Source of the DNA: Spirosoma fluviale
Lineage (GTDB): Bacteria; Bacteroidota; Bacteroidia; Cytophagales; Spirosomataceae
Direction: 5' to 3'
Assembly (NCBI GenBank): GCA_945901025.1
Contig: CAMDJW010000002.1
Location: 186,001 to 250,000, forward strand
Length of the DNA stretch: 64,000 bases
Shown in pieces: positions 1 to 64,000 of this stretch; positions within the stretch are counted from its first letter, which is position 1, and every line of letters starts with the position of its first letter. The translations under genes and the position numbers were made by a program. Below the pieces are notes generated by a model. That model made no database searches. It was not told where the DNA came from and worked only from the letters and a program-made list of their open reading frames with translations.

Positions 1-713
1 AGACTTTTTAGTATTTTAATTAACGTGTCTCCTCCTACCGTATCAATCGCTCCTGAGAATTGCATGGGATAAAGTGCTTTCGTTTTATCCTCGAGGAATT
101 CCTGCCGATCGATTATCTCATCCACACCGATTGATTTCAAAAAACCGTGTAACTCTTTTTTCCCCGTAACGGCAATGACTTCATAGCCCAAATGTTTTAG
201 CAATAAAATACTGCACATTCCCAAACCTCCGGTAGCACCACTCACCACGATAGGACCATCGCTAGGGACAATACCATTTTGTAGCAAGGCCAACATGGCC
301 ATGCCGGCGGTCAAACCGGCCGTGCCAATTTGCATCGTTTTTTCAAGCTTTAGTCCTGAGGGTAATTTGATGATCCATGTAGATGGAATGGAAACATACT
401 CTGACAATCCTCCATGCGCATTCATGCCCAAATCGAAACCCGTAATGATAACTTGACTTCCAGGCTTAAACTTGCCCGTTGGGTCATTAATCACAATTCC
501 CGAAGCATCTATCCCTGGAATATGAGGAAAATTTCGAGTAATCCCTCGATGCCCAGAGGAAGAAAGAGCATCCTTGTAATTTAATGAGGAATAAAAAACT
601 TGTACAAGAACCTGCTCGGAATTTAAAACATCCATGGGGATATTTGACAAAGACGTTACATAGGTACCATCTCCATTTTCACTCGTCCATAAACCTTTAA
701 AAGTTTCCATCAT
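1..713 (-). CDS. YhdH/AcuI-type NAD(P)H quinone / acrylyl-CoA oxidoreductase (partial, 3' end outside window)
   Basis: Medium-chain dehydrogenase/reductase without the structural zinc lobe, of the YhdH/YhfP (AcuI) group, which reduces acrylyl-CoA or quinone-like enones with NADPH. I translated it from the minus strand; it is open from ATG at 713 (or the adjacent ATG at 710) to the window edge, about 237 residues of an expected 325-330. The GroES-like N-terminal half has the family's NYKD (about 45-48) and an HIPGIDASG stretch (about 64-72). The Rossmann loop SGATGGLG lies at about 158-165. The start abuts the stop of the upstream methyltransferase gene (stop codon 714-716), so the two are probably cotranscribed. 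The family is secure; the physiological substrate is not known. Confidence 0.85.
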   Translation of the reverse strand, partial: MMETFKGLWTSENGDGTYVTSLSNIPMDVLNSEQVLVQVFYSSLNYKDALSSSGHRGITRNFPHIPGIDASGIVINDPTGKFKPGSQVIITGFDLGMNAHGGLSEYVSIPSTWIIKLPSGLKLEKTMQIGTAGLTAGMAMLALLQNGIVPSDGPIVVSGATGGLGMCSILLLKHLGYEVIAVTGKKELHGFLKSIGVDEIIDRQEFLEDKTKALYPMQFSGAIDTVGGDTLIKILKS

Positions 714-1451
714 TTAATTCTTTGTCCAAAGAAAAATCATTCGTGGCGAATTTTGATCATCAAATGAATTTAATTGATAATCGCCCAACATGCCAGTCCA
801 GGTAAAACCTGAATTAAATGCATATTCAAAAAAATCCGATTGGGAAATCAATTCAACCTTTTCTTCAAAATGAAATGTCTCCTTTTGATCTGTAAAATCA
901 ATAGATTTATAGAGAAAACCATCTTTGGCCCAACGTTTTATCTCAAATGATATGCCTTGTTTGATCACTGTCTCTTGGCCAACTAAATGATTAAGCACAT
1001 AAGTAGGATTAAAGAAATCCATTAAAAAAACACCTCCCGGCTTTAATGCGGCACTTAATGAATTGAAAGCTGCTTGGTTATCAGACTTTACATCAAAATA
1101 ACCAAAGCTGGTAAAGAAATTACAGACCCATTCATAGACTCCCGCATTAGGCAGCGGGTCACGAATATCATGTACAAAAAAAGATAAATTATCCGTTGAA
1201 TAAAGATTAGCCGCCTCTATGTTTTTAGGGGACAAATCAAACCCGTCAACTTTAAATCCTAGTTCATGTAATGTTTTGGCATGTCTTCCCTGTCCACAAG
1301 CGGCATCTAAAACAAGGGTATTTTTAGGGGTTTTTAACTTTTGCTGAATAGCCTTTATGAAAGCTGAAGCTTCATTTTCATCTCTTTGATCATATAAAAT
1401 ATGGTAATAAGGAGAGTCAAACCAGGTACTAAACCATTTCAACTTAGACAT
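714..1451 (-). CDS. class I SAM-dependent methyltransferase
   Basis: A 245-residue soluble methyltransferase. Motif I is visible as LVLDAACGQGRH (about 46-57), followed by the acidic end of the second strand (GFDLSP, about 75-80) and a post-I motif near FVHDIRDPLP. The fold is the methyltransferase-25/11 type used on small molecules. The substrate cannot be told from sequence. The gene starts inside the stop of the GDP-fucose synthase gene (TAATG overlap at 1449-1453) and ends against the start of the oxidoreductase gene, so the three form a tight minus-strand operon. No membrane segment or signal peptide is seen. Confidence 0.85.
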   Translation of the reverse strand: MSKLKWFSTWFDSPYYHILYDQRDENEASAFIKAIQQKLKTPKNTLVLDAACGQGRHAKTLHELGFKVDGFDLSPKNIEAANLYSTDNLSFFVHDIRDPLPNAGVYEWVCNFFTSFGYFDVKSDNQAAFNSLSAALKPGGVFLMDFFNPTYVLNHLVGQETVIKQGISFEIKRWAKDGFLYKSIDFTDQKETFHFEEKVELISQSDFFEYAFNSGFTWTGMLGDYQLNSFDDQNSPRMIFLWTKN

Positions 1452-2389
1452 TATATACCAGTTTCAGTCAATTTTAAAAAATCCTGATAGGCTAATTTAA
1501 TGCCGTCTTCCAATGCTATTTTATGGTGCCATCCAAGGCCGTGAAGTTTAGAAACATCCATCAATTTTCTAGGCGTACCATCGGGCTTTGATGTGTCCCA
1601 AATTATTTCACCCTTAAATCCCACGATTTGTTTCACCAGGGCTGCCAAATTTTTAATCGTCACATCTTCGCCGGTACCTATATTGACCAACTCCGATTCA
1701 TTGTAATTTTCCATTAAAAACAAACAAGCCTCCGCAAGATCATCGGCATGTAAAAATTCCCGCATGGGTGATCCTGTTCCCCAGAGAGTCATTTCTGAAG
1801 CAGATTTTTCCTTGGCCTCATGAAATTTGCGAATCATCGCAGGTAACACGTGTGAATTAACTAAATCGTAATTATCGTTTGTACCGTATAAGTTCGTTGG
1901 CATAACCGATATGAAATTACATCCATATTGTGCCCGATAGGCCTCACACATTTTAATTCCGGCAATTTTAGCGATCGCGTAAGGCTCGTTCGTTGGCTCT
2001 AAATATCCACTCAATAAATAGGATTCCTTTAGGGGTTGCGGGGCTAATTTAGGGTATATGCAAGAAGACCCTAAGAACATTAATTTTTTAACTTTATTCA
2101 GATATGAATTATGTATAATGTTGTTTTGAATCGCTAAATTTTCATATAAAAAGTCGGCTCTATAGGTGTTATTTGCCACGATTCCGCCAACTTTTGCCGC
2201 GGCTAAAAATACATATTCCGGTTTTTCAACCTCAAAAAAATCTGCGACTTGCTGCTGATTTCTTAAATCTAATTCAGCAGATGTCCGGGTCAATAAATTA
2301 GTGTACCCCAATGATGTTAATTTTCGAACGATCGCGGACCCAACCATTCCTCGATGGCCAGCTACATATATTTTAGACTCTTTTTCCAA
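1451..2389 (-). CDS. fcl: GDP-L-fucose synthase
   Basis: Converts GDP-4-keto-6-deoxymannose to GDP-L-fucose by 3,5-epimerisation and NADPH-dependent reduction, providing fucose for surface glycans. At 312 residues it has the usual length. The extended-SDR nucleotide loop GHRGMVG is at 11-17 and the catalytic YxxxK pair is Y137/K141, preceded by the family's GSSCIYP stretch (107-113). The partner enzyme GDP-mannose 4,6-dehydratase (gmd), often adjacent, is not in the window. It is the first gene of a three-gene minus-strand operon. Upstream, 2390-2512 is an AT-rich divergent intergenic region. Confidence 0.95.
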
Positions 2390-2469
2390 TTCAACAAAAT
2401 TTTTAATCCAACAACATTTTAAAATTTAAGCAAATTACATATTATCACGCATCTAATCATTTTAATTTA

Positions 2470-2477
2470 TAATTTTG
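2470..2477 (+). promoter_or_regulatory. Bacteroidota -7 box (TAnnTTTG) for the 2513 gene
   Basis: TAATTTTG matches the Bacteroidota -7 consensus TAnnTTTG, 35 nt before the ATG at 2513. No good TTG -33 element lies at the expected distance, so the call rests on the -7 box and position only. Confidence 0.4.
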
Positions 2478-2512
2478 AGAAATTTTTTAGCGATCTGTGC
2501 GTTAATCCAAAA

Positions 2513-3466
2513 ATGAGTATTCGGAAATTATATATTTTGTTATTTTGGTTCATGGGCTCAATCGCCTATGGTCAAAACAACGCAATTACTTCCAGCAAAA
2601 AGCCAGTAATAGACACGACCGTTAAATCCAAAGGAATTCTTGGGGGTAGGCTCTCCACGGGATTAGAAAATAGTGTCGATAAAATTAAGCAAGAAAGTGC
2701 GGAATGGAAAAAGGAAAGTCGTGCCTTTATTGAAGAACTTGGGATCAAAGACATTGGGGTAAAAGCTAGTATCGCATCGAGGAAAATCAAGAAAAAATTG
2801 GTTGCTAAAGATGAGTATGCCAACATTAAAACAGATCGACGCTTGGGCCAATATGGAAGTGGAAACCGTAGTACGGTAGAGGAAATAAATGTGGTCAAAT
2901 TTGTAGAAGATGAATCGCTTAGCGCTTATGCTCAAGAAATCTGGTGGTTTGATCCAAATCAATCGCGCATCGTAAACTCATCCATTAAAGACAATAAAAC
3001 CGCGCAAATCTGCCATGGTCCGTTCAAGAAAATAGTCAATAATGTCGTCGTTGAACAAGGGTTTTTCTTTATGGGAACAAAAGATGGTCGCTGGGAAACT
3101 TTTGGACCTGAAAATGAGTTAGAGACTAAAGTTTATTATGAACGTGGATTTTTAGCTGGTTCAAGTATTTCGTATCATGACGAGGCAAAAAAGAAAATCA
3201 AGCAAGTAGTTCCAAATTTTTATGGAAAAACAAGGGGCAATTATTTTTCTTTTTATCAGAGTGGTAATTTAAAAGAAGATGGTAAATTTGATGACTCAAT
3301 CAGAATAGGCCGTTGGCGTGAATATTACGAATTTGGAACTGGGGGAAGATTAAAAAAAGAGTGGCGTTATGGGAAAGATAAATTTGATGTATCGGAACCT
3401 ATATTAATGGTAGAGCGAGATTCCCAAGGAAAAATTATCTATCAGAATAATCAAAAATTTGATTAA
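2513..3466 (+). CDS. exported MORN/YwqK-like repeat protein, function unknown
   Basis: A 317-residue protein with a signal peptide (hydrophobic 5-19, cleavage likely after AYG, about residue 20). The middle is lysine-rich and probably helical. The C-terminal third has repeated YxxG/GxW segments such as DGRWETFG, SGNLKEDGKF and GRWREYYEFGTGG, typical of MORN_2/YwqK-type repeats found in many exported Bacteroidota proteins. These are structural beta-hairpin repeats with no known catalysis. Its stop overlaps the start of the next small gene by one base (TAATG), so the two are translationally coupled. No specific function can be given. Confidence 0.7.
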   Translation: MSIRKLYILLFWFMGSIAYGQNNAITSSKKPVIDTTVKSKGILGGRLSTGLENSVDKIKQESAEWKKESRAFIEELGIKDIGVKASIASRKIKKKLVAKDEYANIKTDRRLGQYGSGNRSTVEEINVVKFVEDESLSAYAQEIWWFDPNQSRIVNSSIKDNKTAQICHGPFKKIVNNVVVEQGFFFMGTKDGRWETFGPENELETKVYYERGFLAGSSISYHDEAKKKIKQVVPNFYGKTRGNYFSFYQSGNLKEDGKFDDSIRIGRWREYYEFGTGGRLKKEWRYGKDKFDVSEPILMVERDSQGKIIYQNNQKFD

Positions 3467-3828
3467 TGAAAGCATTTTGTTTGTTTATGGTGTTGCTTGG
3501 GTCTCTTGGAATGATGTTTTATTCCCATGAAGCGCAATCAAACATTTCACCCATTAACACATCTCAATTTACTTGGCACACGGAAGAAAGTTTTCATGCC
3601 CATGGAACCACACACCCATTAAACTCATCAAACAACGCTGAGGAGGAAGAAGATGACGAAGTAAATGATGAAGATGAATTTAATTTAAAGTCTGTGTTTT
3701 TTAAAAAAGAAACTCCATTTACTCCTATACATTTTTTAGAGAATTTAATTTCAATACATTCGCAACCTAGGCTTTCAAAGCCATTTTTAAAACCTCAATT
3801 TACCCCTCCAGACCTTGATATTGATTAA
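3466..3828 (+). CDS. small exported acidic protein, unknown
   Basis: A 120-residue protein with an N-terminal hydrophobic segment (about 3-19), probably a signal peptide. It has a histidine-containing stretch (SFHAHGTTH, about 43-51) and a very acidic run of Glu/Asp at about 58-72, then a proline-rich C-terminus. I do not recognise a family. The start is fixed by the TAATG overlap with the upstream MORN-like gene, and the SulP gene follows 35 nt later, so it may belong to the same transcript. The acidic/His composition could bind cations, but that is only a guess. Confidence 0.55.
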   Translation: MKAFCLFMVLLGSLGMMFYSHEAQSNISPINTSQFTWHTEESFHAHGTTHPLNSSNNAEEEEDDEVNDEDEFNLKSVFFKKETPFTPIHFLENLISIHSQPRLSKPFLKPQFTPPDLDID

Positions 3829-3863
3829 CAAAATTCATTTTAATAAAAATTTAACTAATCAAT

Positions 3864-5399
3864 ATGAATATTACTTCTAATATTAAAGCAATCATTTCAG
3901 GTGATTGGAAATCAGGTATTGCTGTTTTTTTAGTAGCATTGCCCTTATGTCTTGGAATTGCGCTCGCCTCAGGAGCGCCCTTAATGTCAGGCTTAATTGC
4001 CGGAATTATAGGGGGTGTTATCGTTACCCTTATTTCAGGGTCTGAATTATCTGTCAGTGGCCCAGCAGCTGGTCTTACCATCATTGTGGCAAATGCCATT
4101 GTAACACTAGGTTCATTCCAAGGGTTTTTAGTGGCTGTCATTCTAGCAGGACTGATCCAAGTGGCATTAGGTATCCTTAAATTAGGTAAGATTGGGAGCT
4201 TTTTCCCTTCTTCAGTGATTCGAGGTATGCTAGTTGCGATAGGGATTGTTATTATCTTAAAGCAAATTCCTCATGCGATCGGGGATGATTTGGATTTTAT
4301 TGGGGAGCTTGAATTTAATCAAAGTTCTGATGGACAAAATTCATTTTCTGAAATCCTATCGGCTTTTGATACCCTAAAACCCGGAGCATTTATCATCGCA
4401 TTTTCAGGGCTTATCATTTTGTTTTCTTGGCCCTGGATCATTCGAAAAATAACGTTTTTGACGGCAATTCCCGCATCATTGTTGGTGGTATTAATCGGAG
4501 TGCTAACGAATGAATTACTGAAAATATATTCACCTGCGATGTATCTGGGTAATTCCCAAGAGCATATGGTTAATTTACCCATATTCAATTCTATTGGAGA
4601 ATTAGCTGGTGGACTTGCAAGACCGGATTGGAATTATTTGACAAATCCTGCTATCTATTCCATTGCCATCACACTTGCCATTGTGGCTAGTTTAGAAACA
4701 TTGCTTTCTTTGGAGGCCATTGATTCGCTAGACCCTTTAAAAAGAATTTCATCTGCCGACAGGGAATTGGTCGCTCAGGGAGTTGGCAATTTAACGAGTG
4801 GCTTATTGGGCGGATTACCTATTACTTCTGTGATCGTTCGATCTTCAACAAATGTCTATTCGGGTGGAAAAACTAGGATGTCCAGCTTCATACATGGTTT
4901 ATTGTTAGTGGTGGCGGTACTTTTTTTACCTCTCTATCTAAATAAGATTCCACTGTCATGTTTGGCTAGTATTTTATTATTTACTGGTTATAAATTGGCT
5001 CATCCCAAAGAATTCAAAAAAATATTTTCAGAAGGTTGGAAACAGTGGATTCCGTTTATATCAACGATCATAGCCGTTGTAGCCATCGATTTATTATGGG
5101 GGATTTTTATAGGCACGTTTATTGGGTTGATTTTTGTGGTCCTAACCAATTACGAATCTGTTTTTTCCGTCTTCCATAATGGAAATGAGGTATTAATTAA
5201 ATTCCAGAAAGATGTAACTTTCCTTCATAAAATGTCATTAAAGGAAACATTTCGGAAAATACCTACGGGTTCAGAGGTCTATATTGACGCATCAAAAGTG
5301 CACTTCATGGACCATGATATTAAATTATTAATTACTGAATTTATGTCAACTGCCAAAGAACGTGGCATTGATGTTGATTTTAAACAAAAACAAAAATAA
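3864..5399 (+). CDS. SulP-family inorganic anion (probably bicarbonate) transporter
   Basis: A 511-residue inner-membrane transporter of the SulP/SLC26 family. The first 420 residues are hydrophobic with many membrane segments and carry the family's early motif (PLCLGIALASGAPLMSGLIA, about 28-47). The C-terminal part (about 435-511) is a short STAS domain with the typical stretch EVYIDASKVHFMDHD. The gene is followed after 2 nt by a beta-carbonic anhydrase. SulP plus carbonic anhydrase is a recurrent pair in marine and freshwater bacteria and points to bicarbonate uptake rather than sulfate; that substrate is inferred from context only. No sulfate-assimilation genes are adjacent. Confidence 0.9.
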   Translation: MNITSNIKAIISGDWKSGIAVFLVALPLCLGIALASGAPLMSGLIAGIIGGVIVTLISGSELSVSGPAAGLTIIVANAIVTLGSFQGFLVAVILAGLIQVALGILKLGKIGSFFPSSVIRGMLVAIGIVIILKQIPHAIGDDLDFIGELEFNQSSDGQNSFSEILSAFDTLKPGAFIIAFSGLIILFSWPWIIRKITFLTAIPASLLVVLIGVLTNELLKIYSPAMYLGNSQEHMVNLPIFNSIGELAGGLARPDWNYLTNPAIYSIAITLAIVASLETLLSLEAIDSLDPLKRISSADRELVAQGVGNLTSGLLGGLPITSVIVRSSTNVYSGGKTRMSSFIHGLLLVVAVLFLPLYLNKIPLSCLASILLFTGYKLAHPKEFKKIFSEGWKQWIPFISTIIAVVAIDLLWGIFIGTFIGLIFVVLTNYESVFSVFHNGNEVLIKFQKDVTFLHKMSLKETFRKIPTGSEVYIDASKVHFMDHDIKLLITEFMSTAKERGIDVDFKQKQK

Positions 5400-5401
5400 A
5401 A

Positions 5402-6034
5402 ATGAAAGAATATAAAAAACTACTTCTAAGTAACAAGGCATGGGCTAGCGAGCGTCTTGAAGTGGACGAGCACTATTTTGACGATTTATCTAAGGATCAA
5501 AATCCACTATTTCTTTGGATTGGTTGTGCTGATTCTAGGGTGCCTGCCGAAGAAATTACTCATGCAGATCCAGGTGAAATTTTTGTACACCGAAATGTGG
5601 CAAATATGGTAGTTCATACTGATATGAACCTTTTATCTGTTTTGCAATATGCCGTAGAAGTTTTAAAAATCAGGCATATTATCGTATGTGGCCATTATAA
5701 TTGTGGGGGCGTAAAAGCTGCCATGACCAATAAAGACTTTGGTTTAATCAATAAATGGTTAAGAAATATCAAGGAAGTTTATGAGAAGCACTATGATGAG
5801 TTGCAGGCGATTGAAAACGAACAATCTCGCTTTAATGCAATGGTCGAACTGAACGTTAAAGAACAAATTCAAAATTTAGCTAAGACAACGATTGTTCAAA
5901 AAGCTTGGAAATCTAGTCAATTACCTCATTTGCATGGATGGGTTTTTGACATTCATAAAGGTGAAATAAAAGAAGTGGTGAATATTTCCGCTGGAGAATG
6001 GGAAAGCCCTGTCTTTAAATACGAATTTGAATAA
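5402..6034 (+). CDS. can: beta-class carbonic anhydrase
   Basis: Zinc enzyme interconverting CO2 and bicarbonate in the cytoplasm. At 210 residues the length is normal. The zinc ligands are C42, H98 and C101 (motifs CADSRVP and CGHYNCGG) and the Asp-Arg dyad is D44/R46; HRNVAN (63-68) is the usual second motif. It starts 2 nt after the SulP stop and ends just before a strong terminator, so SulP and the anhydrase form the end of a unit. Together they may supply bicarbonate to carboxylases, for example to carbamoyl-phosphate synthase, whose small subunit is elsewhere in this window. Confidence 0.95.
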   Translation: MKEYKKLLLSNKAWASERLEVDEHYFDDLSKDQNPLFLWIGCADSRVPAEEITHADPGEIFVHRNVANMVVHTDMNLLSVLQYAVEVLKIRHIIVCGHYNCGGVKAAMTNKDFGLINKWLRNIKEVYEKHYDELQAIENEQSRFNAMVELNVKEQIQNLAKTTIVQKAWKSSQLPHLHGWVFDIHKGEIKEVVNISAGEWESPVFKYEFE

Positions 6035-6037
6035 ATT

Positions 6038-6069
6038 AAAAAGGCCTGAAAATTCAGGCCTTTTTTTTT
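6038..6069 (+). terminator. bidirectional intrinsic terminator between can and aspS
   Basis: A near-perfect inverted repeat GGCCTGAA-AA-TTCAGGCC, flanked by an A-run on the left and a T-run of about nine on the right. It can terminate the can transcript, and on the other strand the aspS transcript. The aspS stop codon (6068-6070) lies inside its T-run. Confidence 0.9.
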
Positions 6070-7831
6070 ACAAATTTGTTTTTATTTTCAACTCGTCTAG
6101 CTGAGCTTGAGCGAGCGGGGAAGGTGAGTCAATCATGACATCTCGGCCCGCATTGTTTTTAGGGAATGCGATATAATCCCGAATCGAATCAGTGCCTCCA
6201 AACAAGGAGCATAATCGGTCGAAACCAAATGCCAAGCCACCATGTGGAGGTGCCCCATACTCAAAAGCATCTAATAAAAATCCGAATTGTGCTTTGGCTT
6301 CTTCAGGAGAAAAGCCCAAAACTTCAAACATGTTAGATTGCAAATCTTTTTGGAAAATACGAATCGATCCCCCTCCTACTTCCACCCCATTAATGACTAA
6401 ATCGTAGGCATTTGCTCTAACTTTTCCAAAATCTCCTGCCTCCATCAAAGGAATATCTTCGGGCTTTGGGCTCGTAAAAGGGTGATGCATTGCAAACCAG
6501 CGATCTTCCTCTTCCCCATATTCTAATAAAGGGAAATCGACAACCCAATGAACTTGATAATTATCCGGATCCCTCAAGCCTAATCTTGTTCCCATTTCTA
6601 AACGCAATTCATTCAACTGCTTTCGTACTTTATCGCCATCGCCGGATAAGATTAATATCAAATCTCCAGGTTCAGCCTTACAAGCCTTGGCCCAAGTGGC
6701 AAGATCCTCTTCGCTATAAAATTTGTCGACCGAAGATTTCACAATCCCATCAGGCTGAACGCGCGCATAAATCAATCCTTTTGCTCCTATTTGTGGCCGG
6801 CGTACAAAATCGGTCAACTCATCTAATTGCTTACGCGTATATTCCGCGGCGCCTTTCACACAAATTCCTACGACCGTATTGACAGAATCAAACACTTGGA
6901 AATCTTTTCCAGATGTTAAATCTACCCCTTCCGCTTTAAATTCAACAAATTTCATGTCAAATCTAATATCAGGCTTATCAGATCCATACCATTTCATTGC
7001 ATCTGCATAAGTCATCCTAGACACTGTTCCGATATCGATTTTCTTTACCTGCAAAAACAAATGTCGAATCAACCCTTCAAACATATTTAATATGTCTTCC
7101 TGCTCCACAAAAGACATCTCGCAATCAATCTGCGTAAATTCTGGTTGGCGATCTGCGCGCAAATCTTCATCTCTAAAACACTTGACCAATTGATAATAAC
7201 GGTCAAATCCGGACACCATTAATAATTGCTTAAATGTCTGCGGGGATTGAGGAAGGGCATAAAATTCACCTGGATTCATGCGGGAGGGAACGACAAAATC
7301 CCTAGCACCCTCAGGTGTTGACTTAATCAAAACAGGCGTTTCCACCTCAATAAAATCCTTATTATCTAAGTAATTACGAACTTCCCTAGCCACTTGGTGA
7401 CGTAGACGAAGACTCTCTCGGATCGGATTTCTTCGTAAATCTAAATACCGATATTTCATTCGAATATCATCCCCGCCATCCGTTTCATCCTCAATTAAAA
7501 AAGGAGGGAGTTTTGCGGGATTCAAAATTCGTATGTTTTTAATTTTTATTTCAATATCGCCAGTAGGCAATTTATCATTCTTAGCTAAACGCTCCACGAC
7601 TACGCCTACAGCCTCAATCACGAACTCGCGGCCCAAACCTCTTGCTATTACAAGCGCCTCAGGACTCGATTTTCCTTCTTCTAACATCAACTGCGTTATG
7701 CCATACCGGTCTCTTAAATCCACCCAAATCATTCCCCCTTTATCTCTTGATTTATGAACCCAGCCACATAAAGTCACTTCTTGACCTACCTCTGTGATCC
7801 GTAATTCTCCGTTCGTGTGTGTACGTAACAT
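6068..7831 (-). CDS. aspS: aspartyl-tRNA synthetase
   Basis: Charges tRNA-Asp in the cytoplasm. At 587 residues it is the long bacterial type. It has an N-terminal OB-fold anticodon-binding domain (about 1-105, with [19 protein letters not shown]), the class II core with motif 2 ([19 protein letters not shown], about 215-233) and motif 3 (GLAFGFDRL near 535), and the bacterial GAD insertion between them. The downstream stop lies in the shared terminator. The start is the ATG at 7829-7831, about 27 nt below a TAnnTTTG box. It is an isolated single-gene unit. Confidence 0.97.
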
Positions 7832-7857
7832 ATATTATTGTGCCAATTAAATTTGTG

Positions 7858-7865
7858 CAAAATTA
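7858..7865 (-). promoter_or_regulatory. Bacteroidota -7 box for aspS
   Basis: On the minus strand this reads TAATTTTG, a full match to TAnnTTTG, about 27 nt upstream of the aspS ATG. The -33 region is T-rich but lacks a clear TTTG. Confidence 0.5.
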
Positions 7866-7946
7866 CTGAAATTGGATTGAGGGAAAAACATTTAGCTGTT
7901 TATTCTTTAAATCCTTAATTTAGTGCTTTGAAATTTTTGTGTGTTT

Positions 7947-9416
7947 ATGGCTAATTTCGGAATTGTTGGATCAGGTATTGGCGGAATTGCATTAGCCATT
8001 CGGATGGCTTGTTTAGGCCAAAAAGTAGTTGTTTTTGAGGCCAATGGATATCCTGGTGGCAAATTATCTCAAATTGATTTAAGTGGCTATCGCTTCGATG
8101 CGGGACCTTCTCTTTTTACCTTGCCCAAGCTCGTGGATGAACTCTTTGAACTCGCGGGAAAAAACCCAAAAGATTATTTTAATTACGTTCGATTACCTGA
8201 AATATGTAAATACTTTTGGACCGATGGAACTCAGCTTTCTACCCATGCGGATCCAATGGAAACCGCAACTGAAATGGCCAAAACATTAGGAGAGGAGCAA
8301 GACAATATAGCTGCATTTTTGAAGGGACTCCAACATAAATATGAAATCATTAGTGAACTTTTTTTAGAAAATTCACTTCAAGATCTCAACACGTGGACCA
8401 GTAAAAAAGCCATGAGGGGCTATTTGAACATCCCAAATTTGGGTTTATTTTCAACCATGCATTCCTACCATGCGAGAAGATTTAAACATCCAAAAACGGT
8501 TCAGTTATTTGACCGATATGCCACCTATAACGGCTCCAATCCTTATCAAACCCCAGCGACTTTATCCGTTATTCCTAACTTAGAATATAACATTGGTGCA
8601 TTTATGCCAGTAGGGGGTATGATTTCCATTACCAACTCATTATGCCGATTAGCCAAGGAATTAGGGGTCGAATTTAGGATGAATGAGAAGGTGGAGGAAA
8701 TTGTAACTGAGGACCAGCGAGCCGTAGGTATAAAAACAGCCAAAGGTATATTTGCCTTTGATCACATAGCTAGTAATATGGACATTAGGCCAAGCTATAA
8801 AAATTTATTGCCCCAAATTCAAGCCCCAAAAAAGCTTTTGAATCAAGAACGGTCAAGCTCCGGGGTTATATTTTATTGGGGAATGAATCGAAAATTTGAT
8901 GCCCTAGGTGTTCACAATATTTTCTTTTCAGATCATTATAAGGAGGAATTCAAATGTATTTTTGAGGAAAAAACGTTGTTGGATGACCCAACAATATACC
9001 TCCATATTTCCAGTAAAGTAGCCACAGAGGATGCTCCCGAAGGTTGTGAAAATTGGTTTATTTTAATCAACTCACCCGCAAACGAGGGCCAGGATTGGGA
9101 TGATTTAGTTCAAAAAACAAAAGCTAAGGTCATTCAAAAAATTTCAAAATGCCTAGGGATAGAGGTTGAACCTTACATCGTCGCGGAAGATATTTTAGAC
9201 CCGCGATCGATCGAATCCAGAACGTCTTCATCAGGGGGAGCACTTTATGGAAATGCGTCCAATAATAAATTTGCGGCGTTTTTGAGACATCCTAATTATA
9301 GGTCAGCGATTAAAAATTTATATTGGGTGGGAGGAAGTGTCCATCCAGGAGGAGGAATCCCATTGTGCCTTTCTTCCGCCAAAATTGCAGCCAAACAATT
9401 TCAAGAAAATAATTAA
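7947..9416 (+). CDS. carotenoid desaturase, CrtI/CrtD family
   Basis: FAD-dependent phytoene-desaturase-type oxidoreductase of 489 residues. The N-terminal dinucleotide motif GSGIGG is at 8-13, followed by the ExxxxPGGK region (about 28-37). The C-terminal flavin motif WVGGSVHPGGGIPLCLSSAK is typical of CrtI-like enzymes. The early part resembles Bacteroidota hydroxycarotenoid 3,4-desaturases (CrtD) as I remember them, but CrtI and CrtD are hard to separate by eye. A GTG at 7941 is in frame, but the ATG at 7947 places the FAD motif at the usual distance from the N-terminus. No other carotenoid gene is nearby. Confidence 0.8.
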   Translation: MANFGIVGSGIGGIALAIRMACLGQKVVVFEANGYPGGKLSQIDLSGYRFDAGPSLFTLPKLVDELFELAGKNPKDYFNYVRLPEICKYFWTDGTQLSTHADPMETATEMAKTLGEEQDNIAAFLKGLQHKYEIISELFLENSLQDLNTWTSKKAMRGYLNIPNLGLFSTMHSYHARRFKHPKTVQLFDRYATYNGSNPYQTPATLSVIPNLEYNIGAFMPVGGMISITNSLCRLAKELGVEFRMNEKVEEIVTEDQRAVGIKTAKGIFAFDHIASNMDIRPSYKNLLPQIQAPKKLLNQERSSSGVIFYWGMNRKFDALGVHNIFFSDHYKEEFKCIFEEKTLLDDPTIYLHISSKVATEDAPEGCENWFILINSPANEGQDWDDLVQKTKAKVIQKISKCLGIEVEPYIVAEDILDPRSIESRTSSSGGALYGNASNNKFAAFLRHPNYRSAIKNLYWVGGSVHPGGGIPLCLSSAKIAAKQFQENN

Positions 9417-9443
9417 TTTTACATATTAAAAATAAGATTAAAA

Positions 9444-9920
9444 ATGATACAAAGACCTCAATCCATTTTTTTAGCCATCGTTGTTTTAGCACAAAGCTTC
9501 GTCGGATATGGTTTACCTATATGGACTAAAACGGGTAGTTCAGGACAAAGTGCGGAAATGACTAATATCCATTGGTCCATCTCTCAAAATGGATCTATTG
9601 TCAATGAACACTCCCATCTTGCCCTAGCCTTATTGCTAACGGCATCGACGCTTTTGACAATACTCATCCTTTTTTCATTTAAAAATAGAGTACGCCAAAT
9701 GACCCTCGGCCTAGTAAATTCATTATTAATAGCCGGTTCGATGGCTTATACTTTTTGGATTATTTTCAAACAAGCGATGCCTATTTTTGAACCGGAAAAT
9801 CAAGGAGCTTATGGCTTCGGATTTTATGCCATGGTCGTCTCATTATTGGCTAATATGATTGCTAATCGACTCATCCGAAAAGATGAAATGTTGGTACAAT
9901 CCTCAAACAGAATGCGTTAG
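9444..9920 (+). CDS. DUF4293 family membrane protein
   Basis: A 158-residue integral membrane protein with about four predicted membrane segments (roughly 6-24, 55-75, 84-104 and 120-142) and the Bacteroidota-specific DUF4293 opening MIQRPQSIFLAI. The loop after the first segment is polar (WTKTGSSGQSAEMTN). Function is unknown. It follows the carotenoid desaturase by 27 nt and may be cotranscribed. About 215 bp without a gene separates it from recQ. Confidence 0.8.
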   Translation: MIQRPQSIFLAIVVLAQSFVGYGLPIWTKTGSSGQSAEMTNIHWSISQNGSIVNEHSHLALALLLTASTLLTILILFSFKNRVRQMTLGLVNSLLIAGSMAYTFWIIFKQAMPIFEPENQGAYGFGFYAMVVSLLANMIANRLIRKDEMLVQSSNRMR

Positions 9921-10040
9921 ACCGCAATAAATTACAATTATTTAAGTCGATTATTCTATTTAAAATGGAAGTTCATAGCGTCATTTCCTGATAAAATTGG
10001 ACTCAACCTTAATTACTAATCTTTTTTGCTGTGGATTGGA

Positions 10041-10048
10041 TATTTTTG
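10041..10048 (+). promoter_or_regulatory. Bacteroidota -7 box upstream of recQ
   Basis: TATTTTTG matches TAnnTTTG, about 90 nt before the recQ ATG. No well-spaced -33 TTG is seen. The rest of the 9921-10136 gap is AT-rich with no ORF or hairpin I can support. Confidence 0.35.
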
Positions 10049-10136
10049 TTTAATTTCAAATTTAGAAGGTTTTCTAGAGGTTTGAATAAATCATTAGAAA
10101 ATAAAAGGACAAAACAATTCAGCCGACTTGAACTAT

Positions 10137-12443
10137 ATGCCGATTACCATAACAAAAGATTTACTGAGTAAAGAATTGAAAAAAACCTTTGGGTTTAGTC
10201 AATTTCGAGGGGAGCAGGAAGCCATCATTCAAAATACATTACAGGGAAATAATAGTTTTGTCTTAATGCCTACGGGCGCTGGCAAATCACTTTGCTACCA
10301 ACTGCCAGCTATTGTCTTACCAGGTACAGCGATTGTCATTTCGCCGTTAATTGCCTTGATGAAAAATCAGGTGGATCAAATGGTTGCCTTTGGCATCAAT
10401 GCGCAGTTTTTAAATTCTTCATTAACCCGTGCCGAAATTAATCGGGTGAAAAGTGAAGTGATCAATGGCCAAGTTAAGTTATTGTATATCGCACCTGAAT
10501 CGTTAAATAAGCAGGAAAATTTAAACTTTTTAAAGCAGGCCAATATCTCTTTTGTTGCGATCGATGAGGCACATTGTATCTCTGAGTGGGGACATGACTT
10601 TAGGCCTGAATATAGAAAGATTAGAACCATCATTGAGTCCATTAATGATCAATTACCGATCATAGCTTTGACTGCGACGGCCACTCCTAAAGTACAGCAG
10701 GACATTCAAAAAACGCTTAATTTAGAAGATGCACATGTTTTTAAATCTTCCTTTAATCGTAAAAATCTGTATTACGAAATTCGATCGAAGAAGGATATTG
10801 ATAAGCAATTGATTCGTTACATTAAATCAAATAGTGGAAAGGCTGGAATTATCTATTGTTTGAGTAGAAAAAGAGTCGAGGAGATTTCGGATTTATTATT
10901 GGTCAATGGAGTAAAAGCACTTCCCTATCATGCGGGTTTAGAGCCGCAGGTACGTATGACGAACCAAGAAGCCTTTTTGAATGAAGAGGTGGAGGTAATG
11001 GTCGCTACGATTGCCTTTGGCATGGGAATTGACAAGCCAGATGTTCGTTTTGTTATCCATTATGATGCACCTAAATCACTGGAAGGATATTACCAAGAAA
11101 CGGGGCGTGCAGGAAGGGATGGTCTAGAGGGTACTTGTATTTTATTTTACACCTACGACGATATATTAAAATTAGACAAATTCAATAAAGACAAGGCGGT
11201 TTCAGAGAAAGAAAATGCCAAGTTATTATTGACCGAAATGGTTTATTATGCCAACCTAGGTGTTTGTAGAAGAAAACAGTTATTGGGTTATTTCGGAGAG
11301 TACATGGCTGACAATTGCGGATTCTGCGATAATTGCATGCACCCTACGCCGACTTACAAGGCTGAACAAGAGGTTAGTTGGGTTTTAGAAGCCATTAAAC
11401 AAACAGGAGAAAATTTTGAGGCGGAGCATATAGCAGATGTATTAGAAGGCAAAAGCAATCCATATATTACCAGCAATGAACAAGCCAAGCTTTCAGTTTT
11501 TGGAGTAGGAAAGGAAGTTTCTTGGAATAAAGTCGCTGAAGAAGAGGAGGATGAGGACGATGAAGATGAGGATGGAAATCCCAAAAAGCCACAATTGCGC
11601 AAAAGAACTGCGAAAGAGCCTAATCCAGAAAGTGTAAAATCGCCATGGATTTCCTTTATCAAACAAGTATTGATTTATGGTTTGTTGGAGAAGGATATTG
11701 AAAATTACGGAATTTTAAAGATTACGGAAAAAGGCCATGCATTTTTAAAAGACTCACATCCATTAACATTTTCCAGAGACCATGACTATGAAAAAGAGGC
11801 CATTGATTTAGAAAATGCGGAGGAAAGTTTAGCATTGGGCGCAAAGGCCTATGATGATGCCTTATTTGAGTTATTAAAGAACCTTCGAAAAAAGGTAGCC
11901 AAAGAGAAGAATTTGCCTCCTTATGTTATTTTCCAAGATCCATCTTTGGAGGAAATGGCCACCACATATCCTACGACGCAGGAAGAAATGGCTCAAATTA
12001 ATGGAGTTGGGATGGGGAAAGTGGTGAAATTTGGGAAACAATTCCTTGATGCCATTATTCGATATGTAGAAGAAAATGAAATAGAGACAGCAAAGGAAGT
12101 AGTCGTGAAATCGACCGTCAATAAATCGAAGATTAAAATACATATTATCCAGCAAGTTGATCGTAAAATTGATTTAGATATTATTGCGGAGCAAAAGGAA
12201 ATCTCGATGGTGGATTTAATTCAAGAGATTGAAACCATTTGTTATTCAGGAACCAAGTTGAATTTAGATTATTTTATTAACCAAGTGATAGAGCCTGACA
12301 AGCAGGATGAGATTTTCGAATATTTTATGAGTGCAGATTCAGATAATATTGCCACAGCATTGGAAAACTGCAACATTGAGGATGTAAATGAGGAGGAGCT
12401 CCGATTAATGCGGATCAAGTTTTTAAGTGAATTAGCTAATTAG
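10137..12443 (+). CDS. recQ: ATP-dependent DNA helicase RecQ
   Basis: Superfamily 2 3'-5' DNA helicase of recombination and fork repair, 768 residues. Walker A MPTGAGKS (about 44-51), the DEAH box (about 144-147), motif III ALTATAT and motif VI QETGRAGRDG are all present. They are followed by the RecQ zinc-binding cysteines (C..CGFCDNC), a winged-helix region and an HRDC domain (about 575-650). An acidic linker, a run of about 14 Glu/Asp near residues 465-480, interrupts the winged-helix part. A further C-terminal helical region of about 100 residues follows HRDC. The nominal longest ORF begins at a TTG at 10128; the ATG at 10137 is the likelier start. Confidence 0.95.
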   Translation: MPITITKDLLSKELKKTFGFSQFRGEQEAIIQNTLQGNNSFVLMPTGAGKSLCYQLPAIVLPGTAIVISPLIALMKNQVDQMVAFGINAQFLNSSLTRAEINRVKSEVINGQVKLLYIAPESLNKQENLNFLKQANISFVAIDEAHCISEWGHDFRPEYRKIRTIIESINDQLPIIALTATATPKVQQDIQKTLNLEDAHVFKSSFNRKNLYYEIRSKKDIDKQLIRYIKSNSGKAGIIYCLSRKRVEEISDLLLVNGVKALPYHAGLEPQVRMTNQEAFLNEEVEVMVATIAFGMGIDKPDVRFVIHYDAPKSLEGYYQETGRAGRDGLEGTCILFYTYDDILKLDKFNKDKAVSEKENAKLLLTEMVYYANLGVCRRKQLLGYFGEYMADNCGFCDNCMHPTPTYKAEQEVSWVLEAIKQTGENFEAEHIADVLEGKSNPYITSNEQAKLSVFGVGKEVSWNKVAEEEEDEDDEDEDGNPKKPQLRKRTAKEPNPESVKSPWISFIKQVLIYGLLEKDIENYGILKITEKGHAFLKDSHPLTFSRDHDYEKEAIDLENAEESLALGAKAYDDALFELLKNLRKKVAKEKNLPPYVIFQDPSLEEMATTYPTTQEEMAQINGVGMGKVVKFGKQFLDAIIRYVEENEIETAKEVVVKSTVNKSKIKIHIIQQVDRKIDLDIIAEQKEISMVDLIQEIETICYSGTKLNLDYFINQVIEPDKQDEIFEYFMSADSDNIATALENCNIEDVNEEELRLMRIKFLSELAN

Positions 12444-12457
12444 AACTACCATTAAGT

Positions 12458-13744
12458 ATGAATGTATTGATATTGGGATCGGGGGGACGTGAGCATGCTT
12501 TTGCATGGAAAATCACTCAAAGTAATTTGTTGAGCCATTTATTTATTGCCCCCGGTAATCCTGGAACTGCTAATTTGGGAACAAACTTAGCCGTGGGGGT
12601 CACTGATTTTGAAGGAATTGTTGCTGCTATACGTACACATAACATTGAGTTGGTCATTGTAGGACCAGAGGAACCATTAGTTCGGGGCATACGAAATTTC
12701 ATTGAATCCCAACCAGACTTACAACACGTAGGAATTGTTGGACCGGGTTCAGATGGGGCGCAGTTGGAGGGAAGCAAGGATTTCTCGAAAAATTTTATGC
12801 ATACATACGGCATACCTACCGCCGCCTCAAAAACATTTACTAAAGATACTATTGAAGAAGGTTTGCTTTATTTAGAAGAGCAAAGTTTACCCATTGTTTT
12901 AAAGGCGGATGGCTTAGCTGCTGGGAAAGGGGTTATTATAGCCCAAAGTTTACAGGAGGCCAAAGATGCGCTGGAAGAAATGCTTTTAGAGTCTAAATTT
13001 GGCGCCGCATCTGAAAAAGTGGTTATTGAACAATTTTTAAGAGGTATCGAACTTTCTGTTTTTGTTTTAACCGATGGAGAGAATTATGTAGTTCTGCCAG
13101 AGGCAAAGGATTATAAGCGAATTAGAGAAAATGATGAAGGCTTGAATACGGGTGGTATGGGCGCTGTTTCCCCTGTTCCATTTGCAACGGCTAAATTTAT
13201 GGAATTGGTCAAAACGAAAGTGATCGATCCGACCTTGCATGGACTTAATGCAGAAAAAATTAAATATCAAGGATTTATATTTATTGGCCTAATGAATCAT
13301 GAAGGCGAACCTTATGTCATCGAGTACAATGCTCGGATGGGTGACCCTGAAACTGAGGTAGTATTACCAAGAATCGAATCTGATTTCCTATCTTTACTGA
13401 TTGCTTCCTCAAATGGTACCTTGAGTGAACAAGTTTTACAAATTTCAAGTCAGTACGCAGTGACGACGATGGTCGTTGCTGGAGGATATCCCGAGAATTA
13501 TAGAAAAGGGGATGTCATTTCAAATTTAGAGAATATAGAGGATGCCTTCATTTTCCACGCGGGAACGCAGGAAAAAGAGGGGGAAATAGTAACGAGTGGG
13601 GGTCGAGTAATGGCCTTTACAGGTACCTCAAACACCTTAGAAAATGCCATTCAAAAGTCGCAAAAGGCGGCTATTACGGCAAAATATGAGGGTAAAAATT
13701 TTAGACGAGATATCGGCTTAGATGTTCTTAGATTTAAGAATTAA
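12458..13744 (+). CDS. purD: phosphoribosylamine-glycine ligase (GAR synthetase)
   Basis: ATP-grasp enzyme of purine synthesis joining 5-phosphoribosylamine and glycine to form GAR. At 428 residues the length is normal. Visible marks are the N-terminal GSGGREHAFAW (7-17), VGPEEPLVRGI (about 67-77), the ATP-grasp lysine region LKADGLAAGKGV (about 148-159), NTGGMGAVSP (about 230-239) and EYNARMGDPETE (about 288-299). It lies 14 nt after recQ and 22 nt before ricT, so a plus-strand operon recQ-purD-ricT-gldH-lrp is likely. Confidence 0.97.
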   Translation: MNVLILGSGGREHAFAWKITQSNLLSHLFIAPGNPGTANLGTNLAVGVTDFEGIVAAIRTHNIELVIVGPEEPLVRGIRNFIESQPDLQHVGIVGPGSDGAQLEGSKDFSKNFMHTYGIPTAASKTFTKDTIEEGLLYLEEQSLPIVLKADGLAAGKGVIIAQSLQEAKDALEEMLLESKFGAASEKVVIEQFLRGIELSVFVLTDGENYVVLPEAKDYKRIRENDEGLNTGGMGAVSPVPFATAKFMELVKTKVIDPTLHGLNAEKIKYQGFIFIGLMNHEGEPYVIEYNARMGDPETEVVLPRIESDFLSLLIASSNGTLSEQVLQISSQYAVTTMVVAGGYPENYRKGDVISNLENIEDAFIFHAGTQEKEGEIVTSGGRVMAFTGTSNTLENAIQKSQKAAITAKYEGKNFRRDIGLDVLRFKN

Positions 13745-13766
13745 TAGCTGATTTACATATAAAAAT

Positions 13767-15161
13767 ATGGGATGTAAGTCGTGCTCCACAGGATCATGTG
13801 GATCGAAAAAAGTTGAAGGAGAAGTTGTAGGCTGCCAAAGTAATGGCAGTTGTGGCACAGGCGCCTGCAACAAAATGAATGTTTTTGATTGGCTATCCGA
13901 TTTGGATGTCCCTCAATTTCAACGTTTTCAGATCGTAGAAGTAAAATTCAAAGGGGGAAGAAAGGAATACTTTAGAAATTCCACTGAACTTATTTTACAT
14001 ACGGGAGATCCAGTGATGATCGAATCATCTACAGGTATTCACATGGGTGTAGTTTCCTTGCAGGGGGAGCTTGTTAGACTCCAATTGCTAAAAAAGTCAA
14101 TCAAAGACGACGAAAACCTAAAAAATATTGTTCGTATTGCGAATGAAAAGGATTTAGAAAAGCATGAGCAGGCAATTGCAAGAGACTTGCCTACGATGTA
14201 CCGAGGCCGACAAATCATACAGGATTTGAAATTGAACATGAAACTTTCTGATGTTGAATTTCAGTCTGATGGGACCAAGGCTGTATTTTATTATTCTTCG
14301 GATGACCGAGTTGACTTCAGGGAATTAATTAAATTATTGGCTACTGAATTTAAAATTCGGGTAGAAATGAAACAAATTTCTTTGCGCCAAGAGGCGGGAA
14401 GATTGGGGGGTATTGGAATTTGTGGAAGAGAATTATGTTGTTCTACGTGGCTGACCGACTTTAAAAATGTGACAACTGCTGCCGCTCGTTATCAAAATTT
14501 ATCCTTAAACACAGTAAAACTAAGTGGACAATGTGGTCGTTTGAAATGTTGTTTAAACTACGAGTTAGAGACCTACATGGATGCTTTAAAAGGTATACCA
14601 ACGATCGAAGGCAGGATAAAAACGAAAAAAGGAGAAGCTGTATTACAAAAAACAGATATTTTCAAAAGAATGATGTGGTTTGGAATTGTAGGGGAAGAGG
14701 CAATTTGGATTCCTGTTTCGTGTGATCGCGTTAAAGAAATTATCGATTTAAATAAGAAGGGTATCATCCCAGAGTCATTTGAAGACCTAAACCCTGATGC
14801 ACCGGTGGTTGAAAAATTGAGTTTATCTCAATTAAATTCAGATTTGGATCGGATGGATAAAAAATACGGGGGTTCTAAAAATAAAGGAGGATTTAAAAAA
14901 GGGCCAAATGAAAACCGGTTTAGGGATAATGATCCGAATAGACCAAGGCCAAATTTCCAACAAAGGCCTAAGCCAAATAATCCAAATCAAAAAGGTCCTG
15001 ATGCGATTAGCACCGGCGAAGGTACTCCAGTTCCCAATGGGCCCATTGGCGATAGTCAATCCTCGGAAAATAGTGCCACTCCAAAGCCATTTAAGAAAAA
15101 GTTTAAAAAGAAATTTAAACCAAGACCACCAGGAAATGCGCCTGAAACTCCTCAAGTTTAA
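13767..15161 (+). CDS. ricT: PSP1/RicT-family regulatory protein
   Basis: A 464-residue cytoplasmic protein with a PSP1 C-terminal (RicT/YaaT) domain at about 85-265. Its conserved cysteine block is seen as GIGICGRELCCSTWL and SGQCGRLKCCLNYE. The first 35 residues add an unusual cysteine-rich stretch (CKSCSTGSCGS and CQSNGSCGTGAC). From about 365 the tail is disordered, rich in Pro, Asn and Lys. In Bacillus, RicT works in a complex with an Fe-S cluster that affects RNase Y; whether this holds here is unknown. The 3' end overlaps the gldH start by 26 nt. In Bacteroidota this gene is, as I recall, commonly next to gldH. Confidence 0.85.
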   Translation: MGCKSCSTGSCGSKKVEGEVVGCQSNGSCGTGACNKMNVFDWLSDLDVPQFQRFQIVEVKFKGGRKEYFRNSTELILHTGDPVMIESSTGIHMGVVSLQGELVRLQLLKKSIKDDENLKNIVRIANEKDLEKHEQAIARDLPTMYRGRQIIQDLKLNMKLSDVEFQSDGTKAVFYYSSDDRVDFRELIKLLATEFKIRVEMKQISLRQEAGRLGGIGICGRELCCSTWLTDFKNVTTAAARYQNLSLNTVKLSGQCGRLKCCLNYELETYMDALKGIPTIEGRIKTKKGEAVLQKTDIFKRMMWFGIVGEEAIWIPVSCDRVKEIIDLNKKGIIPESFEDLNPDAPVVEKLSLSQLNSDLDRMDKKYGGSKNKGGFKKGPNENRFRDNDPNRPRPNFQQRPKPNNPNQKGPDAISTGEGTPVPNGPIGDSQSSENSATPKPFKKKFKKKFKPRPPGNAPETPQV

Positions 15162-15654
15162 ATGTAAGCAAGTTAATGCCCACGTAAGTTTACCATGTAT
15201 CATAAGCTTTTTGTTGGCATTTGTAATTCTAGGTTGTGGTGGGAATGAGCTTGTCAACGAAAGACAATCGATGGGCGAGATGGGTTGGATACAAAAAAAT
15301 AAATTTGAAATCCCCTTTCAAATTACAGATACTTCTCAAGTATATGAGATGCAAGTGGCTATCCGTCAAACTAATATGTATTCTTTCTATAATTTATATT
15401 TCATTTCTGAAATCTTGAGTGAGGAAAACAAAAGCATTAAAAGAGCGGAGGCAGAGGCCATATTTTATGATGCAAAATCAGGGAAACCTAAAGGTTCAGG
15501 ATTGGGTGATATGTATAGTCATACATATACCATTTTCAAAAATTTGAAATTTCCAAAATCGGGTACCTATCGAATACGCTTACAGCAAAATATGAGAATG
15601 GATACCTTAGAAGGGATCGTGTCAGTGGGCGCATCCCTAATAAAAAAGAAATAA
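15136..15654 (+). CDS. gldH: gliding motility lipoprotein GldH
   Basis: A 172-residue lipoprotein. The start at ATG 15136, inside ricT, gives a 32-residue signal with lipobox VILGC (cysteine about residue 33); the longer ORF upstream is a shadow of ricT. The GldH hallmark is near the C-terminus: RIRLQQNMRMDTLEGIVSVG resembles the family's Q.MR.D.L.GI..VG ending. GldH is needed for Bacteroidota gliding and type IX secretion in Flavobacterium johnsoniae, and sits on the periplasmic or outer-membrane side. No other gld or spr gene is in the window. Presence of gldH does not prove gliding; many non-gliders keep it. Confidence 0.8.
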   Translation: MRLKLLKFKCKQVNAHVSLPCIISFLLAFVILGCGGNELVNERQSMGEMGWIQKNKFEIPFQITDTSQVYEMQVAIRQTNMYSFYNLYFISEILSEENKSIKRAEAEAIFYDAKSGKPKGSGLGDMYSHTYTIFKNLKFPKSGTYRIRLQQNMRMDTLEGIVSVGASLIKKK

Positions 15655-15657
15655 AGG

Positions 15658-16128
15658 ATGGCGAAATTAGATGAAATAGATAAACAAATACTGGCCTTTT
15701 TGCATGAAGATGCGTTTTTGTCTAATAAGGAAATGGCGAGTCGTTTGGGCATGAGTGCCACGCCCATCCATGAGCGAATCAAGCGAATGGAAAAAGATGG
15801 AGTTATTACTGGATATAAAGCCATTATTAACCCTAATAAATTGGGTAAATCCCTGACTGTATTCTGCGATATATCATTAAAAGAACATGCAGCTGAATAT
15901 TTAAATCAATTTGAAAAAGATGTCATGGAATTATTGGAAGTGCAAGAATGCTATTGCGTTTCTGGACAAAGTGATTTTTTGTTAAAAATTGTGGTGGCCG
16001 ACATGGATGAGTACCGTCATTTTATATTGCACAAATTGGCCAGTTTAAAAAACATTGGAAATGCTCAAAGCCATTTTGTGATGAATCAAACGCAAAATGA
16101 ACATATTTTACCTTGGTTAACTAATTAA
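15658..16128 (+). CDS. Lrp/AsnC-family transcriptional regulator
   Basis: A 156-residue DNA-binding regulator. The N-terminal winged helix-turn-helix (about 5-60) includes NKEMASRLGMSATPIHERIKRM. The C-terminal RAM/AsnC ligand-binding domain (about 70-150) has the beta-alpha-beta pattern and the conserved V.G..D.LL stretch (CVSGQSDFLLKIVV). Such proteins sense amino acids as octamers. It begins 3 nt after the gldH stop, so it probably ends this operon. Its targets are unknown; the RND locus starts 84 nt downstream. Confidence 0.93.
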   Translation: MAKLDEIDKQILAFLHEDAFLSNKEMASRLGMSATPIHERIKRMEKDGVITGYKAIINPNKLGKSLTVFCDISLKEHAAEYLNQFEKDVMELLEVQECYCVSGQSDFLLKIVVADMDEYRHFILHKLASLKNIGNAQSHFVMNQTQNEHILPWLTN

Positions 16129-16212
16129 AATAAAATTTGCCTACAACTGAGGATACAAGAATGTTCGAATTTCCTTATCTTAGAAAATTAATAAACCTTT
16201 GAATACGCATAC

Positions 16213-17325
16213 ATGAATAAGTTTACGAAAACAATCATCAGCTTAATAGCGATTATTTTAATTTTAGGATTAGCTTTTTATCCTAAAATCAAAAAGACTT
16301 TTTCCGCTTCAGAATCAAAAGATAATACGAAGGGTAAAGAAAAAGAGAAAGGTGGTCCAGGTGGTCCGGGTGGAAAAGTTGGAAAAACAGCTGTCATCGT
16401 AACCGTAGTCAAATCAACCAAATTAGATGATATTCTAAGTTCTACAGGAAGTATATTACCGAATGAAGAAGTTGAAATTCGTTCTGAAATAGCAGGAAGA
16501 ATTATTTTACTCAACATCAAAGAAGGGGATAATATTCAAAAGGGTACGGTATTATTAAGAATTAACGATGACGAGTTACAAGCTAGATTAAAAAAATTAG
16601 GGTTTAATAAAAAGTTAGCTGAGGATAATGAAGGGAGACAAAAAGTACTTTTACAGAAAGAAGCTATTTCTCAAAGAGAATATGATATTGCTGTGAATTC
16701 TGTTAATACCATCTCGGCTGATATTGAAGATTTAAAATCACAAATTATAAAAACTACATTAAAGGCCCCATTTGCAGGGAAAGTTGGCTTTAGGTATGTA
16801 AGTATGGGAAGTTATATTTCTCCGGCCACTAAGATTGCCACATTAACTAATACGAATCCTGCCAAAATAGAGTTCTCTATTCCTGCTAAATATGCAACGG
16901 CTATACGTCAAGGAAGTACAATAGAATTTACAACGGAAAATGAACAAAAGACCTTTATAGGTAAAGTATATGCGATAGATCCTAAAATTGACCCACAAAC
17001 ACGTACTTTACAAATTAGAGCTTTATCGGCAAATCCAGGTAACTTGTTGGTTCCTGGAGCCTACGCCAAGGTTAATTTGATTTTAAAAAGCAAAGGTTCT
17101 GCCATACTAATCCCTACTGAATCTGTTATTCCAGAGGCCAAAGGCAGTAAGGTTTTTCTCGTAAAAAATGGAAAATCGGTTCCCCAGAAAGTTGAGCTAG
17201 GGGCACGTGGTGAGCGTACCGTGGAGATTATATCCGGCCTTTCCATTGGCGATACTTTAATCACAAATGGAATTATTCAGGTTAAACCTGATGGTGATGT
17301 TGAAATAAAAGAAGTGGTTCAATAA
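16213..17325 (+). CDS. RND efflux periplasmic adaptor subunit (MFP/HlyD type)
   Basis: A 370-residue membrane fusion protein that bridges an RND pump and an outer-membrane channel. It has an N-terminal membrane anchor (about 7-24), a charged and glycine-rich linker (KGGPGGPGG near 46-54), a lipoyl half-domain (GSILPNEEVEIRSEIAGRI, about 76-94), a short coiled-coil hairpin (about 115-165), the second lipoyl half (KAPFAGKVGFR), then beta-barrel and membrane-proximal domains. The permease is two genes downstream. No TolC-type channel gene is adjacent, so the outer-membrane partner must be encoded elsewhere. Confidence 0.93.
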   Translation: MNKFTKTIISLIAIILILGLAFYPKIKKTFSASESKDNTKGKEKEKGGPGGPGGKVGKTAVIVTVVKSTKLDDILSSTGSILPNEEVEIRSEIAGRIILLNIKEGDNIQKGTVLLRINDDELQARLKKLGFNKKLAEDNEGRQKVLLQKEAISQREYDIAVNSVNTISADIEDLKSQIIKTTLKAPFAGKVGFRYVSMGSYISPATKIATLTNTNPAKIEFSIPAKYATAIRQGSTIEFTTENEQKTFIGKVYAIDPKIDPQTRTLQIRALSANPGNLLVPGAYAKVNLILKSKGSAILIPTESVIPEAKGSKVFLVKNGKSVPQKVELGARGERTVEIISGLSIGDTLITNGIIQVKPDGDVEIKEVVQ

Positions 17326-17331
17326 AATCTA

Positions 17332-18375
17332 ATGCCAAGTATCTATTTGACAAAATCTTTATGGTCCTATAAATTCCGCAAATTAACTTATTTAATTCGT
17401 GCGATAGGAGCCTATGGATTTTTGAATCTGACAATATTTTTAAAGCGACTTTTAAATCCTAATAAGACGTTTATAGGTATTTTGCTGGCAGAACATTTGG
17501 GAGACATTGTAGCTTCCGAACCTATTATAGATGCGCTACATAAGAAATTTCAAGATGCAGAAATTTATTGGATCGTTAAGCCGGTCTTTGCTCCCATTTT
17601 AATAAAGCATCCTGGACTTTCTAAAGTCATTCTTGAAACCAATCTGCTTTTCAGTATTTTAATCTCTAGAAAAAATACCTTTACGGAGTTCTATAATTTG
17701 CATTTAAATGAATTGAGGAAGGATCCTTATTTTGGGACAAAATTAGTGAATCCATATGCTGAAGAACTAGATTTAACGATTCATAATTATTATAAATCGA
17801 GTAATCTTCTTGGTAATTTTTCAAGATTATGTCACTTAAATTTAAATCAAACAGCACCTTCTATTTTTATAGAACAGGCTAAACTAAAGCTTCCATTTAA
17901 CGGGAATTATTGGGTTTTACATCGAAAATCGACAGATTTAAACAGAGAATGGCAGGATGAAAATTGGATCCAATTGCTTGATTTGTTAACCACAGATTAT
18001 GGGATTAATGTAGTTGAAATTGGCACCAACGAACCATTGAATTATTCAAGCAAAAACTTTTTGAATTTAGTGGGAAAAACAAATATCGAAGAAACGTGTA
18101 TGTTAATAAAGTCAGCGCACTTTTTTATGGGAATCGATTCTGGGCCAACCCATATTGCGAATGCTTTTAAAATTCCTGCTTTAATTTTATGCGGACATTT
18201 TGCTAATTTCAAAAAATACATGTCTTACTCAGGTGCATACCAGGAAAAAGGGGGCATCGCCCATATTTATTTTAATGCGAGTGGAAGTACGCGCGAACTC
18301 CCATTTTTGGAAGTTTGGGAAGAGTTACAAAAAACAATTTTAACCAGTAAATCATTAGCCTTAAAGGCAGTATAA
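17332..18375 (+). CDS. family 9 glycosyltransferase (heptosyltransferase-like)
   Basis: A 347-residue GT-B protein of the GT9/ADP-heptose:LPS heptosyltransferase type. The N-terminal half has the ILLAEHLGDIVASEPIIDAL motif (about 49-68). The C-terminal half has the nucleotide-sugar site pattern IKSAHFFMGIDSGPTHIANAF (about 260-280), where the G.DSG..H.A signature is clear. It would add a sugar to LPS core or another glycan at the cytoplasmic face. Its position between the RND adaptor (6 nt upstream) and the permease (12 nt downstream) is unusual, as these two normally adjoin. Confidence 0.88.
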   Translation: MPSIYLTKSLWSYKFRKLTYLIRAIGAYGFLNLTIFLKRLLNPNKTFIGILLAEHLGDIVASEPIIDALHKKFQDAEIYWIVKPVFAPILIKHPGLSKVILETNLLFSILISRKNTFTEFYNLHLNELRKDPYFGTKLVNPYAEELDLTIHNYYKSSNLLGNFSRLCHLNLNQTAPSIFIEQAKLKLPFNGNYWVLHRKSTDLNREWQDENWIQLLDLLTTDYGINVVEIGTNEPLNYSSKNFLNLVGKTNIEETCMLIKSAHFFMGIDSGPTHIANAFKIPALILCGHFANFKKYMSYSGAYQEKGGIAHIYFNASGSTRELPFLEVWEELQKTILTSKSLALKAV

Positions 18376-18387
18376 ACCTATAAACCG

Positions 18388-21300
18388 ATGGCATCATTAT
18401 CAGAAATCAGTATTAAACGCCCAGTCTTGGCCATTGTCATGTCCATTACAATTATTGTATTTGGGCTCATTGGCTATAATTATTTAGGTGTTAGAGAATA
18501 TCCATCCGTGGACCCTCCGGTTGTTAACGTGCAAACTAGTTATACGGGGGCCAATGCTGACATTATAGAATCTCAAATTACGGAACCGTTAGAAGAGTCC
18601 ATTAATGGAATTGCGGGTATCCGAACATTGACCAGTTCAAGTAGGGATGGGCGATCCAGTATCACAGTTGAATTTGACCTAGCTGTTAATATTGAAGATG
18701 CGGCAAATGATGTGCGTGACCGTGTTTCTAGATCTATGGCTGTATTGCCAAAAGATGTGGATCCACCTGTAATTTCAAAATCAGATGCCGATTCAGGACC
18801 TATTTATAATTTAAATTTATCGTCAAAAACGAGAAATATTTTAAATTTAAATGAGATTGCCACTCGAAATGTAAAAGAAAAATTACAAACGATTCCGGGG
18901 GTAAGTTCGGTTCAAATGTGGGGAGAGAAAAAATATGCCATGCGTTTAAACATTGATCCTGATCGTTTGGCTTCTTTTCGTTTAACGGCTCCAGATATTG
19001 CTGCTGCTTTGACTAAACAAAATATCGAATTGCCATCAGGTAGTATTGAGGGAGCAAATACGGAACTAACGGTTAGAACTCAAGGTAGGTTAACAACGGT
19101 AGAAGATTTTGAAAATTTGATTATCAAAGAGGAGGGGGACAGATCCGTAAAATTTTCAGATGTTGGAAATGTCGTTTTAGCTTCTGAAAATGAAAAGACC
19201 ATGTTTAAGCGGGATAATGTCCCCATGATTTCGATTGCGGTGATTCCTCAGCCAGGCTCAAATCAAATTGAAATTGTCAATTCAATTAGAAAGAAATTGG
19301 TTCAAATTCAAACTACCATGCCAGATGATGTCTTGCTAAAAGAAGGGTTTGACAACACGCGTTATGTAAGAAGATCGATCATAGAGGTAGAAGAAACGAT
19401 ATTAACCGCTATTTTATTGGTAACGATTATTATCTTTCTATTCTTGAGAGACTGGCGTTCGACCATCATTCCCTTGACGGCAATTCCTGTAAGTTTAATT
19501 GGGGTTTTCTTCTTTATGTATTTGGTAGGTTTTTCGATCAACGTATTAACCTTATTAGGCATTGTATTGTCTATCGGATTAGTTGTAGATGACGCCATTG
19601 TTGTTTTGGAGAATATTTACTCTAAAATTGAAGAAGGCTTAAGTCCGTGGAAAGCGGCGCAAGAGGGCTCCAAGGAAATTTACTTTGCTGTTATTTCGAC
19701 CACGGTTACATTGGTCGCCGTATTCTTGCCAGTAATTTTCTTACAAGGAATTACGGGCCGACTATTTCGTGAGTTTGGAATCGTTGTCGCCGGATCTGTT
19801 ATTATATCGGCCTTTGTTTCATTAACATTAACCCCAATGTTAGGTTCAAGACTTTTAAAAGGGGGACATTCAAAACCATGGTTTTACCGGGTAACTGAAC
19901 CATTTTTTGTTTGGCTGAATCGTGCATACGAGACCTCTTTAAATTCATTTTTAAATGTTCGTTGGCTTGCTTGGGTATTAGTGGTGTCACTCTTTGGAAT
20001 TATTTATGCACTATTTAAAACAGGTGCAATCCCATCTGAGCTAGCACCCTTAGAAGATCGAGGTATGTTGAGAGTAAATGCAACAGCTCCTGAAGGAGTT
20101 ACCTTTGAATACATGCTTAATTATACGGATGAAATGTCAAACTTTTTGATGAATGCCATTCCAGATAATGAAAGAAAAAATATATATGCTTATACATCTC
20201 CGCCCTTTGGTAATGGTGGTTCTAACACAGGAAGTATGCGTATCATGTTGACCGATCCAGAAAACAGGAGATCCCAACAAGCAATCGCGGAAGAGTTACA
20301 GCCTAAGATTAAAAAGTTCACGGGAGCAAAAGCTGTTTTAATTCAAGAGCCTACCCTATCTACTGGACAACGTGGTGGTGGTGGATTACCTATAGCATTT
20401 GTCGTTCAGGCACCCAATTTTGAAAAACTTAAAAAGATGATGCCTTTGTTTTTAGCTAAGGTGAGAGAGTCTCCTAAGTTTGAGAATTCAGATGTTAATT
20501 TGAAGTTTACGAAACCAGAATTGCGTTTAGAAATTGATCGTGCCAAAGCACAAAATTTAGGAATATCGATTCAAGATGTGGCCCAAACACTTCAGTTAGG
20601 TCTCTCTGGAAGAAGATTTGGCTATTTTGTGATGGATGGCAAGCAATATCAAATCATTGGTCAAATCAATCGGGATTTAAGAAATGATGTGAAAGACTTA
20701 AAATCCTTGTATGTGAAAAACAATCGCGGGGATTTAATTCAGTTGGACAATTTGGTTAAAATAACGGAACAAAGTACGCCGCCCCAACTATATCGCTATA
20801 ATCGCTATGTTGCCGCTACGGTTCAGGCGCAAATGGCCAAAGGTGTAACGATGGGAGAGGCATTAAATGAGATGGATAAATTAGCCAAAGAAACATTTGA
20901 TGTTTCTTTCTCTACCGCATATGATGGCCAAAGTAAGGAATTTAAAGAATCCAGTTCCTCTTTATTATTCGCATTTGCGTTAGCAATTTTATTGATTTAT
21001 TTGATTTTATCGGCCCAATTTGAAAGTTTCGTAGATCCCCTTATTATTTTATTTACGGTTCCATTGGCGGTTGCAGGTGCGCTGTTAACTTTATGGGATT
21101 TCAGCCAAACACTTAATATTTTCTCGCAAATTGGAATTATTGTGTTAATAGGACTCGTGACCAAAAATGGAATTTTAATTGTGGAGTTTGCCAATCAGAA
21201 AAAAGAGTCGGGCTTATCTAAATTAGAAGCTGTAAAGGTTGCAGCTGCTGCCAGATTTAGACCGATCGTCATGACATCTCTTTGTACTATTTTGGGTATT

Positions 21301-21492
21301 TTACCTATAGCCTTAGCCTTAGGTTCAGGAGCAAAAAGTAGAGTCTCAATGGGTATAGCGGTTGTGGGAGGTATGTTGTTTTCAACGACATTAACCTTGT
21401 ATATCATTCCAGCGATCTATAGTTTTATGTCGAGTAATTACAAGAAATCAAAAGAAGAGGTTGTGGAAGAAGCCAATCATGTCATTGGATAA
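18388..21492 (+). CDS. RND multidrug-type efflux permease (HAE1 family)
   Basis: A 1034-residue inner-membrane proton-driven efflux pump. The order is TM1 (about 10-30), a large periplasmic porter domain, TM2-6 with the TM4 proton-relay region GLVVDDAIVVLENI, TM7, a second periplasmic domain with a glycine-rich loop (TGQRGGGGLP), then TM8-12 with GLVTKNGILIVEFANQ and GAKSRVSMGIAVVGG. Length and layout fit AcrB/MexB-type pumps. Its substrates cannot be read from sequence. The 3' end overlaps the ribD start by 14 nt. Confidence 0.95.
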   Translation: MASLSEISIKRPVLAIVMSITIIVFGLIGYNYLGVREYPSVDPPVVNVQTSYTGANADIIESQITEPLEESINGIAGIRTLTSSSRDGRSSITVEFDLAVNIEDAANDVRDRVSRSMAVLPKDVDPPVISKSDADSGPIYNLNLSSKTRNILNLNEIATRNVKEKLQTIPGVSSVQMWGEKKYAMRLNIDPDRLASFRLTAPDIAAALTKQNIELPSGSIEGANTELTVRTQGRLTTVEDFENLIIKEEGDRSVKFSDVGNVVLASENEKTMFKRDNVPMISIAVIPQPGSNQIEIVNSIRKKLVQIQTTMPDDVLLKEGFDNTRYVRRSIIEVEETILTAILLVTIIIFLFLRDWRSTIIPLTAIPVSLIGVFFFMYLVGFSINVLTLLGIVLSIGLVVDDAIVVLENIYSKIEEGLSPWKAAQEGSKEIYFAVISTTVTLVAVFLPVIFLQGITGRLFREFGIVVAGSVIISAFVSLTLTPMLGSRLLKGGHSKPWFYRVTEPFFVWLNRAYETSLNSFLNVRWLAWVLVVSLFGIIYALFKTGAIPSELAPLEDRGMLRVNATAPEGVTFEYMLNYTDEMSNFLMNAIPDNERKNIYAYTSPPFGNGGSNTGSMRIMLTDPENRRSQQAIAEELQPKIKKFTGAKAVLIQEPTLSTGQRGGGGLPIAFVVQAPNFEKLKKMMPLFLAKVRESPKFENSDVNLKFTKPELRLEIDRAKAQNLGISIQDVAQTLQLGLSGRRFGYFVMDGKQYQIIGQINRDLRNDVKDLKSLYVKNNRGDLIQLDNLVKITEQSTPPQLYRYNRYVAATVQAQMAKGVTMGEALNEMDKLAKETFDVSFSTAYDGQSKEFKESSSSLLFAFALAILLIYLILSAQFESFVDPLIILFTVPLAVAGALLTLWDFSQTLNIFSQIGIIVLIGLVTKNGILIVEFANQKKESGLSKLEAVKVAAAARFRPIVMTSLCTILGILPIALALGSGAKSRVSMGIAVVGGMLFSTTLTLYIIPAIYSFMSSNYKKSKEEVVEEANHVIG

Positions 21493-22534
21493 GGAAATAT
21501 TATGGATGCAACGAGCCCTAGATCTAGCTATCATGGGTTCAGGATTCGTTGCTCCTAATCCATTAGTAGGTTGTGTCATCGTAAAAGACGAGAGAATCAT
21601 CGGGGAAGGTTATCACCAAAATTATGGCGAAGCGCACGCTGAAGTCAATGCAGTAAATTCCCTGGTTAATCCATTAGATATCATAGGCGCTACAGTCTAC
21701 TTGAATTTAGAACCTTGCTCGCATCATGGCAAAACTCCTCCATGCGCTGAATTATTAATCAAAAGTAAGGTGAAGCGCGTGATCATTTGTAATATGGATC
21801 CTAATCCTATTGTTGCCGGTGAGGGAATTGCAAAATTGAAAGCAGCGGGCATTGAAGTTGAGGTAGGATTACTCGCAGAAAAAGGTGAAGAATTAAATCG
21901 AAAATTTTTCTATTTTCAACGAGAGCAAAAACCATATATCACTTTAAAATTTGCCTGTTCGCAAGATCATTTTATCGCTAAGGTAAATGGAGAACCCATT
22001 TCGTTTTCGAACTCAGAAAGCCAACAACTAGTCCATAAAATGCGAGCTGAAAATCAGGCTATATTAATTGGCGTTCAAACGGCTAATGCTGATAATCCTT
22101 CACTTAATGTCCGACATTGGCAAGGAAACTCTCCCATAAGAATCATCATAGATCCATCTAATCGATTACCTAAAGAATCAAAATTAGTTCAGGATTATGA
22201 GGCATTGCTTGTATTTACAAAACACCATAGCGAGACGGTTGGTAACAACAAATGGATAGCAGTAGGTGAAAAAAATCCCATAGAATTCCTCGAGTCTATC
22301 CTAACCTATTGTTATCAAAATAACATTCAATCGATTTTGGTGGAAGGTGGTACGCGCACGGCTAATCAATTCTATACAGCAGGATTAATAAATGAGATTT
22401 GGAAAATTGAGAAGCAAATAAAATTGTGTGAAGGAATACCTGCTCCGATATTGACTGATGTGGTATTTGAAAATAAGTTTATCATAGGCCAAGACAATGT
22501 ATGGTCAAAAGGATTAATGCCAAAAATATCTTAA
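21479..22534 (+). CDS. ribD: bifunctional riboflavin deaminase/reductase RibD
   Basis: Second and third steps of riboflavin synthesis: deamination of the pyrimidine ring, then NADPH reduction of the ribosyl side chain. Taking ATG 21479 (the in-frame TTG at 21461 is less likely) gives 351 residues. The N-terminal cytidine-deaminase fold has zinc ligands H53, C80 and C89 and the proton shuttle E55 (HAEVNA and PCSHHGKTPPC). The C-terminal DHFR-like reductase begins near 150 and has ILVEGGTRTANQF. The start lies inside the RND permease gene; the stop meets that of the convergent mntH within 4 nt. Confidence 0.96.
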   Translation: MSLDKEILWMQRALDLAIMGSGFVAPNPLVGCVIVKDERIIGEGYHQNYGEAHAEVNAVNSLVNPLDIIGATVYLNLEPCSHHGKTPPCAELLIKSKVKRVIICNMDPNPIVAGEGIAKLKAAGIEVEVGLLAEKGEELNRKFFYFQREQKPYITLKFACSQDHFIAKVNGEPISFSNSESQQLVHKMRAENQAILIGVQTANADNPSLNVRHWQGNSPIRIIIDPSNRLPKESKLVQDYEALLVFTKHHSETVGNNKWIAVGEKNPIEFLESILTYCYQNNIQSILVEGGTRTANQFYTAGLINEIWKIEKQIKLCEGIPAPILTDVVFENKFIIGQDNVWSKGLMPKIS

Positions 22535-23850
22535 AGGAATTGAGCAATTAAATATATGTTAAGGCTCAAAATGATGGCTGAGGTTGCCCAAGCCAACCAT
22601 TTTATCCAAGTAGGATTGACAAATTTTCCCATTTTCTTTTCATCACTCGTGAACCAAATGAGTGGAATTACCGCAAAGGATAACTGCATGGAAAGTATTA
22701 CTTGAGAGAAAATCAACAGGTCCCCTATTTTATTGTCTCCCCACCACCAGGTAATAAAAAACGCAGGTAAAATGGCTATAGATCTTGTGATTAATCGTCG
22801 TAGCCAAGGAGTAATTCGTAAATCTAAAAACCCTTCCATGACAATTTGCCCCGCTAATGTTCCCGTTAAGGTGGCATTTTGGCCAGATGCTAATAAGGCA
22901 ATGGCAAAAACAATACTAGCCCAATGACTCCCTAACACGGGGTTTAAAAGCTTATGGGCATCTTGGATCTCAGCAACTCCCCGGTTGCCACTAAAATAAA
23001 ATGTGGATGCCGCTAAAATTAAAATTCCCGCATTGATAAAAAAAGCAAGTCCTAAAGATATCGTGGAGTCAATCGTTGCAAATTTAATAGCCTTCTTTCT
23101 ATCCTCATCCGTTTTTGCAAAGGCCCTAGTTTGAACGATACTCGAGTGCAAATACAAATTATGGGGCATAACCGTGGCGCCTAAAATACCAATCGCTACA
23201 TATAATTGGCGTTCATCAGAAAAAATAGATATTTGTGGCACGAGGCCATTTAAGATAGGATAAAGATCTGGCTTGGATAATATGAGTTCAAAAGCAAAGC
23301 ATACTACGATCACGATCAATAGGGCTAAAACAATTGATTCCAAGACCCTAAATCCCTTTTTCTGCAAAAATAAAATCAAAAATACATCGGTGATCGTAAT
23401 CAGAATTCCCATCAAAATAGGAATATCAAAAAGCAAATGTAAGGCAAGTGCAGAGCCAATAACCTCCGCTAAATCGCAAGCGGTAATAGCCAATTCGCAC
23501 AAAATCCATAAAAAAAACGCGACGGGCTTAGAAAAATAATCCCCACATGCTTGGGCAAGATCTCGCCCTGTAGCGACTCCTAATTTAAGGGCAAGATGTT
23601 GAAGTAAAATGGCAAATAAGCTAGAAATTAAAATAACAGAGAGAAGCGTATAGCCAAATTGAGCCCCACCCGATAAATCAGTAGCCCAATTTCCAGGATC
23701 CATATACCCGACAGCCACCATAAAGCCTGGACCCATAAAGGCCCTTAAATTTCGCCAAAATCCATTGCCTTTAGGGATTGGGATACTTGCAAAAACTTCA
23801 GAAAGAGAATTTGATTGTTTTCTATTTTCCAAGACTTTTATTGGTTTCAA
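22531..23850 (-). CDS. mntH: Nramp divalent metal (Mn2+/Fe2+) transporter
   Basis: A proton-coupled metal importer of 439 residues with about 11 membrane segments. The metal-site motifs are DPGN (51-54, TM1) and MPH (228-230, TM6), which together bind Mn2+/Fe2+. There is no in-frame ATG before the first membrane segment and an in-frame stop lies just upstream at about 23860-23862, so translation must begin at a TTG, either 23850 or 23832. The gene is divergent from an MntR/DtxR regulator and shares with it a large palindrome, so metal-dependent repression is likely. Its 3' end overlaps the ribD end. Confidence 0.93.
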   Translation of the reverse strand: MKPIKVLENRKQSNSLSEVFASIPIPKGNGFWRNLRAFMGPGFMVAVGYMDPGNWATDLSGGAQFGYTLLSVILISSLFAILLQHLALKLGVATGRDLAQACGDYFSKPVAFFLWILCELAITACDLAEVIGSALALHLLFDIPILMGILITITDVFLILFLQKKGFRVLESIVLALLIVIVVCFAFELILSKPDLYPILNGLVPQISIFSDERQLYVAIGILGATVMPHNLYLHSSIVQTRAFAKTDEDRKKAIKFATIDSTISLGLAFFINAGILILAASTFYFSGNRGVAEIQDAHKLLNPVLGSHWASIVFAIALLASGQNATLTGTLAGQIVMEGFLDLRITPWLRRLITRSIAILPAFFITWWWGDNKIGDLLIFSQVILSMQLSFAVIPLIWFTSDEKKMGKFVNPTWIKWLAWATSAIILSLNIYLIAQFL

Positions 23851-23860
23851 ATATAGGATT

Positions 23861-23890
23861 CAAATATACAGAATTTTACGTTGCTTCAAA
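23861..23890 (-). promoter_or_regulatory. Bacteroidota-type promoter of mntH
   Basis: On the minus strand a TTTG (-33; 23887-23890) is followed after 18 nt by TATATTTG (-7; 23861-23868), both matching the Bacteroidota consensus. A second TATATTTG lies at 23848-23855. The -33 element overlaps the edge of the palindrome at 23889-23922, a layout suited to repression. Confidence 0.65.
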
Positions 23891-23922
23891 ATTAATTTTT
23901 AGCCTAGACTAAAAATTAATTT
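23889..23922. promoter_or_regulatory. 34-bp palindromic operator between mntH and mntR
   Basis: Two perfect 14-bp arms (23889-23902 and 23909-23922) flank a 6-bp centre CCTAGA. The core TTTAGCCTAGACTAAA resembles known DtxR/MntR-type boxes, which are AT-rich palindromes centred on TAGnnnnnnCTA. It sits between divergent mntH and the regulator gene and touches the mntH -33 element. Binding by the adjacent regulator is inferred from form and place. Confidence 0.75.
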
Positions 23923-23963
23923 GTCGTATATTTTATTTAAATTGCCGGCCAACTAAATTATCA

Positions 23964-24623
23964 ATGGCAACATCATTAGCGGAAGAAAATTATTTGAAAA
24001 TTATATATCGGCTCTGCGAAGGGACTAAAGAAGATATTTCAACTAATTCCATTGCTGAATTGACAAATAATAAAGCCGCATCTGTCACAGACATGTTGCA
24101 AAAATTAGCTGAAAAAGGATGGGTCACTTATCAAAAATATCAAGGGGTTCGATTAACCAATATAGGCGAAAGTATTGCCCTCAGTATCATACGAAAGCAT
24201 CGTCTTTGGGAAGTATTTTTAGTGGAAAAGCTTGGGTATAATTGGGATGAAGTGCATGAAATAGCGGAGCAATTAGAACATATAGAATCGGAAACATTAA
24301 TCAATAAATTGGATTCTTTTTTAGACTTTCCCAAAATAGACCCACATGGAGATCCGATTCCTAGTCAAGAAGGAGAAATTCCAGAACTGGGATACCTGCA
24401 TTTATCCGAAGTGAAATTGAACGAAACATGTACCCTGATGGGAGTTGCTAAAGACTCTGCGGTATTTCTTCAATTACTCACTAAACTAAATTTAAGCTTA
24501 GGGGCTAGGCTTGAAGTATTGGAGATCAACACATTTGACAGATCTGTTTCATTGAAAATAGCAGAAGAAAAGCCGATTTTCATTAGCCATGAAGTAGCTA
24601 AAAACATATTAGTAAAAATATAA
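23964..24623 (+). CDS. mntR: metal-dependent repressor of the DtxR/MntR family
   Basis: A 219-residue regulator with an N-terminal winged helix (about 1-70), a dimerisation and metal-binding helical domain (about 71-140), and a C-terminal FeoA/SH3-like domain (about 145-219). Candidate metal ligands are H79, E83, H98, E102, E105 and H106. Position 102 is Glu as in Mn-sensing MntR, not the Cys of iron-sensing DtxR, while N9 stands where DtxR has Met and MntR has Asp. Manganese sensing is therefore the better guess. Divergence from mntH with a shared palindrome supports control of manganese uptake and autoregulation. Confidence 0.9.
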   Translation: MATSLAEENYLKIIYRLCEGTKEDISTNSIAELTNNKAASVTDMLQKLAEKGWVTYQKYQGVRLTNIGESIALSIIRKHRLWEVFLVEKLGYNWDEVHEIAEQLEHIESETLINKLDSFLDFPKIDPHGDPIPSQEGEIPELGYLHLSEVKLNETCTLMGVAKDSAVFLQLLTKLNLSLGARLEVLEINTFDRSVSLKIAEEKPIFISHEVAKNILVKI

Positions 24624-24665
24624 ATAATCAGTTAGCTGTTCAGCGGAATGAAGACTATTCCAATT

Positions 24666-24717
24666 CTTTAGCCTAGCTTTACTAACTTTTGAAAAGTTAG
24701 TAAAGCTGGGGCTAAAG
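24666..24717. repeat. palindromic repeat, copy 1 (REP-like hairpin)
   Basis: The inner arms AGCTTTACTAACTTTT and AAAAGTTAGTAAAGCT (24675-24690 and 24692-24707) are perfect with a 1-nt loop. Outer arms CTTTAGCC and GGCTAAAG (24666-24673 and 24710-24717) also pair. The same inner palindrome occurs at 60662 and 61404, flanking a RAYT gene. It lies between the convergent mntR and SNF2 genes. No T-run follows on either strand, so it is not a standard terminator. Confidence 0.85.
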
Positions 24718-24725
24718 GAGTAATT

Positions 24726-27668
24726 TTAGCTTAATAAATCCAGCACCTCATCTTCGCTTAATGCGCGTAGAATACTTTCATCAGAGGTCACTAATTCATT
24801 GGCCAAATCAAGTTTTCGTTGTTGCAAAGCCAATATTTTCTCCTCAACAGTTTCCTTGGTAATAAACTTATAGGTAAATACGGTTTTTTCTTGACCGATT
24901 CGATGGGCCCTGTCTATCGCTTGAGCTTCTGCAGCAGGATTCCACCATGGATCTAAAAGAAATACATAATCAGCTGCTGTTAAATTCAATCCTACGCCAC
25001 CCGCTTTGAGTGAGATTAAAAATACAGATTGTCCATCCGATTTTTGGAAGCTTTCCACTTGGCCTTTTCGGTCTGTGGTGCTACCATCTAAATAGGCATA
25101 TGCAACACCCTGCTCATCCAATGCTCGCTTAATAATCTGCAAATGCTGCACAAATTGACTGAAAATCAATATCTTATGATGTTGCTCTAACACCGTTTCC
25201 AATTTCTCTAAAACCGCTTCCATTTTGCCTGACTCTCCTACATACCCCTCTTCACACAACAAAGGATGGTTGGCTAGTTGGCGCAATTTCGTTAATCCTT
25301 GAAGTACTGAAAAACGAGATTTTTGCAAACCCTCATCTTTAATTTGCTTCAATAAAACATCGCGATAAAATGATTTCGTTTTATCATATAAGCGCTCCTG
25401 CTCCTCAGACATTCCACAATAGGTGATGGATTCCATTTTCTCGGGTAAATCTGCCGCTACTTGACGCTTTTCTCTTCGAAGTAAATATGGCTTAATAAGA
25501 AAATAGAGTCTCTTCTTCATGTCTCCATCAGCCTTTTTTTCGATAGGAATTTGAAAATGATCCTTAAAATATTTTTGTGTTCCAAGTAATCCTGAATTAA
25601 CAAAATTCATTTGAGACCATAAGTCCATCGTAGAATTTTCAAGAGGAGTACCCGTCATCACTAAGCGATATTTGGCGTTCAATTTTTGAACTGCCTTTGT
25701 AATATTAGCTTGAGGATTTTTTATGGCTTGAGACTCGTCCAAAATCACATAGCTAAATTCTTGTTTTTCAAACCAATCAATATCATATCGAACTAAGCCA
25801 AAGGAGCATAAAATCAAATCGGACTTTTTTACTTGGGCTTGCAATTTTTCTCTCTGTGGGCCACTATACACTAGAACTCGCAATTGAGGTGTAAATTTCT
25901 TAGCCTCCATCTCCCAGTTGTACAAAAGAGAAGTAGGCATCACTAACAAGGTTGGTAATACCTCCCCTTGCTCCTTTAAACTTTGTAATAAACAAAGGGT
26001 CTGAATCGTTTTTCCTAAACCCATATCATCCGCAAGACAAGCACCCAAACCAGCATTTTGCCTTGTTCGCATCCACCGATAGCCATCCAATTGGTAAGGT
26101 CTCAAGGTCCCCCTAAAGTTTTTGGGCACAGGGAAATCCTTGGATTGAAGGCTTAAATCGGCAACGGTCTTACTTCTAAGCGATGTTTTAATTAGATCTT
26201 GGTCTTCCCATTCTTGCACCAATTGGAAATGTTGGCGTTTCAAATAAACACCCTCTTCCCCAGGTCTAGTTTCTGAAAAATAGAATAGGTCTTGATAATC
26301 ATGAAACCAATTGTCAGGTATAATAGCAATAGAACCATCAGGCAAATGAAATTCTTTCTTCTTCGCAAGTATGAGTTGGCGTATTTTTAAAAATGGAATT
26401 TGAAATGTTCCAAAAGAAATAACAGCTTGAATATCAAACCAATCCAATTTTTCCCCAATCCTTATCTTAATTTCCGGCTTGCCTAAAAAATAACGTGGCG
26501 CCTGACCATCCCCTCTAAATTGTACCAAATAACCCGCTTGATCTAAATCTTGTTTATGCTCGGTAAGCCACTGAACCGCATCAGAGCGCGAGATTGACGT
26601 TCGGCCATCCTGCTCTAGAGGTAGCCCAATAGACTTCAAGTATTGAAATGCTCTCTTTTCTTTAGTCAGAGATCGCATGATTTTTTGAAAAGCATAACTT
26701 TCTCCCTTTTTCTCAAATAAAACATTCGCCTCCGCAAATAAGCCATCCCACGGAAAGCGATTATTCCCATACTGAAATGACAAGACAAAATTCCAACGAT
26801 CTGCAGCTACTAAAGCAGCCGCTTTTTTAGCCGCCGACTTCTCTTCTTCATCTAATCGTGGGGTAATTGGACCATAGGTCAATAAAAATTGGCAATTTTT
26901 CTCCGTATTTATTACCTCAAAACCTTTGGCATAAATAGGATAACGGGCAACCATCGCCTTCACAAATTTGCGAAAATAGTCTTCCTCCATGTTTTTCGGA
27001 ATGACTACAAATTTTTTATTCAAAAAAGCACGCAGCTTTTTACCTTCTAATAAGGGTTTAAAATGATAAAGCTTTTGATTTAATAACATCCATGCAGGCT
27101 CATCACATAGAATCATGGCGTCTTTATATTGAAATTCCAACTTAGCGCCTAAATACTTCAAAGTAGGGAAATAGTGTGTATTTTCCTCGTTACGCATGAA
27201 GTGAAATAATACTTCAACTGGCTCGGCTTGAATTTCAATGGATTGGCGCATTGGATTTCCATCATTTCCCATGATAAACAATGTCTTATCTGGGCAAATG
27301 AGATCAAATATTTGAGCTCTACGCTTTTCAATGACCGACTGAACAGCCTCTTGAATTTCCTTTTCACCCTTCTCCGCATCAAACGTTTTTAAATAAAACT
27401 CCTCAATGGTCTTACGTTTGGATGTATTAAATTTTTCGAAAATAGCAGCGGGCTTCATCCCCTCAATCAATTTAACTGCTGCCTCATCCCGCTCATCAAG
27501 TCCATGCGCAAATTCATGAAAATTACGCACTGTTAATGTTTGGTACTCCCATGTCAATTGGCCCTTCTCATTCAATTGCACCACAAACACTTCGAATAAA
27601 TATCCGAGAAATTCATGAGACAAAATAGAATAAACTACCCGAAAAGGTTTATTGGGTGAGATCTTCAT
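24726..27668 (-). CDS. SNF2-family DEAD/DEAH-box helicase-like ATPase
   Basis: A 980-residue Swi2/Snf2 protein. The C-terminal half holds the motor: Walker A LADDMGLGKT (about 535-545), the DEAH-equivalent DESQ, motif III TGTPLENS, and motifs V/VI KAGGVGLNLTAADYVF and AIDRAHRIGQ. The N-terminal 500 residues have no motif I recognise; bacterial SNF2 proteins often carry a SWIM or a helicase-associated domain there, and no zinc-binding cysteine pattern is seen. The likely role is ATP-driven remodelling of protein-DNA or RNA polymerase complexes, as in RapA relatives, but this is not demonstrated. It is a single gene between gaps. Confidence 0.9.
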   Translation of the reverse strand: MKISPNKPFRVVYSILSHEFLGYLFEVFVVQLNEKGQLTWEYQTLTVRNFHEFAHGLDERDEAAVKLIEGMKPAAIFEKFNTSKRKTIEEFYLKTFDAEKGEKEIQEAVQSVIEKRRAQIFDLICPDKTLFIMGNDGNPMRQSIEIQAEPVEVLFHFMRNEENTHYFPTLKYLGAKLEFQYKDAMILCDEPAWMLLNQKLYHFKPLLEGKKLRAFLNKKFVVIPKNMEEDYFRKFVKAMVARYPIYAKGFEVINTEKNCQFLLTYGPITPRLDEEEKSAAKKAAALVAADRWNFVLSFQYGNNRFPWDGLFAEANVLFEKKGESYAFQKIMRSLTKEKRAFQYLKSIGLPLEQDGRTSISRSDAVQWLTEHKQDLDQAGYLVQFRGDGQAPRYFLGKPEIKIRIGEKLDWFDIQAVISFGTFQIPFLKIRQLILAKKKEFHLPDGSIAIIPDNWFHDYQDLFYFSETRPGEEGVYLKRQHFQLVQEWEDQDLIKTSLRSKTVADLSLQSKDFPVPKNFRGTLRPYQLDGYRWMRTRQNAGLGACLADDMGLGKTIQTLCLLQSLKEQGEVLPTLLVMPTSLLYNWEMEAKKFTPQLRVLVYSGPQREKLQAQVKKSDLILCSFGLVRYDIDWFEKQEFSYVILDESQAIKNPQANITKAVQKLNAKYRLVMTGTPLENSTMDLWSQMNFVNSGLLGTQKYFKDHFQIPIEKKADGDMKKRLYFLIKPYLLRREKRQVAADLPEKMESITYCGMSEEQERLYDKTKSFYRDVLLKQIKDEGLQKSRFSVLQGLTKLRQLANHPLLCEEGYVGESGKMEAVLEKLETVLEQHHKILIFSQFVQHLQIIKRALDEQGVAYAYLDGSTTDRKGQVESFQKSDGQSVFLISLKAGGVGLNLTAADYVFLLDPWWNPAAEAQAIDRAHRIGQEKTVFTYKFITKETVEEKILALQQRKLDLANELVTSDESILRALSEDEVLDLLS

Positions 27669-27777
27669 GTATTCATTTATAACCCAAATTCTTGAGTTTT
27701 ATGAGTAAAACCTTCAAAAATAAGGGTTTAAATTTAAATACTAGAAAAAATAGAGTAAAATATTAAAAAATCACAAA

Positions 27778-28605
27778 TTAGATTTTTTTGAGTTTAATGC
27801 ATGCCCAGCGATTTTTCTCCGTTTGAGTAATAAAAGCAAGTCCATTTTCAGTAGCCGATTTCAAAATCATTGAGACATCCTCTACATAAAACCCGCTTAA
27901 GAGTAATAAACCTCCGTCAACAATCCTTTCCGAATATTCATACATTTCAGATAATAAAATGTTGCGGTTGATGTTGGCCAACAACACATCGTATTTTTTC
28001 AATGATTCATTCACGATTGTGCCCTCGACAAAAATGATGTCGTCGCATTGGTTTAATCCCGCATTTTCAATCGAATTTTCAATAGACCAAGGGTCAATAT
28101 CAAATCCTTTTACCTCTTGCGATCCTAGCTTAGTGGCAACTAGGGCGAGAATTCCTGTTCCAGTTCCGGCGTCTAAAACCGATTTTCCTTGTAGTTCAAT
28201 CTCAAATAAAGCCTGAGTCATTAAAAATGTTGTCTCATGATGCCCAGTCCCAAAAGACATTTTAGGATTAATGACAATCTCCATTGCATACCCTGGCTCT
28301 GATTCATGAAAATTGGCCCGAATAAATACTTGGTTCGAAATTCGAATAGGGTCATAATTTGATTCCCAAACAGCATTCCAATTTTGCTTTTCAATTTCAT
28401 TTATTTGAAAAGAAATCGGGCCTAAAACTTCATATTTTTGAATGACTTCCGAAAAAAGAGCCAAGTCAAATAGATTAGTTTGACAATAGGCTATCAAACC
28501 GGTTTCCGAATCTTCAAAAATATCAAAATGTATTTCCCCCAATTCCGCCAACAAAATATCCACTTGTTCCGGCGAAGCCGAAATTATTACTTGTTGGGTC
28601 GTCAT
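27778..28605 (-). CDS. prmA: ribosomal protein L11 methyltransferase
   Basis: SAM-dependent trimethylation of L11. At 275 residues it is somewhat shorter than the E. coli enzyme, as is usual in Bacteroidota. The PrmA signatures are FGTGHHETT (about 117-125), motif I VLDAGTGTGILAL (about 141-153) and the catalytic-pocket LLANINRNIL (about 207-216). It lies 10 nt after the MlaD-like gene and is the last of the amiC-mlaD-prmA unit. Confidence 0.93.
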   Translation of the reverse strand: MTTQQVIISASPEQVDILLAELGEIHFDIFEDSETGLIAYCQTNLFDLALFSEVIQKYEVLGPISFQINEIEKQNWNAVWESNYDPIRISNQVFIRANFHESEPGYAMEIVINPKMSFGTGHHETTFLMTQALFEIELQGKSVLDAGTGTGILALVATKLGSQEVKGFDIDPWSIENSIENAGLNQCDDIIFVEGTIVNESLKKYDVLLANINRNILLSEMYEYSERIVDGGLLLLSGFYVEDVSMILKSATENGLAFITQTEKNRWACIKLKKI

Positions 28606-28615
28606 AAATTAATTA

Positions 28616-29569
28616 TTATTTATCAGGTGTTGGTCCCGGATCTTTTTTGCCAAAAACGGAAATATTGACATAACGCTTTGGCTGAAGCCTTACATCCATT
28701 AGTAATTTATCTAAATCTAACAGAGCCTTATTTAAGCTTACATACAAGCTATCATTCATCAATAATTTACCTGCCGTCCCCTGCCCTTTTTCTAATTTTG
28801 AAACAATTCTTTGAAGCGAGGTAACTGCTTTATTTGCTGAATTTAAGGTCTCGCCAATTTTAATTGCTTGCAATGAATCTGCAATGGTATTGAACTTAGT
28901 CAGCAACGGTTTTAATTGCTTTTCCGTTTCCACTAAACTGACCGACAATGCACGCATGTTGCCAGTAATTTGGTTAATGTTTGCCTTGTTTTCAGCCACT
29001 AAATCAGTCACAGATCCATTAATATTTACCACAGCCTTATTTGAGTTTTTCAACAAAGCATCTAAATAGGTTCCTGTGTTATCAAATTTCTTACTGATTT
29101 GTCGAAATGAAATCAATAATGAATCTGCATTAGAAATGACCGGAAGTGCGCGCTCTTTCAATAAGGATGTCAACCCTTTCTCATTCATGGATGAAATGAA
29201 TGACCCTTCAGGCAAAGTGCCGCTACCCAATAGCTCAAGACGAATTATTTTACCCCCCAGCAAAGCGCCATCAGAAAGAATGGCAATGGATTTATCAGGA
29301 ACTAAAAGTGATTTATTTAATCGCAACGCAACTAAAATTTTATTTCCCTTATCTGGAACCAAGGATACCTTCTTAACCTTGCCAACCTCTACTCCATTCA
29401 CCATCACTTGATTAGAAGCCATCAGGCCATCTACATTATCATATTGAACATAATATGTTTTTGAAGCCGAAAAAATATCATTCCCCTTCAAAAAGTTAAA
29501 TCCAAAATAAAGAATTAAAAACGCCATTAGCGCTAAAAAACCTACCTTAAGTTCGTTGCTCTTCAACAT
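28616..29569 (-). CDS. MlaD-type MCE-domain protein
   Basis: A 317-residue protein anchored by one N-terminal membrane segment (about 9-26). A single MCE/MlaD domain (about 37-115) has VMVNGVEVGKVKKVSLVPD. It is followed by a long helical, probably coiled-coil tail (about 140-300) rich in Asn, Ser and Leu. MCE proteins form hexameric rings that shuttle phospholipids between inner and outer membranes. The usual partners MlaE and MlaF are not adjacent. The operon with amiC and prmA starts at amiC, with 6 and 10 nt spacings. Confidence 0.88.
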   Translation of the reverse strand: MLKSNELKVGFLALMAFLILYFGFNFLKGNDIFSASKTYYVQYDNVDGLMASNQVMVNGVEVGKVKKVSLVPDKGNKILVALRLNKSLLVPDKSIAILSDGALLGGKIIRLELLGSGTLPEGSFISSMNEKGLTSLLKERALPVISNADSLLISFRQISKKFDNTGTYLDALLKNSNKAVVNINGSVTDLVAENKANINQITGNMRALSVSLVETEKQLKPLLTKFNTIADSLQAIKIGETLNSANKAVTSLQRIVSKLEKGQGTAGKLLMNDSLYVSLNKALLDLDKLLMDVRLQPKRYVNISVFGKKDPGPTPDK

Positions 29570-29575
29570 ATATCT

Positions 29576-30376
29576 CTATCGTTCAATTTCTTCTTTATAC
29601 TGCTTAAACGCTTTTGCGATTCCTTCGGCAACTTCCTTTTGACCTTTTTCAGAGGCTAAATAGTTTTCTTCCTCTGGATTGGTTAAAAACCCTGTTTCAA
29701 TCAAAACACTTGGCATTGCAGTCCTCCATATAACCAAAAACCCTGCTTGCTTAACTCCAAAACTCTTTCTTTGATAGTTTTTCAAAAATTGCTCCTCTAC
29801 TTTTGAAGCAAATTTTACCGAACTCGCCATGAACGCACTTTGATAATTTGCCATCATAATATGTGCTAATGGAGAACTAGGATCAAAACCACTATAGGTA
29901 GTTTGATAATCTTTTTCCTGCAAAATTACCGAGTTTTCACGCTTGGCTACATTCAAGTTCCCATCTGTTTTATGTAAACCCATCGTATAAGTTTCGGTAC
30001 CATAGGCAGATTTATTGGCCGACGCGTTACAATGTACAGAAATAAAAAGATCTGCTTTATTCCGATTGGCAATATTAGCCCGCTCATTTAATTCAACAAA
30101 ATCATCCGAATCACGGGTATATATCACCTTCAAATCAGGGTATTCTTCTTTCAGTTTGCGACCCAATTCCAAAATGATTTTTAATGTCACCTTACCCTCA
30201 TGTGATCCCTTAGGGCCCATGCAGCCTGGATCTTTACCTCCATGCCCGGCATCTAAGCACACTATTTTAATTGAATTTTTGGGGGATTTTTTTATCGAAT
30301 CAATAGTCGGATTTACAGCCGATATAAGTATTAGGGCTAAGCAAAAAATAAAAATAAGTCGAACTGTTGAAAACAT
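29576..30376 (-). CDS. amiC: N-acetylmuramoyl-L-alanine amidase
   Basis: Zinc amidase of the Amidase_3 type that cuts the stem peptide from muramic acid in peptidoglycan; it helps daughter-cell separation. It is exported, with an N-terminal hydrophobic signal (about 5-22). Zinc and catalytic residues are visible in LDAGHGGKDPG (H45), ISVHCNA and LIETGFLTNPEEE. At 266 residues it contains only the catalytic domain, without the AMIN domain of E. coli AmiC; the symbol denotes family membership. It is first in the amiC-mlaD-prmA operon and divergent from lptD. Confidence 0.93.
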   Translation of the reverse strand: MFSTVRLIFIFCLALILISAVNPTIDSIKKSPKNSIKIVCLDAGHGGKDPGCMGPKGSHEGKVTLKIILELGRKLKEEYPDLKVIYTRDSDDFVELNERANIANRNKADLFISVHCNASANKSAYGTETYTMGLHKTDGNLNVAKRENSVILQEKDYQTTYSGFDPSSPLAHIMMANYQSAFMASSVKFASKVEEQFLKNYQRKSFGVKQAGFLVIWRTAMPSVLIETGFLTNPEEENYLASEKGQKEVAEGIAKAFKQYKEEIER

Positions 30377-30415
30377 TATTTTTTAATTAATACACTTAGG
30401 TACCACGCAATCATG

Positions 30416-30446
30416 TAATTTTGTCAATCTTTTAAAAACAAAGATA
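30416..30446. promoter_or_regulatory. divergent Bacteroidota -7 boxes between amiC and lptD
   Basis: On the plus strand TAATTTTG (30416-30423) fits TAnnTTTG, about 44 nt before the lptD start. On the minus strand TATCTTTG (30439-30446) does the same, about 62 nt before amiC. Neither has a good -33 TTG at 19 nt, so both are moderate calls. Confidence 0.45.
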
Positions 30447-30467
30447 ATTATAATTTTTAAATTCCAT

Positions 30468-33188
30468 TTGATAAATAAATCCACATATTACCTTTTCATG
30501 CTTTGCATGGGAATATTCATTGGCCTAACAGACGTTAGCGCCCAACGAGTTATTTCGGGTGATTCGGTTAAAAAATCAATCAGTCCCAAAGACTCATTAT
30601 CAAAATCAACCGACTTAGAAACAACCGTTTTTTATTCAGCCATTGACTCGACGGTATTAGATGCGGAAAAACAAGTGGTTAATTTATACGGAGGGGCGAA
30701 ATTAAAATATGGTAATATCGCTTTAGAAGCGGACTATATTAGGTTAGATTGGTCAAAAAATGAGGTTTTTGCTAGAGGAACTTTAGACACGGCGACAAAA
30801 AAAATAATAGGCCTTCCGGTATTTACACAGGGTCAAGATAAATATGACTCGGAAGAAGTTCGCTACAATTTCAAATCGAAACGTGCATCAATAAAAGCGA
30901 TTGTAACTCAGCAAGGGGAAGGATTTGTCCAAGGGAAAACGGTAAAAAAAGACGAGGAGGATAATCTATACATTCGAAATGCCATTTATACCACCTGTAA
31001 TTTAACACATCCCCATTTCCACATTAAAGCGAGTAAAATCAAAGTCGTCGGGAAAAAAGAAATTATTTCTGGACCCTTTCACTTTGAGCTTAATGATATT
31101 CCATTGCCCATTGGGCTTCCTTTTGGGTTTTTCCCCTATTCCCAACCCAAGGAAGCTGGGAAATCGGGCATTATTGTTCCTACTTATGGAGAAGAACCTT
31201 CTGGAAGAGGATTCTATTTGAGAGAGGGGGGGTATTACTGGGCAGCTAGTGAAAATATAGGCGTTCGATTTACAGGCCAAATTTACTCGAAAGGTGGCTG
31301 GGGTTTAGGAGCCAACTCACAATATAATAAGCGTTATCGGTTCGCTGGTAGTTTCAACTTAGCATTTAATCGAAACACGAATGGGGATGAATTTTCTCCC
31401 ACTAAACGTACTGACTTTTCTTTACAGTGGTCGCATAGCCCTCAAAGTAGAGGAAATTCAAGCTTTTCTGCTTCCGTTAATATTGCCTCAAATTCCTACA
31501 ACCAATTCAATAATTATAATAGCCAGCAATATTTATCCAATACGATTGGGTCATCCGTGCAATACTCCAAAAATATTGGACAAACCATAAGAACAGGAAT
31601 CAGTTTACGTATTAATCAAAATACAACCACTCGGGTTTTTGATGCAGGGACAGAATTTAATTTTGGTCTAAATCAATTTCAACCGTTCAAAAGAAAAAAC
31701 TCGCTAGGGGACCAATTTTTAGATCAATTTAGACTGGGGCTTGATTTTTCTGGGGGTATCAGTATGACGAATCAAGTATCTGATCCTTATACTCGATATG
31801 AATTTGATGTGTATCCTAGGGAATCTAACAGTCAAAGAGGGGTCATTCAGAGGCCATTTATTCCTAAAACGATGGATGATTTACCTCCAGGAGTTATTCC
31901 AGTGGATGCAAGTACATTACCTCTACTTTGGGAAAAAGCACAAACAAAATTCAATTATAGTATTCCATTATCCTTGCCCAACTTAAAATTAAACAAATAT
32001 GTGAATCTAACACCAGGAGTTTCGTGGTCCGGAAATATGTACACAAGGTCGTATAAGTACACCTATATGAAAAGTGACTCGACCGTTAGAATTGATACCA
32101 TCGGAGGATTGCCAAAATTCAATTCACAACTTTCATTTTCTGCCAGCATGAATACTCGGATTTATGGTACACTTAGATTCAAGAAAGGAAGGTTAGAGGC
32201 TCTGAGGCATACGATAGCCCCTAGCGTTAGCTTGAGTTATACACCCGATTATTCGGATCCAACTTATGGGTATTATCAAGATGTTCGAATCAACAACCGT
32301 AAATTTATTAACAACCAGGGAGTAGAACAGGTAGGAGATATCAGGCGGATTAGCACTTTTGACCCAAGGCAAATGAGTTATGGTGGCGCTTCAGGGAGTA
32401 TCAGTTTTGGACTTCAAAATACACTTGAGGCAAAATTGAAAACTAAATCAGATACTGCGACCAAACAAAATGAAAAAATTACGATTCTAGATAATTTTGG
32501 TATCAATGGAAGTTATAATATGCTGGCAAAAGAATTTCCCTTGTCCAATTTAAATTTCAATGCAAACTCAAGAGTAAGTGAATTTGATATAAACGTAGGA
32601 GGAAGTTTTGATCCCTACTTATATGTGAAAGACAACTCATTTTTTGAAGTAGGTAGGAGAACTCCTGATTTAATGGTGGGTCAAGGGGAAGGACTTGCGA
32701 GATTAACGGCGCTTAATCTATCCATTGGCCGAAGATTTGCTCCCGCAAAGGCGAAGGATTTAAAGACTAGTACGAATGCATCTGAAGCCCAATTAAAACA
32801 AATAAATCGCAACATAGACGACTACGTTGATTGGAATGTGCCTTGGACATTTTCATTTAGTTACCAGTTTAGCATGAATAGAATGGGATTGGCTGCCGCA
32901 CAACAAATTAGTGGATTAACATTTCAAGGAGATTTGAGCTTAACGGAAAAATGGAAATTTTCTATGAGCTCAGGATATGATTTCAAGTATAGCGGACTTA
33001 CCTACACAAATATGTCGGTGCATCGAGATCTTCATTGCTGGGAACTGAATTTAAATTGGACCCCCATAGCAAGTCCATTTTATGGCCGTGCATCAAATTA
33101 TTCTTTTGACCTTCGAGTAAAATCGACCTTACTTCAAGAATTAAAAATTTCTCGCAGGAGAAGTTTTTATGACAAGGGCGGTTTTTAG
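30468..33188 (+). CDS. lptD: LptD-like LPS-assembly outer-membrane protein
   Basis: A 906-residue exported protein. The N-terminal signal ends near DVSAQ (about residue 26). A periplasmic OstA/LptA-like beta-jellyroll (about 50-200) precedes a long C-terminal region of alternating aromatic and polar residues that fits the LptD beta-barrel. Bacteroidota LptD inserts LPS into the outer leaflet. Start: the only in-frame choices are TTG 30468 and ATG 30498. TTG gives a positively charged signal peptide and is preferred. The 3' end overlaps msrA by 4 nt, tail to tail. Two cysteines near 174 and 848 could form a disulfide. Confidence 0.87.
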   Translation: MINKSTYYLFMLCMGIFIGLTDVSAQRVISGDSVKKSISPKDSLSKSTDLETTVFYSAIDSTVLDAEKQVVNLYGGAKLKYGNIALEADYIRLDWSKNEVFARGTLDTATKKIIGLPVFTQGQDKYDSEEVRYNFKSKRASIKAIVTQQGEGFVQGKTVKKDEEDNLYIRNAIYTTCNLTHPHFHIKASKIKVVGKKEIISGPFHFELNDIPLPIGLPFGFFPYSQPKEAGKSGIIVPTYGEEPSGRGFYLREGGYYWAASENIGVRFTGQIYSKGGWGLGANSQYNKRYRFAGSFNLAFNRNTNGDEFSPTKRTDFSLQWSHSPQSRGNSSFSASVNIASNSYNQFNNYNSQQYLSNTIGSSVQYSKNIGQTIRTGISLRINQNTTTRVFDAGTEFNFGLNQFQPFKRKNSLGDQFLDQFRLGLDFSGGISMTNQVSDPYTRYEFDVYPRESNSQRGVIQRPFIPKTMDDLPPGVIPVDASTLPLLWEKAQTKFNYSIPLSLPNLKLNKYVNLTPGVSWSGNMYTRSYKYTYMKSDSTVRIDTIGGLPKFNSQLSFSASMNTRIYGTLRFKKGRLEALRHTIAPSVSLSYTPDYSDPTYGYYQDVRINNRKFINNQGVEQVGDIRRISTFDPRQMSYGGASGSISFGLQNTLEAKLKTKSDTATKQNEKITILDNFGINGSYNMLAKEFPLSNLNFNANSRVSEFDINVGGSFDPYLYVKDNSFFEVGRRTPDLMVGQGEGLARLTALNLSIGRRFAPAKAKDLKTSTNASEAQLKQINRNIDDYVDWNVPWTFSFSYQFSMNRMGLAAAQQISGLTFQGDLSLTEKWKFSMSSGYDFKYSGLTYTNMSVHRDLHCWELNLNWTPIASPFYGRASNYSFDLRVKSTLLQELKISRRRSFYDKGGF

Positions 33189-33850
33189 TTAAGTTTCTCC
33201 TTAAACGTTTTCAAAAACTTATCCATTTTTGGCTTAATTACAATTTGGCAATAAGGTTGATCACCATTTTGGTTAAAGTAGTTTTGATGATAATCTTCTG
33301 CAGTGTAAAAAAGAGAAGCCTGACTTATTTCAGTTACAATAGGATTAGGAAATACTTTTTGCGCATTTAATTTTGTCTTCCAAGCCATAGCCGCTTCCTT
33401 TTGAGCTTCGTTATGAAAAAATATAGCTGATCGATACTGAGTACCCACGTCGGCACCCTGTCTATTCAACGTGGTAGGATCATGTGTTTGCCAAAATACC
33501 TCCAATATCGTTTCAAAAGAAATGATTTTAGGATCGTAGACTAGTTGGCACACCTCAGCATGACCCGTTAATCCTGTGCAAACATCACGATAACTTGGGT
33601 TTTTCATTTTGCCACCCATGTACCCAGAAGTGACACTTTTCACTCCTTTTAACCTTTGGTAAACTGCCTCCACACACCAAAAACACCCCGCACCTAAGGT
33701 TACAGTCTCTAAATTAGCCCCTGATAAGTTTTGTGATTCTTCCATTGTATTTTTATTTTTTGTATTTGTAGCGTTTCCGCAAGAAAAATGAACAAAACCC
33801 AGAATTATACTTAAAACGAAGCTTACATTTTTAATCCAACGATTCATCAT
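33185..33850 (-). CDS. msrA: peptide-methionine (S)-S-oxide reductase, lipoprotein form
   Basis: Reduces methionine-S-sulfoxide in proteins. From ATG 33850 it has 221 residues: a lipoprotein signal with lipobox HFSC (C24), a linker, then the MsrA domain with the catalytic cysteine in GAGCFWC (C56), GYMGGK, TGHAEVCQLVYDP, FFHNEAQ and a C-terminal region. The reading frame is open further upstream, to 34021, but that extension is the antisense of the divergent gene at 33900 and lacks any MsrA homology. The lipidated form suggests action in the periplasm. Confidence 0.92.
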   Translation of the reverse strand: MMNRWIKNVSFVLSIILGFVHFSCGNATNTKNKNTMEESQNLSGANLETVTLGAGCFWCVEAVYQRLKGVKSVTSGYMGGKMKNPSYRDVCTGLTGHAEVCQLVYDPKIISFETILEVFWQTHDPTTLNRQGADVGTQYRSAIFFHNEAQKEAAMAWKTKLNAQKVFPNPIVTEISQASLFYTAEDYHQNYFNQNGDQPYCQIVIKPKMDKFLKTFKEKLN

Positions 33851-33864
33851 GTTTTTTATTTTAG

Positions 33865-33872
33865 TAGTTTTG
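33865..33872 (+). promoter_or_regulatory. Bacteroidota -7 box for the PAP2_C gene
   Basis: TAGTTTTG matches TAnnTTTG, 28 nt before ATG 33900, in the short divergent gap with msrA. Confidence 0.45.
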
Positions 33873-33899
33873 CAACGCGTAAATATAACAAAAAGCTGA

Positions 33900-34538
33900 A
33901 TGAAAGGTTTTATAAATTCTATAAGAGGGGCTTGGGCTGAGGCATGGAAAGAATCATCATTCAGACTTAGTTTTTCATTGGCTATACTTTCATTTTCAGT
34001 TTTTCCATGGAAAGCAGCCACTTATTTTCAATGGATCCAGCTGCGGGAAGGCATTGTTTTAAACGATTTTATTTTAGAGCTCATCCCTGCAAAAAACGTT
34101 TCTTGCCCCATTTTCTCAATCATTTATTGCACGGTTATTTATTTAATCTTCAGACTTTTGGCCACGCCAAAAATATTTGTTTGGTTTGCTTGGGCATTTA
34201 ACTTGGAAACAGTCTTTCGATTTTTAACCATTTATTTTGTTGCCTTAAATCCTCCGTTAGGGATTGTCGATTTACATGACCCGGTCGCAGCCGTATTCAT
34301 TTATGGGGAGAATATGCCTATAACAAAAGACCTATTCTTTTCAGGACATACCGCTACGATGGTGTTTGCGTGTTATTTCTTGCCGCTCAAAAAAGAAAAA
34401 ATTCTGGCTATGCTCTTGAGTTTAATACTAGCTTTATTACTGCTTATCCAACATGTACATTATACCATCGACATCGTCATGGCCCCTTTGTTCACATTAT
34501 TAGCTATTGGTATTATAAAAAAACTAATTAAAAATTAG
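33900..34538 (+). CDS. PAP2_C (sphingomyelin-synthase-like) membrane protein
   Basis: A 212-residue protein with about six membrane segments. The two conserved active-site blocks of the PAP2_C/sphingomyelin synthase family are visible: DLFFSGHTATM (about 144-154) and HVHYTIDI (about 182-189), giving the predicted His-His-Asp catalytic triad. Family members transfer phospho-headgroups onto ceramide or diacylglycerol. Bacteroidota make sphingolipids, so a headgroup transferase is a reasonable inference, but substrate and direction are unknown; a plain lipid phosphatase is the alternative. Its end overlaps the convergent dehydratase gene by 11 nt. Confidence 0.75.
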   Translation: MKGFINSIRGAWAEAWKESSFRLSFSLAILSFSVFPWKAATYFQWIQLREGIVLNDFILELIPAKNVSCPIFSIIYCTVIYLIFRLLATPKIFVWFAWAFNLETVFRFLTIYFVALNPPLGIVDLHDPVAAVFIYGENMPITKDLFFSGHTATMVFACYFLPLKKEKILAMLLSLILALLLLIQHVHYTIDIVMAPLFTLLAIGIIKKLIKN

Positions 34539-36471
34539 TCTTACGCTTGATGTTGACAGTTACTTTGTCAAGCTTCTCAAAGATTGAGTTATTTGATTTG
34601 TATTCAGGAATTACCTCCTTGATTTTCGAAACGAGATCATTATTATTTCCTCCCTCGTCCAAAACTTCTTGCATTAGGTTCATCTGAATATCCATGTAGG
34701 AATAACTTGGCACATTCACTTTAGCAATTAAAATTTTAGGATGGTGTGTAGGCAGCGTATTTTCATCCGTGCTTAGAAGTTCCTCGTACAACTTTTCTCC
34801 TGGACGCAAACCTGTAAATTTAATTTCGATATCGCGGTCGACACGCATTCCGCTTAGGGTAATCATTTTTTTGGCTAGGTTAATAATTTTAACCGATTCG
34901 CCCATGTCAAAGACAAAAACCTCACCGCCCTCTCCCATAGTAGCCGCCTCTAATACGAGTTCGCAAGCTTCAGGAATGGTCATAAAATAGCGGGTGATAT
35001 CTGGGTGAGTGACAGTCACGGGGCCTCCTCGTTCAATTTGTTTTTTAAACAATGGAATAACGGAACCATTTGAACCTAAAACGTTACCAAATCGAGTCGC
35101 AATAAATTTGGTATGCATGCCTTCCAACTGATTCATCGACTGTGTATACATTTCAGCAAATCGCTTCGTGGCACCCATTACATTTGTAGGATTTACAGCT
35201 TTATCTGTCGAAACCATCACAAATTTATCTACCGCATTTTCAGCGGCTAAATCTGCTAAAATACGCGTACCTAAAATATTAATTTTAACAGCTTCGTAAG
35301 GATTCTTTTCCATCAAAGGCACGTGCTTGTAGGCTGCTGCGTGAAAAACAATGGAAGGTTTATGCGTCCGGAAAATGTAGGACATTCGATTGATGTCAGA
35401 TACGTCAGCTACCTTCACAACAATCTCTGTATTGGAAGGAATTCGACCTACCAATTCATATTCTAAATCAAATAGCCCAGACTCTGCTTGGTCTACTAAA
35501 ATAATTTTTGAAGGGAAATAGGCGATCAATTGGCGTACAATTTCTGAGCCAATAGAGCCGGCCGCGCCTGTAACTAAAATAGACTTACTATTCATTTCCT
35601 CAGAGATCATCTTATTGTTCATCTGAATCTCCTCGCGACCCAATAAATCTTCAATTTTTACATTATGAATCTGATTGATCGCAAACTCTCCACCGACCCA
35701 TTTGTCTACCGGGGGCAATGTTTTAACCACAACTCCTCGATCCAAAAACTCATCGGAAATTTTTCTCTTAGCCTGTATATTAATGTTTTTAATGGCCATA
35801 ATGACCTGAAGTCCTTCATAAGTATCCACAAACTTATCCAAGGCTTCGGCTAAATTAAATACCCTGATTCCTTCGATGGTTTTGCCAACTTTAGAATCAT
35901 TGTCGTCAATAAATCCAAGTACTTGATAATTTATTCCTCGGTCATTTTGAATCACGTTTTTAGTCAATAGACCAGAATACCCCGCTCCATAAATTAATAC
36001 TCCAACGGCTGGCTTAAACTCATTAATAAAGGATTCATAAAACTTTTTAACCATGAATCGAAGACTCACCAATAAAAACAAGCAAATGAAAAAGTCAATA
36101 ACTAAGATGGAAATTGGCACATAAATCAATGTTTCCACTTGCAAAAAATACCTAATCCCGAGTGAAATCACAGCGGCTACCATTGTGCCCGTAAATATTG
36201 TTTTCAAGATTAATACCGCATCCTCAATACTCGTATGCCGGATAATCCCTGAATAGGTCTTGAAATATAAAAATGTGATAACGCGAATACTTAACAAGAA
36301 AACGAAGTGGTAAATGAAAACATCTAAATGAAGTTCCTCGTACCTAAAATTTAATCTTAATGCTGTCGCTACTAAAAAAGAGAAAATAGTAATCACGACG
36401 TCAATGGCAAGAACCAACCACCTAGACAGGAACCGATTTGAATAACGACGTATGAATAAAGACTGAGTCAT
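34528..36471 (-). CDS. membrane-bound nucleotide-sugar 4,6-dehydratase (CapD/WbpM/PglF type)
   Basis: A 647-residue polysaccharide-biosynthesis enzyme. Four N-terminal membrane segments (about 15-135) precede a CoA-binding-like Rossmann part (GAGYSG near 165) and the catalytic SDR domain with GAAGSIGSEI (about 300-309), YKHVPLMEKNP and STDKAVNPTNVMGATK. The active-site tyrosine is replaced by Met (NVMGATK), as is typical of the WbpM/PglF dehydratases of this group. It acts on UDP-GlcNAc or UDP-GalNAc to make 4-keto-6-deoxy sugars for surface glycans. It is probably the first gene of its own transcript. Confidence 0.9.
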   Translation of the reverse strand: MTQSLFIRRYSNRFLSRWLVLAIDVVITIFSFLVATALRLNFRYEELHLDVFIYHFVFLLSIRVITFLYFKTYSGIIRHTSIEDAVLILKTIFTGTMVAAVISLGIRYFLQVETLIYVPISILVIDFFICLFLLVSLRFMVKKFYESFINEFKPAVGVLIYGAGYSGLLTKNVIQNDRGINYQVLGFIDDNDSKVGKTIEGIRVFNLAEALDKFVDTYEGLQVIMAIKNINIQAKRKISDEFLDRGVVVKTLPPVDKWVGGEFAINQIHNVKIEDLLGREEIQMNNKMISEEMNSKSILVTGAAGSIGSEIVRQLIAYFPSKIILVDQAESGLFDLEYELVGRIPSNTEIVVKVADVSDINRMSYIFRTHKPSIVFHAAAYKHVPLMEKNPYEAVKINILGTRILADLAAENAVDKFVMVSTDKAVNPTNVMGATKRFAEMYTQSMNQLEGMHTKFIATRFGNVLGSNGSVIPLFKKQIERGGPVTVTHPDITRYFMTIPEACELVLEAATMGEGGEVFVFDMGESVKIINLAKKMITLSGMRVDRDIEIKFTGLRPGEKLYEELLSTDENTLPTHHPKILIAKVNVPSYSYMDIQMNLMQEVLDEGGNNNDLVSKIKEVIPEYKSNNSIFEKLDKVTVNIKRKTNF

Positions 36472-36562
36472 TTACTAGTATTAATCTATTTTAATTCAAT
36501 CAACAAAGTTACCAATATATTCATAAGATGATATCAAAATTTATTAAACGGGAAATCAATCT

Positions 36563-37264
36563 TTAAATTAATTGAGAATCTCCCAGCCTTAGAACTACCT
36601 CTTCCTTATCATTCCACATTAAAACATCAATCATAGAAAGCCCATTGACAAACTCTTTTGTATTCCCTTGAGGATAGGGATTCAAATTGGGTTTTAAAAA
36701 ATGCAAATCAATGCCATTTTCTTTGAAAAAGCCTTTTTCGTATAATTCTTGGCCGTTAACCGCATTAATATAGCTAGATTCCCCTAGCGATTTTGTAATT
36801 TCAATTAACCTTTCAGCGCGGCCAAGGTCATTATAAACGGATAATGTAGAACTCTGGTAGAATTTTTTTTCTAAACCAAGGTAGGTCCAAGTAGCTTGAA
36901 CGCTTTCATTAGCTAAATCCGCCAAACTCTCAAATTTTGTTTGCAAAACCTGATCCACTAGATCTCTAACTTCCGTAAAATTTGGTGCTTTTTTGTAGGC
37001 AGAATCTAATTGACTCATGAATTTATTTGGAAACTCTTTACCCCAAGAGACCGTTGATTCCCTAATCGTTTTGTTTTGACTTTGTTTTTTTAAGGGAATG
37101 GTAAACAAAAACTCATTCCCCTGCATTAAAATTCTATTCCGATTGATCCATCCTTTTTTAATAAACATCACATCATCATAAAAGACAAAATGATCGACCG
37201 CATGAACTAATTGGAAATAGCCCAAATAAGGAAAAAAATAAGGTTGCATGATTGCTACCGCCAT
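36563..37264 (-). CDS. WbqC family protein
   Basis: A 233-residue soluble protein of the WbqC-like family, recognised by its opening (AIMQPYFFPYLGYFQLVHA, 4-22), FYDDVMFIKKGWINRN and the central ESSYINAVNGQELY. Members lie in O-antigen and capsule loci and are thought to take part in modified-sugar synthesis, though the reaction is poorly defined. It begins 3 nt after the thiL stop and lies upstream of the CapD-like dehydratase on the same strand, so a glycan role fits the context. Confidence 0.88.
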   Translation of the reverse strand: MAVAIMQPYFFPYLGYFQLVHAVDHFVFYDDVMFIKKGWINRNRILMQGNEFLFTIPLKKQSQNKTIRESTVSWGKEFPNKFMSQLDSAYKKAPNFTEVRDLVDQVLQTKFESLADLANESVQATWTYLGLEKKFYQSSTLSVYNDLGRAERLIEITKSLGESSYINAVNGQELYEKGFFKENGIDLHFLKPNLNPYPQGNTKEFVNGLSMIDVLMWNDKEEVVLRLGDSQLI

Positions 37265-37267
37265 ATT

Positions 37268-38293
37268 TTATTTTTCGCCAAATCCTGGCGCAGTTAAATC
37301 CACAATTTGGTCTGACTTCATAACGAGCACTCGCTCATTCTTTACATCGGTCATATAACCTATCGCCGTGACATCGGCTATTTTTTCCACTTTCTCGAAA
37401 TCCTTTTGAGATACAGTAAATACTAATTCATAATCTTCGCCTCCATTTAATGCCGCCGTCAATGGGCTTAGATTAAATTCAGTGGCCGATAAATACGTTT
37501 CGTCGTCAATAGGAATATTTTTCTCGAAAATCCTAGCACCTGTATCAGAGGCATTACATAAATGAATAATTTCAGAGGCTAAACCGTCTGAACAATCGAT
37601 CATGGAGGTTGGCACCACCCCGATTTCACTTAATTCATGAATGATGTCAAATCGGGCCACAGGTTTTAATTGGCGCAACACCACATAACTTTTCCCATCC
37701 AATTCTGGCTGCATGGTCGGATTCGCTAGATAAACTTGCTTCTCTCTTTCCAAAGATTGCAAACCCATCAGCGCTCCACCTAAATCTCCTGTCACACAAA
37801 TTACATCATTGGGCTTAGCTCCGGACCTTTTTGTGAGGTTCTTTACATCAACCAATCCTAATGCGGATACCGAAATAATTAATCCTTGCGGAGAAGCGGT
37901 GGTATCCCCACCCACTAAATCCACGTTATATTCTTCACAAGCCTGTTTTATGCCCGTATACAATTCCTCTACGGCCTCTACTGAAAAGCGATTACTTAAA
38001 CCCAAACCTATAGCTATTTGAGAGGGTTTCGCATTCATAGCGGCAATATCAGAAAGTGCCAAACTAACTATTTTAAAACCCAAATGGGGCAATGGAGAAT
38101 AGGATAAATCAAAATGAACGCCCTCGATCAATAATTCAGTGGTGGACACCACTTCCATTCCTTCAGCATGTAGCGACGAAGCATCATCACCAATACCGAT
38201 CGTGGTCCAAGATTGATGAGATGAAAATGGTTTCGCTAATCGCTCAATCAATCCAAATTCCCCAATACTTCCAATTTCCGTTCTTTTTTCCAT
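37268..38293 (-). CDS. thiL: thiamine-monophosphate kinase
   Basis: Phosphorylates thiamine monophosphate to the active diphosphate with ATP. From ATG 38293 it has 341 residues; the open frame continues to 38332, but that part is a terminator hairpin. Signatures are IGDDAS (about 34-39), TELLIEGVHFDL (about 52-63), the AIGLGLSN and GGDTTASP blocks, CVTGDLGGA and NGGEDYELVF. It is coupled to WbqC downstream (3 nt). The start lies only 3 nt from the hairpin's T-run, so it may depend on read-through or on a promoter within the lipoprotein gene. Confidence 0.94.
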   Translation of the reverse strand: MEKRTEIGSIGEFGLIERLAKPFSSHQSWTTIGIGDDASSLHAEGMEVVSTTELLIEGVHFDLSYSPLPHLGFKIVSLALSDIAAMNAKPSQIAIGLGLSNRFSVEAVEELYTGIKQACEEYNVDLVGGDTTASPQGLIISVSALGLVDVKNLTKRSGAKPNDVICVTGDLGGALMGLQSLEREKQVYLANPTMQPELDGKSYVVLRQLKPVARFDIIHELSEIGVVPTSMIDCSDGLASEIIHLCNASDTGARIFEKNIPIDDETYLSATEFNLSPLTAALNGGEDYELVFTVSQKDFEKVEKIADVTAIGYMTDVKNERVLVMKSDQIVDLTAPGFGEK

Positions 38294-38296
38294 ATA

Positions 38297-38328
38297 ATAA
38301 AAAAGAGCCGCCTTTTTACAGGCGGCTC
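38297..38328 (-). terminator. intrinsic terminator after the lipoprotein gene, abutting thiL
   Basis: Minus-strand hairpin with 9-bp GC-rich arms GAGCCGCCT/AGGCGGCTC (38305-38313 and 38320-38328) and a 6-nt loop. A T-rich run follows on the minus strand and ends at about 38297, four bases before the thiL ATG. It terminates the lipoprotein transcript. Confidence 0.85.
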
Positions 38329-38345
38329 CCATTAAAGCATTTTTT

Positions 38346-38846
38346 TTAGGGATTTACTAAAGTCAAGGCCACTTTTTTATTGCTTGCCTTGATATAAGCT
38401 GTACTCGTTTCTAAGGCTAAGCTAGTAGCCGAAGGAGTTCCACTAATGGTTAATTCTAACGTTCCATTGGTCCCTGATGGGGCACCTTCTGAACTCGTCA
38501 AACCCGTTAAACTCAATTTTTTATTATCTGAAGACAATGAATAACTGCCTGTAAATTTTTTACCATCAAATTCAGTCAAAGTAACGGACCCGGCGATGCT
38601 TAAATCCAATTTAAATTGTGAATAGCCTGCAACCAAATTAGTGGTCGCTCCTTTAGAATATTGAACTACGCCATCCCAAGAAACAGAATTTGCCGACCAT
38701 ACTTTTTTAACCAAATCAGCTACCGTAGGGGTTACTGGTGTAGGTGTAACAGGTGTAGGAGTTACAGGAGTTGGGTCGCTTTTGGAACTACAAGCACCCA
38801 AAAATAGGGTTGCTAGGAAGCTTAAAAATAAGATATACTGTTTCAT
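38346..38846 (-). CDS. small lipoprotein with TPVTP repeats, unknown
   Basis: A 166-residue lipoprotein with lipobox LGAC (C19). A flexible linker of three TPVTP pentapeptides follows (about 26-40). The remaining 125 residues alternate Thr, Ser and Leu in a pattern suggestive of a beta-barrel or lipocalin-like fold (SLAFE-type strands such as SGYSLSSDNKKLSLTG). It resembles the many lipocalin-like exported Bacteroidota lipoproteins, but I cannot assign a family. Its own terminator follows. Confidence 0.65.
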   Translation of the reverse strand: MKQYILFLSFLATLFLGACSSKSDPTPVTPTPVTPTPVTPTVADLVKKVWSANSVSWDGVVQYSKGATTNLVAGYSQFKLDLSIAGSVTLTEFDGKKFTGSYSLSSDNKKLSLTGLTSSEGAPSGTNGTLELTISGTPSATSLALETSTAYIKASNKKVALTLVNP

Positions 38847-38945
38847 AATATTAAAACTTATTTAATTCGTGTAAAATTAAAAATCTTTATTAAAAAAATG
38901 GTCTTTCAATGATTTTATTTAGCTTCGTGCTGGATATATTTTACT

Positions 38946-39185
38946 TTGAAAAATTCATTACCCGTTTATACTAAATCACAATTAGCTTTACGAAATGGCC
39001 AGGACAAACCCGAAATTTGGGTGGCCTTTGATGGTAAGATTTATGATATGTCAACGTCCAAGCTTTGGAAAAATGGCAAGCATTATGAGCATTGGGCCGG
39101 GCAAGATTTAACTGAAGAATTGGCTGATGCCCCACATTCAGCTAAAGTATTTGAAAAATTCGAACCGATAGGCCAACTTAAATAA
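38946..39185 (+). CDS. small cytochrome b5-like (heme/steroid-binding) protein
   Basis: A 79-residue protein of the cytochrome b5-like heme/steroid-binding type. It has YTKSQLALRNGQDKPEIWVAF (about 7-27), DGKIYDMS and the family's LWKNGKHYEHWAGQDLT (about 39-55). It lacks the HPGG heme loop of true cytochrome b5, and two histidines (46, 49) might serve as ligands, so heme binding is unproven. No ATG lies upstream in frame; the TTG at 38946 must be the start. BadF-like gene follows 5 nt later. Confidence 0.72.
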   Translation: MKNSLPVYTKSQLALRNGQDKPEIWVAFDGKIYDMSTSKLWKNGKHYEHWAGQDLTEELADAPHSAKVFEKFEPIGQLK

Positions 39186-39190
39186 CTGCC

Positions 39191-40054
39191 ATGTTACTAC
39201 TCATTGAAAGTGGCTCTACAAAAACAGAATGGAGGTTTATAGCTAAACCAGACGAAGCCTATGATTCATTTTTTTCAGCAGGTATAAACCCCTATTACCA
39301 GTCGGCCATTGAGATCAACACCTCGCAAAATGAAGTAGTAAATTGGCTTACCGACAAAAAAATAGAACAAATATACTATTACGGTACCGGCATCACGGGT
39401 GAAGATAAGGTTCAAATCATCCATGAATTTTTAAGCACGATTATACAGGGGGCTAACATTCAAATTGATAATGATTTGATGGCGGCAGCGAAGGCAAGCT
39501 GTGGCGATGAAAAAGGAATTGCCTGTATATTAGGCACGGGATCTAATTCAGGCTTTTTCGATGGCCAAAAAATAAGCGAGCAAATTCCTCCTCTAGGATT
39601 TTGGTTAGGAGACGAAGGTAGCGGAGGGCATTTAGGTAAAAAGTTAGTGCTTAGCTATTTGCATCATGAAATGCCGGAAGAATTACGCACAAGTTTTATC
39701 GCTAGGTTTGGAGAATTGAATCGACTAGACGTTTTAGAAAAAGCATATCGAGGCGAATTCCCCAATCGCTGGTTTGCTAGTTTTTCCAAATTTCTATTTC
39801 AGCATCGCAGAGAACCCTTTTGTTATCAATTAATCGAGCATTCGTTTCAGCAATTTTGCTCCCTGTATATTTTAAAATACACACATGCACATGATTACCC
39901 GATTCATTTTACAGGATCAGTCGCATTCTATTATTCCGATATTTTAAAAAGAGTTTTGAGTGGCTACAAATTAAAATTAGGTCATATATCTGAAGCGCCT
40001 ATGGCTGGTTTAACATTGTATCACAAAAATAAGCTTTGGCCAAAAACTAATTAA
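39191..40054 (+). CDS. BadF/BadG/BcrA/BcrD ATPase-family kinase, GlcNAc-kinase-like
   Basis: A 287-residue sugar-kinase/ASKHA-fold protein with the phosphate-1 loop LLIESGSTKTEW (3-14), the second ATP loop GTGSNSGFFDG (about 117-127) and DEGSGGHLGKKL (about 138-149). Members of this group phosphorylate N-acetylglucosamine in the cytoplasm; many Bacteroidota copies are linked to cell-wall recycling, but the substrate here is unproven. The gene follows the b5-like gene with 5 nt spacing. Confidence 0.82.
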   Translation: MLLLIESGSTKTEWRFIAKPDEAYDSFFSAGINPYYQSAIEINTSQNEVVNWLTDKKIEQIYYYGTGITGEDKVQIIHEFLSTIIQGANIQIDNDLMAAAKASCGDEKGIACILGTGSNSGFFDGQKISEQIPPLGFWLGDEGSGGHLGKKLVLSYLHHEMPEELRTSFIARFGELNRLDVLEKAYRGEFPNRWFASFSKFLFQHRREPFCYQLIEHSFQQFCSLYILKYTHAHDYPIHFTGSVAFYYSDILKRVLSGYKLKLGHISEAPMAGLTLYHKNKLWPKTN

Positions 40055-40145
40055 GAGTTAGATTTTTTCAAGAGTCCATAACAAATGAGCATATAATTTT
40101 TTAAATTGCACTACGCCTTTGTACATCAACAAAATAAATTCGTCA

Positions 40146-41555
40146 ATGATATCTAGAGTTAAATCCATTGGTACGAAACAAAAAGCATTAAAAATCAATT
40201 TAGATCTTAGTATTTACGGATCCTTCGCTGAAATTGGGGCTGGACAGGATGTTGCAGCTAATTTTTTCAAAGCGGGAGGAGCATCTGGCACGATCGCCAA
40301 AACAATTTCCGCCTATGATATGGCATTCTCTGACGCCATTTATGGAGAAGAAGCCTCAGGCAAATATGTGTGTGAGACTCGGTTGATGAAAATGCTGAAC
40401 CGCGAGTATAAATTATTGAATGTTCGTTTAACTGAATCGGCAGATGAAAAGAGGTTTTTTGCCTTTGCGGATACTGTTTCGGCATTGAATTATCAAAAAA
40501 CAAATGAAAGCCATGGCTGGATAGGCCTTAGGTTTCAATTAAAACCCAATGGTGCTTTTAATGATGTAGTGATTCACGTTAACATGCTGGATAATGATAA
40601 CATATTACAACAGCAAGCACTGGGGATCATTGGCGTAAATTTAATTTATGGCTGTTACACACATCACAATAACCCCGAAACCCTTCTATTATCTTTATTA
40701 GATGATTTATCGACAGACCGGATTGAAATAGATATGATCCGTTTTGAAGGTCCTGATTTTAAAGATGTGGACAATCGATTAATGTCTTTATACTTGGTTA
40801 AGCATGGCTATGCACAAGCGGCTGTTTTCGGACCCGATGGAAGGGTGATGCAGCCCTATGACGCACTTTCGAAAAAACATATAGTTGCCATTCGTGGTCG
40901 GTTTAGGCCTGTAACCAATATATTTCTAGATATGCTTAAAAAGGGAGTTAAGCAATTTGAAAATGAAGCGGATGTAGATGATGATAAGATTTGTATTTTA
41001 TCTGAATTAACGCTGCGAAATTTGGAAGATGGGACAAATCAAATTGACGAAAAAGACTTTTTGGACCGAGTCGATATTTTATGTTCTTTGGGCCAAACGG
41101 TTTTGATTTCTAACTTCCACGAATATTTCAAATTGGTTGCCTATCTAAGCCAATTTACAAAACTACGGATGGCGCTCATAATGGGTATGCCAAATTTAGA
41201 ATATATCTTTGATGAGACGCATTACAAAGATTTGCCAGGAGGTATTATTAGTGCATTTGCCAGTTTATTTGGTCAAAAAATAAAGCTCTATTTATACCCT
41301 ACTTTAAATGAACAAGGTGAAATCATTCACTTAAATACATTTAAAACTGAGCCTCATTTGGCGGGCTTATTGACCTATTTAAAGGACAATGAGAAGTTAG
41401 AAGACATCCAAAAATATGACGAGAATTTAATGACCATTCGAACTGACAGCGTATTGGGCATGATTCAAAATGGCACGGGAGATTGGGAAAAAATGGTTCC
41501 CGCATCCGTAGTTAAGCAAATAAAGGAAAATCATTTATTTGGGTATACCAACTAA
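40146..41555 (+). CDS. conserved Bacteroidota protein of about 470 residues, function unknown
   Basis: From ATG 40146 it has 469 residues (the longest frame starts at a TTG at 40119). It opens with LNLDLSIYGSFAEIGAGQDVAANFFKAGGASGTIAKT, an IAK-type glycine-rich stretch, and is predicted soluble with mixed alpha/beta. I recall very similar proteins in many Bacteroidota, labelled inconsistently, including nicotinate-nucleotide adenylyltransferase. The H.GH signature of that enzyme is absent; only GRFRP (about 254-258) loosely resembles its GxFDP opening. I would leave function open. It stands alone; the next gene is convergent carA. Confidence 0.65.
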   Translation: MISRVKSIGTKQKALKINLDLSIYGSFAEIGAGQDVAANFFKAGGASGTIAKTISAYDMAFSDAIYGEEASGKYVCETRLMKMLNREYKLLNVRLTESADEKRFFAFADTVSALNYQKTNESHGWIGLRFQLKPNGAFNDVVIHVNMLDNDNILQQQALGIIGVNLIYGCYTHHNNPETLLLSLLDDLSTDRIEIDMIRFEGPDFKDVDNRLMSLYLVKHGYAQAAVFGPDGRVMQPYDALSKKHIVAIRGRFRPVTNIFLDMLKKGVKQFENEADVDDDKICILSELTLRNLEDGTNQIDEKDFLDRVDILCSLGQTVLISNFHEYFKLVAYLSQFTKLRMALIMGMPNLEYIFDETHYKDLPGGIISAFASLFGQKIKLYLYPTLNEQGEIIHLNTFKTEPHLAGLLTYLKDNEKLEDIQKYDENLMTIRTDSVLGMIQNGTGDWEKMVPASVVKQIKENHLFGYTN

Positions 41556-41602
41556 CCTATTACTCAAAAAATCTCTGAGAACCATTTATTAACCTATCGT
41601 TG

Positions 41603-42700
41603 TTAGAATAAACGCACAAACTGGTCAAATAAATAGCGGGAATCATGTGGTCCAGGAGACGCTTCAGGATGATGCTGAACCGAAAATGCTTTTCTGCCAT
41701 GTACCTGCAAACCTTCCACTGTTTTATCATTTAAGTTCACATGGGTTAATTCGGCTTTTGAACTTGCCATCAAATCATCCATCATCACAGCAAATCCATG
41801 ATTTTGTGAAGTTATCTCAGATAGCCCTGTTACTAAATTTTTCACAGGGTGATTTAATCCTCTATGGCCATTGTGCATTTTATACGTCTTTAAGCCACAA
41901 ACTTGGGCTAAAATTTGATGTCCTAAGCAAATTCCAAAAACAGGTTTGTCACTTTCTAAAAAGCTGGAAACCGTTTCAACGGCATAAGGCATTACGGCCG
42001 GATCACCTGGGCCGTTCGATACAAAATAGCCATCTGGGTTCCATTTTGAAATTTCGTCAAATGACGTTTTCGCTGGAAATACTTTTAGGTAACAACCCCG
42101 ATCCGTCAGATTAGATAATATACTTCTTTTGACGCCTAAATCTAAAACCGCCACGCGATGTGCAGCGCTTTCGTCTCCTAAAAAATAGGATTCTTGGGTA
42201 CACACTTGCGAAGATAATTCAAGACCTTCCATGGAAGGAATTTTAGACAATTCTATTTTTAAGGTATCTAAATCAAAAATTTCAGAAGAAATTAGGCAGT
42301 TCATTACACCTTTCGTTCGGATATGACGTACTAAAGCGCGTGTATCTATCCCTGAAATTCCAACGATTCCAGCGTTGGCTAAATAATCTTGAAGTGATCC
42401 ATCAGAAGTGGCTCTTGAATGTACGCTAGCAAATTCATTACACACCATTCCAGCAATTTGGACTTGATCTGATTCCGCTTCTCCCTCGCTAATAACACCA
42501 TAATTACCAATATGAGCGGTGGTATTAATGATGACTTGGCCAGCATAAGAAGGGTCAGTGTAAATTTCTTGGTACCCTGTCATTCCCGTGTTGAAGCAAA
42601 TTTCTCCGCCATGGGTCCCAATTTTACCAAGTGCCTTACCATGAAAAAGAGTGCCATCTTGTAAAAGTAAAACGGCTGGAGTGGATTCAGTAATTCTCAT
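41603..42700 (-). CDS. carA: carbamoyl-phosphate synthase small subunit
   Basis: Glutaminase subunit that feeds ammonia to CarB for carbamoyl phosphate, used in pyrimidine and arginine synthesis. At 365 residues, the N-terminal CPSase small domain (FHGKALGKIGTHGGEICFNTG) and the C-terminal class I amidotransferase (VSNGPGDPA, catalytic cysteine in FGICLGHQIL, and HHPEASPG) are present. It follows rplQ after a terminator. carB is not adjacent. The neighbouring order rplQ-carA is, as I recall, common in Cytophagales. Confidence 0.96.
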   Translation of the reverse strand: MRITESTPAVLLLQDGTLFHGKALGKIGTHGGEICFNTGMTGYQEIYTDPSYAGQVIINTTAHIGNYGVISEGEAESDQVQIAGMVCNEFASVHSRATSDGSLQDYLANAGIVGISGIDTRALVRHIRTKGVMNCLISSEIFDLDTLKIELSKIPSMEGLELSSQVCTQESYFLGDESAAHRVAVLDLGVKRSILSNLTDRGCYLKVFPAKTSFDEISKWNPDGYFVSNGPGDPAVMPYAVETVSSFLESDKPVFGICLGHQILAQVCGLKTYKMHNGHRGLNHPVKNLVTGLSEITSQNHGFAVMMDDLMASSKAELTHVNLNDKTVEGLQVHGRKAFSVQHHPEASPGPHDSRYLFDQFVRLF

Positions 42701-42737
42701 AAAATATGAACTATATAATTTTGATGCTAAAATACGT

Positions 42738-42770
42738 AAAAAAAGGGCTTCAACAAATGCTGAAGCCCTT
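42738..42770 (-). terminator. intrinsic terminator of the ribosomal protein operon (after rplQ)
   Basis: Minus-strand hairpin with 10-bp arms AAGGGCTTCA/TGAAGCCCTT (42743-42752 and 42761-42770) and an 8-nt loop, followed on that strand by a run of seven T. It lies 19 nt after the rplQ stop. Confidence 0.9.
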
Positions 42771-42788
42771 CAAAAAAATTAAGAGAAA

Positions 42789-43484
42789 TTAAGCGTCTTC
42801 TCCTTTTTCTTCTGTTGGCTCCTCCGTTGCAGGTGCGTCTGTTGGCTCTTCAGCAGCTGGGGCTTCTTCCTCAACAACTGTTTCAGGAGCAACTTCAGCT
42901 ACTTCTTCAGCGGCTACCTCAGTTTCAGCTGCAACTTCTACAACTTCTTCTGCAGCTACCTCAGCAACCTCTTCTACTACAACTGCATCTTCAACAACTT
43001 CCGCAGAAGGAGCTTCAGCAACAGGTGCGGCAGCAATAGCTTCAGTACCTTCTTCTTTCTTAGCTCCACCACGACGACTTCTACGAGTCTTACCTGCTTT
43101 TTCAGCAGAAGCGGCTAACATAGTTTCGTTAAAGTCAACTAATTCGATGAAACAAATTTCGGCATTATCACCTAATCTGTTTCCTAATTTAATAATTCGA
43201 GTATAACCCCCTGGGCGATTCGCTACCTTCTCGGAAACGATTCCAAATAATTCCTTTACGGATTCTTTATTTTGCAAATAAGCGAAAACAACCCGACGAT
43301 TATTTGTCGAATCATCCTTTGATTTAGTAATTAAAGGTTCTACATATTTACGTAGTTCCTTTGCTTTCGCTACCGTAGTTTCGATACGCTTGTGCAAAAT
43401 TAAAGAGGATGCCATATTGGATAATAAGGCTGCTCTGTGGGAAGCTGTTCTTCCTAAGTGATTGAATTTTTTACCGTGTCTCAT
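42789..43484 (-). CDS. rplQ: 50S ribosomal protein L17 with long acidic tail
   Basis: Large-subunit protein near the exit tunnel. The first 115-125 residues are a normal L17 ([33 protein letters not shown]). About 105 further residues form an Ala/Glu/Val-rich tail of repeated EVAAEE-like units ending in PTEEKGEDA, giving 231 residues against about 120-130 in E. coli. Extended L17 tails are known in Bacteroidota; this one is long. It is the last gene of the operon. Confidence 0.96.
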
Positions 43485-43564
43485 TTTTGTATTTCGTAAG
43501 TTAAAAGCTCTTTCGAGCTGCGGTTAGTTCATTCACATGAATAAACCACCTATTACTTTATTAA

Positions 43565-44554
43565 TTAATCTTCATCTAATCGATATTTGGCAACATCCAT
43601 TCCGAATGTCATCCCTTTTTCATCGATTAATTGCTCTAATTCAGTTAATGATTTTTTACCAAAATTGCGGAACTTCATCATATCTGAAATTTCTAATTTA
43701 GCTAATTCTCCAAGGGTACGAACATCTGCAGATTTTAAGCAGTTGTAAGCACGTACAGAAAGATCTAAGTCAGCTAAAGAAGTTTTCAAAAGCTTACGCA
43801 TGTGAAGCATTTCCTCGTCTACTACGTTATCTTCTTCAGCTTTAGGCGTCTCAAAAGTCATTGTCTGATCTGAGAACAACATAAAGTGTTGAATCAAAAT
43901 GTAAGCAGCACCTTTTAGTGCATCTTCTGGATGGATAGAACCGTCTGTTTCAATGTCTAAAACCAATTTCTCATAATCTGTCTTTTGCTCTACACGCGTG
44001 TTCTCAATGCTAAATTTAACATTTTTGATCGGCGTATAAATCGCGTCGATAGCTATGTGACCGAAAGACAATTCGTTTGCACGAGGCTCATCCGCAGGTA
44101 CATAACCACGTCCTTTTTCAATGAAAAGCTCAATATCTAATTCTTTAGAAGAATCAAGATGGCAGATTACTAAATCTGGATTTAAAACAGTAAAGTAAGG
44201 AGTAAATTTTGCGATATCTCCGGCAGTAATGGCTGTTTGGCCTTTTACTTTAAGAGTTACCTTATTCTCTAAAATCTCTTGTGCTTTTTTAAAGCGAATT
44301 TTTTTCAAATTCAAGATGATTTCAGATACATCTTCGTGAACACCTTCGATAGCAGAAAACTCATGTAAAACACTTGATATTTTCACACTAGTGATTGCGT
44401 AGCCTTCCAGTGAGGAAAGTAAAATTCTACGAAGAGCGTTACCTATGGTAACACCGTAACCTTTTTCGAGTGGCTTGAACTCAAATAACCCGTGAAAGTC
44501 ATCGGCTTTCTCCATTACAACTTTTTCGGGCATTTGGAATGCTAATATTGACAT
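43565..44554 (-). CDS. rpoA: RNA polymerase alpha subunit
   Basis: Scaffold for RNA polymerase assembly and, through its C-terminal domain, for promoter contacts. At 329 residues it has the N-terminal dimerisation domain ([20 protein letters not shown], about 34-53) and the alpha-CTD helix-hairpin-helix (about 255-320, [15 protein letters not shown] and [11 protein letters not shown]). It is at the usual place between rpsD and rplQ. Confidence 0.98.
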
Positions 44555-44615
44555 ATTTCGTAGCTTAAAATGATACTGAAAAAACGTTATTGGTACTATT
44601 TAAAATCTCTAATGA

Positions 44616-45221
44616 TTACTTAGAGTACAATTCGACGATTGCCTGCTCGTTAAAGTTCTCAGGAATCTGGTCTCTTTCTGGAAGGGCGATAAACTTACCT
44701 ACCATTTCTACACCGTCCCACTCTAACCAGTTAAAGCGTTTTGGAGAACGACCGTCTAAAGAAGTTGAAACTACTTCTAAAGATTTTGACTTTTCACGAA
44801 CACCGATTAATTGGCCCGGACGTAAAGAATATGAAGGCACGTTAACCACTTCACCATCCACGTTAATATGCTTGTGGATAACTAATTGGCGAGCAGCACG
44901 ACGAGTAGGAGCAATGCCTAAACGATATACTACATTGTCTAATCTTGATTCACACAATTTAATCAAGTTTTCACCAGTGATTCCCGCTTTTACAGCAGCT
45001 TTGTGGAACAGATTTTCGAACTGACGCTCTAAAATACCATAGGTGTATTTAACTTTTTGTTTCTCCTTCAATTGCAACGCGTATTCAGAAACTTTTGATC
45101 GTTTTCCTTTACCGTGCATTCCGGGAGCATAGTTTTTACGAGATAATGCTTTACTCGGACCAAGAATCGCTTCACCGAATCGACGTGCAATCTTGGATTT
45201 TGGACCTGTATATCTAGCCAT
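44616..45221 (-). CDS. rpsD: 30S ribosomal protein S4
   Basis: Primary binder of 16S rRNA. From ATG 45221 ([14 protein letters not shown]) it has 201 residues; the longer frame to 45254 reads into leader. The S4 RNA-binding domain ([24 protein letters not shown], about 90-113) is typical. It is the cysteine-free form, without the zinc motif. In E. coli S4 represses this operon; here a terminator-like hairpin lies 53 nt upstream. Confidence 0.97.
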
Positions 45222-45273
45222 CTTTTTAAAAGTCATTAGGCCTCTTGTGCCCAATGAAGTAATTAGTTAAGTG

Positions 45274-45315
45274 AAAAAAAAGTGTTAGAGAAAATAATTA
45301 CTAATTACCTAACAC
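45274..45315 (-). terminator. terminator- or attenuator-like hairpin between rpsK and rpsD
   Basis: On the minus strand a stem GTGTTAG/CTAACAC (45309-45315 with 45282-45288), with a 20-nt loop that can itself form a small TAATT/AATTA hairpin, is followed by eight T (45281-45274). It has the form of an intrinsic terminator inside the operon. Confidence 0.6.
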
Positions 45316-45327
45316 ACAAAATAATCT

Positions 45328-45723
45328 TTAAACGCGACGACGTTTTGGAGGACGACATCCATTGTGAGGCATCGGAGTAATATCACGGATAAGTGATACT
45401 TCGATTCCTGAGTTTTGGATGGTACGGATAGCAGACTCACGTCCAGCACCCGGTCCTTTGACAAAAACCTCTGCTTTTTTCATTCCAGCCTCAACAGCTA
45501 CTGCAGCGCAGTTAGATGCAGCCATTTGTGCTGCATAAGGAGTGTTTTTCTTAGATCCACGGAAACCCATCTTTCCTGCTGAAGCCCAAGAAATCACTTG
45601 ACCCGCTGAATTGGTAATGGAAATAATGATGTTGTTAAAGGAAGCTTTAATGTGTACTTGGCCTACTTGCTCAACTACAACAACTCTTTTCTTCGCTTTA
45701 TCTTTTCTTTTTGCTTGTGCCAT
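45328..45723 (-). CDS. rpsK: 30S ribosomal protein S11
   Basis: Platform protein of the 30S subunit, 131 residues, recognised by [40 protein letters not shown] and the ending CRPPKRRRV. It follows rpsM by 41 nt. Confidence 0.98.
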
Positions 45724-45764
45724 AATTTAATTAATCAAAAAGGGATGAGGATTTACCTCGATTA

Positions 45765-46142
45765 TTATTTAGTTACTTTTTTCTTGTTAGCAACTGTTTT
45801 TCTACGTCCCTTACGAGTACGTGAGTTGTTTTTAGTACGTTGGCCACGAACGGGAAGTCCCTTACGATGACGCAAACCACGGTAGCAACCGATGTCCATC
45901 AAACGCTTGATGTTTAATTGGACTTCAGACTTAAGCTGACCCTCCGTTTTAAACTCAGCGGCGATGATTGCACGGATAGCACTTGCTTCCGTATCATTCC
46001 ACTCACCAGCTTTCTTGTCATAAGAAACAGCTGCTTTCGTTAAGATCTTTTGAGCAGTACTGCGACCTATACCAAAAATATAAGTTAATGCAATCTCTCC
46101 TCTTTTTTTGTCGGGAATATCAACCCCTGCAATACGAGCCAT
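45765..46142 (-). CDS. rpsM: 30S ribosomal protein S13
   Basis: Head protein contacting the P-site tRNA and S19, 125 residues, with [25 protein letters not shown] and the C-terminal basic [18 protein letters not shown]. Normal length. Confidence 0.98.
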
Positions 46143-46186
46143 ATAGGTAATTAATTGTTGTGATTACTCATTTAATTTTATCCGAA

Positions 46187-46303
46187 TTATCCTTGACGTT
46201 GCTTAAACTTAGGATTCTTCTTGTTTATTACATAAAGCTTGCCGTGTCTACGGATCACTTTACAATCTGCACTACGCTTTTTAATGGATGCTTTAACTTT
46301 CAT
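46187..46303 (-). CDS. rpmJ: 50S ribosomal protein L36
   Basis: A 38-residue protein found by translating the gap between rpsM and inf[21 protein letters not shown]... ending KFKQRQG. It is the zinc-free form: of the usual C-x2-C-x12-C-x4-H ligands only one cysteine (C14) remains. It is too short to be caught by the usual ORF cut-off. The position matches the canonical order infA-rpmJ-rpsM. Confidence 0.95.
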
Positions 46304-46334
46304 TTTATTAAAATTTATGGGCCAAAACCCTCAT

Positions 46335-46553
46335 TTACTTATATCGATAAACAATTCTTGCCTTACTCAAATCATAGGGTGACATTTCTAATTTCACCTT
46401 ATCTCCTGGTAAAATCTTAATGTAGTGCATCCTCATCTTACCCGATATGTGGGCAATCACTTGATGCGTATTTTCTAATTCAACCCGAAACATCGCGTTC
46501 GAAAGAGCTTCCAAGATTATTCCATCTACTTCTATCGAAGATTGTTTGGCCAT
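46335..46553 (-). CDS. infA: translation initiation factor IF-1
   Basis: OB-fold initiation factor of 72 residues that binds the 30S A-site; it has [34 protein letters not shown] and [13 protein letters not shown]. Lies between map and rpmJ. Confidence 0.97.
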
Positions 46554-46562
46554 AGTTTTATT

Positions 46563-47369
46563 TTAAATATTCAACAATATTGTCGAGCTTTTAATTACTT
46601 CTTCTATATAGGAGAACGTAGTTAATATCAACGGTTCATCTTTACTTATACCTATTGTATGTTCAAAATGAGCCGAAGGTTTGCGATCCTGAGTTCGAAT
46701 GGTCCAGCCATCCTTATCTACTGAGATCTGGCGCTTCCCTAAATTGATCATCGGTTCTATGGCAATAACCATTCCCTCTTTCAATTTAGCTCCATCACCT
46801 CTGCGTCCATAATTAGGAACTTCAGGACTTTCGTGTAAGCTTTTACCCACACCATGCCCCACTAGCTCCCGAACTACCCCATATCCGAATGACTCCGTAT
46901 AGGATTGAACAGCATAAGCAACATCACCCACTCGCTTTCCATTTTGAGCTTGCTTTAAGCCCAAATACAAGGACTCTTTCGTCACTTGTAATAATTTTAT
47001 TACTTCTGGTTTCACTTCCCCAATGCCATACGTATAGGCACTGTCGGCATGAAAACCATTTTTATATACCCCCGCATCTATGGATATAATATCCCCTTCC
47101 TTCAATGTCAAATCTCCTGGTAATCCATGCACCACCACATCATTCACAGAAATACATAATGAATATGCGTATTTCTTATTTCCAACCTGATAGTTCAGGA
47201 AAGAAGGATGAGCTTTGTGGTCTGATATAAACGTGTAAGCTATTTTATCTAATTCCAACGTGGTAATTCCCGGCTTAATTGCCTTCGCCACCTCCGCATG
47301 GCATCTCCCAAGAATATCTCCATTATCTTGAATAATGGTCATTTCTTCCGAAGATTTTAAATAAATCAT
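46563..47369 (-). CDS. map: type I methionine aminopeptidase
   Basis: Removes N-terminal Met from nascent proteins. At 268 residues it has the pita-bread metal ligands visible in ISIDAGVYKNGFHADSAYTY (two Asp), GHGVGKSLHESP (His) and MVIAIEPMIN and EHTIGIS (Glu). It begins 1 nt after secY stops. Colocation of secY, map and infA is a standard arrangement. Confidence 0.97.
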   Translation of the reverse strand: MIYLKSSEEMTIIQDNGDILGRCHAEVAKAIKPGITTLELDKIAYTFISDHKAHPSFLNYQVGNKKYAYSLCISVNDVVVHGLPGDLTLKEGDIISIDAGVYKNGFHADSAYTYGIGEVKPEVIKLLQVTKESLYLGLKQAQNGKRVGDVAYAVQSYTESFGYGVVRELVGHGVGKSLHESPEVPNYGRRGDGAKLKEGMVIAIEPMINLGKRQISVDKDGWTIRTQDRKPSAHFEHTIGISKDEPLILTTFSYIEEVIKSSTILLNI

Positions 47370-47370
47370 C

Positions 47371-48690
47371 TTAACGAGTAATCACCTCTGAACGCCCTTT
47401 TACGCGTCCTGATTGCATTAAACCCTCGTACTTTCTCATCAACAAATAACTTTCAATTTGTTGCAATGTATCTAATACTACTCCTACTAAAATCAACAAC
47501 GATGTTCCACCAAAAAACGATGCAAATCCACGTGTTACCCCAAATAAATTGGCAACAGCAGGTAATATCGCAATAGCCGATAGCATAAATGCACCTGGCA
47601 ATGTAATTCGATCTAAAATATTGGCAATAAAGCTAGACGTATCTTCACCCGGCTTAACACCAGGAACAAAACCGCCACCACGCTTCATATCATCTGATAT
47701 TTGAGTGGGGTTAATCGAGATCGCCGTATAAAAGAACGTAAAAACAATAATTAATAAGGCAAATAAAGCATTGTATTGCCACGTAGTAAAATCACCAAAT
47801 GCTTGAGCCACCGATGAAGCGAACTCACTTTTTTCAGCAAAAGATTGTGCCACTAAACCGGGAATAAACATCAAGGCCTGTGCAAAAATAATTGGCATTA
47901 CACCCGATGCATTTAACTTTAAAGGGATGTATTGACGCTCGCCACCTACCGACATTTTACTTCCAGCCACTTGTTTGGCATATTGAACAGGAATTCGACG
48001 TACAGCTTGAGTCACCATGATAGCTCCCATCACCACAAAAAACAAGGCTACAATTTCAATGACAAACATTAAAGCGCCTGACATTCCACGTGAACCTGCT
48101 TCTTGTAAAATAGAAGATGGGAAACGAGAAACGATACCGATCATGATTAGCATGGATATACCATTTCCAATCCCTTTATCCGTAATTTTCTCCCCTAACC
48201 ACATACACAACATGGTGCCTCCAATCAAAATAGCAACTCCATATAATCTAAAAAACCATGGATCAACCATGATCGCCTCACTCGGAATGGTTACTTGTAA
48301 ATATGTAAATCCTTGTGCAGCCGTAACAAATATGGTTAAATAACGTGTTATCTGATTTAACTTCTTACGTCCAGATTCACCATCTTTCTGCATTTTTTGA
48401 AAATACGGAAGCGCAATAGTCAATAATTGAATCGCAATAGAAGCAGAAATATATGGCATGATACCTAATGCAAAAACGGATGCATTGCTCAAAGCCCCTC
48501 CAGAAAACATATTCAATAAGCCGAAAAGCCCACCGTCACCTGCTTGAGTTAATTTTGTAGCATCCACACCAGGCAGGACTACATAAGAACCTAAACGGAA
48601 AAAGGCAATAAAAAGTAACGTATTAAGAATACGTCCTCTTAATTCCTCAATCGAAAAGATGTGCTTGAAAGTTGTTATTAACTTATTCAT
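47371..48690 (-). CDS. secY: preprotein translocase subunit SecY
   Basis: Central channel of the Sec translocon, 439 residues with ten membrane segments. Recognised by FRLGSYVVLPGVD, GLFGLLNMFSGGALSNASVFALGIMPYISASI and the cytoplasmic loop RRIPVQYAKQV. Follows rplO after 17 nt. The first plug-region helix (about 55-65) is normal. Confidence 0.98.
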   Translation of the reverse strand: MNKLITTFKHIFSIEELRGRILNTLLFIAFFRLGSYVVLPGVDATKLTQAGDGGLFGLLNMFSGGALSNASVFALGIMPYISASIAIQLLTIALPYFQKMQKDGESGRKKLNQITRYLTIFVTAAQGFTYLQVTIPSEAIMVDPWFFRLYGVAILIGGTMLCMWLGEKITDKGIGNGISMLIMIGIVSRFPSSILQEAGSRGMSGALMFVIEIVALFFVVMGAIMVTQAVRRIPVQYAKQVAGSKMSVGGERQYIPLKLNASGVMPIIFAQALMFIPGLVAQSFAEKSEFASSVAQAFGDFTTWQYNALFALLIIVFTFFYTAISINPTQISDDMKRGGGFVPGVKPGEDTSSFIANILDRITLPGAFMLSAIAILPAVANLFGVTRGFASFFGGTSLLILVGVVLDTLQQIESYLLMRKYEGLMQSGRVKGRSEVITR

Positions 48691-48707
48691 TCGTCTGGTA
48701 TAGAAGA

Positions 48708-49154
48708 TTAATCAACAATTGCTTTTCCCCCTGCAGCTTCAATGGCTGCAATGGCGGCTGAAGAAAATCCTTTTGCATGAATTTCCAAGGCAGATGTTAA
48801 TGCACCCCTGCTTAAGATTTTCACTAAATCAGATTTAGATACTAAACCGTTTGAATAAAGTGTTTCAAAATTAATCACCTTCAAACCAGCTGATTCAGCT
48901 AAAGATTGAATCGTATCTAAATTGATCGCTTTGTACTCAACACGATTGATATTTTTAAAACCAAACTTAGGTACACGACGTTGAAGTGGCATTTGACCTC
49001 CTTCAAAACCACGTTTACGAGAGTAACCTGAACGAGACTGCGCTCCTTTGTGTCCACGTGCAGAAGTTCCACCTAATCCGGAACCTTGACCACGACCAAC
49101 TCTCTTTCTTGTTTTTACTGAGCCTTCTGCAGGCTTTAGTGATGATAATTTCAT
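48708..49154 (-). CDS. rplO: 50S ribosomal protein L15
   Basis: 148 residues; the long basic N-terminal extension (KTRKRVGRGQGSGLGGTSARGHKGAQSRSG) and the C-terminal domain are typical. Lies between rpmD and secY. Confidence 0.97.
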   Translation of the reverse strand: MKLSSLKPAEGSVKTRKRVGRGQGSGLGGTSARGHKGAQSRSGYSRKRGFEGGQMPLQRRVPKFGFKNINRVEYKAINLDTIQSLAESAGLKVINFETLYSNGLVSKSDLVKILSRGALTSALEIHAKGFSSAAIAAIEAAGGKAIVD

Positions 49155-49202
49155 TTTATTCTTGGCTTAGCGCTACTTTTCAAAAAGTAACTCGCGTGTT
49201 AA

Positions 49203-49382
49203 TTAAATATTTTCAACAACAATTAAGTGATTTACGGCACGAATCATTCCTGCAATCGCTGGATTTAATTCATGCTCAACACTCTTACGGATTTTACCTA
49301 ATCCTAACGCTTGGATCGTACGTTTCTGTACTTCCGGACGCTTAATTGCGCTTTTAACTTGTGTAATTTTAACTTTAGACAT
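49203..49382 (-). CDS. rpmD: 50S ribosomal protein L30
   Basis: From ATG 49382 it is 59 residues (MSKVKITQVKSAIKRPEVQK...), the short bacterial type; an earlier in-frame start at 49412 gives an atypical N-terminus. Between rpsE and rplO. Confidence 0.95.
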   Translation of the reverse strand: MSKVKITQVKSAIKRPEVQKRTIQALGLGKIRKSVEHELNPAIAGMIRAVNHLIVVENI

Positions 49383-49417
49383 CGTATGTTCTTTTTTTGA
49401 GGCTAGAAGCACTCATA

Positions 49418-49936
49418 TTATCCATTAAAAACTTTAGCTAAGGAAATTCCTCTTTGGAATGCAACACTATGTGGAGCCCTCATTTTCACAAGTGCATCGA
49501 TTGTTGCCTTCACCACGTTGTGTGGATTTGAGCTTCCTTTAGATTTTGCAAGTACATCATGTACTCCAGCAGATTCTAAAACAGCACGCATCGCACCACC
49601 TGCGATCAATCCAGTTCCTGGGGCAGCTGGCTTAATTAAGACAAAACCACCAGAAAATTTACCTAATTGCTCGTGAGGAACCGTATTTTTCAACAAAGGA
49701 ATTTTAAACAAATTCTTTTTTGCATCTTCAATCCCTTTTGTAATCGCATCCGTTACTTCGTTTGCCTTACCTAATCCGTAACCTACAGTCCCGTTACCAT
49801 CTCCTACTACAACGATAGCAGAAAAACTAAAACGACGACCCCCTTTTACCACTTTGGCAACACGGTTAATGGCTACTACCTTCTCCTTCAATTCCCCCTC
49901 GTTAACCTTAATTGGTTTTGCTTGTAATTGTGACAT
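49418..49936 (-). CDS. rpsE: 30S ribosomal protein S5
   Basis: 172 residues; the dsRBD-like N-terminal part ([33 protein letters not shown]) and the [23 protein letters not shown] block are clear. S5 shapes the mRNA entry tunnel and decoding fidelity. Confidence 0.98.
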
Positions 49937-49944
49937 ATCTCTTA

Positions 49945-50292
49945 TTAAAATTGTAAGCCACCCTCGCGAGAACCTTCAGCTAATGATTTAATTCTACCAT
50001 GATATAAATAACCGTTACGGTCAAAAACTACTTTCGTAATTCCTGCAGCTTTTGCCTTTCCAGCAATCGCCATACCCACTGACTTAGCAGCTTCGATATT
50101 GTTATTTACCTTTCCTTTAACATGTGATGTGGCTGAGAACAAAGTCTTTCCAGCCAAATCATCTACAATTTGAGCATACACCGAAGTGTTTGAACGATAC
50201 ACAGTTAAGCGCGGACGCTCAGCTGATCCAGTTATTTTTGCACGAATTGCACGCTTAATGCGAATTCTCCGTAAATCTTTTAATGTTGACAT
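49945..50292 (-). CDS. rplR: 50S ribosomal protein L18
   Basis: 115 residues; binds 5S rRNA. Typical [20 protein letters not shown] and the ending [28 protein letters not shown]. Confidence 0.98.
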
Positions 50293-50333
50293 TTTTTACC
50301 TGTTTGTGTGGATTTCCGGCCCACGCTTATAAT

Positions 50334-50891
50334 TTATTTCTTACCGCCCGCTTTACCAGCCTTACGACGAACTTGCTCACCCACAAAACGAACACCTTTA
50401 CCTTTGTATGGCTCCACTGGACGTAATGATTTTATTTTTGCAGCCACTTGGCCGATCAATTGCTTATCTATTCCATTTAACGTAACCATCGGATTTTTAC
50501 CTTTCTCCATCGCCGTAGCTACTTTGATCTCCGAAGGAATCGCCATGAAAATCATGTGTGAATATCCCAAACTTAATTCCAAAATATTTCCTTGATTCGC
50601 AGCCTTGTAACCAACTCCGATAATCTCAAGATCCTTTTGGAATCCTTCACTTACACCCACAACCATGTTATTGATTAAAGAACGATATAAACCATGCATT
50701 GCCTTATGACGCTTTTGCTCCGTAGGACGCTTAACAGTTAATATATTTCCTTCAATCTCAACGGTGATGTCTTGATCAATTTGTTGAGATAAAGTCCCTT
50801 TAGGACCGTTTACTGTAACCAAATTACCAGCCGATATATCCAAAGATACTCCTGCAGGTAATGTGATAATCTTATTTCCAATTCTAGACAT
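50334..50891 (-). CDS. rplF: 50S ribosomal protein L6
   Basis: 185 residues; two L6 domains, with the C-terminal signature VAAKIKSLRPVEPYKGKGVRF. The GTPase-centre protein of the 50S subunit. Confidence 0.98.
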   Translation of the reverse strand: MSRIGNKIITLPAGVSLDISAGNLVTVNGPKGTLSQQIDQDITVEIEGNILTVKRPTEQKRHKAMHGLYRSLINNMVVGVSEGFQKDLEIIGVGYKAANQGNILELSLGYSHMIFMAIPSEIKVATAMEKGKNPMVTLNGIDKQLIGQVAAKIKSLRPVEPYKGKGVRFVGEQVRRKAGKAGGKK

Positions 50892-50945
50892 AATAATTCT
50901 ATATGCTTAAATTACGAGTTGCCTCCTTTCAGCGTGAAACAATAA

Positions 50946-51341
50946 TTAATATACGTAACAAAGTACTTCTCCACCTACGTGAAGTGTACGGGCTTCTTTA
51001 TCTGTTATCACTCCCTTCGAAGTAGATAAAATGGCAATACCTAAACCATTCAAAACGCGTGGAAGCTCTTCGGCTCCATTGTACTTACGCAAACCTGGCT
51101 TCGAAATACGAGTCAAATTTACGATGGCAGGTTGCTTCGTTACAGCATTGTATTTCAAAGCAATCTTGATCGTTCCTTGTACAGAAGTATCATCGAACTT
51201 GTAATTTGAAATATAGCCTTTATCAAAAAGAACCTTTGTGATCTCCTTTTTAATATTAGAAGCAGGAATTTCAACGACCCTATGGCGTGCCTTCAAGGCA
51301 TTTCTCAATCGGGTTAAATAATCTGCTATTGGATCTGTCAT
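50946..51341 (-). CDS. rpsH: 30S ribosomal protein S8
   Basis: 131 residues; [18 protein letters not shown] and the ending [22 protein letters not shown]. In E. coli S8 represses the spc operon; no comparable mRNA site was identified here. Confidence 0.98.
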
Positions 51342-51419
51342 TGTTTTTAAATTTGCCGCAAGCCCTTAAAAAGGCCTGCAAAATTACAAAAATGAATTTA
51401 AATAATCAAGTTTTATTAT

Positions 51420-51689
51420 TTACCAGCTTGATTTAGTTACTCCTGGTATTAATCCGTTGGAAGCCATTTCGCGGAAGGTAACACGGCTAATGCCGAATTT
51501 ACGCATGTATCCACGAGGACGACCTGTTAATTTACAACGGTTATGTAAACGAACTGGAGATGCATTTTTAGGTAATTTATCTAACCCAACATAATCTCCG
51601 GCAGCTTTTAAAGCTGCACGCTTCACTGCATATTTTGCAACTGTAGCTTCGCGTTTTCTTTCTCTTGCTTTTACTGACTCTTTAGCCAT
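51420..51689 (-). CDS. rpsN: 30S ribosomal protein S14 (zinc-free form)
   Basis: 89 residues, the long form without the CxxC zinc pair: [26 protein letters not shown] has only one cysteine. Follows the rplE gene. Confidence 0.97.
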
Positions 51690-51732
51690 TTTGTAAAAAT
51701 TTTAAAGGTTTTTTATAAAGCCCAATGGCCCA

Positions 51733-52287
51733 CTATTTTTTAATATTCGAAAAAGGCATTCCGACTGCAACTAATAAAGCATAAGCTTCCTCATCTGTTT
51801 TGGCCGAAGTAACAAAAGTGATATCCATTCCAGATATTTTAGCCACTTTATCGATCGACATTTCAGGGAAGATGATTTGCTCTTTTACACCTAAGGTATA
51901 ATTTCCGCGACCATCAAAACCTTTCTCTGATACTCCTTTAAAGTCACGAACACGTGGCAATGAAACAGTAGTCAATCGGTCTAAAAATTCATACATACGA
52001 TCTCCGCGTAAAGTAACCTTCACACCGATAGGCATGTTTTCACGCAACTTAAAGTTTGAAATCGCTTTCTTTGAAATTGTTGCCACTGCTCTTTGACCAG
52101 CAATTAGCGTAATTTCCTCTACAGCTACGTCCACCAACTTCTTGTCCGACACTGCTGCTCCAACTCCTTTGTTGATTACAATCTTAGTAATCTTAGGTAC
52201 TTGCATCACTGACTTGTACTGAAACTTTTCTTTCAAGCTTGACACAACTTCCTTTACAAAACGTTCTTTTAATCTAGGTACTGCCAT
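51733..52287 (-). CDS. rplE: 50S ribosomal protein L5
   Basis: From ATG 52287 it has 184 residues beginning [14 protein letters not shown]; upstream in-frame sequence to 52431 belongs to rplX and gap. L5 binds 5S rRNA. The core [19 protein letters not shown] and [11 protein letters not shown] are typical. Confidence 0.97.
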
Positions 52288-52342
52288 TGTAGTATATTTT
52301 GTGGATTTCCGGCCCACGGTTAAATTCTGTATTATGTCTGTA

Positions 52343-52678
52343 TTATGCGATAAATTTACCTGATACTTTTGAGTAGCGTTGTAATTTACCTTTCTCATTA
52401 AGCTTACGACCTGTTCTAACAGGCTTTCCATTTTCTACCACCATCAAATTTGAAATGTGTATAGAACCTTCGCGTTTTTCAATTCCTCCTTGAGGATTGC
52501 TAGCCGAAGGCTTAACGTGCTTAGTCAGCAAATTAGCACCTTCTACAATTGCACGAGATTTATCAGTTAAAACTTCTTTGATAATTCCAGTTTTGCCTTT
52601 TGCATTACCGGCGATCACCATCACGTTATCCCCTTTTTTAATGTGCAATTTGGTCTGCTTAGTTATTTTCTTTTCCAT
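52343..52678 (-). CDS. rplX: 50S ribosomal protein L24
   Basis: 111 residues; KOW motif visible in [22 protein letters not shown]. Assembly initiator protein, between rplN and rplE. Confidence 0.97.
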
Positions 52679-52720
52679 TTGTATGCTTCTTTCTATCGGT
52701 TGCCCAATATGTCATCTTAA

Positions 52721-53089
52721 TTATAAAACTTCTGGTGCTAAAGAAACGATTTTCATAAATCCTGCCTCACGTAACTCACGAGCCACTGGTCCAAAAATAC
52801 GCGTTCCTCTTGGCTCATCATTCGCATTCAATAATACAGCTGCATTATCTTCAAAACGAATATATGTTCCATCTTTTCTACGAATTTCCTTTTTAGTACG
52901 TACGACAACCGCACGAGAAACTGTCCCTTTTTTCATGCTAGATGAAGAAAGTGCTGATTTTACGGAAACTACAATTTTGTCGCCTATAGAAGCATATCTC
53001 TTTCCAGTACCGCCTAAAACGCGAATCACTAAAACTTCTTTTGCTCCAGAATTGTCAGCTACACCCAATCTTGATTCTTGCTGTAACAT
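52721..53089 (-). CDS. rplN: 50S ribosomal protein L14
   Basis: 122 residues; [27 protein letters not shown] and the ending [23 protein letters not shown] are the L14 signature. Intersubunit bridge protein. Confidence 0.98.
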
Positions 53090-53131
53090 TATCTTTGATC
53101 TTTAAATTTAAATTTGAATAACAAACTAGTC

Positions 53132-53389
53132 TTATTTCGCTTTCGCGATCACTTCAACTAATCTCCAACGTTTGTTTTTAGAAAGAGGACGGGTTTCCAT
53201 CACTTTCACAGTATCACCTATGCCACACTCATTTTTTTCATCATGCGCCATCAATTTGGTCGTTTTTTGTACGAATTTTCCGTACAAGGGGTGCTTAACC
53301 TTACGGTCAACAGTTAGCGTGATCGATTTATCCATCTTATCACTGACCACCTTCCCAATCCTTACTTTTCTTAAGTTTCTTTCTTCCAT
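53132..53389 (-). CDS. rpsQ: 30S ribosomal protein S17
   Basis: From ATG 53389 it has 85 residues ([22 protein letters not shown]...); the longer frame to 53422 has an atypical start. OB-fold 16S rRNA binder. Confidence 0.97.
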
Positions 53390-53450
53390 GGTTGGACTTG
53401 TTAAACAATTGACCATTAGCAAATTCGAAATGGTCTATTAAAATTATAAT

Positions 53451-53642
53451 TTATGCTCTTGATGCCGCTGTTAAAGCTGTTTCTAACTTGGCAACTAATT
53501 TACGTGCTACTTTAATTCGCATCGGATTCTCAATCGGAGAAATAGCGTGAGCTAATTTCAAACGTGATAAAGTTTCCTTCTCAGCAAGAATTTGCTTTTG
53601 CAAAACTGCTACTCCTAGTTTATTTATTTCTGCGTTTTTCAT
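53451..53642 (-). CDS. rpmC: 50S ribosomal protein L29
   Basis: 63 residues, two-helix protein near the exit tunnel: NKLGVAVLQKQILAEKETLSRLKLAHAIS and RKLVAKLETAL. Between rplP and rpsQ. Confidence 0.96.
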   Translation of the reverse strand: MKNAEINKLGVAVLQKQILAEKETLSRLKLAHAISPIENPMRIKVARKLVAKLETALTAASRA

Positions 53643-53654
53643 ACCCTGGCTAAT

Positions 53655-54074
53655 TTATTCTGAATAATCTCTACGTACCACAAACTTCGTACGCATCGGT
53701 AATTTTTGAGCGGCTAAACGTAATGCCTCCTGAGCTAAAGCTAAAGGAACACCCGCCGATTCAAACAAAATGGTTCCTGGACGTACATTGGCAACCCAAT
53801 ATTCCGGAGCTCCCTTTCCCTTACCCATACGAACCTCAGCAGGTTTTTTGGTAATTACTTTGTCTGGAAAAATACGAATCCATACTTGGCCTTCACGTTT
53901 CATGGCACGAGTAACCGAAATACGAGCCGCCTCAATTTGACGCGCTGTAATTCTACCCGGCTCTAACGATTTAATGGCAAATGATCCAAAATCAATTTCG
54001 TGTCCACGAGTAGCAACGCCTCTTACGCGGCCTTTCTGCGACTTACGAAATTTGGTTCTTTTAGGTTGTAACAT
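53655..54074 (-). CDS. rplP: 50S ribosomal protein L16
   Basis: 139 residues; [21 protein letters not shown], the [23 protein letters not shown] block and [19 protein letters not shown]-like signature identify L16, which contacts A-site tRNA. Confidence 0.98.
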
Positions 54075-54109
54075 CTTATTAAAAGTCTAATATCTAAATC
54101 AAATATATT

Positions 54110-54934
54110 TTAGCGCTTTCCTCCACGACCGCGATTTGCAGCGCCAGCACCCGGTTTATTGCGATCTCCACCTGCATCAGGTGCACCTTCAGGACGTCTA
54201 CGACCTCCTCTGCGATCATCATCACGGCCACGAGGACCACGATCACCTGGACGAGAATCAGCCGAAGTTGACTGTAAGCCCATGTTAGCATTTGGTGACA
54301 AATCTGGCTTTCCAAAAATCTCTCCACGGAAAACCCATACTTTAATACCAATCTTACCATAAACGGTTAAAGCTTCTGAAATGGCATAATCCACATCAGC
54401 ACGTAAAGTATGCAATGGAATACGACCCTCCTTGTATCCTTCAGAACGAGCCATTTCAGCACCTCCTAAACGACCAGATAATTTCAATTTAATTCCTTGT
54501 GCACCCACACGCATTGCCGAAGCAATCGCTTGTTTCATGGCACGACGGAAAGAAATACGAGCTTGTAATTGAGACGCAATAGCTTCACCGATTAATTTCG
54601 CATCTATTTCAGGACGCTTAATCTCAAAGATGTTAATTTGAACATCTTTACCAGTTATTTTCTTTAACTCCTCTTTTACTTTGTCCACTTCAGCACCTTG
54701 CTTTCCAATAACCACTCCAGCACGTGCTGTATTGATTGTAAGGGTAATGCGCTTTAATGTACGCTCTATGATAACTTTAGAGATAGATCCTTTTGGAATA
54801 CGAGCAGCTACATACTTTCTGATTTTCTCGTCTTCAACAAGCTTATCTGCGAAAGTCTTTCCACCGTACCAATTAGAATCCCAACCTCTGACGATACCTA
54901 ATCTTAATCCAACGGGGTTAATTTTTTGTCCCAT
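54110..54934 (-). CDS. rpsC: 30S ribosomal protein S3 with RG-rich tail
   Basis: 274 residues: KH domain (about 40-110, with [18 protein letters not shown]) and S3 C-terminal domain (about 115-210), then an unusual tail of about 50 residues rich in Arg, Gly, Asp and Pro (repeated [16 protein letters not shown]-like units). E. coli S3 is 233. The tail may add RNA contacts in the mRNA entry region. Confidence 0.97.
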
Positions 54935-54957
54935 TTCTTGTTTTATCTAATAGTTAA

Positions 54958-55332
54958 TTATTCTGCTGTAGTTTCTTCCAAAATAGGAGCCACCGAAGAA
55001 GCTACTATTAGGGTAATGTGATTTGAACGCTTCAAAATACGATGCCCTCTTCCTTGCGGTGCCGGACGTAAACGCTTTATTGAAGACCCTCCATCTACGA
55101 AAATCGTCTTAATAAATAAGTCCGCTTCCTCGATTTTAGCATCCACATGCTTATTTTGCCAGTTGGAAACCGCCGAGAGCAATAATTTCTCGATTGATTT
55201 CGCACCTACTTTGGCCTCGAACTTTAAAATACCCAATGCTTTGGATACTTTTTGTCCTCGTACCATATCAGCTACAATACGCATCTTTTGAGGCGACGTA
55301 GGGACATTTCTTAATTTAGCAATTGCTTCCAT
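54958..55332 (-). CDS. rplV: 50S ribosomal protein L22
   Basis: 124 residues; [23 protein letters not shown] and the beta-hairpin and C-terminal [17 protein letters not shown], which line the exit tunnel. Confidence 0.98.
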
Positions 55333-55375
55333 TTTATTTACAATATCTGATTACAAGACCCAAAGGCCTTTAAAT

Positions 55376-55654
55376 TTATCTTTTACCTTTGTCTTTTTTC
55401 GCCACGTGACCACGGAAGTTACGCGTGGGTGAAAACTCTCCTAATTTGTGACCAACCATATTTTCAGTTGCAAACACAGGAATGAATTTATTCCCATTAT
55501 GCACTGCAAATGTATGACCTACGAAATCTGGAGAAATCATTGAACGTCTAGACCATGTTTTGATAACCGACTTTTTGCCGGATTCATTCATAGCCTGTAC
55601 CTTGTTATCAAGGCGGTAATCAATGTAAGGACCTTTTTTTAGTGAACGTGCCAT
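55376..55654 (-). CDS. rpsS: 30S ribosomal protein S19
   Basis: 92 residues; [40 protein letters not shown] and [19 protein letters not shown]. Stop lies 43 nt before rplV start. Confidence 0.98.
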
Positions 55655-55657
55655 CTA

Positions 55658-56485
<828 letters not shown>

Positions 56486-56528
56486 TTAAAAGTTCAATTT
56501 ATCGGGATGAACCCCCTTAATTATTTGC

Positions 56529-56816
56529 TTATATTCCTTGGTAAAAATCAATTACCTCTCCCATCGCTACCGTAACAATCGCTTTCTTGATTGTAGACGT
56601 ACGTCCTGAAGTAACTTTAGTACGTGTACTCTTGGATTTTTTCTTTCCAATTTGACGCATTGTCTGTACGTCTTTAACTTCAACCCCGTACATTTTTTTA
56701 ACCTCTTTGGCAATTTCAATCTTGTTTGCAGTCAACTCAACAACAAACACATACTTGCCTTTTTCTTGCATGGCTTGAGACTTTTCAGTCAAGGCCGGAC
56801 GTTTAATAATGCCCAT
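56529..56816 (-). CDS. rplW: 50S ribosomal protein L23
   Basis: 95 residues; docking site for SRP and trigger factor at the tunnel exit. RPALTEKSQAMQEKGKYVFVVELTANKIEIAKEV is typical. Confidence 0.97.
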   Translation of the reverse strand: MGIIKRPALTEKSQAMQEKGKYVFVVELTANKIEIAKEVKKMYGVEVKDVQTMRQIGKKKSKSTRTKVTSGRTSTIKKAIVTVAMGEVIDFYQGI

Positions 56817-56853
56817 TTTTTATTTCGTTTATAACAGAACCGCGTTCTGAAAA

Positions 56854-57486
56854 TTATTTACTACTATATGTTGACTCTATCTTCTCAATCGCTCCCGTGG
56901 TAATTAACAATTTAGTTGCATTAACTAAATCATATGTATTCACATCCGCTGCATTCGAAACCTTTGTTTTTGGAACATTACGTCCAGACAAAACAACATT
57001 CTTATCAGCTTCTTGAGTGATCAACAACGTCTTTGTGGTATCCAATGATAATGCTTTTAACATCGCAATGTATGCCTTAGTCTTAGGTGCATCAAAAGCA
57101 ACCGTATCCAAAATCGCGATATCTCCCGATTGTGCTTTCGCCGCTAATGCCGACTGACGTGCCAAGGACTTAACTTTTTTATTCAACTTGAAATGATAAT
57201 CACGTGGACGTGGTCCGAAAATACGACCCCCACCTTTCATCAAAGGAGACTTCATCGAACCCGCACGAGCTCCACCCGTTCCCTTTTGCTTCTTTATCTT
57301 ACGCGTCGAACGCGATACTTCCGCACGCTCCTTAGCTTTGTGTGTTCCCTGACGTTGATTGGCTAAATATTGCTTCACGTCTAAGTAAACCACATGCTCA
57401 TTAGGAACAATTCCAAAGATCTCATCAGAAAGAGTAATTTTCTTTCCTGTGTCTTTGCCTGCTATGTTATATACTGCTAATTCCAT
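56854..57486 (-). CDS. rplD: 50S ribosomal protein L4
   Basis: 210 residues; the extended tunnel loop (RKIKKQKGTGGARAGSMKSPLMKGGGRIFGPRPRDY) is intact. In E. coli L4 represses the S10 operon; here it is the second gene of the operon and a candidate regulator of the leader. Confidence 0.97.
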   Translation of the reverse strand: MELAVYNIAGKDTGKKITLSDEIFGIVPNEHVVYLDVKQYLANQRQGTHKAKERAEVSRSTRKIKKQKGTGGARAGSMKSPLMKGGGRIFGPRPRDYHFKLNKKVKSLARQSALAAKAQSGDIAILDTVAFDAPKTKAYIAMLKALSLDTTKTLLITQEADKNVVLSGRNVPKTKVSNAADVNTYDLVNATKLLITTGAIEKIESTYSSK

Positions 57487-57526
57487 GATTCAGAATGTCT
57501 ATTTTTTTAGGCTATGCCCTTCAAAT

Positions 57527-58144
57527 CTAATTTTCAATGATTACGTATGAGTTCTTTGCCCCCGGAACTGATCCCGAAACAACCAATAGGTTTTTGTCTG
57601 GATAAATTCTCAAAACCTGTAAGTTTTGAACCTTAACCCGATCTCCACCCGTACGACCCGCCATACGCAAGCCCTTAAATACCCTACCAGGGAAAGAACA
57701 TGCTCCAATAGAACCCGGGTGACGACCACGATTATGCTGACCGTGTGTTTGACCACCCACTCCATGAAAACCATGACGCTTTACAACACCCTGAAATCCC
57801 TTACCCTTCGATGTGCCAACCACATCGACATAAGTATCAAGCTCAAGCATCTCAACCGTCAAAACATCCCCTAATGATAAAGGCTGCTCAAACGTGCGAA
57901 ATTCTACCAATTTTTTCTTTGGAGTTGTTTTTGCTTTTTTGAAATGACCCAACAATGATTTTGTTGTGTGCTTCTCTTTTTTCTCACCGTAGCCGATTTG
58001 AACAGCATTATAGCCTTCTTTCTCTACAGTTTTAACCTGTGTAACAACACATGGTCCGGCCTCAATCAGCGTACATGCAATGGATCTTCCATCTTCCATG
58101 TATAGGCTGGTCATTCCGACTTTTTTACCGATAATTCCTGACAT
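57527..58144 (-). CDS. rplC: 50S ribosomal protein L3, first gene of the operon
   Basis: 205 residues; [20 protein letters not shown] and the central [35 protein letters not shown] extension to the peptidyl-transferase centre. In most bacteria rpsJ precedes it; here it is first, with a long leader upstream. Confidence 0.97.
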
Positions 58145-58487
58145 ATTATATTTTATTTATTAAAAAATACGCTTACAAGGCTAACTTGGCTTGTTGTAAG
58201 TCTTTATTCAAATTCGTTTTTCAACGAGATCGGAAACACAATAAGGACAGAATTGGTGATAGGCGACAAGGTCATCCCACTGTTTATACAGCGGTTAAAA
58301 CCTTGTGCAGCTTAATACTTAATTAATGGGCTGGGCATTCAACATTCATTAATCAATACCAGTTCTGACACAAAAACAGAGACTTACCTCCATTTTAATC
58401 CCTGTTCTACCCGCATTTTTATGTTTTAAATAAATTCGAGAAGTTCTGCCAACCTCTTTCTGAATGAAAAACTGCGTTTGTGGAACG
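58145..58487 (-). promoter_or_regulatory. long 5' leader of the ribosomal protein operon, with hairpins
   Basis: About 340 nt with no ORF of note between the rplC start and the promoter. On the minus strand a stem-loop of 7-bp outer arms ACAAGGT/ACCTTGT (58300-58306 and 58266-58272) encloses a second stem CCGCTGT/ACAGTGG (one G-U pair). A further hairpin CTTACAA/TTGTAAG (58172-58200) lies 28 nt before rplC. A regulatory r-protein leader is possible; I do not match it to a named family. Confidence 0.45.
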
Positions 58488-58493
58488 GGAGTG

Positions 58494-58524
58494 CAAAGGT
58501 AGAAAAAATATTAATACAAACAAG
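58494..58524 (-). promoter_or_regulatory. Bacteroidota-type promoter of the ribosomal protein operon
   Basis: On the minus strand TTG (58521-58523) and TACCTTTG (58494-58501) are separated by 19 nt, a full consensus Bacteroidota promoter. An AT-rich stretch lies upstream (58502-58600), and fbaA starts on the opposite strand beyond it. Confidence 0.75.
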
Positions 58525-58607
58525 GGTGTGTTTGAAAATATTTTTTTGACTTAAATAAAAATTGTACTTTTCTTATAAATCCACTTCATTTTTAACACAA
58601 ATCTTAG

Positions 58608-58615
58608 TAAGTTTG
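58608..58615 (+). promoter_or_regulatory. Bacteroidota -7 box for fbaA
   Basis: TAAGTTTG matches TAnnTTTG, 67 nt before the fbaA ATG. No TTG stands at the ideal -33 distance. Confidence 0.5.
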
Positions 58616-58682
58616 CACCTTAAACGCTTTAGATCAAGCCGTTTATTCATAAATTCATGTATTTCAAAAGATAAATATACAT

Positions 58683-59765
58683 ATGTCAAGTTTAGCCAAT
58701 CAAAAAGGAGTACTACACGGAGATGCCGTGCAAGAGTTATTTGAAATTGCAAAAAAGAATCATTTTGCTTTACCAGCCGTAAATGTTACCGGTACCAATA
58801 CCGTTAATGGAGTTTTAGAAGCTGCAAAAGCAGTTAATTCCCCAGTAATTATACAATTCTCCAACGGCGGTGGCGTATTTTACGCAGGTAAGACTTTGGC
58901 AAATACCAATCAAGAAGCAGCTATCGCAGGTTCAATCTCCGGAGCTTATCACGTTCACCAATTGGCAAAAGCGTACGGAGTTCAAGTTATTTTACATACC
59001 GACCATTGCGCAAAAAAATTACTGCCTTGGTTAGACGGCTTATTAGATGCTGGTGAAAAGTTTTATGCCGAGAATGGCCAACCGCTATACTCGTCCCATA
59101 TGATCGACTTATCTGAAGAACCGATTGAAGAGAATATAGAGATATGTGCACAGTATTTAAGCCGTATGTCCAAAATAGGCATGACACTAGAAATTGAATT
59201 AGGTGTTACTGGTGGTGAAGAGGACGGAGTGGATAACTCAGATGTAGATTCATCTAAATTATATACACAACCTTCTGAAGTAGCTTACGCCTATGAAGAA
59301 TTGAGCAAAATTTCTCACAGATTTACGATCGCTGCAGCTTTCGGAAATGTGCACGGGGTTTATAAGCCAGGAAACGTTAAATTACAACCTGTGATTTTGA
59401 AAAACTCACAAGATTTTATTCGTGAAAAATATAACTTGAAGGAAGTAAGACCTATCAATTTCGTTTTCCACGGTGGATCCGGATCATCTCGTGAGGAAAT
59501 TCGCGAAGCGATTTCTTATGGTGCCATTAAAATGAATATTGACACTGATTTGCAATGGGCTTTTTGGGAAGGTGTTTTAGGTTTCTATAAGGCCAACGAA
59601 GCCTACTTACAAGGGCAAATTGGCAATCCAACGGGCGAGGATTCTCCCAATAAAAAATATTATGACCCACGTGTTTGGTTAAGAAAAGGAGAAGAAACTT
59701 TTGTTGCCCGATTAAAATCTGCTTTCGAAGATTTAAACGCAAGCAACGCAAACCAATACCTTTAA
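58683..59765 (+). CDS. fbaA: class II fructose-bisphosphate aldolase
   Basis: Glycolytic and gluconeogenic enzyme that cleaves or forms fructose-1,6-bisphosphate; zinc-dependent. At 360 residues it is the class IIA type. Metal and catalytic residues are visible in ILHTDHCAKK (D107, H108), the GVTGGEEDGVDNS loop, GNVHGVYKPG and FHGGSGSS. It is a single gene facing away from the ribosomal protein operon. Confidence 0.97.
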   Translation: MSSLANQKGVLHGDAVQELFEIAKKNHFALPAVNVTGTNTVNGVLEAAKAVNSPVIIQFSNGGGVFYAGKTLANTNQEAAIAGSISGAYHVHQLAKAYGVQVILHTDHCAKKLLPWLDGLLDAGEKFYAENGQPLYSSHMIDLSEEPIEENIEICAQYLSRMSKIGMTLEIELGVTGGEEDGVDNSDVDSSKLYTQPSEVAYAYEELSKISHRFTIAAAFGNVHGVYKPGNVKLQPVILKNSQDFIREKYNLKEVRPINFVFHGGSGSSREEIREAISYGAIKMNIDTDLQWAFWEGVLGFYKANEAYLQGQIGNPTGEDSPNKKYYDPRVWLRKGEETFVARLKSAFEDLNASNANQYL

Positions 59766-59821
59766 TTTGAATGCATCATTTTCCAAAGAAAATTAGCGTT
59801 TAGAAATTAAACTATTTAACG

Positions 59822-59850
59822 GAGTCGGAGCATATTGCCTCGACTCTTTT
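59822..59850 (+). terminator. candidate terminator after fbaA
   Basis: A 6-bp stem GAGTCG/CGACTC (59822-59827 and 59841-59846) followed by TTTT, about 57 nt after fbaA. The stem is short, so this is a moderate call. Confidence 0.5.
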
Positions 59851-59906
59851 AAATTAATCTACATTAATCAAATTTTCTGGCTTAGAAATAATCCAATTTA
59901 ATAACT

Positions 59907-60626
59907 ATGAAAACTGAACTTCACCCAGCAAATACACGAGGCACCGCAGATCATGGTTGGCTCAAAACCGCCTACAGTTTCAGCTTTTCCTCCTATTATA
60001 ACCCGGCGCGGATTCATTTTGGTGCATTACGTGTATTGAATGACGACTATGTCGCTGGAGGAATGGGATTTGGAAAGCACCCCCATGACAATATGGAAAT
60101 TGTCACAATTCCACTAAAAGGTGCGCTAGCCCACGAAGATTCAGCAGGAAATAAAGGGATCATTCAAGCGGGTGATGTACAAATCATGTCTGCAGGATCT
60201 GGGATTCAGCATTCTGAATTCAATGCAAGCCCAACCGAGCCCGTTGAGTTATTTCAAATTTGGGTCATGCCAAAACTGAAAAATATTACTCCCCGGTACG
60301 ACCAAAGAACCTACACTCCCACCGATTTTATAGGCCAATGGAAAACGGTCGTATCGCCTTTGGATTCCGATATAGATTCACTTCAAGTAAATCAAGACAC
60401 CTATTTTAATCTAACAGAACTGGATTTAAACGAAACGCTTGAATACAACCTGCATGGGCCTCGCCAAGGAGCCTTTCTAATCGTGATCGAAGGTTCCATG
60501 GATGTGGCAAATAATGCACTTGGCCGGCGCGATGCGATTGGGATCTCAGAAACTGATCTGATTCAAATCAAAGCGACCACATCTAAAACCAAAGCGCTTT
60601 TAATTGAAATACCAATGGTATGGTAA
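59907..60626 (+). CDS. pirin-family protein
   Basis: A 239-residue two-cupin protein. The metal-binding set of the first cupin is complete: H58, H60, H102 and E104 (KHPHDNME and GIQHSEFN). Some bacterial pirins (YhhW) have quercetin 2,3-dioxygenase activity, others regulate metabolic enzymes, so the role is open. A single gene; a palindromic repeat lies 35 nt beyond it. Confidence 0.92.
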   Translation: MKTELHPANTRGTADHGWLKTAYSFSFSSYYNPARIHFGALRVLNDDYVAGGMGFGKHPHDNMEIVTIPLKGALAHEDSAGNKGIIQAGDVQIMSAGSGIQHSEFNASPTEPVELFQIWVMPKLKNITPRYDQRTYTPTDFIGQWKTVVSPLDSDIDSLQVNQDTYFNLTELDLNETLEYNLHGPRQGAFLIVIEGSMDVANNALGRRDAIGISETDLIQIKATTSKTKALLIEIPMVW

Positions 60627-60661
60627 AAAGTTGATTTGGAGAAAACAGAGCTGCTCCTACA

Positions 60662-60694
60662 AGCTTTACTAACTTTTACAAAGTTAGTAAAGCT
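60662..60694. repeat. palindromic repeat, copy 2 (3' flank of RAYT)
   Basis: Arms AGCTTTACTAACTTT and AAAGTTAGTAAAGCT (60662-60676 and 60680-60694) are perfect, with loop TAC. It shares the inner arm sequence of copies at 24675 and 61404, but lacks their outer arms. It ends 3 nt before the stop codon of the RAYT gene. Confidence 0.85.
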
Positions 60695-60697
60695 ATA

Positions 60698-61291
60698 TCA
60701 TTCTAAATCTATATAATTAGAAATATCCAATTCATTGGTATTATTCAAATGAAACAATTTGAATTCATCTATTCCGCCAAACCAATTTATAACTTTAAGA
60801 GGAGAAACAATTTTCCTGTTTTTCTTTAAAATTGCATTATACGAACTCCACTTCCAAGTACGAAAATCATAAACAACTTCATGTTTTTGCGGATTATTAT
60901 GTATGTAATGAATAAGCTTGCTTACATATTCATCACTATCCACATGTACACGTTTATAAGGCTTTTGGAAAAGCGTGCCTGTCCTTGAATGTTGAAGATT
61001 AAATGCTAATGCATAAGATTGAAACAACCTTTGTAAATTATGGGCTATATAATCATGCGTTGATCCAGCAGTTTTATTAAATCTAACATTTACCAAAAAA
61101 TGATAATGATTTCCCATCAAGCAATATGCATAAACATCAAAACATTTACCCATATACTTCATCCACCTTCTTAAAAAGAACTCATAATTTTCACTAGACT
61201 TAAACAGTAATTTTTTGTCTATTGACCGATTGTATATATAGTAAAATTTGCCCTGTTCAAATTTTGTATGATAATGTTCCAGATGAGCCAT
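60698..61291 (-). CDS. REP-associated tyrosine transposase (RAYT, Y1 HUH family)
   Basis: A 197-residue Y1-type HUH transposase. The HxH metal motif is H62-Y-H64 in MGNHYHFLV; Y93 in LFQSYALAFN is the candidate catalytic tyrosine, in the place typical for RAYTs. KPYKRVHVDSDEYVSKLIHYIHNNPQKH (about 110-137) is characteristic of the RAYT group. RAYTs are domesticated, non-autonomously spreading relatives of IS200/IS605 enzymes that act on REP hairpins. Here palindromes stand on both sides (60662 and 61394). The frame is complete, with no sign of decay. Confidence 0.92.
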   Translation of the reverse strand: MAHLEHYHTKFEQGKFYYIYNRSIDKKLLFKSSENYEFFLRRWMKYMGKCFDVYAYCLMGNHYHFLVNVRFNKTAGSTHDYIAHNLQRLFQSYALAFNLQHSRTGTLFQKPYKRVHVDSDEYVSKLIHYIHNNPQKHEVVYDFRTWKWSSYNAILKKNRKIVSPLKVINWFGGIDEFKLFHLNNTNELDISNYIDLE

Positions 61292-61393
61292 TTTGATTTT
61301 TTCAAAATATACACTGTTTGCTTGGTTTAAAATAATGCAAGGATTTGATTATCAATAAATTGATTTAATTTATCTAGGTGGTTGTTTTAATTT

Positions 61394-61445
61394 CTTTCGC
61401 TTTAGCTTTACTAACTTTTGAAAAGTTAGTAAAGCTTAGCGAAAG
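61394..61445. repeat. palindromic repeat, copy 3 (5' flank of RAYT)
   Basis: Inner arms AGCTTTACTAACTTTT/AAAAGTTAGTAAAGCT (61404-61419 and 61421-61436) match copy 1 exactly, including the 1-nt G loop. Outer arms CTTTCGC/GCGAAAG (61394-61400 and 61439-61445) pair although they differ from the outer arms of copy 1. It lies between the RAYT start (102 nt) and the siroheme-synthase-like gene stop (17 nt). Confidence 0.85.
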
Positions 61446-61462
61446 GGGTAAAAGTACATGAC

Positions 61463-62041
61463 TTATTTCTTGAAAGTCAAGCCCTTAGTGAGTTCATTTA
61501 AAGCCTTAATTTTTGCCTCAAAATCGCCTTTCAGTGATTTTCGATAAGCTTCTAAGCCATCCATGGATTCTTGAATGTCCATAGGGATTACGTCTTCCAA
61601 AAAAGCTCTAATCCGTTTAGCTAATGTAGGCGACTTCCCATTCGTTGATATAGCTATCTTTAAGTCGCCTTTTTGAACAATCGAACCTAAATAAAAATCA
61701 CATAAATCTAGAGTATCAGCCACATTGCAAAGTAAATGTTGGCCGGCAGCTAAGATCTTGATTTTTTGATGCAATTGAACATTATCTGTCGCACAAATAA
61801 TTAAGTCGCGGCCATCTAAATCCCCCTCTAAAAATTCGCGAATTTCAAAACTAACCAAAGGGAACTTCTTGATAAATTCCATAGTATCTTCCCTAAAAAA
61901 TGTGGCCACCATTGTAACACGCGCTTCAGGGGAATTGCGTAAAATAGCAGAGACTTTTTCTAGGGCTACATTTCCCCCGCCAACGACCAAGGTGTTCAAT
62001 TGGTCAAGCTTTAAAAAAATAGGGAATAAGGTGTTTGCCAT
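61463..62041 (-). CDS. precorrin-2 dehydrogenase / siroheme synthase N-terminal-type protein
   Basis: A 192-residue protein of the CysG N-terminal/Met8p type, with the NAD-binding loop VVGGGNVALEKV (19-30) and a middle domain with AISTNGKSPTLAKRIRAFLE (about 130-149). It oxidises precorrin-2 to sirohydrochlorin and may insert iron for siroheme of sulfite or nitrite reductase. It lacks the methyltransferase half of CysG, which must be elsewhere. It starts 3 nt after the rlmN stop. Confidence 0.87.
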   Translation of the reverse strand: MANTLFPIFLKLDQLNTLVVGGGNVALEKVSAILRNSPEARVTMVATFFREDTMEFIKKFPLVSFEIREFLEGDLDGRDLIICATDNVQLHQKIKILAAGQHLLCNVADTLDLCDFYLGSIVQKGDLKIAISTNGKSPTLAKRIRAFLEDVIPMDIQESMDGLEAYRKSLKGDFEAKIKALNELTKGLTFKK

Positions 62042-62044
62042 TAT

Positions 62045-63100
62045 TTATTTTTTACCGGCCAACTGCCCACAAGCGGCATCAATATCTTTGCCACGAGAAC
62101 GACGAACATTGACAATCATTTTTTTACTTTCCAAAAAGGCCACGAATTTAGCCAATGCGTCTGCTTCCGCATTCACAAAATCAGCTTGGGCGATAGGGTT
62201 ATATTCAATAATATTAATTTTACAAGGCAATTTTCTAGCAAACTCATAGAGTTCGCGTGCATCATCAACCGTATCATTAAATTTATTAAACATGATATAT
62301 TCTAACGTTATTTCATTTTCTGTTTTGTCATAAAAATAACGCAAAGCCTCTGACAAAGCCTCCAACGTATTGGACTCATTGATGGGCATAATCTGATTCC
62401 TTTTCGAGTCATTGGCCGCATGAAGAGATAAAGCAAGGTTGAACTTTACTTTGTCATCACCCAATTTCTTAATCATCTTAGCTATTCCCGCTGTTGACAC
62501 AGTGATCCGCCTAGAAGCCATGCCTAATCCATCCGGGGACGTTATCATTTCAACAGACTTTAATACATTAGAATAGTTCAAAAGGGGCTCTCCCATTCCC
62601 ATATAGACAATATTTGTCAAAGGAATGCCGTATTTTTCTTGAGCTTGATCTCGAATCAATACCACTTGGTCATATATCTCGAAGGCCTCTAAATTCCTTT
62701 TTCGATCCATGTAACCTGTGGCACAAAAACTACAGGTAAGCGAACATCCCACTTGAGATGACACACACGCAGTCATTCTTTCACGAGTAGGGATTAAAAC
62801 TCCTTCAATCAGATTTCCATCATGCAATGAAAAACTCGATTTTATGGTGCGGTCAACGCTGATTTGAAATTCAGCCGTTTCGACACATTGTAGGGAATAG
62901 TTGTCGGCCAACCAGCTCCTCGTTTCTTTCGGAATATTAACCATTTGATCAAAAGAACGAACCGATTTTTTCCAAATCCATTCATAGACTTGTTTAGCCC
63001 GAAAACCCGGCTCTTTTCGTAGCAGCATTTCCTGCTTTAACTCCTCTAAAGTTAAATTTCTAATCGCTTTCAACGTAGGCAATAATTCCTTTTCCACCAT
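62045..63100 (-). CDS. rlmN: 23S rRNA (adenine-2503-C2)-methyltransferase
   Basis: Radical-SAM enzyme methylating A2503 of 23S rRNA and A37 of some tRNAs. 351 residues. The radical-SAM cysteines C119, C123 and C126 stand in GCSLTCSFCATG, and the second catalytic cysteine C344 is in DAACGQ. Its start codon overlaps the last base of the YqeY gene's stop. It lies upstream of the siroheme-synthase-like gene on the same strand. Confidence 0.95.
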   Translation of the reverse strand: MVEKELLPTLKAIRNLTLEELKQEMLLRKEPGFRAKQVYEWIWKKSVRSFDQMVNIPKETRSWLADNYSLQCVETAEFQISVDRTIKSSFSLHDGNLIEGVLIPTRERMTACVSSQVGCSLTCSFCATGYMDRKRNLEAFEIYDQVVLIRDQAQEKYGIPLTNIVYMGMGEPLLNYSNVLKSVEMITSPDGLGMASRRITVSTAGIAKMIKKLGDDKVKFNLALSLHAANDSKRNQIMPINESNTLEALSEALRYFYDKTENEITLEYIMFNKFNDTVDDARELYEFARKLPCKINIIEYNPIAQADFVNAEADALAKFVAFLESKKMIVNVRRSRGKDIDAACGQLAGKK

Positions 63101-63552
63101 TATTTTTTCAACAATTCACCCACTTTAATAGAAATGGCTCTGCCTTCAGCTAATCCGGCTAACTCCTTAGAAGCAACTCCCATCACTTTCCCCATATCCG
63201 CGGGACTGGTGGCGCCCAATTGAGCGATAATAGCAGAAATACGTTCTGTTAACTCGGAATCAGATAATTGTTTGGGTAAAAACTCCTCAATTATAGTTAG
63301 TTCAACTTGCTCTTTTTCAGCTAAATCAGGGCGATTTTGTGCGATATAAACTTCTAATGAGTCTTTGCGCTGTTTGGCAGCTTTCATTAAAATTTTCATT
63401 TCCGCATCCGTAGATATCTCCCCTGTATTTGAGCCTGAAGTCTCCTCCAATAAAATCATCGATTTTATAGCCCTCAAAGCACGCAAACGATCTGCGTCTT
63501 TAGCACGCATGGCATCTTTTATGCCGTTTTCAATAGTTAATTTTAATGCCAT
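63100..63552 (-). CDS. GatB/YqeY-domain protein
   Basis: A 150-residue helical protein of the YqeY type, related to the C-terminal domain of GatB and thought to bind tRNA. It has DADRLRALRAIKSMILLEE and the C-terminal VMGVASKELAGLAEGRAIS (about 122-140). The precise role is unknown. Its stop overlaps the rlmN start by one base; it follows the GH3 gene by 6 nt, so the four genes form one unit. Confidence 0.9.
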   Translation of the reverse strand: MALKLTIENGIKDAMRAKDADRLRALRAIKSMILLEETSGSNTGEISTDAEMKILMKAAKQRKDSLEVYIAQNRPDLAEKEQVELTIIEEFLPKQLSDSELTERISAIIAQLGATSPADMGKVMGVASKELAGLAEGRAISIKVGELLKK

Positions 63553-63558
63553 AAGATT

Positions 63559-64000
63559 TTAATTTTGAAAATGGGCCTTTACGCCGTCTAAAAACTCTCT
63601 ATTATTGCTTAATCTTGGGACCTTATGTTGGCCCCCTAATTTTCCTCTAGCTCTCATCCAAGCATAAAATGTTCCTTTAGGGGCAACGAGCAATTTTGGG
63701 GGTTCTAAAACTAAATCATACGAACGTTTTGCGTCATAATCCGAATTTATTTCACGAAGCGTACGGTCCAAAATTTCCACAAAGATACGTAAATCTTTTG
63801 GGGCTTTTGAGAACTCAACGACCCATTCATGACTGCCCTTTTTACCTCCTTCCATATAAGCTGGTGCAGCCGTGTAATCTGTTATTTCCGAATTTGTTTG
63901 AATGCATGCAACGGAGATAGCTTTTTCTGCATTTTCTATGATCAACTCTTCGCCAAATGCATTTATAAAATGCTTGGTTCGTCCAGAAATTTTAATCCGA
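63559..64000 (-). CDS. GH3-family acyl-acid-amido-synthetase-like protein (partial, 5' end outside window)
   Basis: The C-terminal 147 residues are present; the frame is open to the window edge, so the apparent ATG at 63945 is internal. The GH3 family is recognised by RTKHFINAFGEEL, read from the last 55 bases, and by LGGQHKVPRLSNNREFLD near the end. GH3 enzymes adenylate carboxylic acids and join them to amino acids; bacterial members are mostly uncharacterised. It is upstream in the operon with YqeY and rlmN. Confidence 0.88.
   Translation of the reverse strand, partial: RIKISGRTKHFINAFGEELIIENAEKAISVACIQTNSEITDYTAAPAYMEGGKKGSHEWVVEFSKAPKDLRIFVEILDRTLREINSDYDAKRSYDLVLEPPKLLVAPKGTFYAWMRARGKLGGQHKVPRLSNNREFLDGVKAHFQN

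Follow-up and report, generated by a model that had tools for sequence, protein, structure and literature searches.

RAYTs (REP-associated tyrosine transposases) are viewed as domesticated transposases, and what the host gains from them is unclear. They are described as single-copy and vertically inherited (PMC8049555) and as coevolving with REP sequences whose abundance is associated with the cognate RAYT (PMC2817692), and REPINs, in which two inverted REPs form a unit, were defined in PMC3116915. RAYTs of Bacteroidetes make up most of subclass 2.6 (Quentin et al. 2018, PMC6006769; group 5 of Bertels), the genes of which are described as flanked by atypical secondary structures that lack GT[AG]G and are repeated elsewhere in the genome. 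That account does not support the proposal, made in the first-pass annotation of the DNA analyzed here, that a Bacteroidota version of REP-RAYT pairs might be undescribed. RAYT genes in Chryseobacterium are discussed in PMC11194056, in the text of which the word palindrome is absent.

We analyzed a stretch of 64,000 nucleotides from Spirosoma fluviale (the window), which carries a RAYT-type gene on the minus strand at positions 60698 to 61291. The open reading frame is complete, as first annotated, and encodes 197 amino acids from an ATG start. Its Y motif, YIHNNP (residues 129–134), agrees with the YIH[QN]NP of subclass 2.6. However, its HUH motif is NHYH (residues 61–64) rather than NH[LIV]H, it carries FQ where the table for subclass 2.6 has WQ, and 68 residues separate HUH from Y versus a median of 82 in that subclass (PMC6006769). 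Across an alignment of 11 RAYT sequences, H62, H64, and Y129 are invariant, and inserts of variable length lie between HUH and Y. All 11 proteins match NCBIfam model NF047646, which the window RAYT matches over nearly its full length (E 2.6e-13, 50.1 bits). Because this score is below the curated cut-off of 80 bits, we call the gene RAYT-type and not an NF047646 equivalog. The match to Pfam Y1_Tnp (22.2 bits) falls just under the cut-off of 23.

A PDB search with the single RAYT sequence gave no match, and no PHROG matches were found. An AlphaFold2 model built from the 11 sequences (mean pLDDT 71.6) has as its top PDB match 4er8, a structure of E. coli TnpAREP together with a REP hairpin (E 3.2e-7, TM 0.57/0.67), and further matches are mostly to IS200/IS605-type transposases and Thg1 enzymes. 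Judged by its motifs and this predicted structure, the gene has the HUH and single-tyrosine motifs and the Y1 fold of a RAYT.

The gene is bracketed by two copies of one palindrome, which we designate type A and which spans 33 bp (AGCTTTACTAACTTT-NNN-AAAGTTAGTAAAGCT). The copy just past the RAYT stop codon (copy 2, 60662–60694, loop TAC) ends 3 nt from that codon and has no outer stem, as the longest paired run in its outer flanks is 2 bp; site and loop are identical in 7/7 aligned genomes, own included. The copy upstream of the RAYT (copy 3, 61404–61436, loop TGA) is extended by an 8-bp outer stem, CTTTCGCT/AGCGAAAG (arms 61394–61401 and 61438–61445), through a 2x1 internal loop. With this stem it covers 61394 to 61445, starts 102 nt from the RAYT start codon, and retains the stem in 8/8 aligned genomes, again counting its own. 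A dispersed copy (copy 1, 24675–24707) lies between convergent gene ends and likewise has an 8-bp outer stem, CTTTAGCC/GGCTAAAG (arms 24666–24673 and 24710–24717); this copy, at 24666 to 24717, is present in six aligned genomes, own included. The internal loops of copies 1 and 3 are both asymmetric and comprise 3 nt. All six inner arms of the three copies match exactly, and the sole other window match to the palindrome 15-mer carries three mismatches. Both the bracketing and the 15-bp inner arms common to the three copies were therefore correctly noted at first pass.

The further copies on which the first-pass annotation had staked its reading are also present. Own genome G000 (2.64 Mb, 98.6% complete) holds 20 type A copies and one RAYT, and a reversed control pattern found none. 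Over the 33 bp, 17 of the 20 are exact and three carry a symmetric AGC..GCT to AAC..GTT change, and none of the 20 has a mismatch at any of the 24 paired positions of the 27-nt core. A simple ORF call places one copy within an ORF and 19 outside. Of the latter, 8 are flanked by convergent gene ends, 5 by divergent gene starts, and 6 by genes in tandem. A RAYT gene flanked by two palindrome copies, and a dispersed palindrome with one RAYT per palindrome type, are features of a REPtron, and both are present here. The REPIN arrangement was not seen in G000, where the only copies less than 1 kb apart are the pair around the RAYT. The GT[AG]G at the hairpin foot of a canonical REP is missing from type A: of 87 copies, none has it in the 8 nt that precede the palindrome, whichever strand is read, and seven have it in the preceding 20 nt.

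We then compared 38 genomes of the genus, in which the relatives include MAGs filed under Cytophagaceae, Cytophagales, or Spirosoma fluviale; the isolate names suggest that the named relatives are of freshwater origin. Four RAYT types (A, B, C, and D) and four palindrome types were found. With a search pattern that allows three or fewer mismatches and no indels, the type A palindrome was detected in 11 genomes (copies: G000, 20; G006, 18; G007, 8; G010, 22; G018, 6; G019, 13; G026, 16; G032, 13; G034, 14; G035, 5; G036, 4). The type A RAYT (89–100% identity) was found in eight of these 11 genomes, in G034 interrupted by a contig end, and in no other genome. The expectation that RAYT and palindrome go together was thus borne out, with the palindrome in 8/8 genomes carrying the type A RAYT versus 3/30 others.

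Diverged RAYTs (47–52% identity) occupy the same locus in 16 genomes, and a comparison of coordinates shows that one sirohaem-synthesis gene adjoins the RAYT in all 24 genomes with type A, B, or D. The palindromes that bracket six of the 16 are of type B (AGATTTGACAACTTT arms), and those around the other ten are of type D (A[C/G]CTTTGCCAA[A/T]CC arms), at L050 in a variant form that misfits the D pattern and is excluded from D counts. The type B palindrome is present in 6/6 genomes with the type B RAYT, at 14 to 19 copies each, versus 0/32 others. The type D palindrome is present in 10/10 genomes with its RAYT, at 5 to 11 copies each, versus 1/28 others, the exception being a single copy in G030. 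Type C is a paralogous RAYT (40–47% identity) in the same six genomes as type B, and its palindrome (AACGCTGTCAAGGTT arms) occurs in 6/6 of them, at 40 to 51 copies each, versus 0/32. Fisher tests that ignore kinship gave p values of 3e-6, 4e-7, 4e-7, and 2e-8 for the co-distribution of types A, B, C, and D, respectively. Palindromes stand on both sides of the RAYT at seven type A loci (L047, at a contig end, has one side only), at six type B loci, at ten type D loci including L050, and at the five of six type C loci that were read, with one side seen in L068. The stems of types A and B are perfect and do not have the bulge or mismatch of a canonical REP, type C stems are mixed (25/47 perfect in G002), and a single A-A/T-T mismatch is retained by almost every type D copy listed.

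Further diverged RAYTs (36–38% identity) occur in G009, G014, and G030, of which the G030 locus was the one read for palindromes. Outside the genus, four of five distant RAYT loci carry B-like palindromes; the fifth, L181, has no palindrome by the criterion used, and its RAYT reads through stops. In L178 (407–1024), from an uncultured Bacteroidetes MAG, a B-like palindrome lies in frame within the RAYT ORF. Within the genus, one internal stop codon interrupts the RAYT frames of G015 (L062, type B) and G022 (G022:C5:128716-129285, type C), and the palindromes persist.

These features resemble, but do not coincide with, those of several described systems. The window locus shares with subclass 2.6 the flanking structures without GT[AG]G and their genomic copies, but the structures of that subclass are called weaker, whereas types A and B are perfect palindromes of 15 to 16 bp (PMC6006769). 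Judged from the published description of subclass 2.6, the window RAYT may belong to it. Subclass 2.4, which also occurs in Bacteroidetes, is described as carrying REP sequences within the RAYT reading frame, like L178, and variable inserts between HUH and Y, but it has a canonical GT[AG]G foot that is absent here, and its HUH and W motifs differ (PMC6006769). Group 3 REPtrons of Stenotrophomonas and Marinomonas have perfect-palindrome REPs, as here, that are recognized by the RAYT, but their reported stems are 8 and 5 bp with GTAG, versus 15 to 16 bp without it (PMC8266576).

The E. coli TnpAREP/REP system (4er8) has the same fold and a gene bracketed by inverted palindrome copies, although sequence similarity to the window RAYT is weak (profile E 0.086). 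The E. coli REP is reported to require a bulge and GTAG (PMC8266576). Because type A palindromes have neither the GTAG nor the stem mismatch needed by the E. coli enzyme, strand choice would have to be made another way. TIRtrons, with their TIRYTs, are RAYT-like genes with non-GTAG inverted repeats that are genome-repeated and in some cases self-complementary, as here, but the text consulted contains no Bacteroidota example and no type-by-type co-distribution (PMC3733652). In the literature searched, of which most subscription papers were not part, we came across neither these palindromes, nor outer stems of this sort, nor the dyad described below, and the palindrome strings matched text only in papers that by title concern unrelated subjects. 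REP-RAYT systems of Bacteroidota as a kind are already published.

The bracketing, the near one-to-one distribution of types, and the fold similarity to TnpAREP, observed alongside the copy counts and the conservation of paired arms, lead us to conclude that the window pair is very probably a Bacteroidota REP-RAYT pair, or REPtron, with its own dispersed palindrome family. Palindromes and RAYTs are both inherited, and shared descent therefore accounts for part of the association. In such a system, a Y1/HUH enzyme that is single-copy and vertically inherited would serve a palindrome family of its own, dispersed through the genome. It would most likely bind the palindrome as a single-stranded hairpin and cut and rejoin DNA beside it, and the palindrome would thereby have been copied to about twenty, mostly intergenic, places over evolutionary time. 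Divergence of the RAYT in situ at one locus was accompanied by exchange of the palindrome for another sequence, and loss of the RAYT would be followed by palindrome decay. That close relatives with a diverged RAYT carry a different palindrome suggests that each enzyme has evolved together with a palindrome matched to it.

Several observations sit less well with the REPtron interpretation. No clean ancestral empty site was found at the sites searched, the NF047646 and Y1_Tnp scores are under their curated cut-offs, and the contrast with genomes that lack the RAYT is thin, being firm in G018 and resting on a 3-kb contig in G035 and a contig end in G036. In addition, palindromes at one site (L015) have decayed also in RAYT-bearing G006, G010, and G026, and G015 (type B) and G022 (type C) keep their palindromes despite the stop in the RAYT frame. 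One locus in one genus offers three diverged RAYTs with three cognate palindromes. Together with the paralogous fourth pair and the loss of the RAYT from one genome or more, these provide a set of natural cases in which to ask what the enzyme recognizes, how enzyme and palindrome change together while staying matched, and what becomes of the palindrome once the enzyme is gone.

Outer stems such as those of copies 1 and 3 are common in type A. A stem of at least 6 bp is present in 11 of the 20 G000 copies, whereas when the flanks were re-paired 5000 times such stems numbered 1.1 on average and never more than 6. The G000 stems are 7 to 9 bp and are stacked on the core via a small, mostly asymmetric internal loop. 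Across genomes, 42/76 type A copies have one, a count that includes orthologues and hence copies that are not independent. Among copies read of the other types, none had such a stem (0/24 of 106 type B copies, 0/13 of 279 type C, and 0/29 of 82 type D), and a type B copy that this pattern missed, in L062, continues outward in a contiguous extension of 6 bp. The outer arms of type A are nearly constant at each site across species and are unrelated between most sites. They were thus probably set at the birth or insertion of each copy and not by compensatory drift.

One possibility, which we hold only tentatively, is that the arms were inherited from the target, with the RAYT inserting the palindrome into the loops of pre-existing hairpins such as terminators. 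Stems of about 8 bp that are site-specific and joined to the core by a small internal loop, asymmetric in most cases, are as this origin would predict. However, no pre-insertion site with both arms but without the core was found; the emptied 24675 site has one arm but is probably a deletion between TTTAGC repeats; and one site group, with ATGTCC arms, shares both its outer arms and its neighboring sequence, as if the arms had travelled with the core.

A rather more doubtful origin is palindrome growth, in which the replicating strand would fold back on the hairpin and copy its flank across, during or after insertion. Changes in type B are symmetric in all 75 listed copies from G002, G004, G005, and G012 (26 with no mismatches and 49 with two in matching positions), the AGC..GCT and AAC..GTT variants of type A are of the same form, and both L017 copies contain a 9-bp motif twice in one arm, with an imperfect doubling in the opposite arm. 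Free growth would not be expected to yield the fairly uniform 7- to 9-bp stems of G000, nor to leave types B, C, and D nearly without outer stems, and the changes in type C are often one-sided (22/47 copies of G002).

Conservation of the core also supports the REPtron interpretation. Among 118 orthologous pairs of type A copies, drawn from 87 of the 139 copies and not independent of one another, the paired core differs in 4/2832 cells over 24 positions, whereas loops differ in 80/354 cells and flanks in 11.4%. If the core changed neutrally, as fast as the flanks, 8% of the pairs that can be detected would be mismatch-free, and this conservation is conditional on detection, because it concerns recognizable copies and decayed palindromes bearing indels escape the pattern. 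The type A copies seen are either intact or plainly decayed. Most compared sites are common to several species, and palindrome turnover therefore looks slow. We considered concerted evolution of the copies but do not take it to explain them in general. In G000 the loop triplets are uniform (18/20); in G006 and G010 they are not, and agreement there is more frequent between orthologous sites (5/14) than among the copies of one genome (0.22 and 0.25).

Arms far more conserved than flanks would also be expected of host regulatory hairpins (terminators, mRNA stabilizers, or protein sites), to which the RAYT would be a mere neighbor associated by descent. The eight G000 copies between convergent gene ends and the sharing of most compared sites between species fit this idea. 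However, it leaves unexplained why four RAYT types match four palindrome types, with three of the RAYT types in one orthologous locus. Moreover, no terminator-like sites were found at 60500 to 61700 and no Rfam matches within the window, and of 14/38 genomes in which no A, B, or D RAYT was found, ten are also without A, B, and D palindromes. We consider such hairpins an improbable explanation. Least credible of all is the suggestion in the first-pass annotation that one ancestral outer arm changed by compensatory drift under hairpin selection, since, although the arms of copies 1 and 3 do differ and yet pair over 8 bp each, and one two-sided change within a site (ATATCC/GGATAT to ATGTCC/GGACAT) is of the expected kind, the stems are site-specific: their arms change slowly within a site, most sites have no outer-arm sequence in common, and the inner arms are nevertheless identical.

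If the locus is a REPtron, genomes without the RAYT bear on the fate of the palindrome. In G018, the RAYT and both of its palindromes are absent inside a 210-kb contig, with about 10 to 12 nt in their place. A 3-kb contig of G035 shows a similar junction without the RAYT, and the two genomes may share one loss. The RAYT status of G035 is nevertheless unsure because a second contig ends just past the neighboring pirin gene, and in G036 the locus is cut by a contig end. Copies number 4 to 6 in G018, G035, and G036 and 8 to 22 in RAYT-bearing genomes (Mann-Whitney p 0.009, with events that are not independent). The first-pass annotation would have been refuted by palindromes equally common without the RAYT, and this is not what the counts show, with firm RAYT absence limited to G018. 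In that genome, the palindrome at the L006 site is symmetrically changed, the one at L007 has lost one half, and the 24675 one is gone.

The 24675 palindrome is absent from the aligned place in both G018 and G035, where the emptied site keeps one outer arm only. We rejected this site as a pre-insertion state. Trees put G018 and G035 among RAYT-bearing genomes, and the gap is therefore read as a loss; the inner forks of the clade are mostly unresolved, and one starred fork (99/97) joins G018 and G035 with G000 and G026. A clean ancestral empty site was not found at the L015 and L155 sites searched. At the L015 site, other sequence replaces the palindrome in three genomes, and RAYT-bearing G006, G010, and G026 have altered palindromes with indels that the search pattern missed.

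Some minor features of these assemblies were recorded. The same altered palindrome (ACTAAATTT/AAATTTAGT, with a short loop) is present at the L015 site of G026 and the L006 site of G018 and could represent a subtype of its own. In G018, a 4.5-kb contig (L145, G018:C22), which bears one of the six copies of that genome, is 99% identical to G026, whereas another shared locus is 92 to 93% identical, and contamination of the G018 MAG by this contig is possible. Two G035 contigs (L078, G035:C13, and L147, G035:C335) carry the pirin gene that adjoins the RAYT locus, one ending just after it and one continuing without the RAYT, and this MAG may mix two strains.

An exact ATCA-N6-TGAT dyad lies at 61351 to 61364, between the RAYT start codon and the upstream palindrome, with its center 46 nt from the palindrome. 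Within 120 nt of the palindrome, the exact dyad occurs at 11/35 type A site groups (0.63 expected) and the dyad with at most one mismatch at 28/35 (5.7 expected), the expectations being drawn from random window places that are mostly coding and not intergenic. Among spacers of 2 to 11, only 6 stands out. Some spacings are preferred: at ten sites, partly alike in sequence, 51 nt separate the dyad center from the palindrome, and at eleven other sites the distance is 46 to 47 or 38 to 41 nt. The exact dyad is also present in 6/6 type B RAYT loci, at 92 to 94 nt, and a dyad is present in most type D RAYT loci, at 47 to 48 or 58 to 59 nt. At dispersed copies the exact dyad is rarer (B, 1/11; C, 2/6; D, 1/11). 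IHF-type sites were considered as an alternative, but the signal is weak and the dyad explains the sites better: exact IHF-type sites occur at 6/35 (1.4 expected; maximum of 5 in 60 shuffles) and those with one mismatch at 25/35 (16.5 expected; maximum 23).

We suggest that the dyad is a putative protein site by which an otherwise perfect palindrome acquires polarity. Perfect palindromes could then obtain their strand choice from outside the core, by way of the asymmetric internal loop and the one-sided dyad. Speculatively, and on balance we think it unlikely in full, the mobile or maintained unit would be bipartite, consisting of the perfect palindrome, in type A its outer stem with the asymmetric loop, and the one-sided dyad, with polarity read outside the core. 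The outer stem would then be free in sequence but kept in structure, and the RAYT, or else a protein of the host, would dock at the dyad. If true, this would be a scheme of REP recognition unlike the GTAG guide.

Palindromes of type D also form local arrays, with six copies at G024:C4:5415-5813 and four at G028:C20:11527-11882, each within about 400 bp, an arrangement like that of BIMEs.
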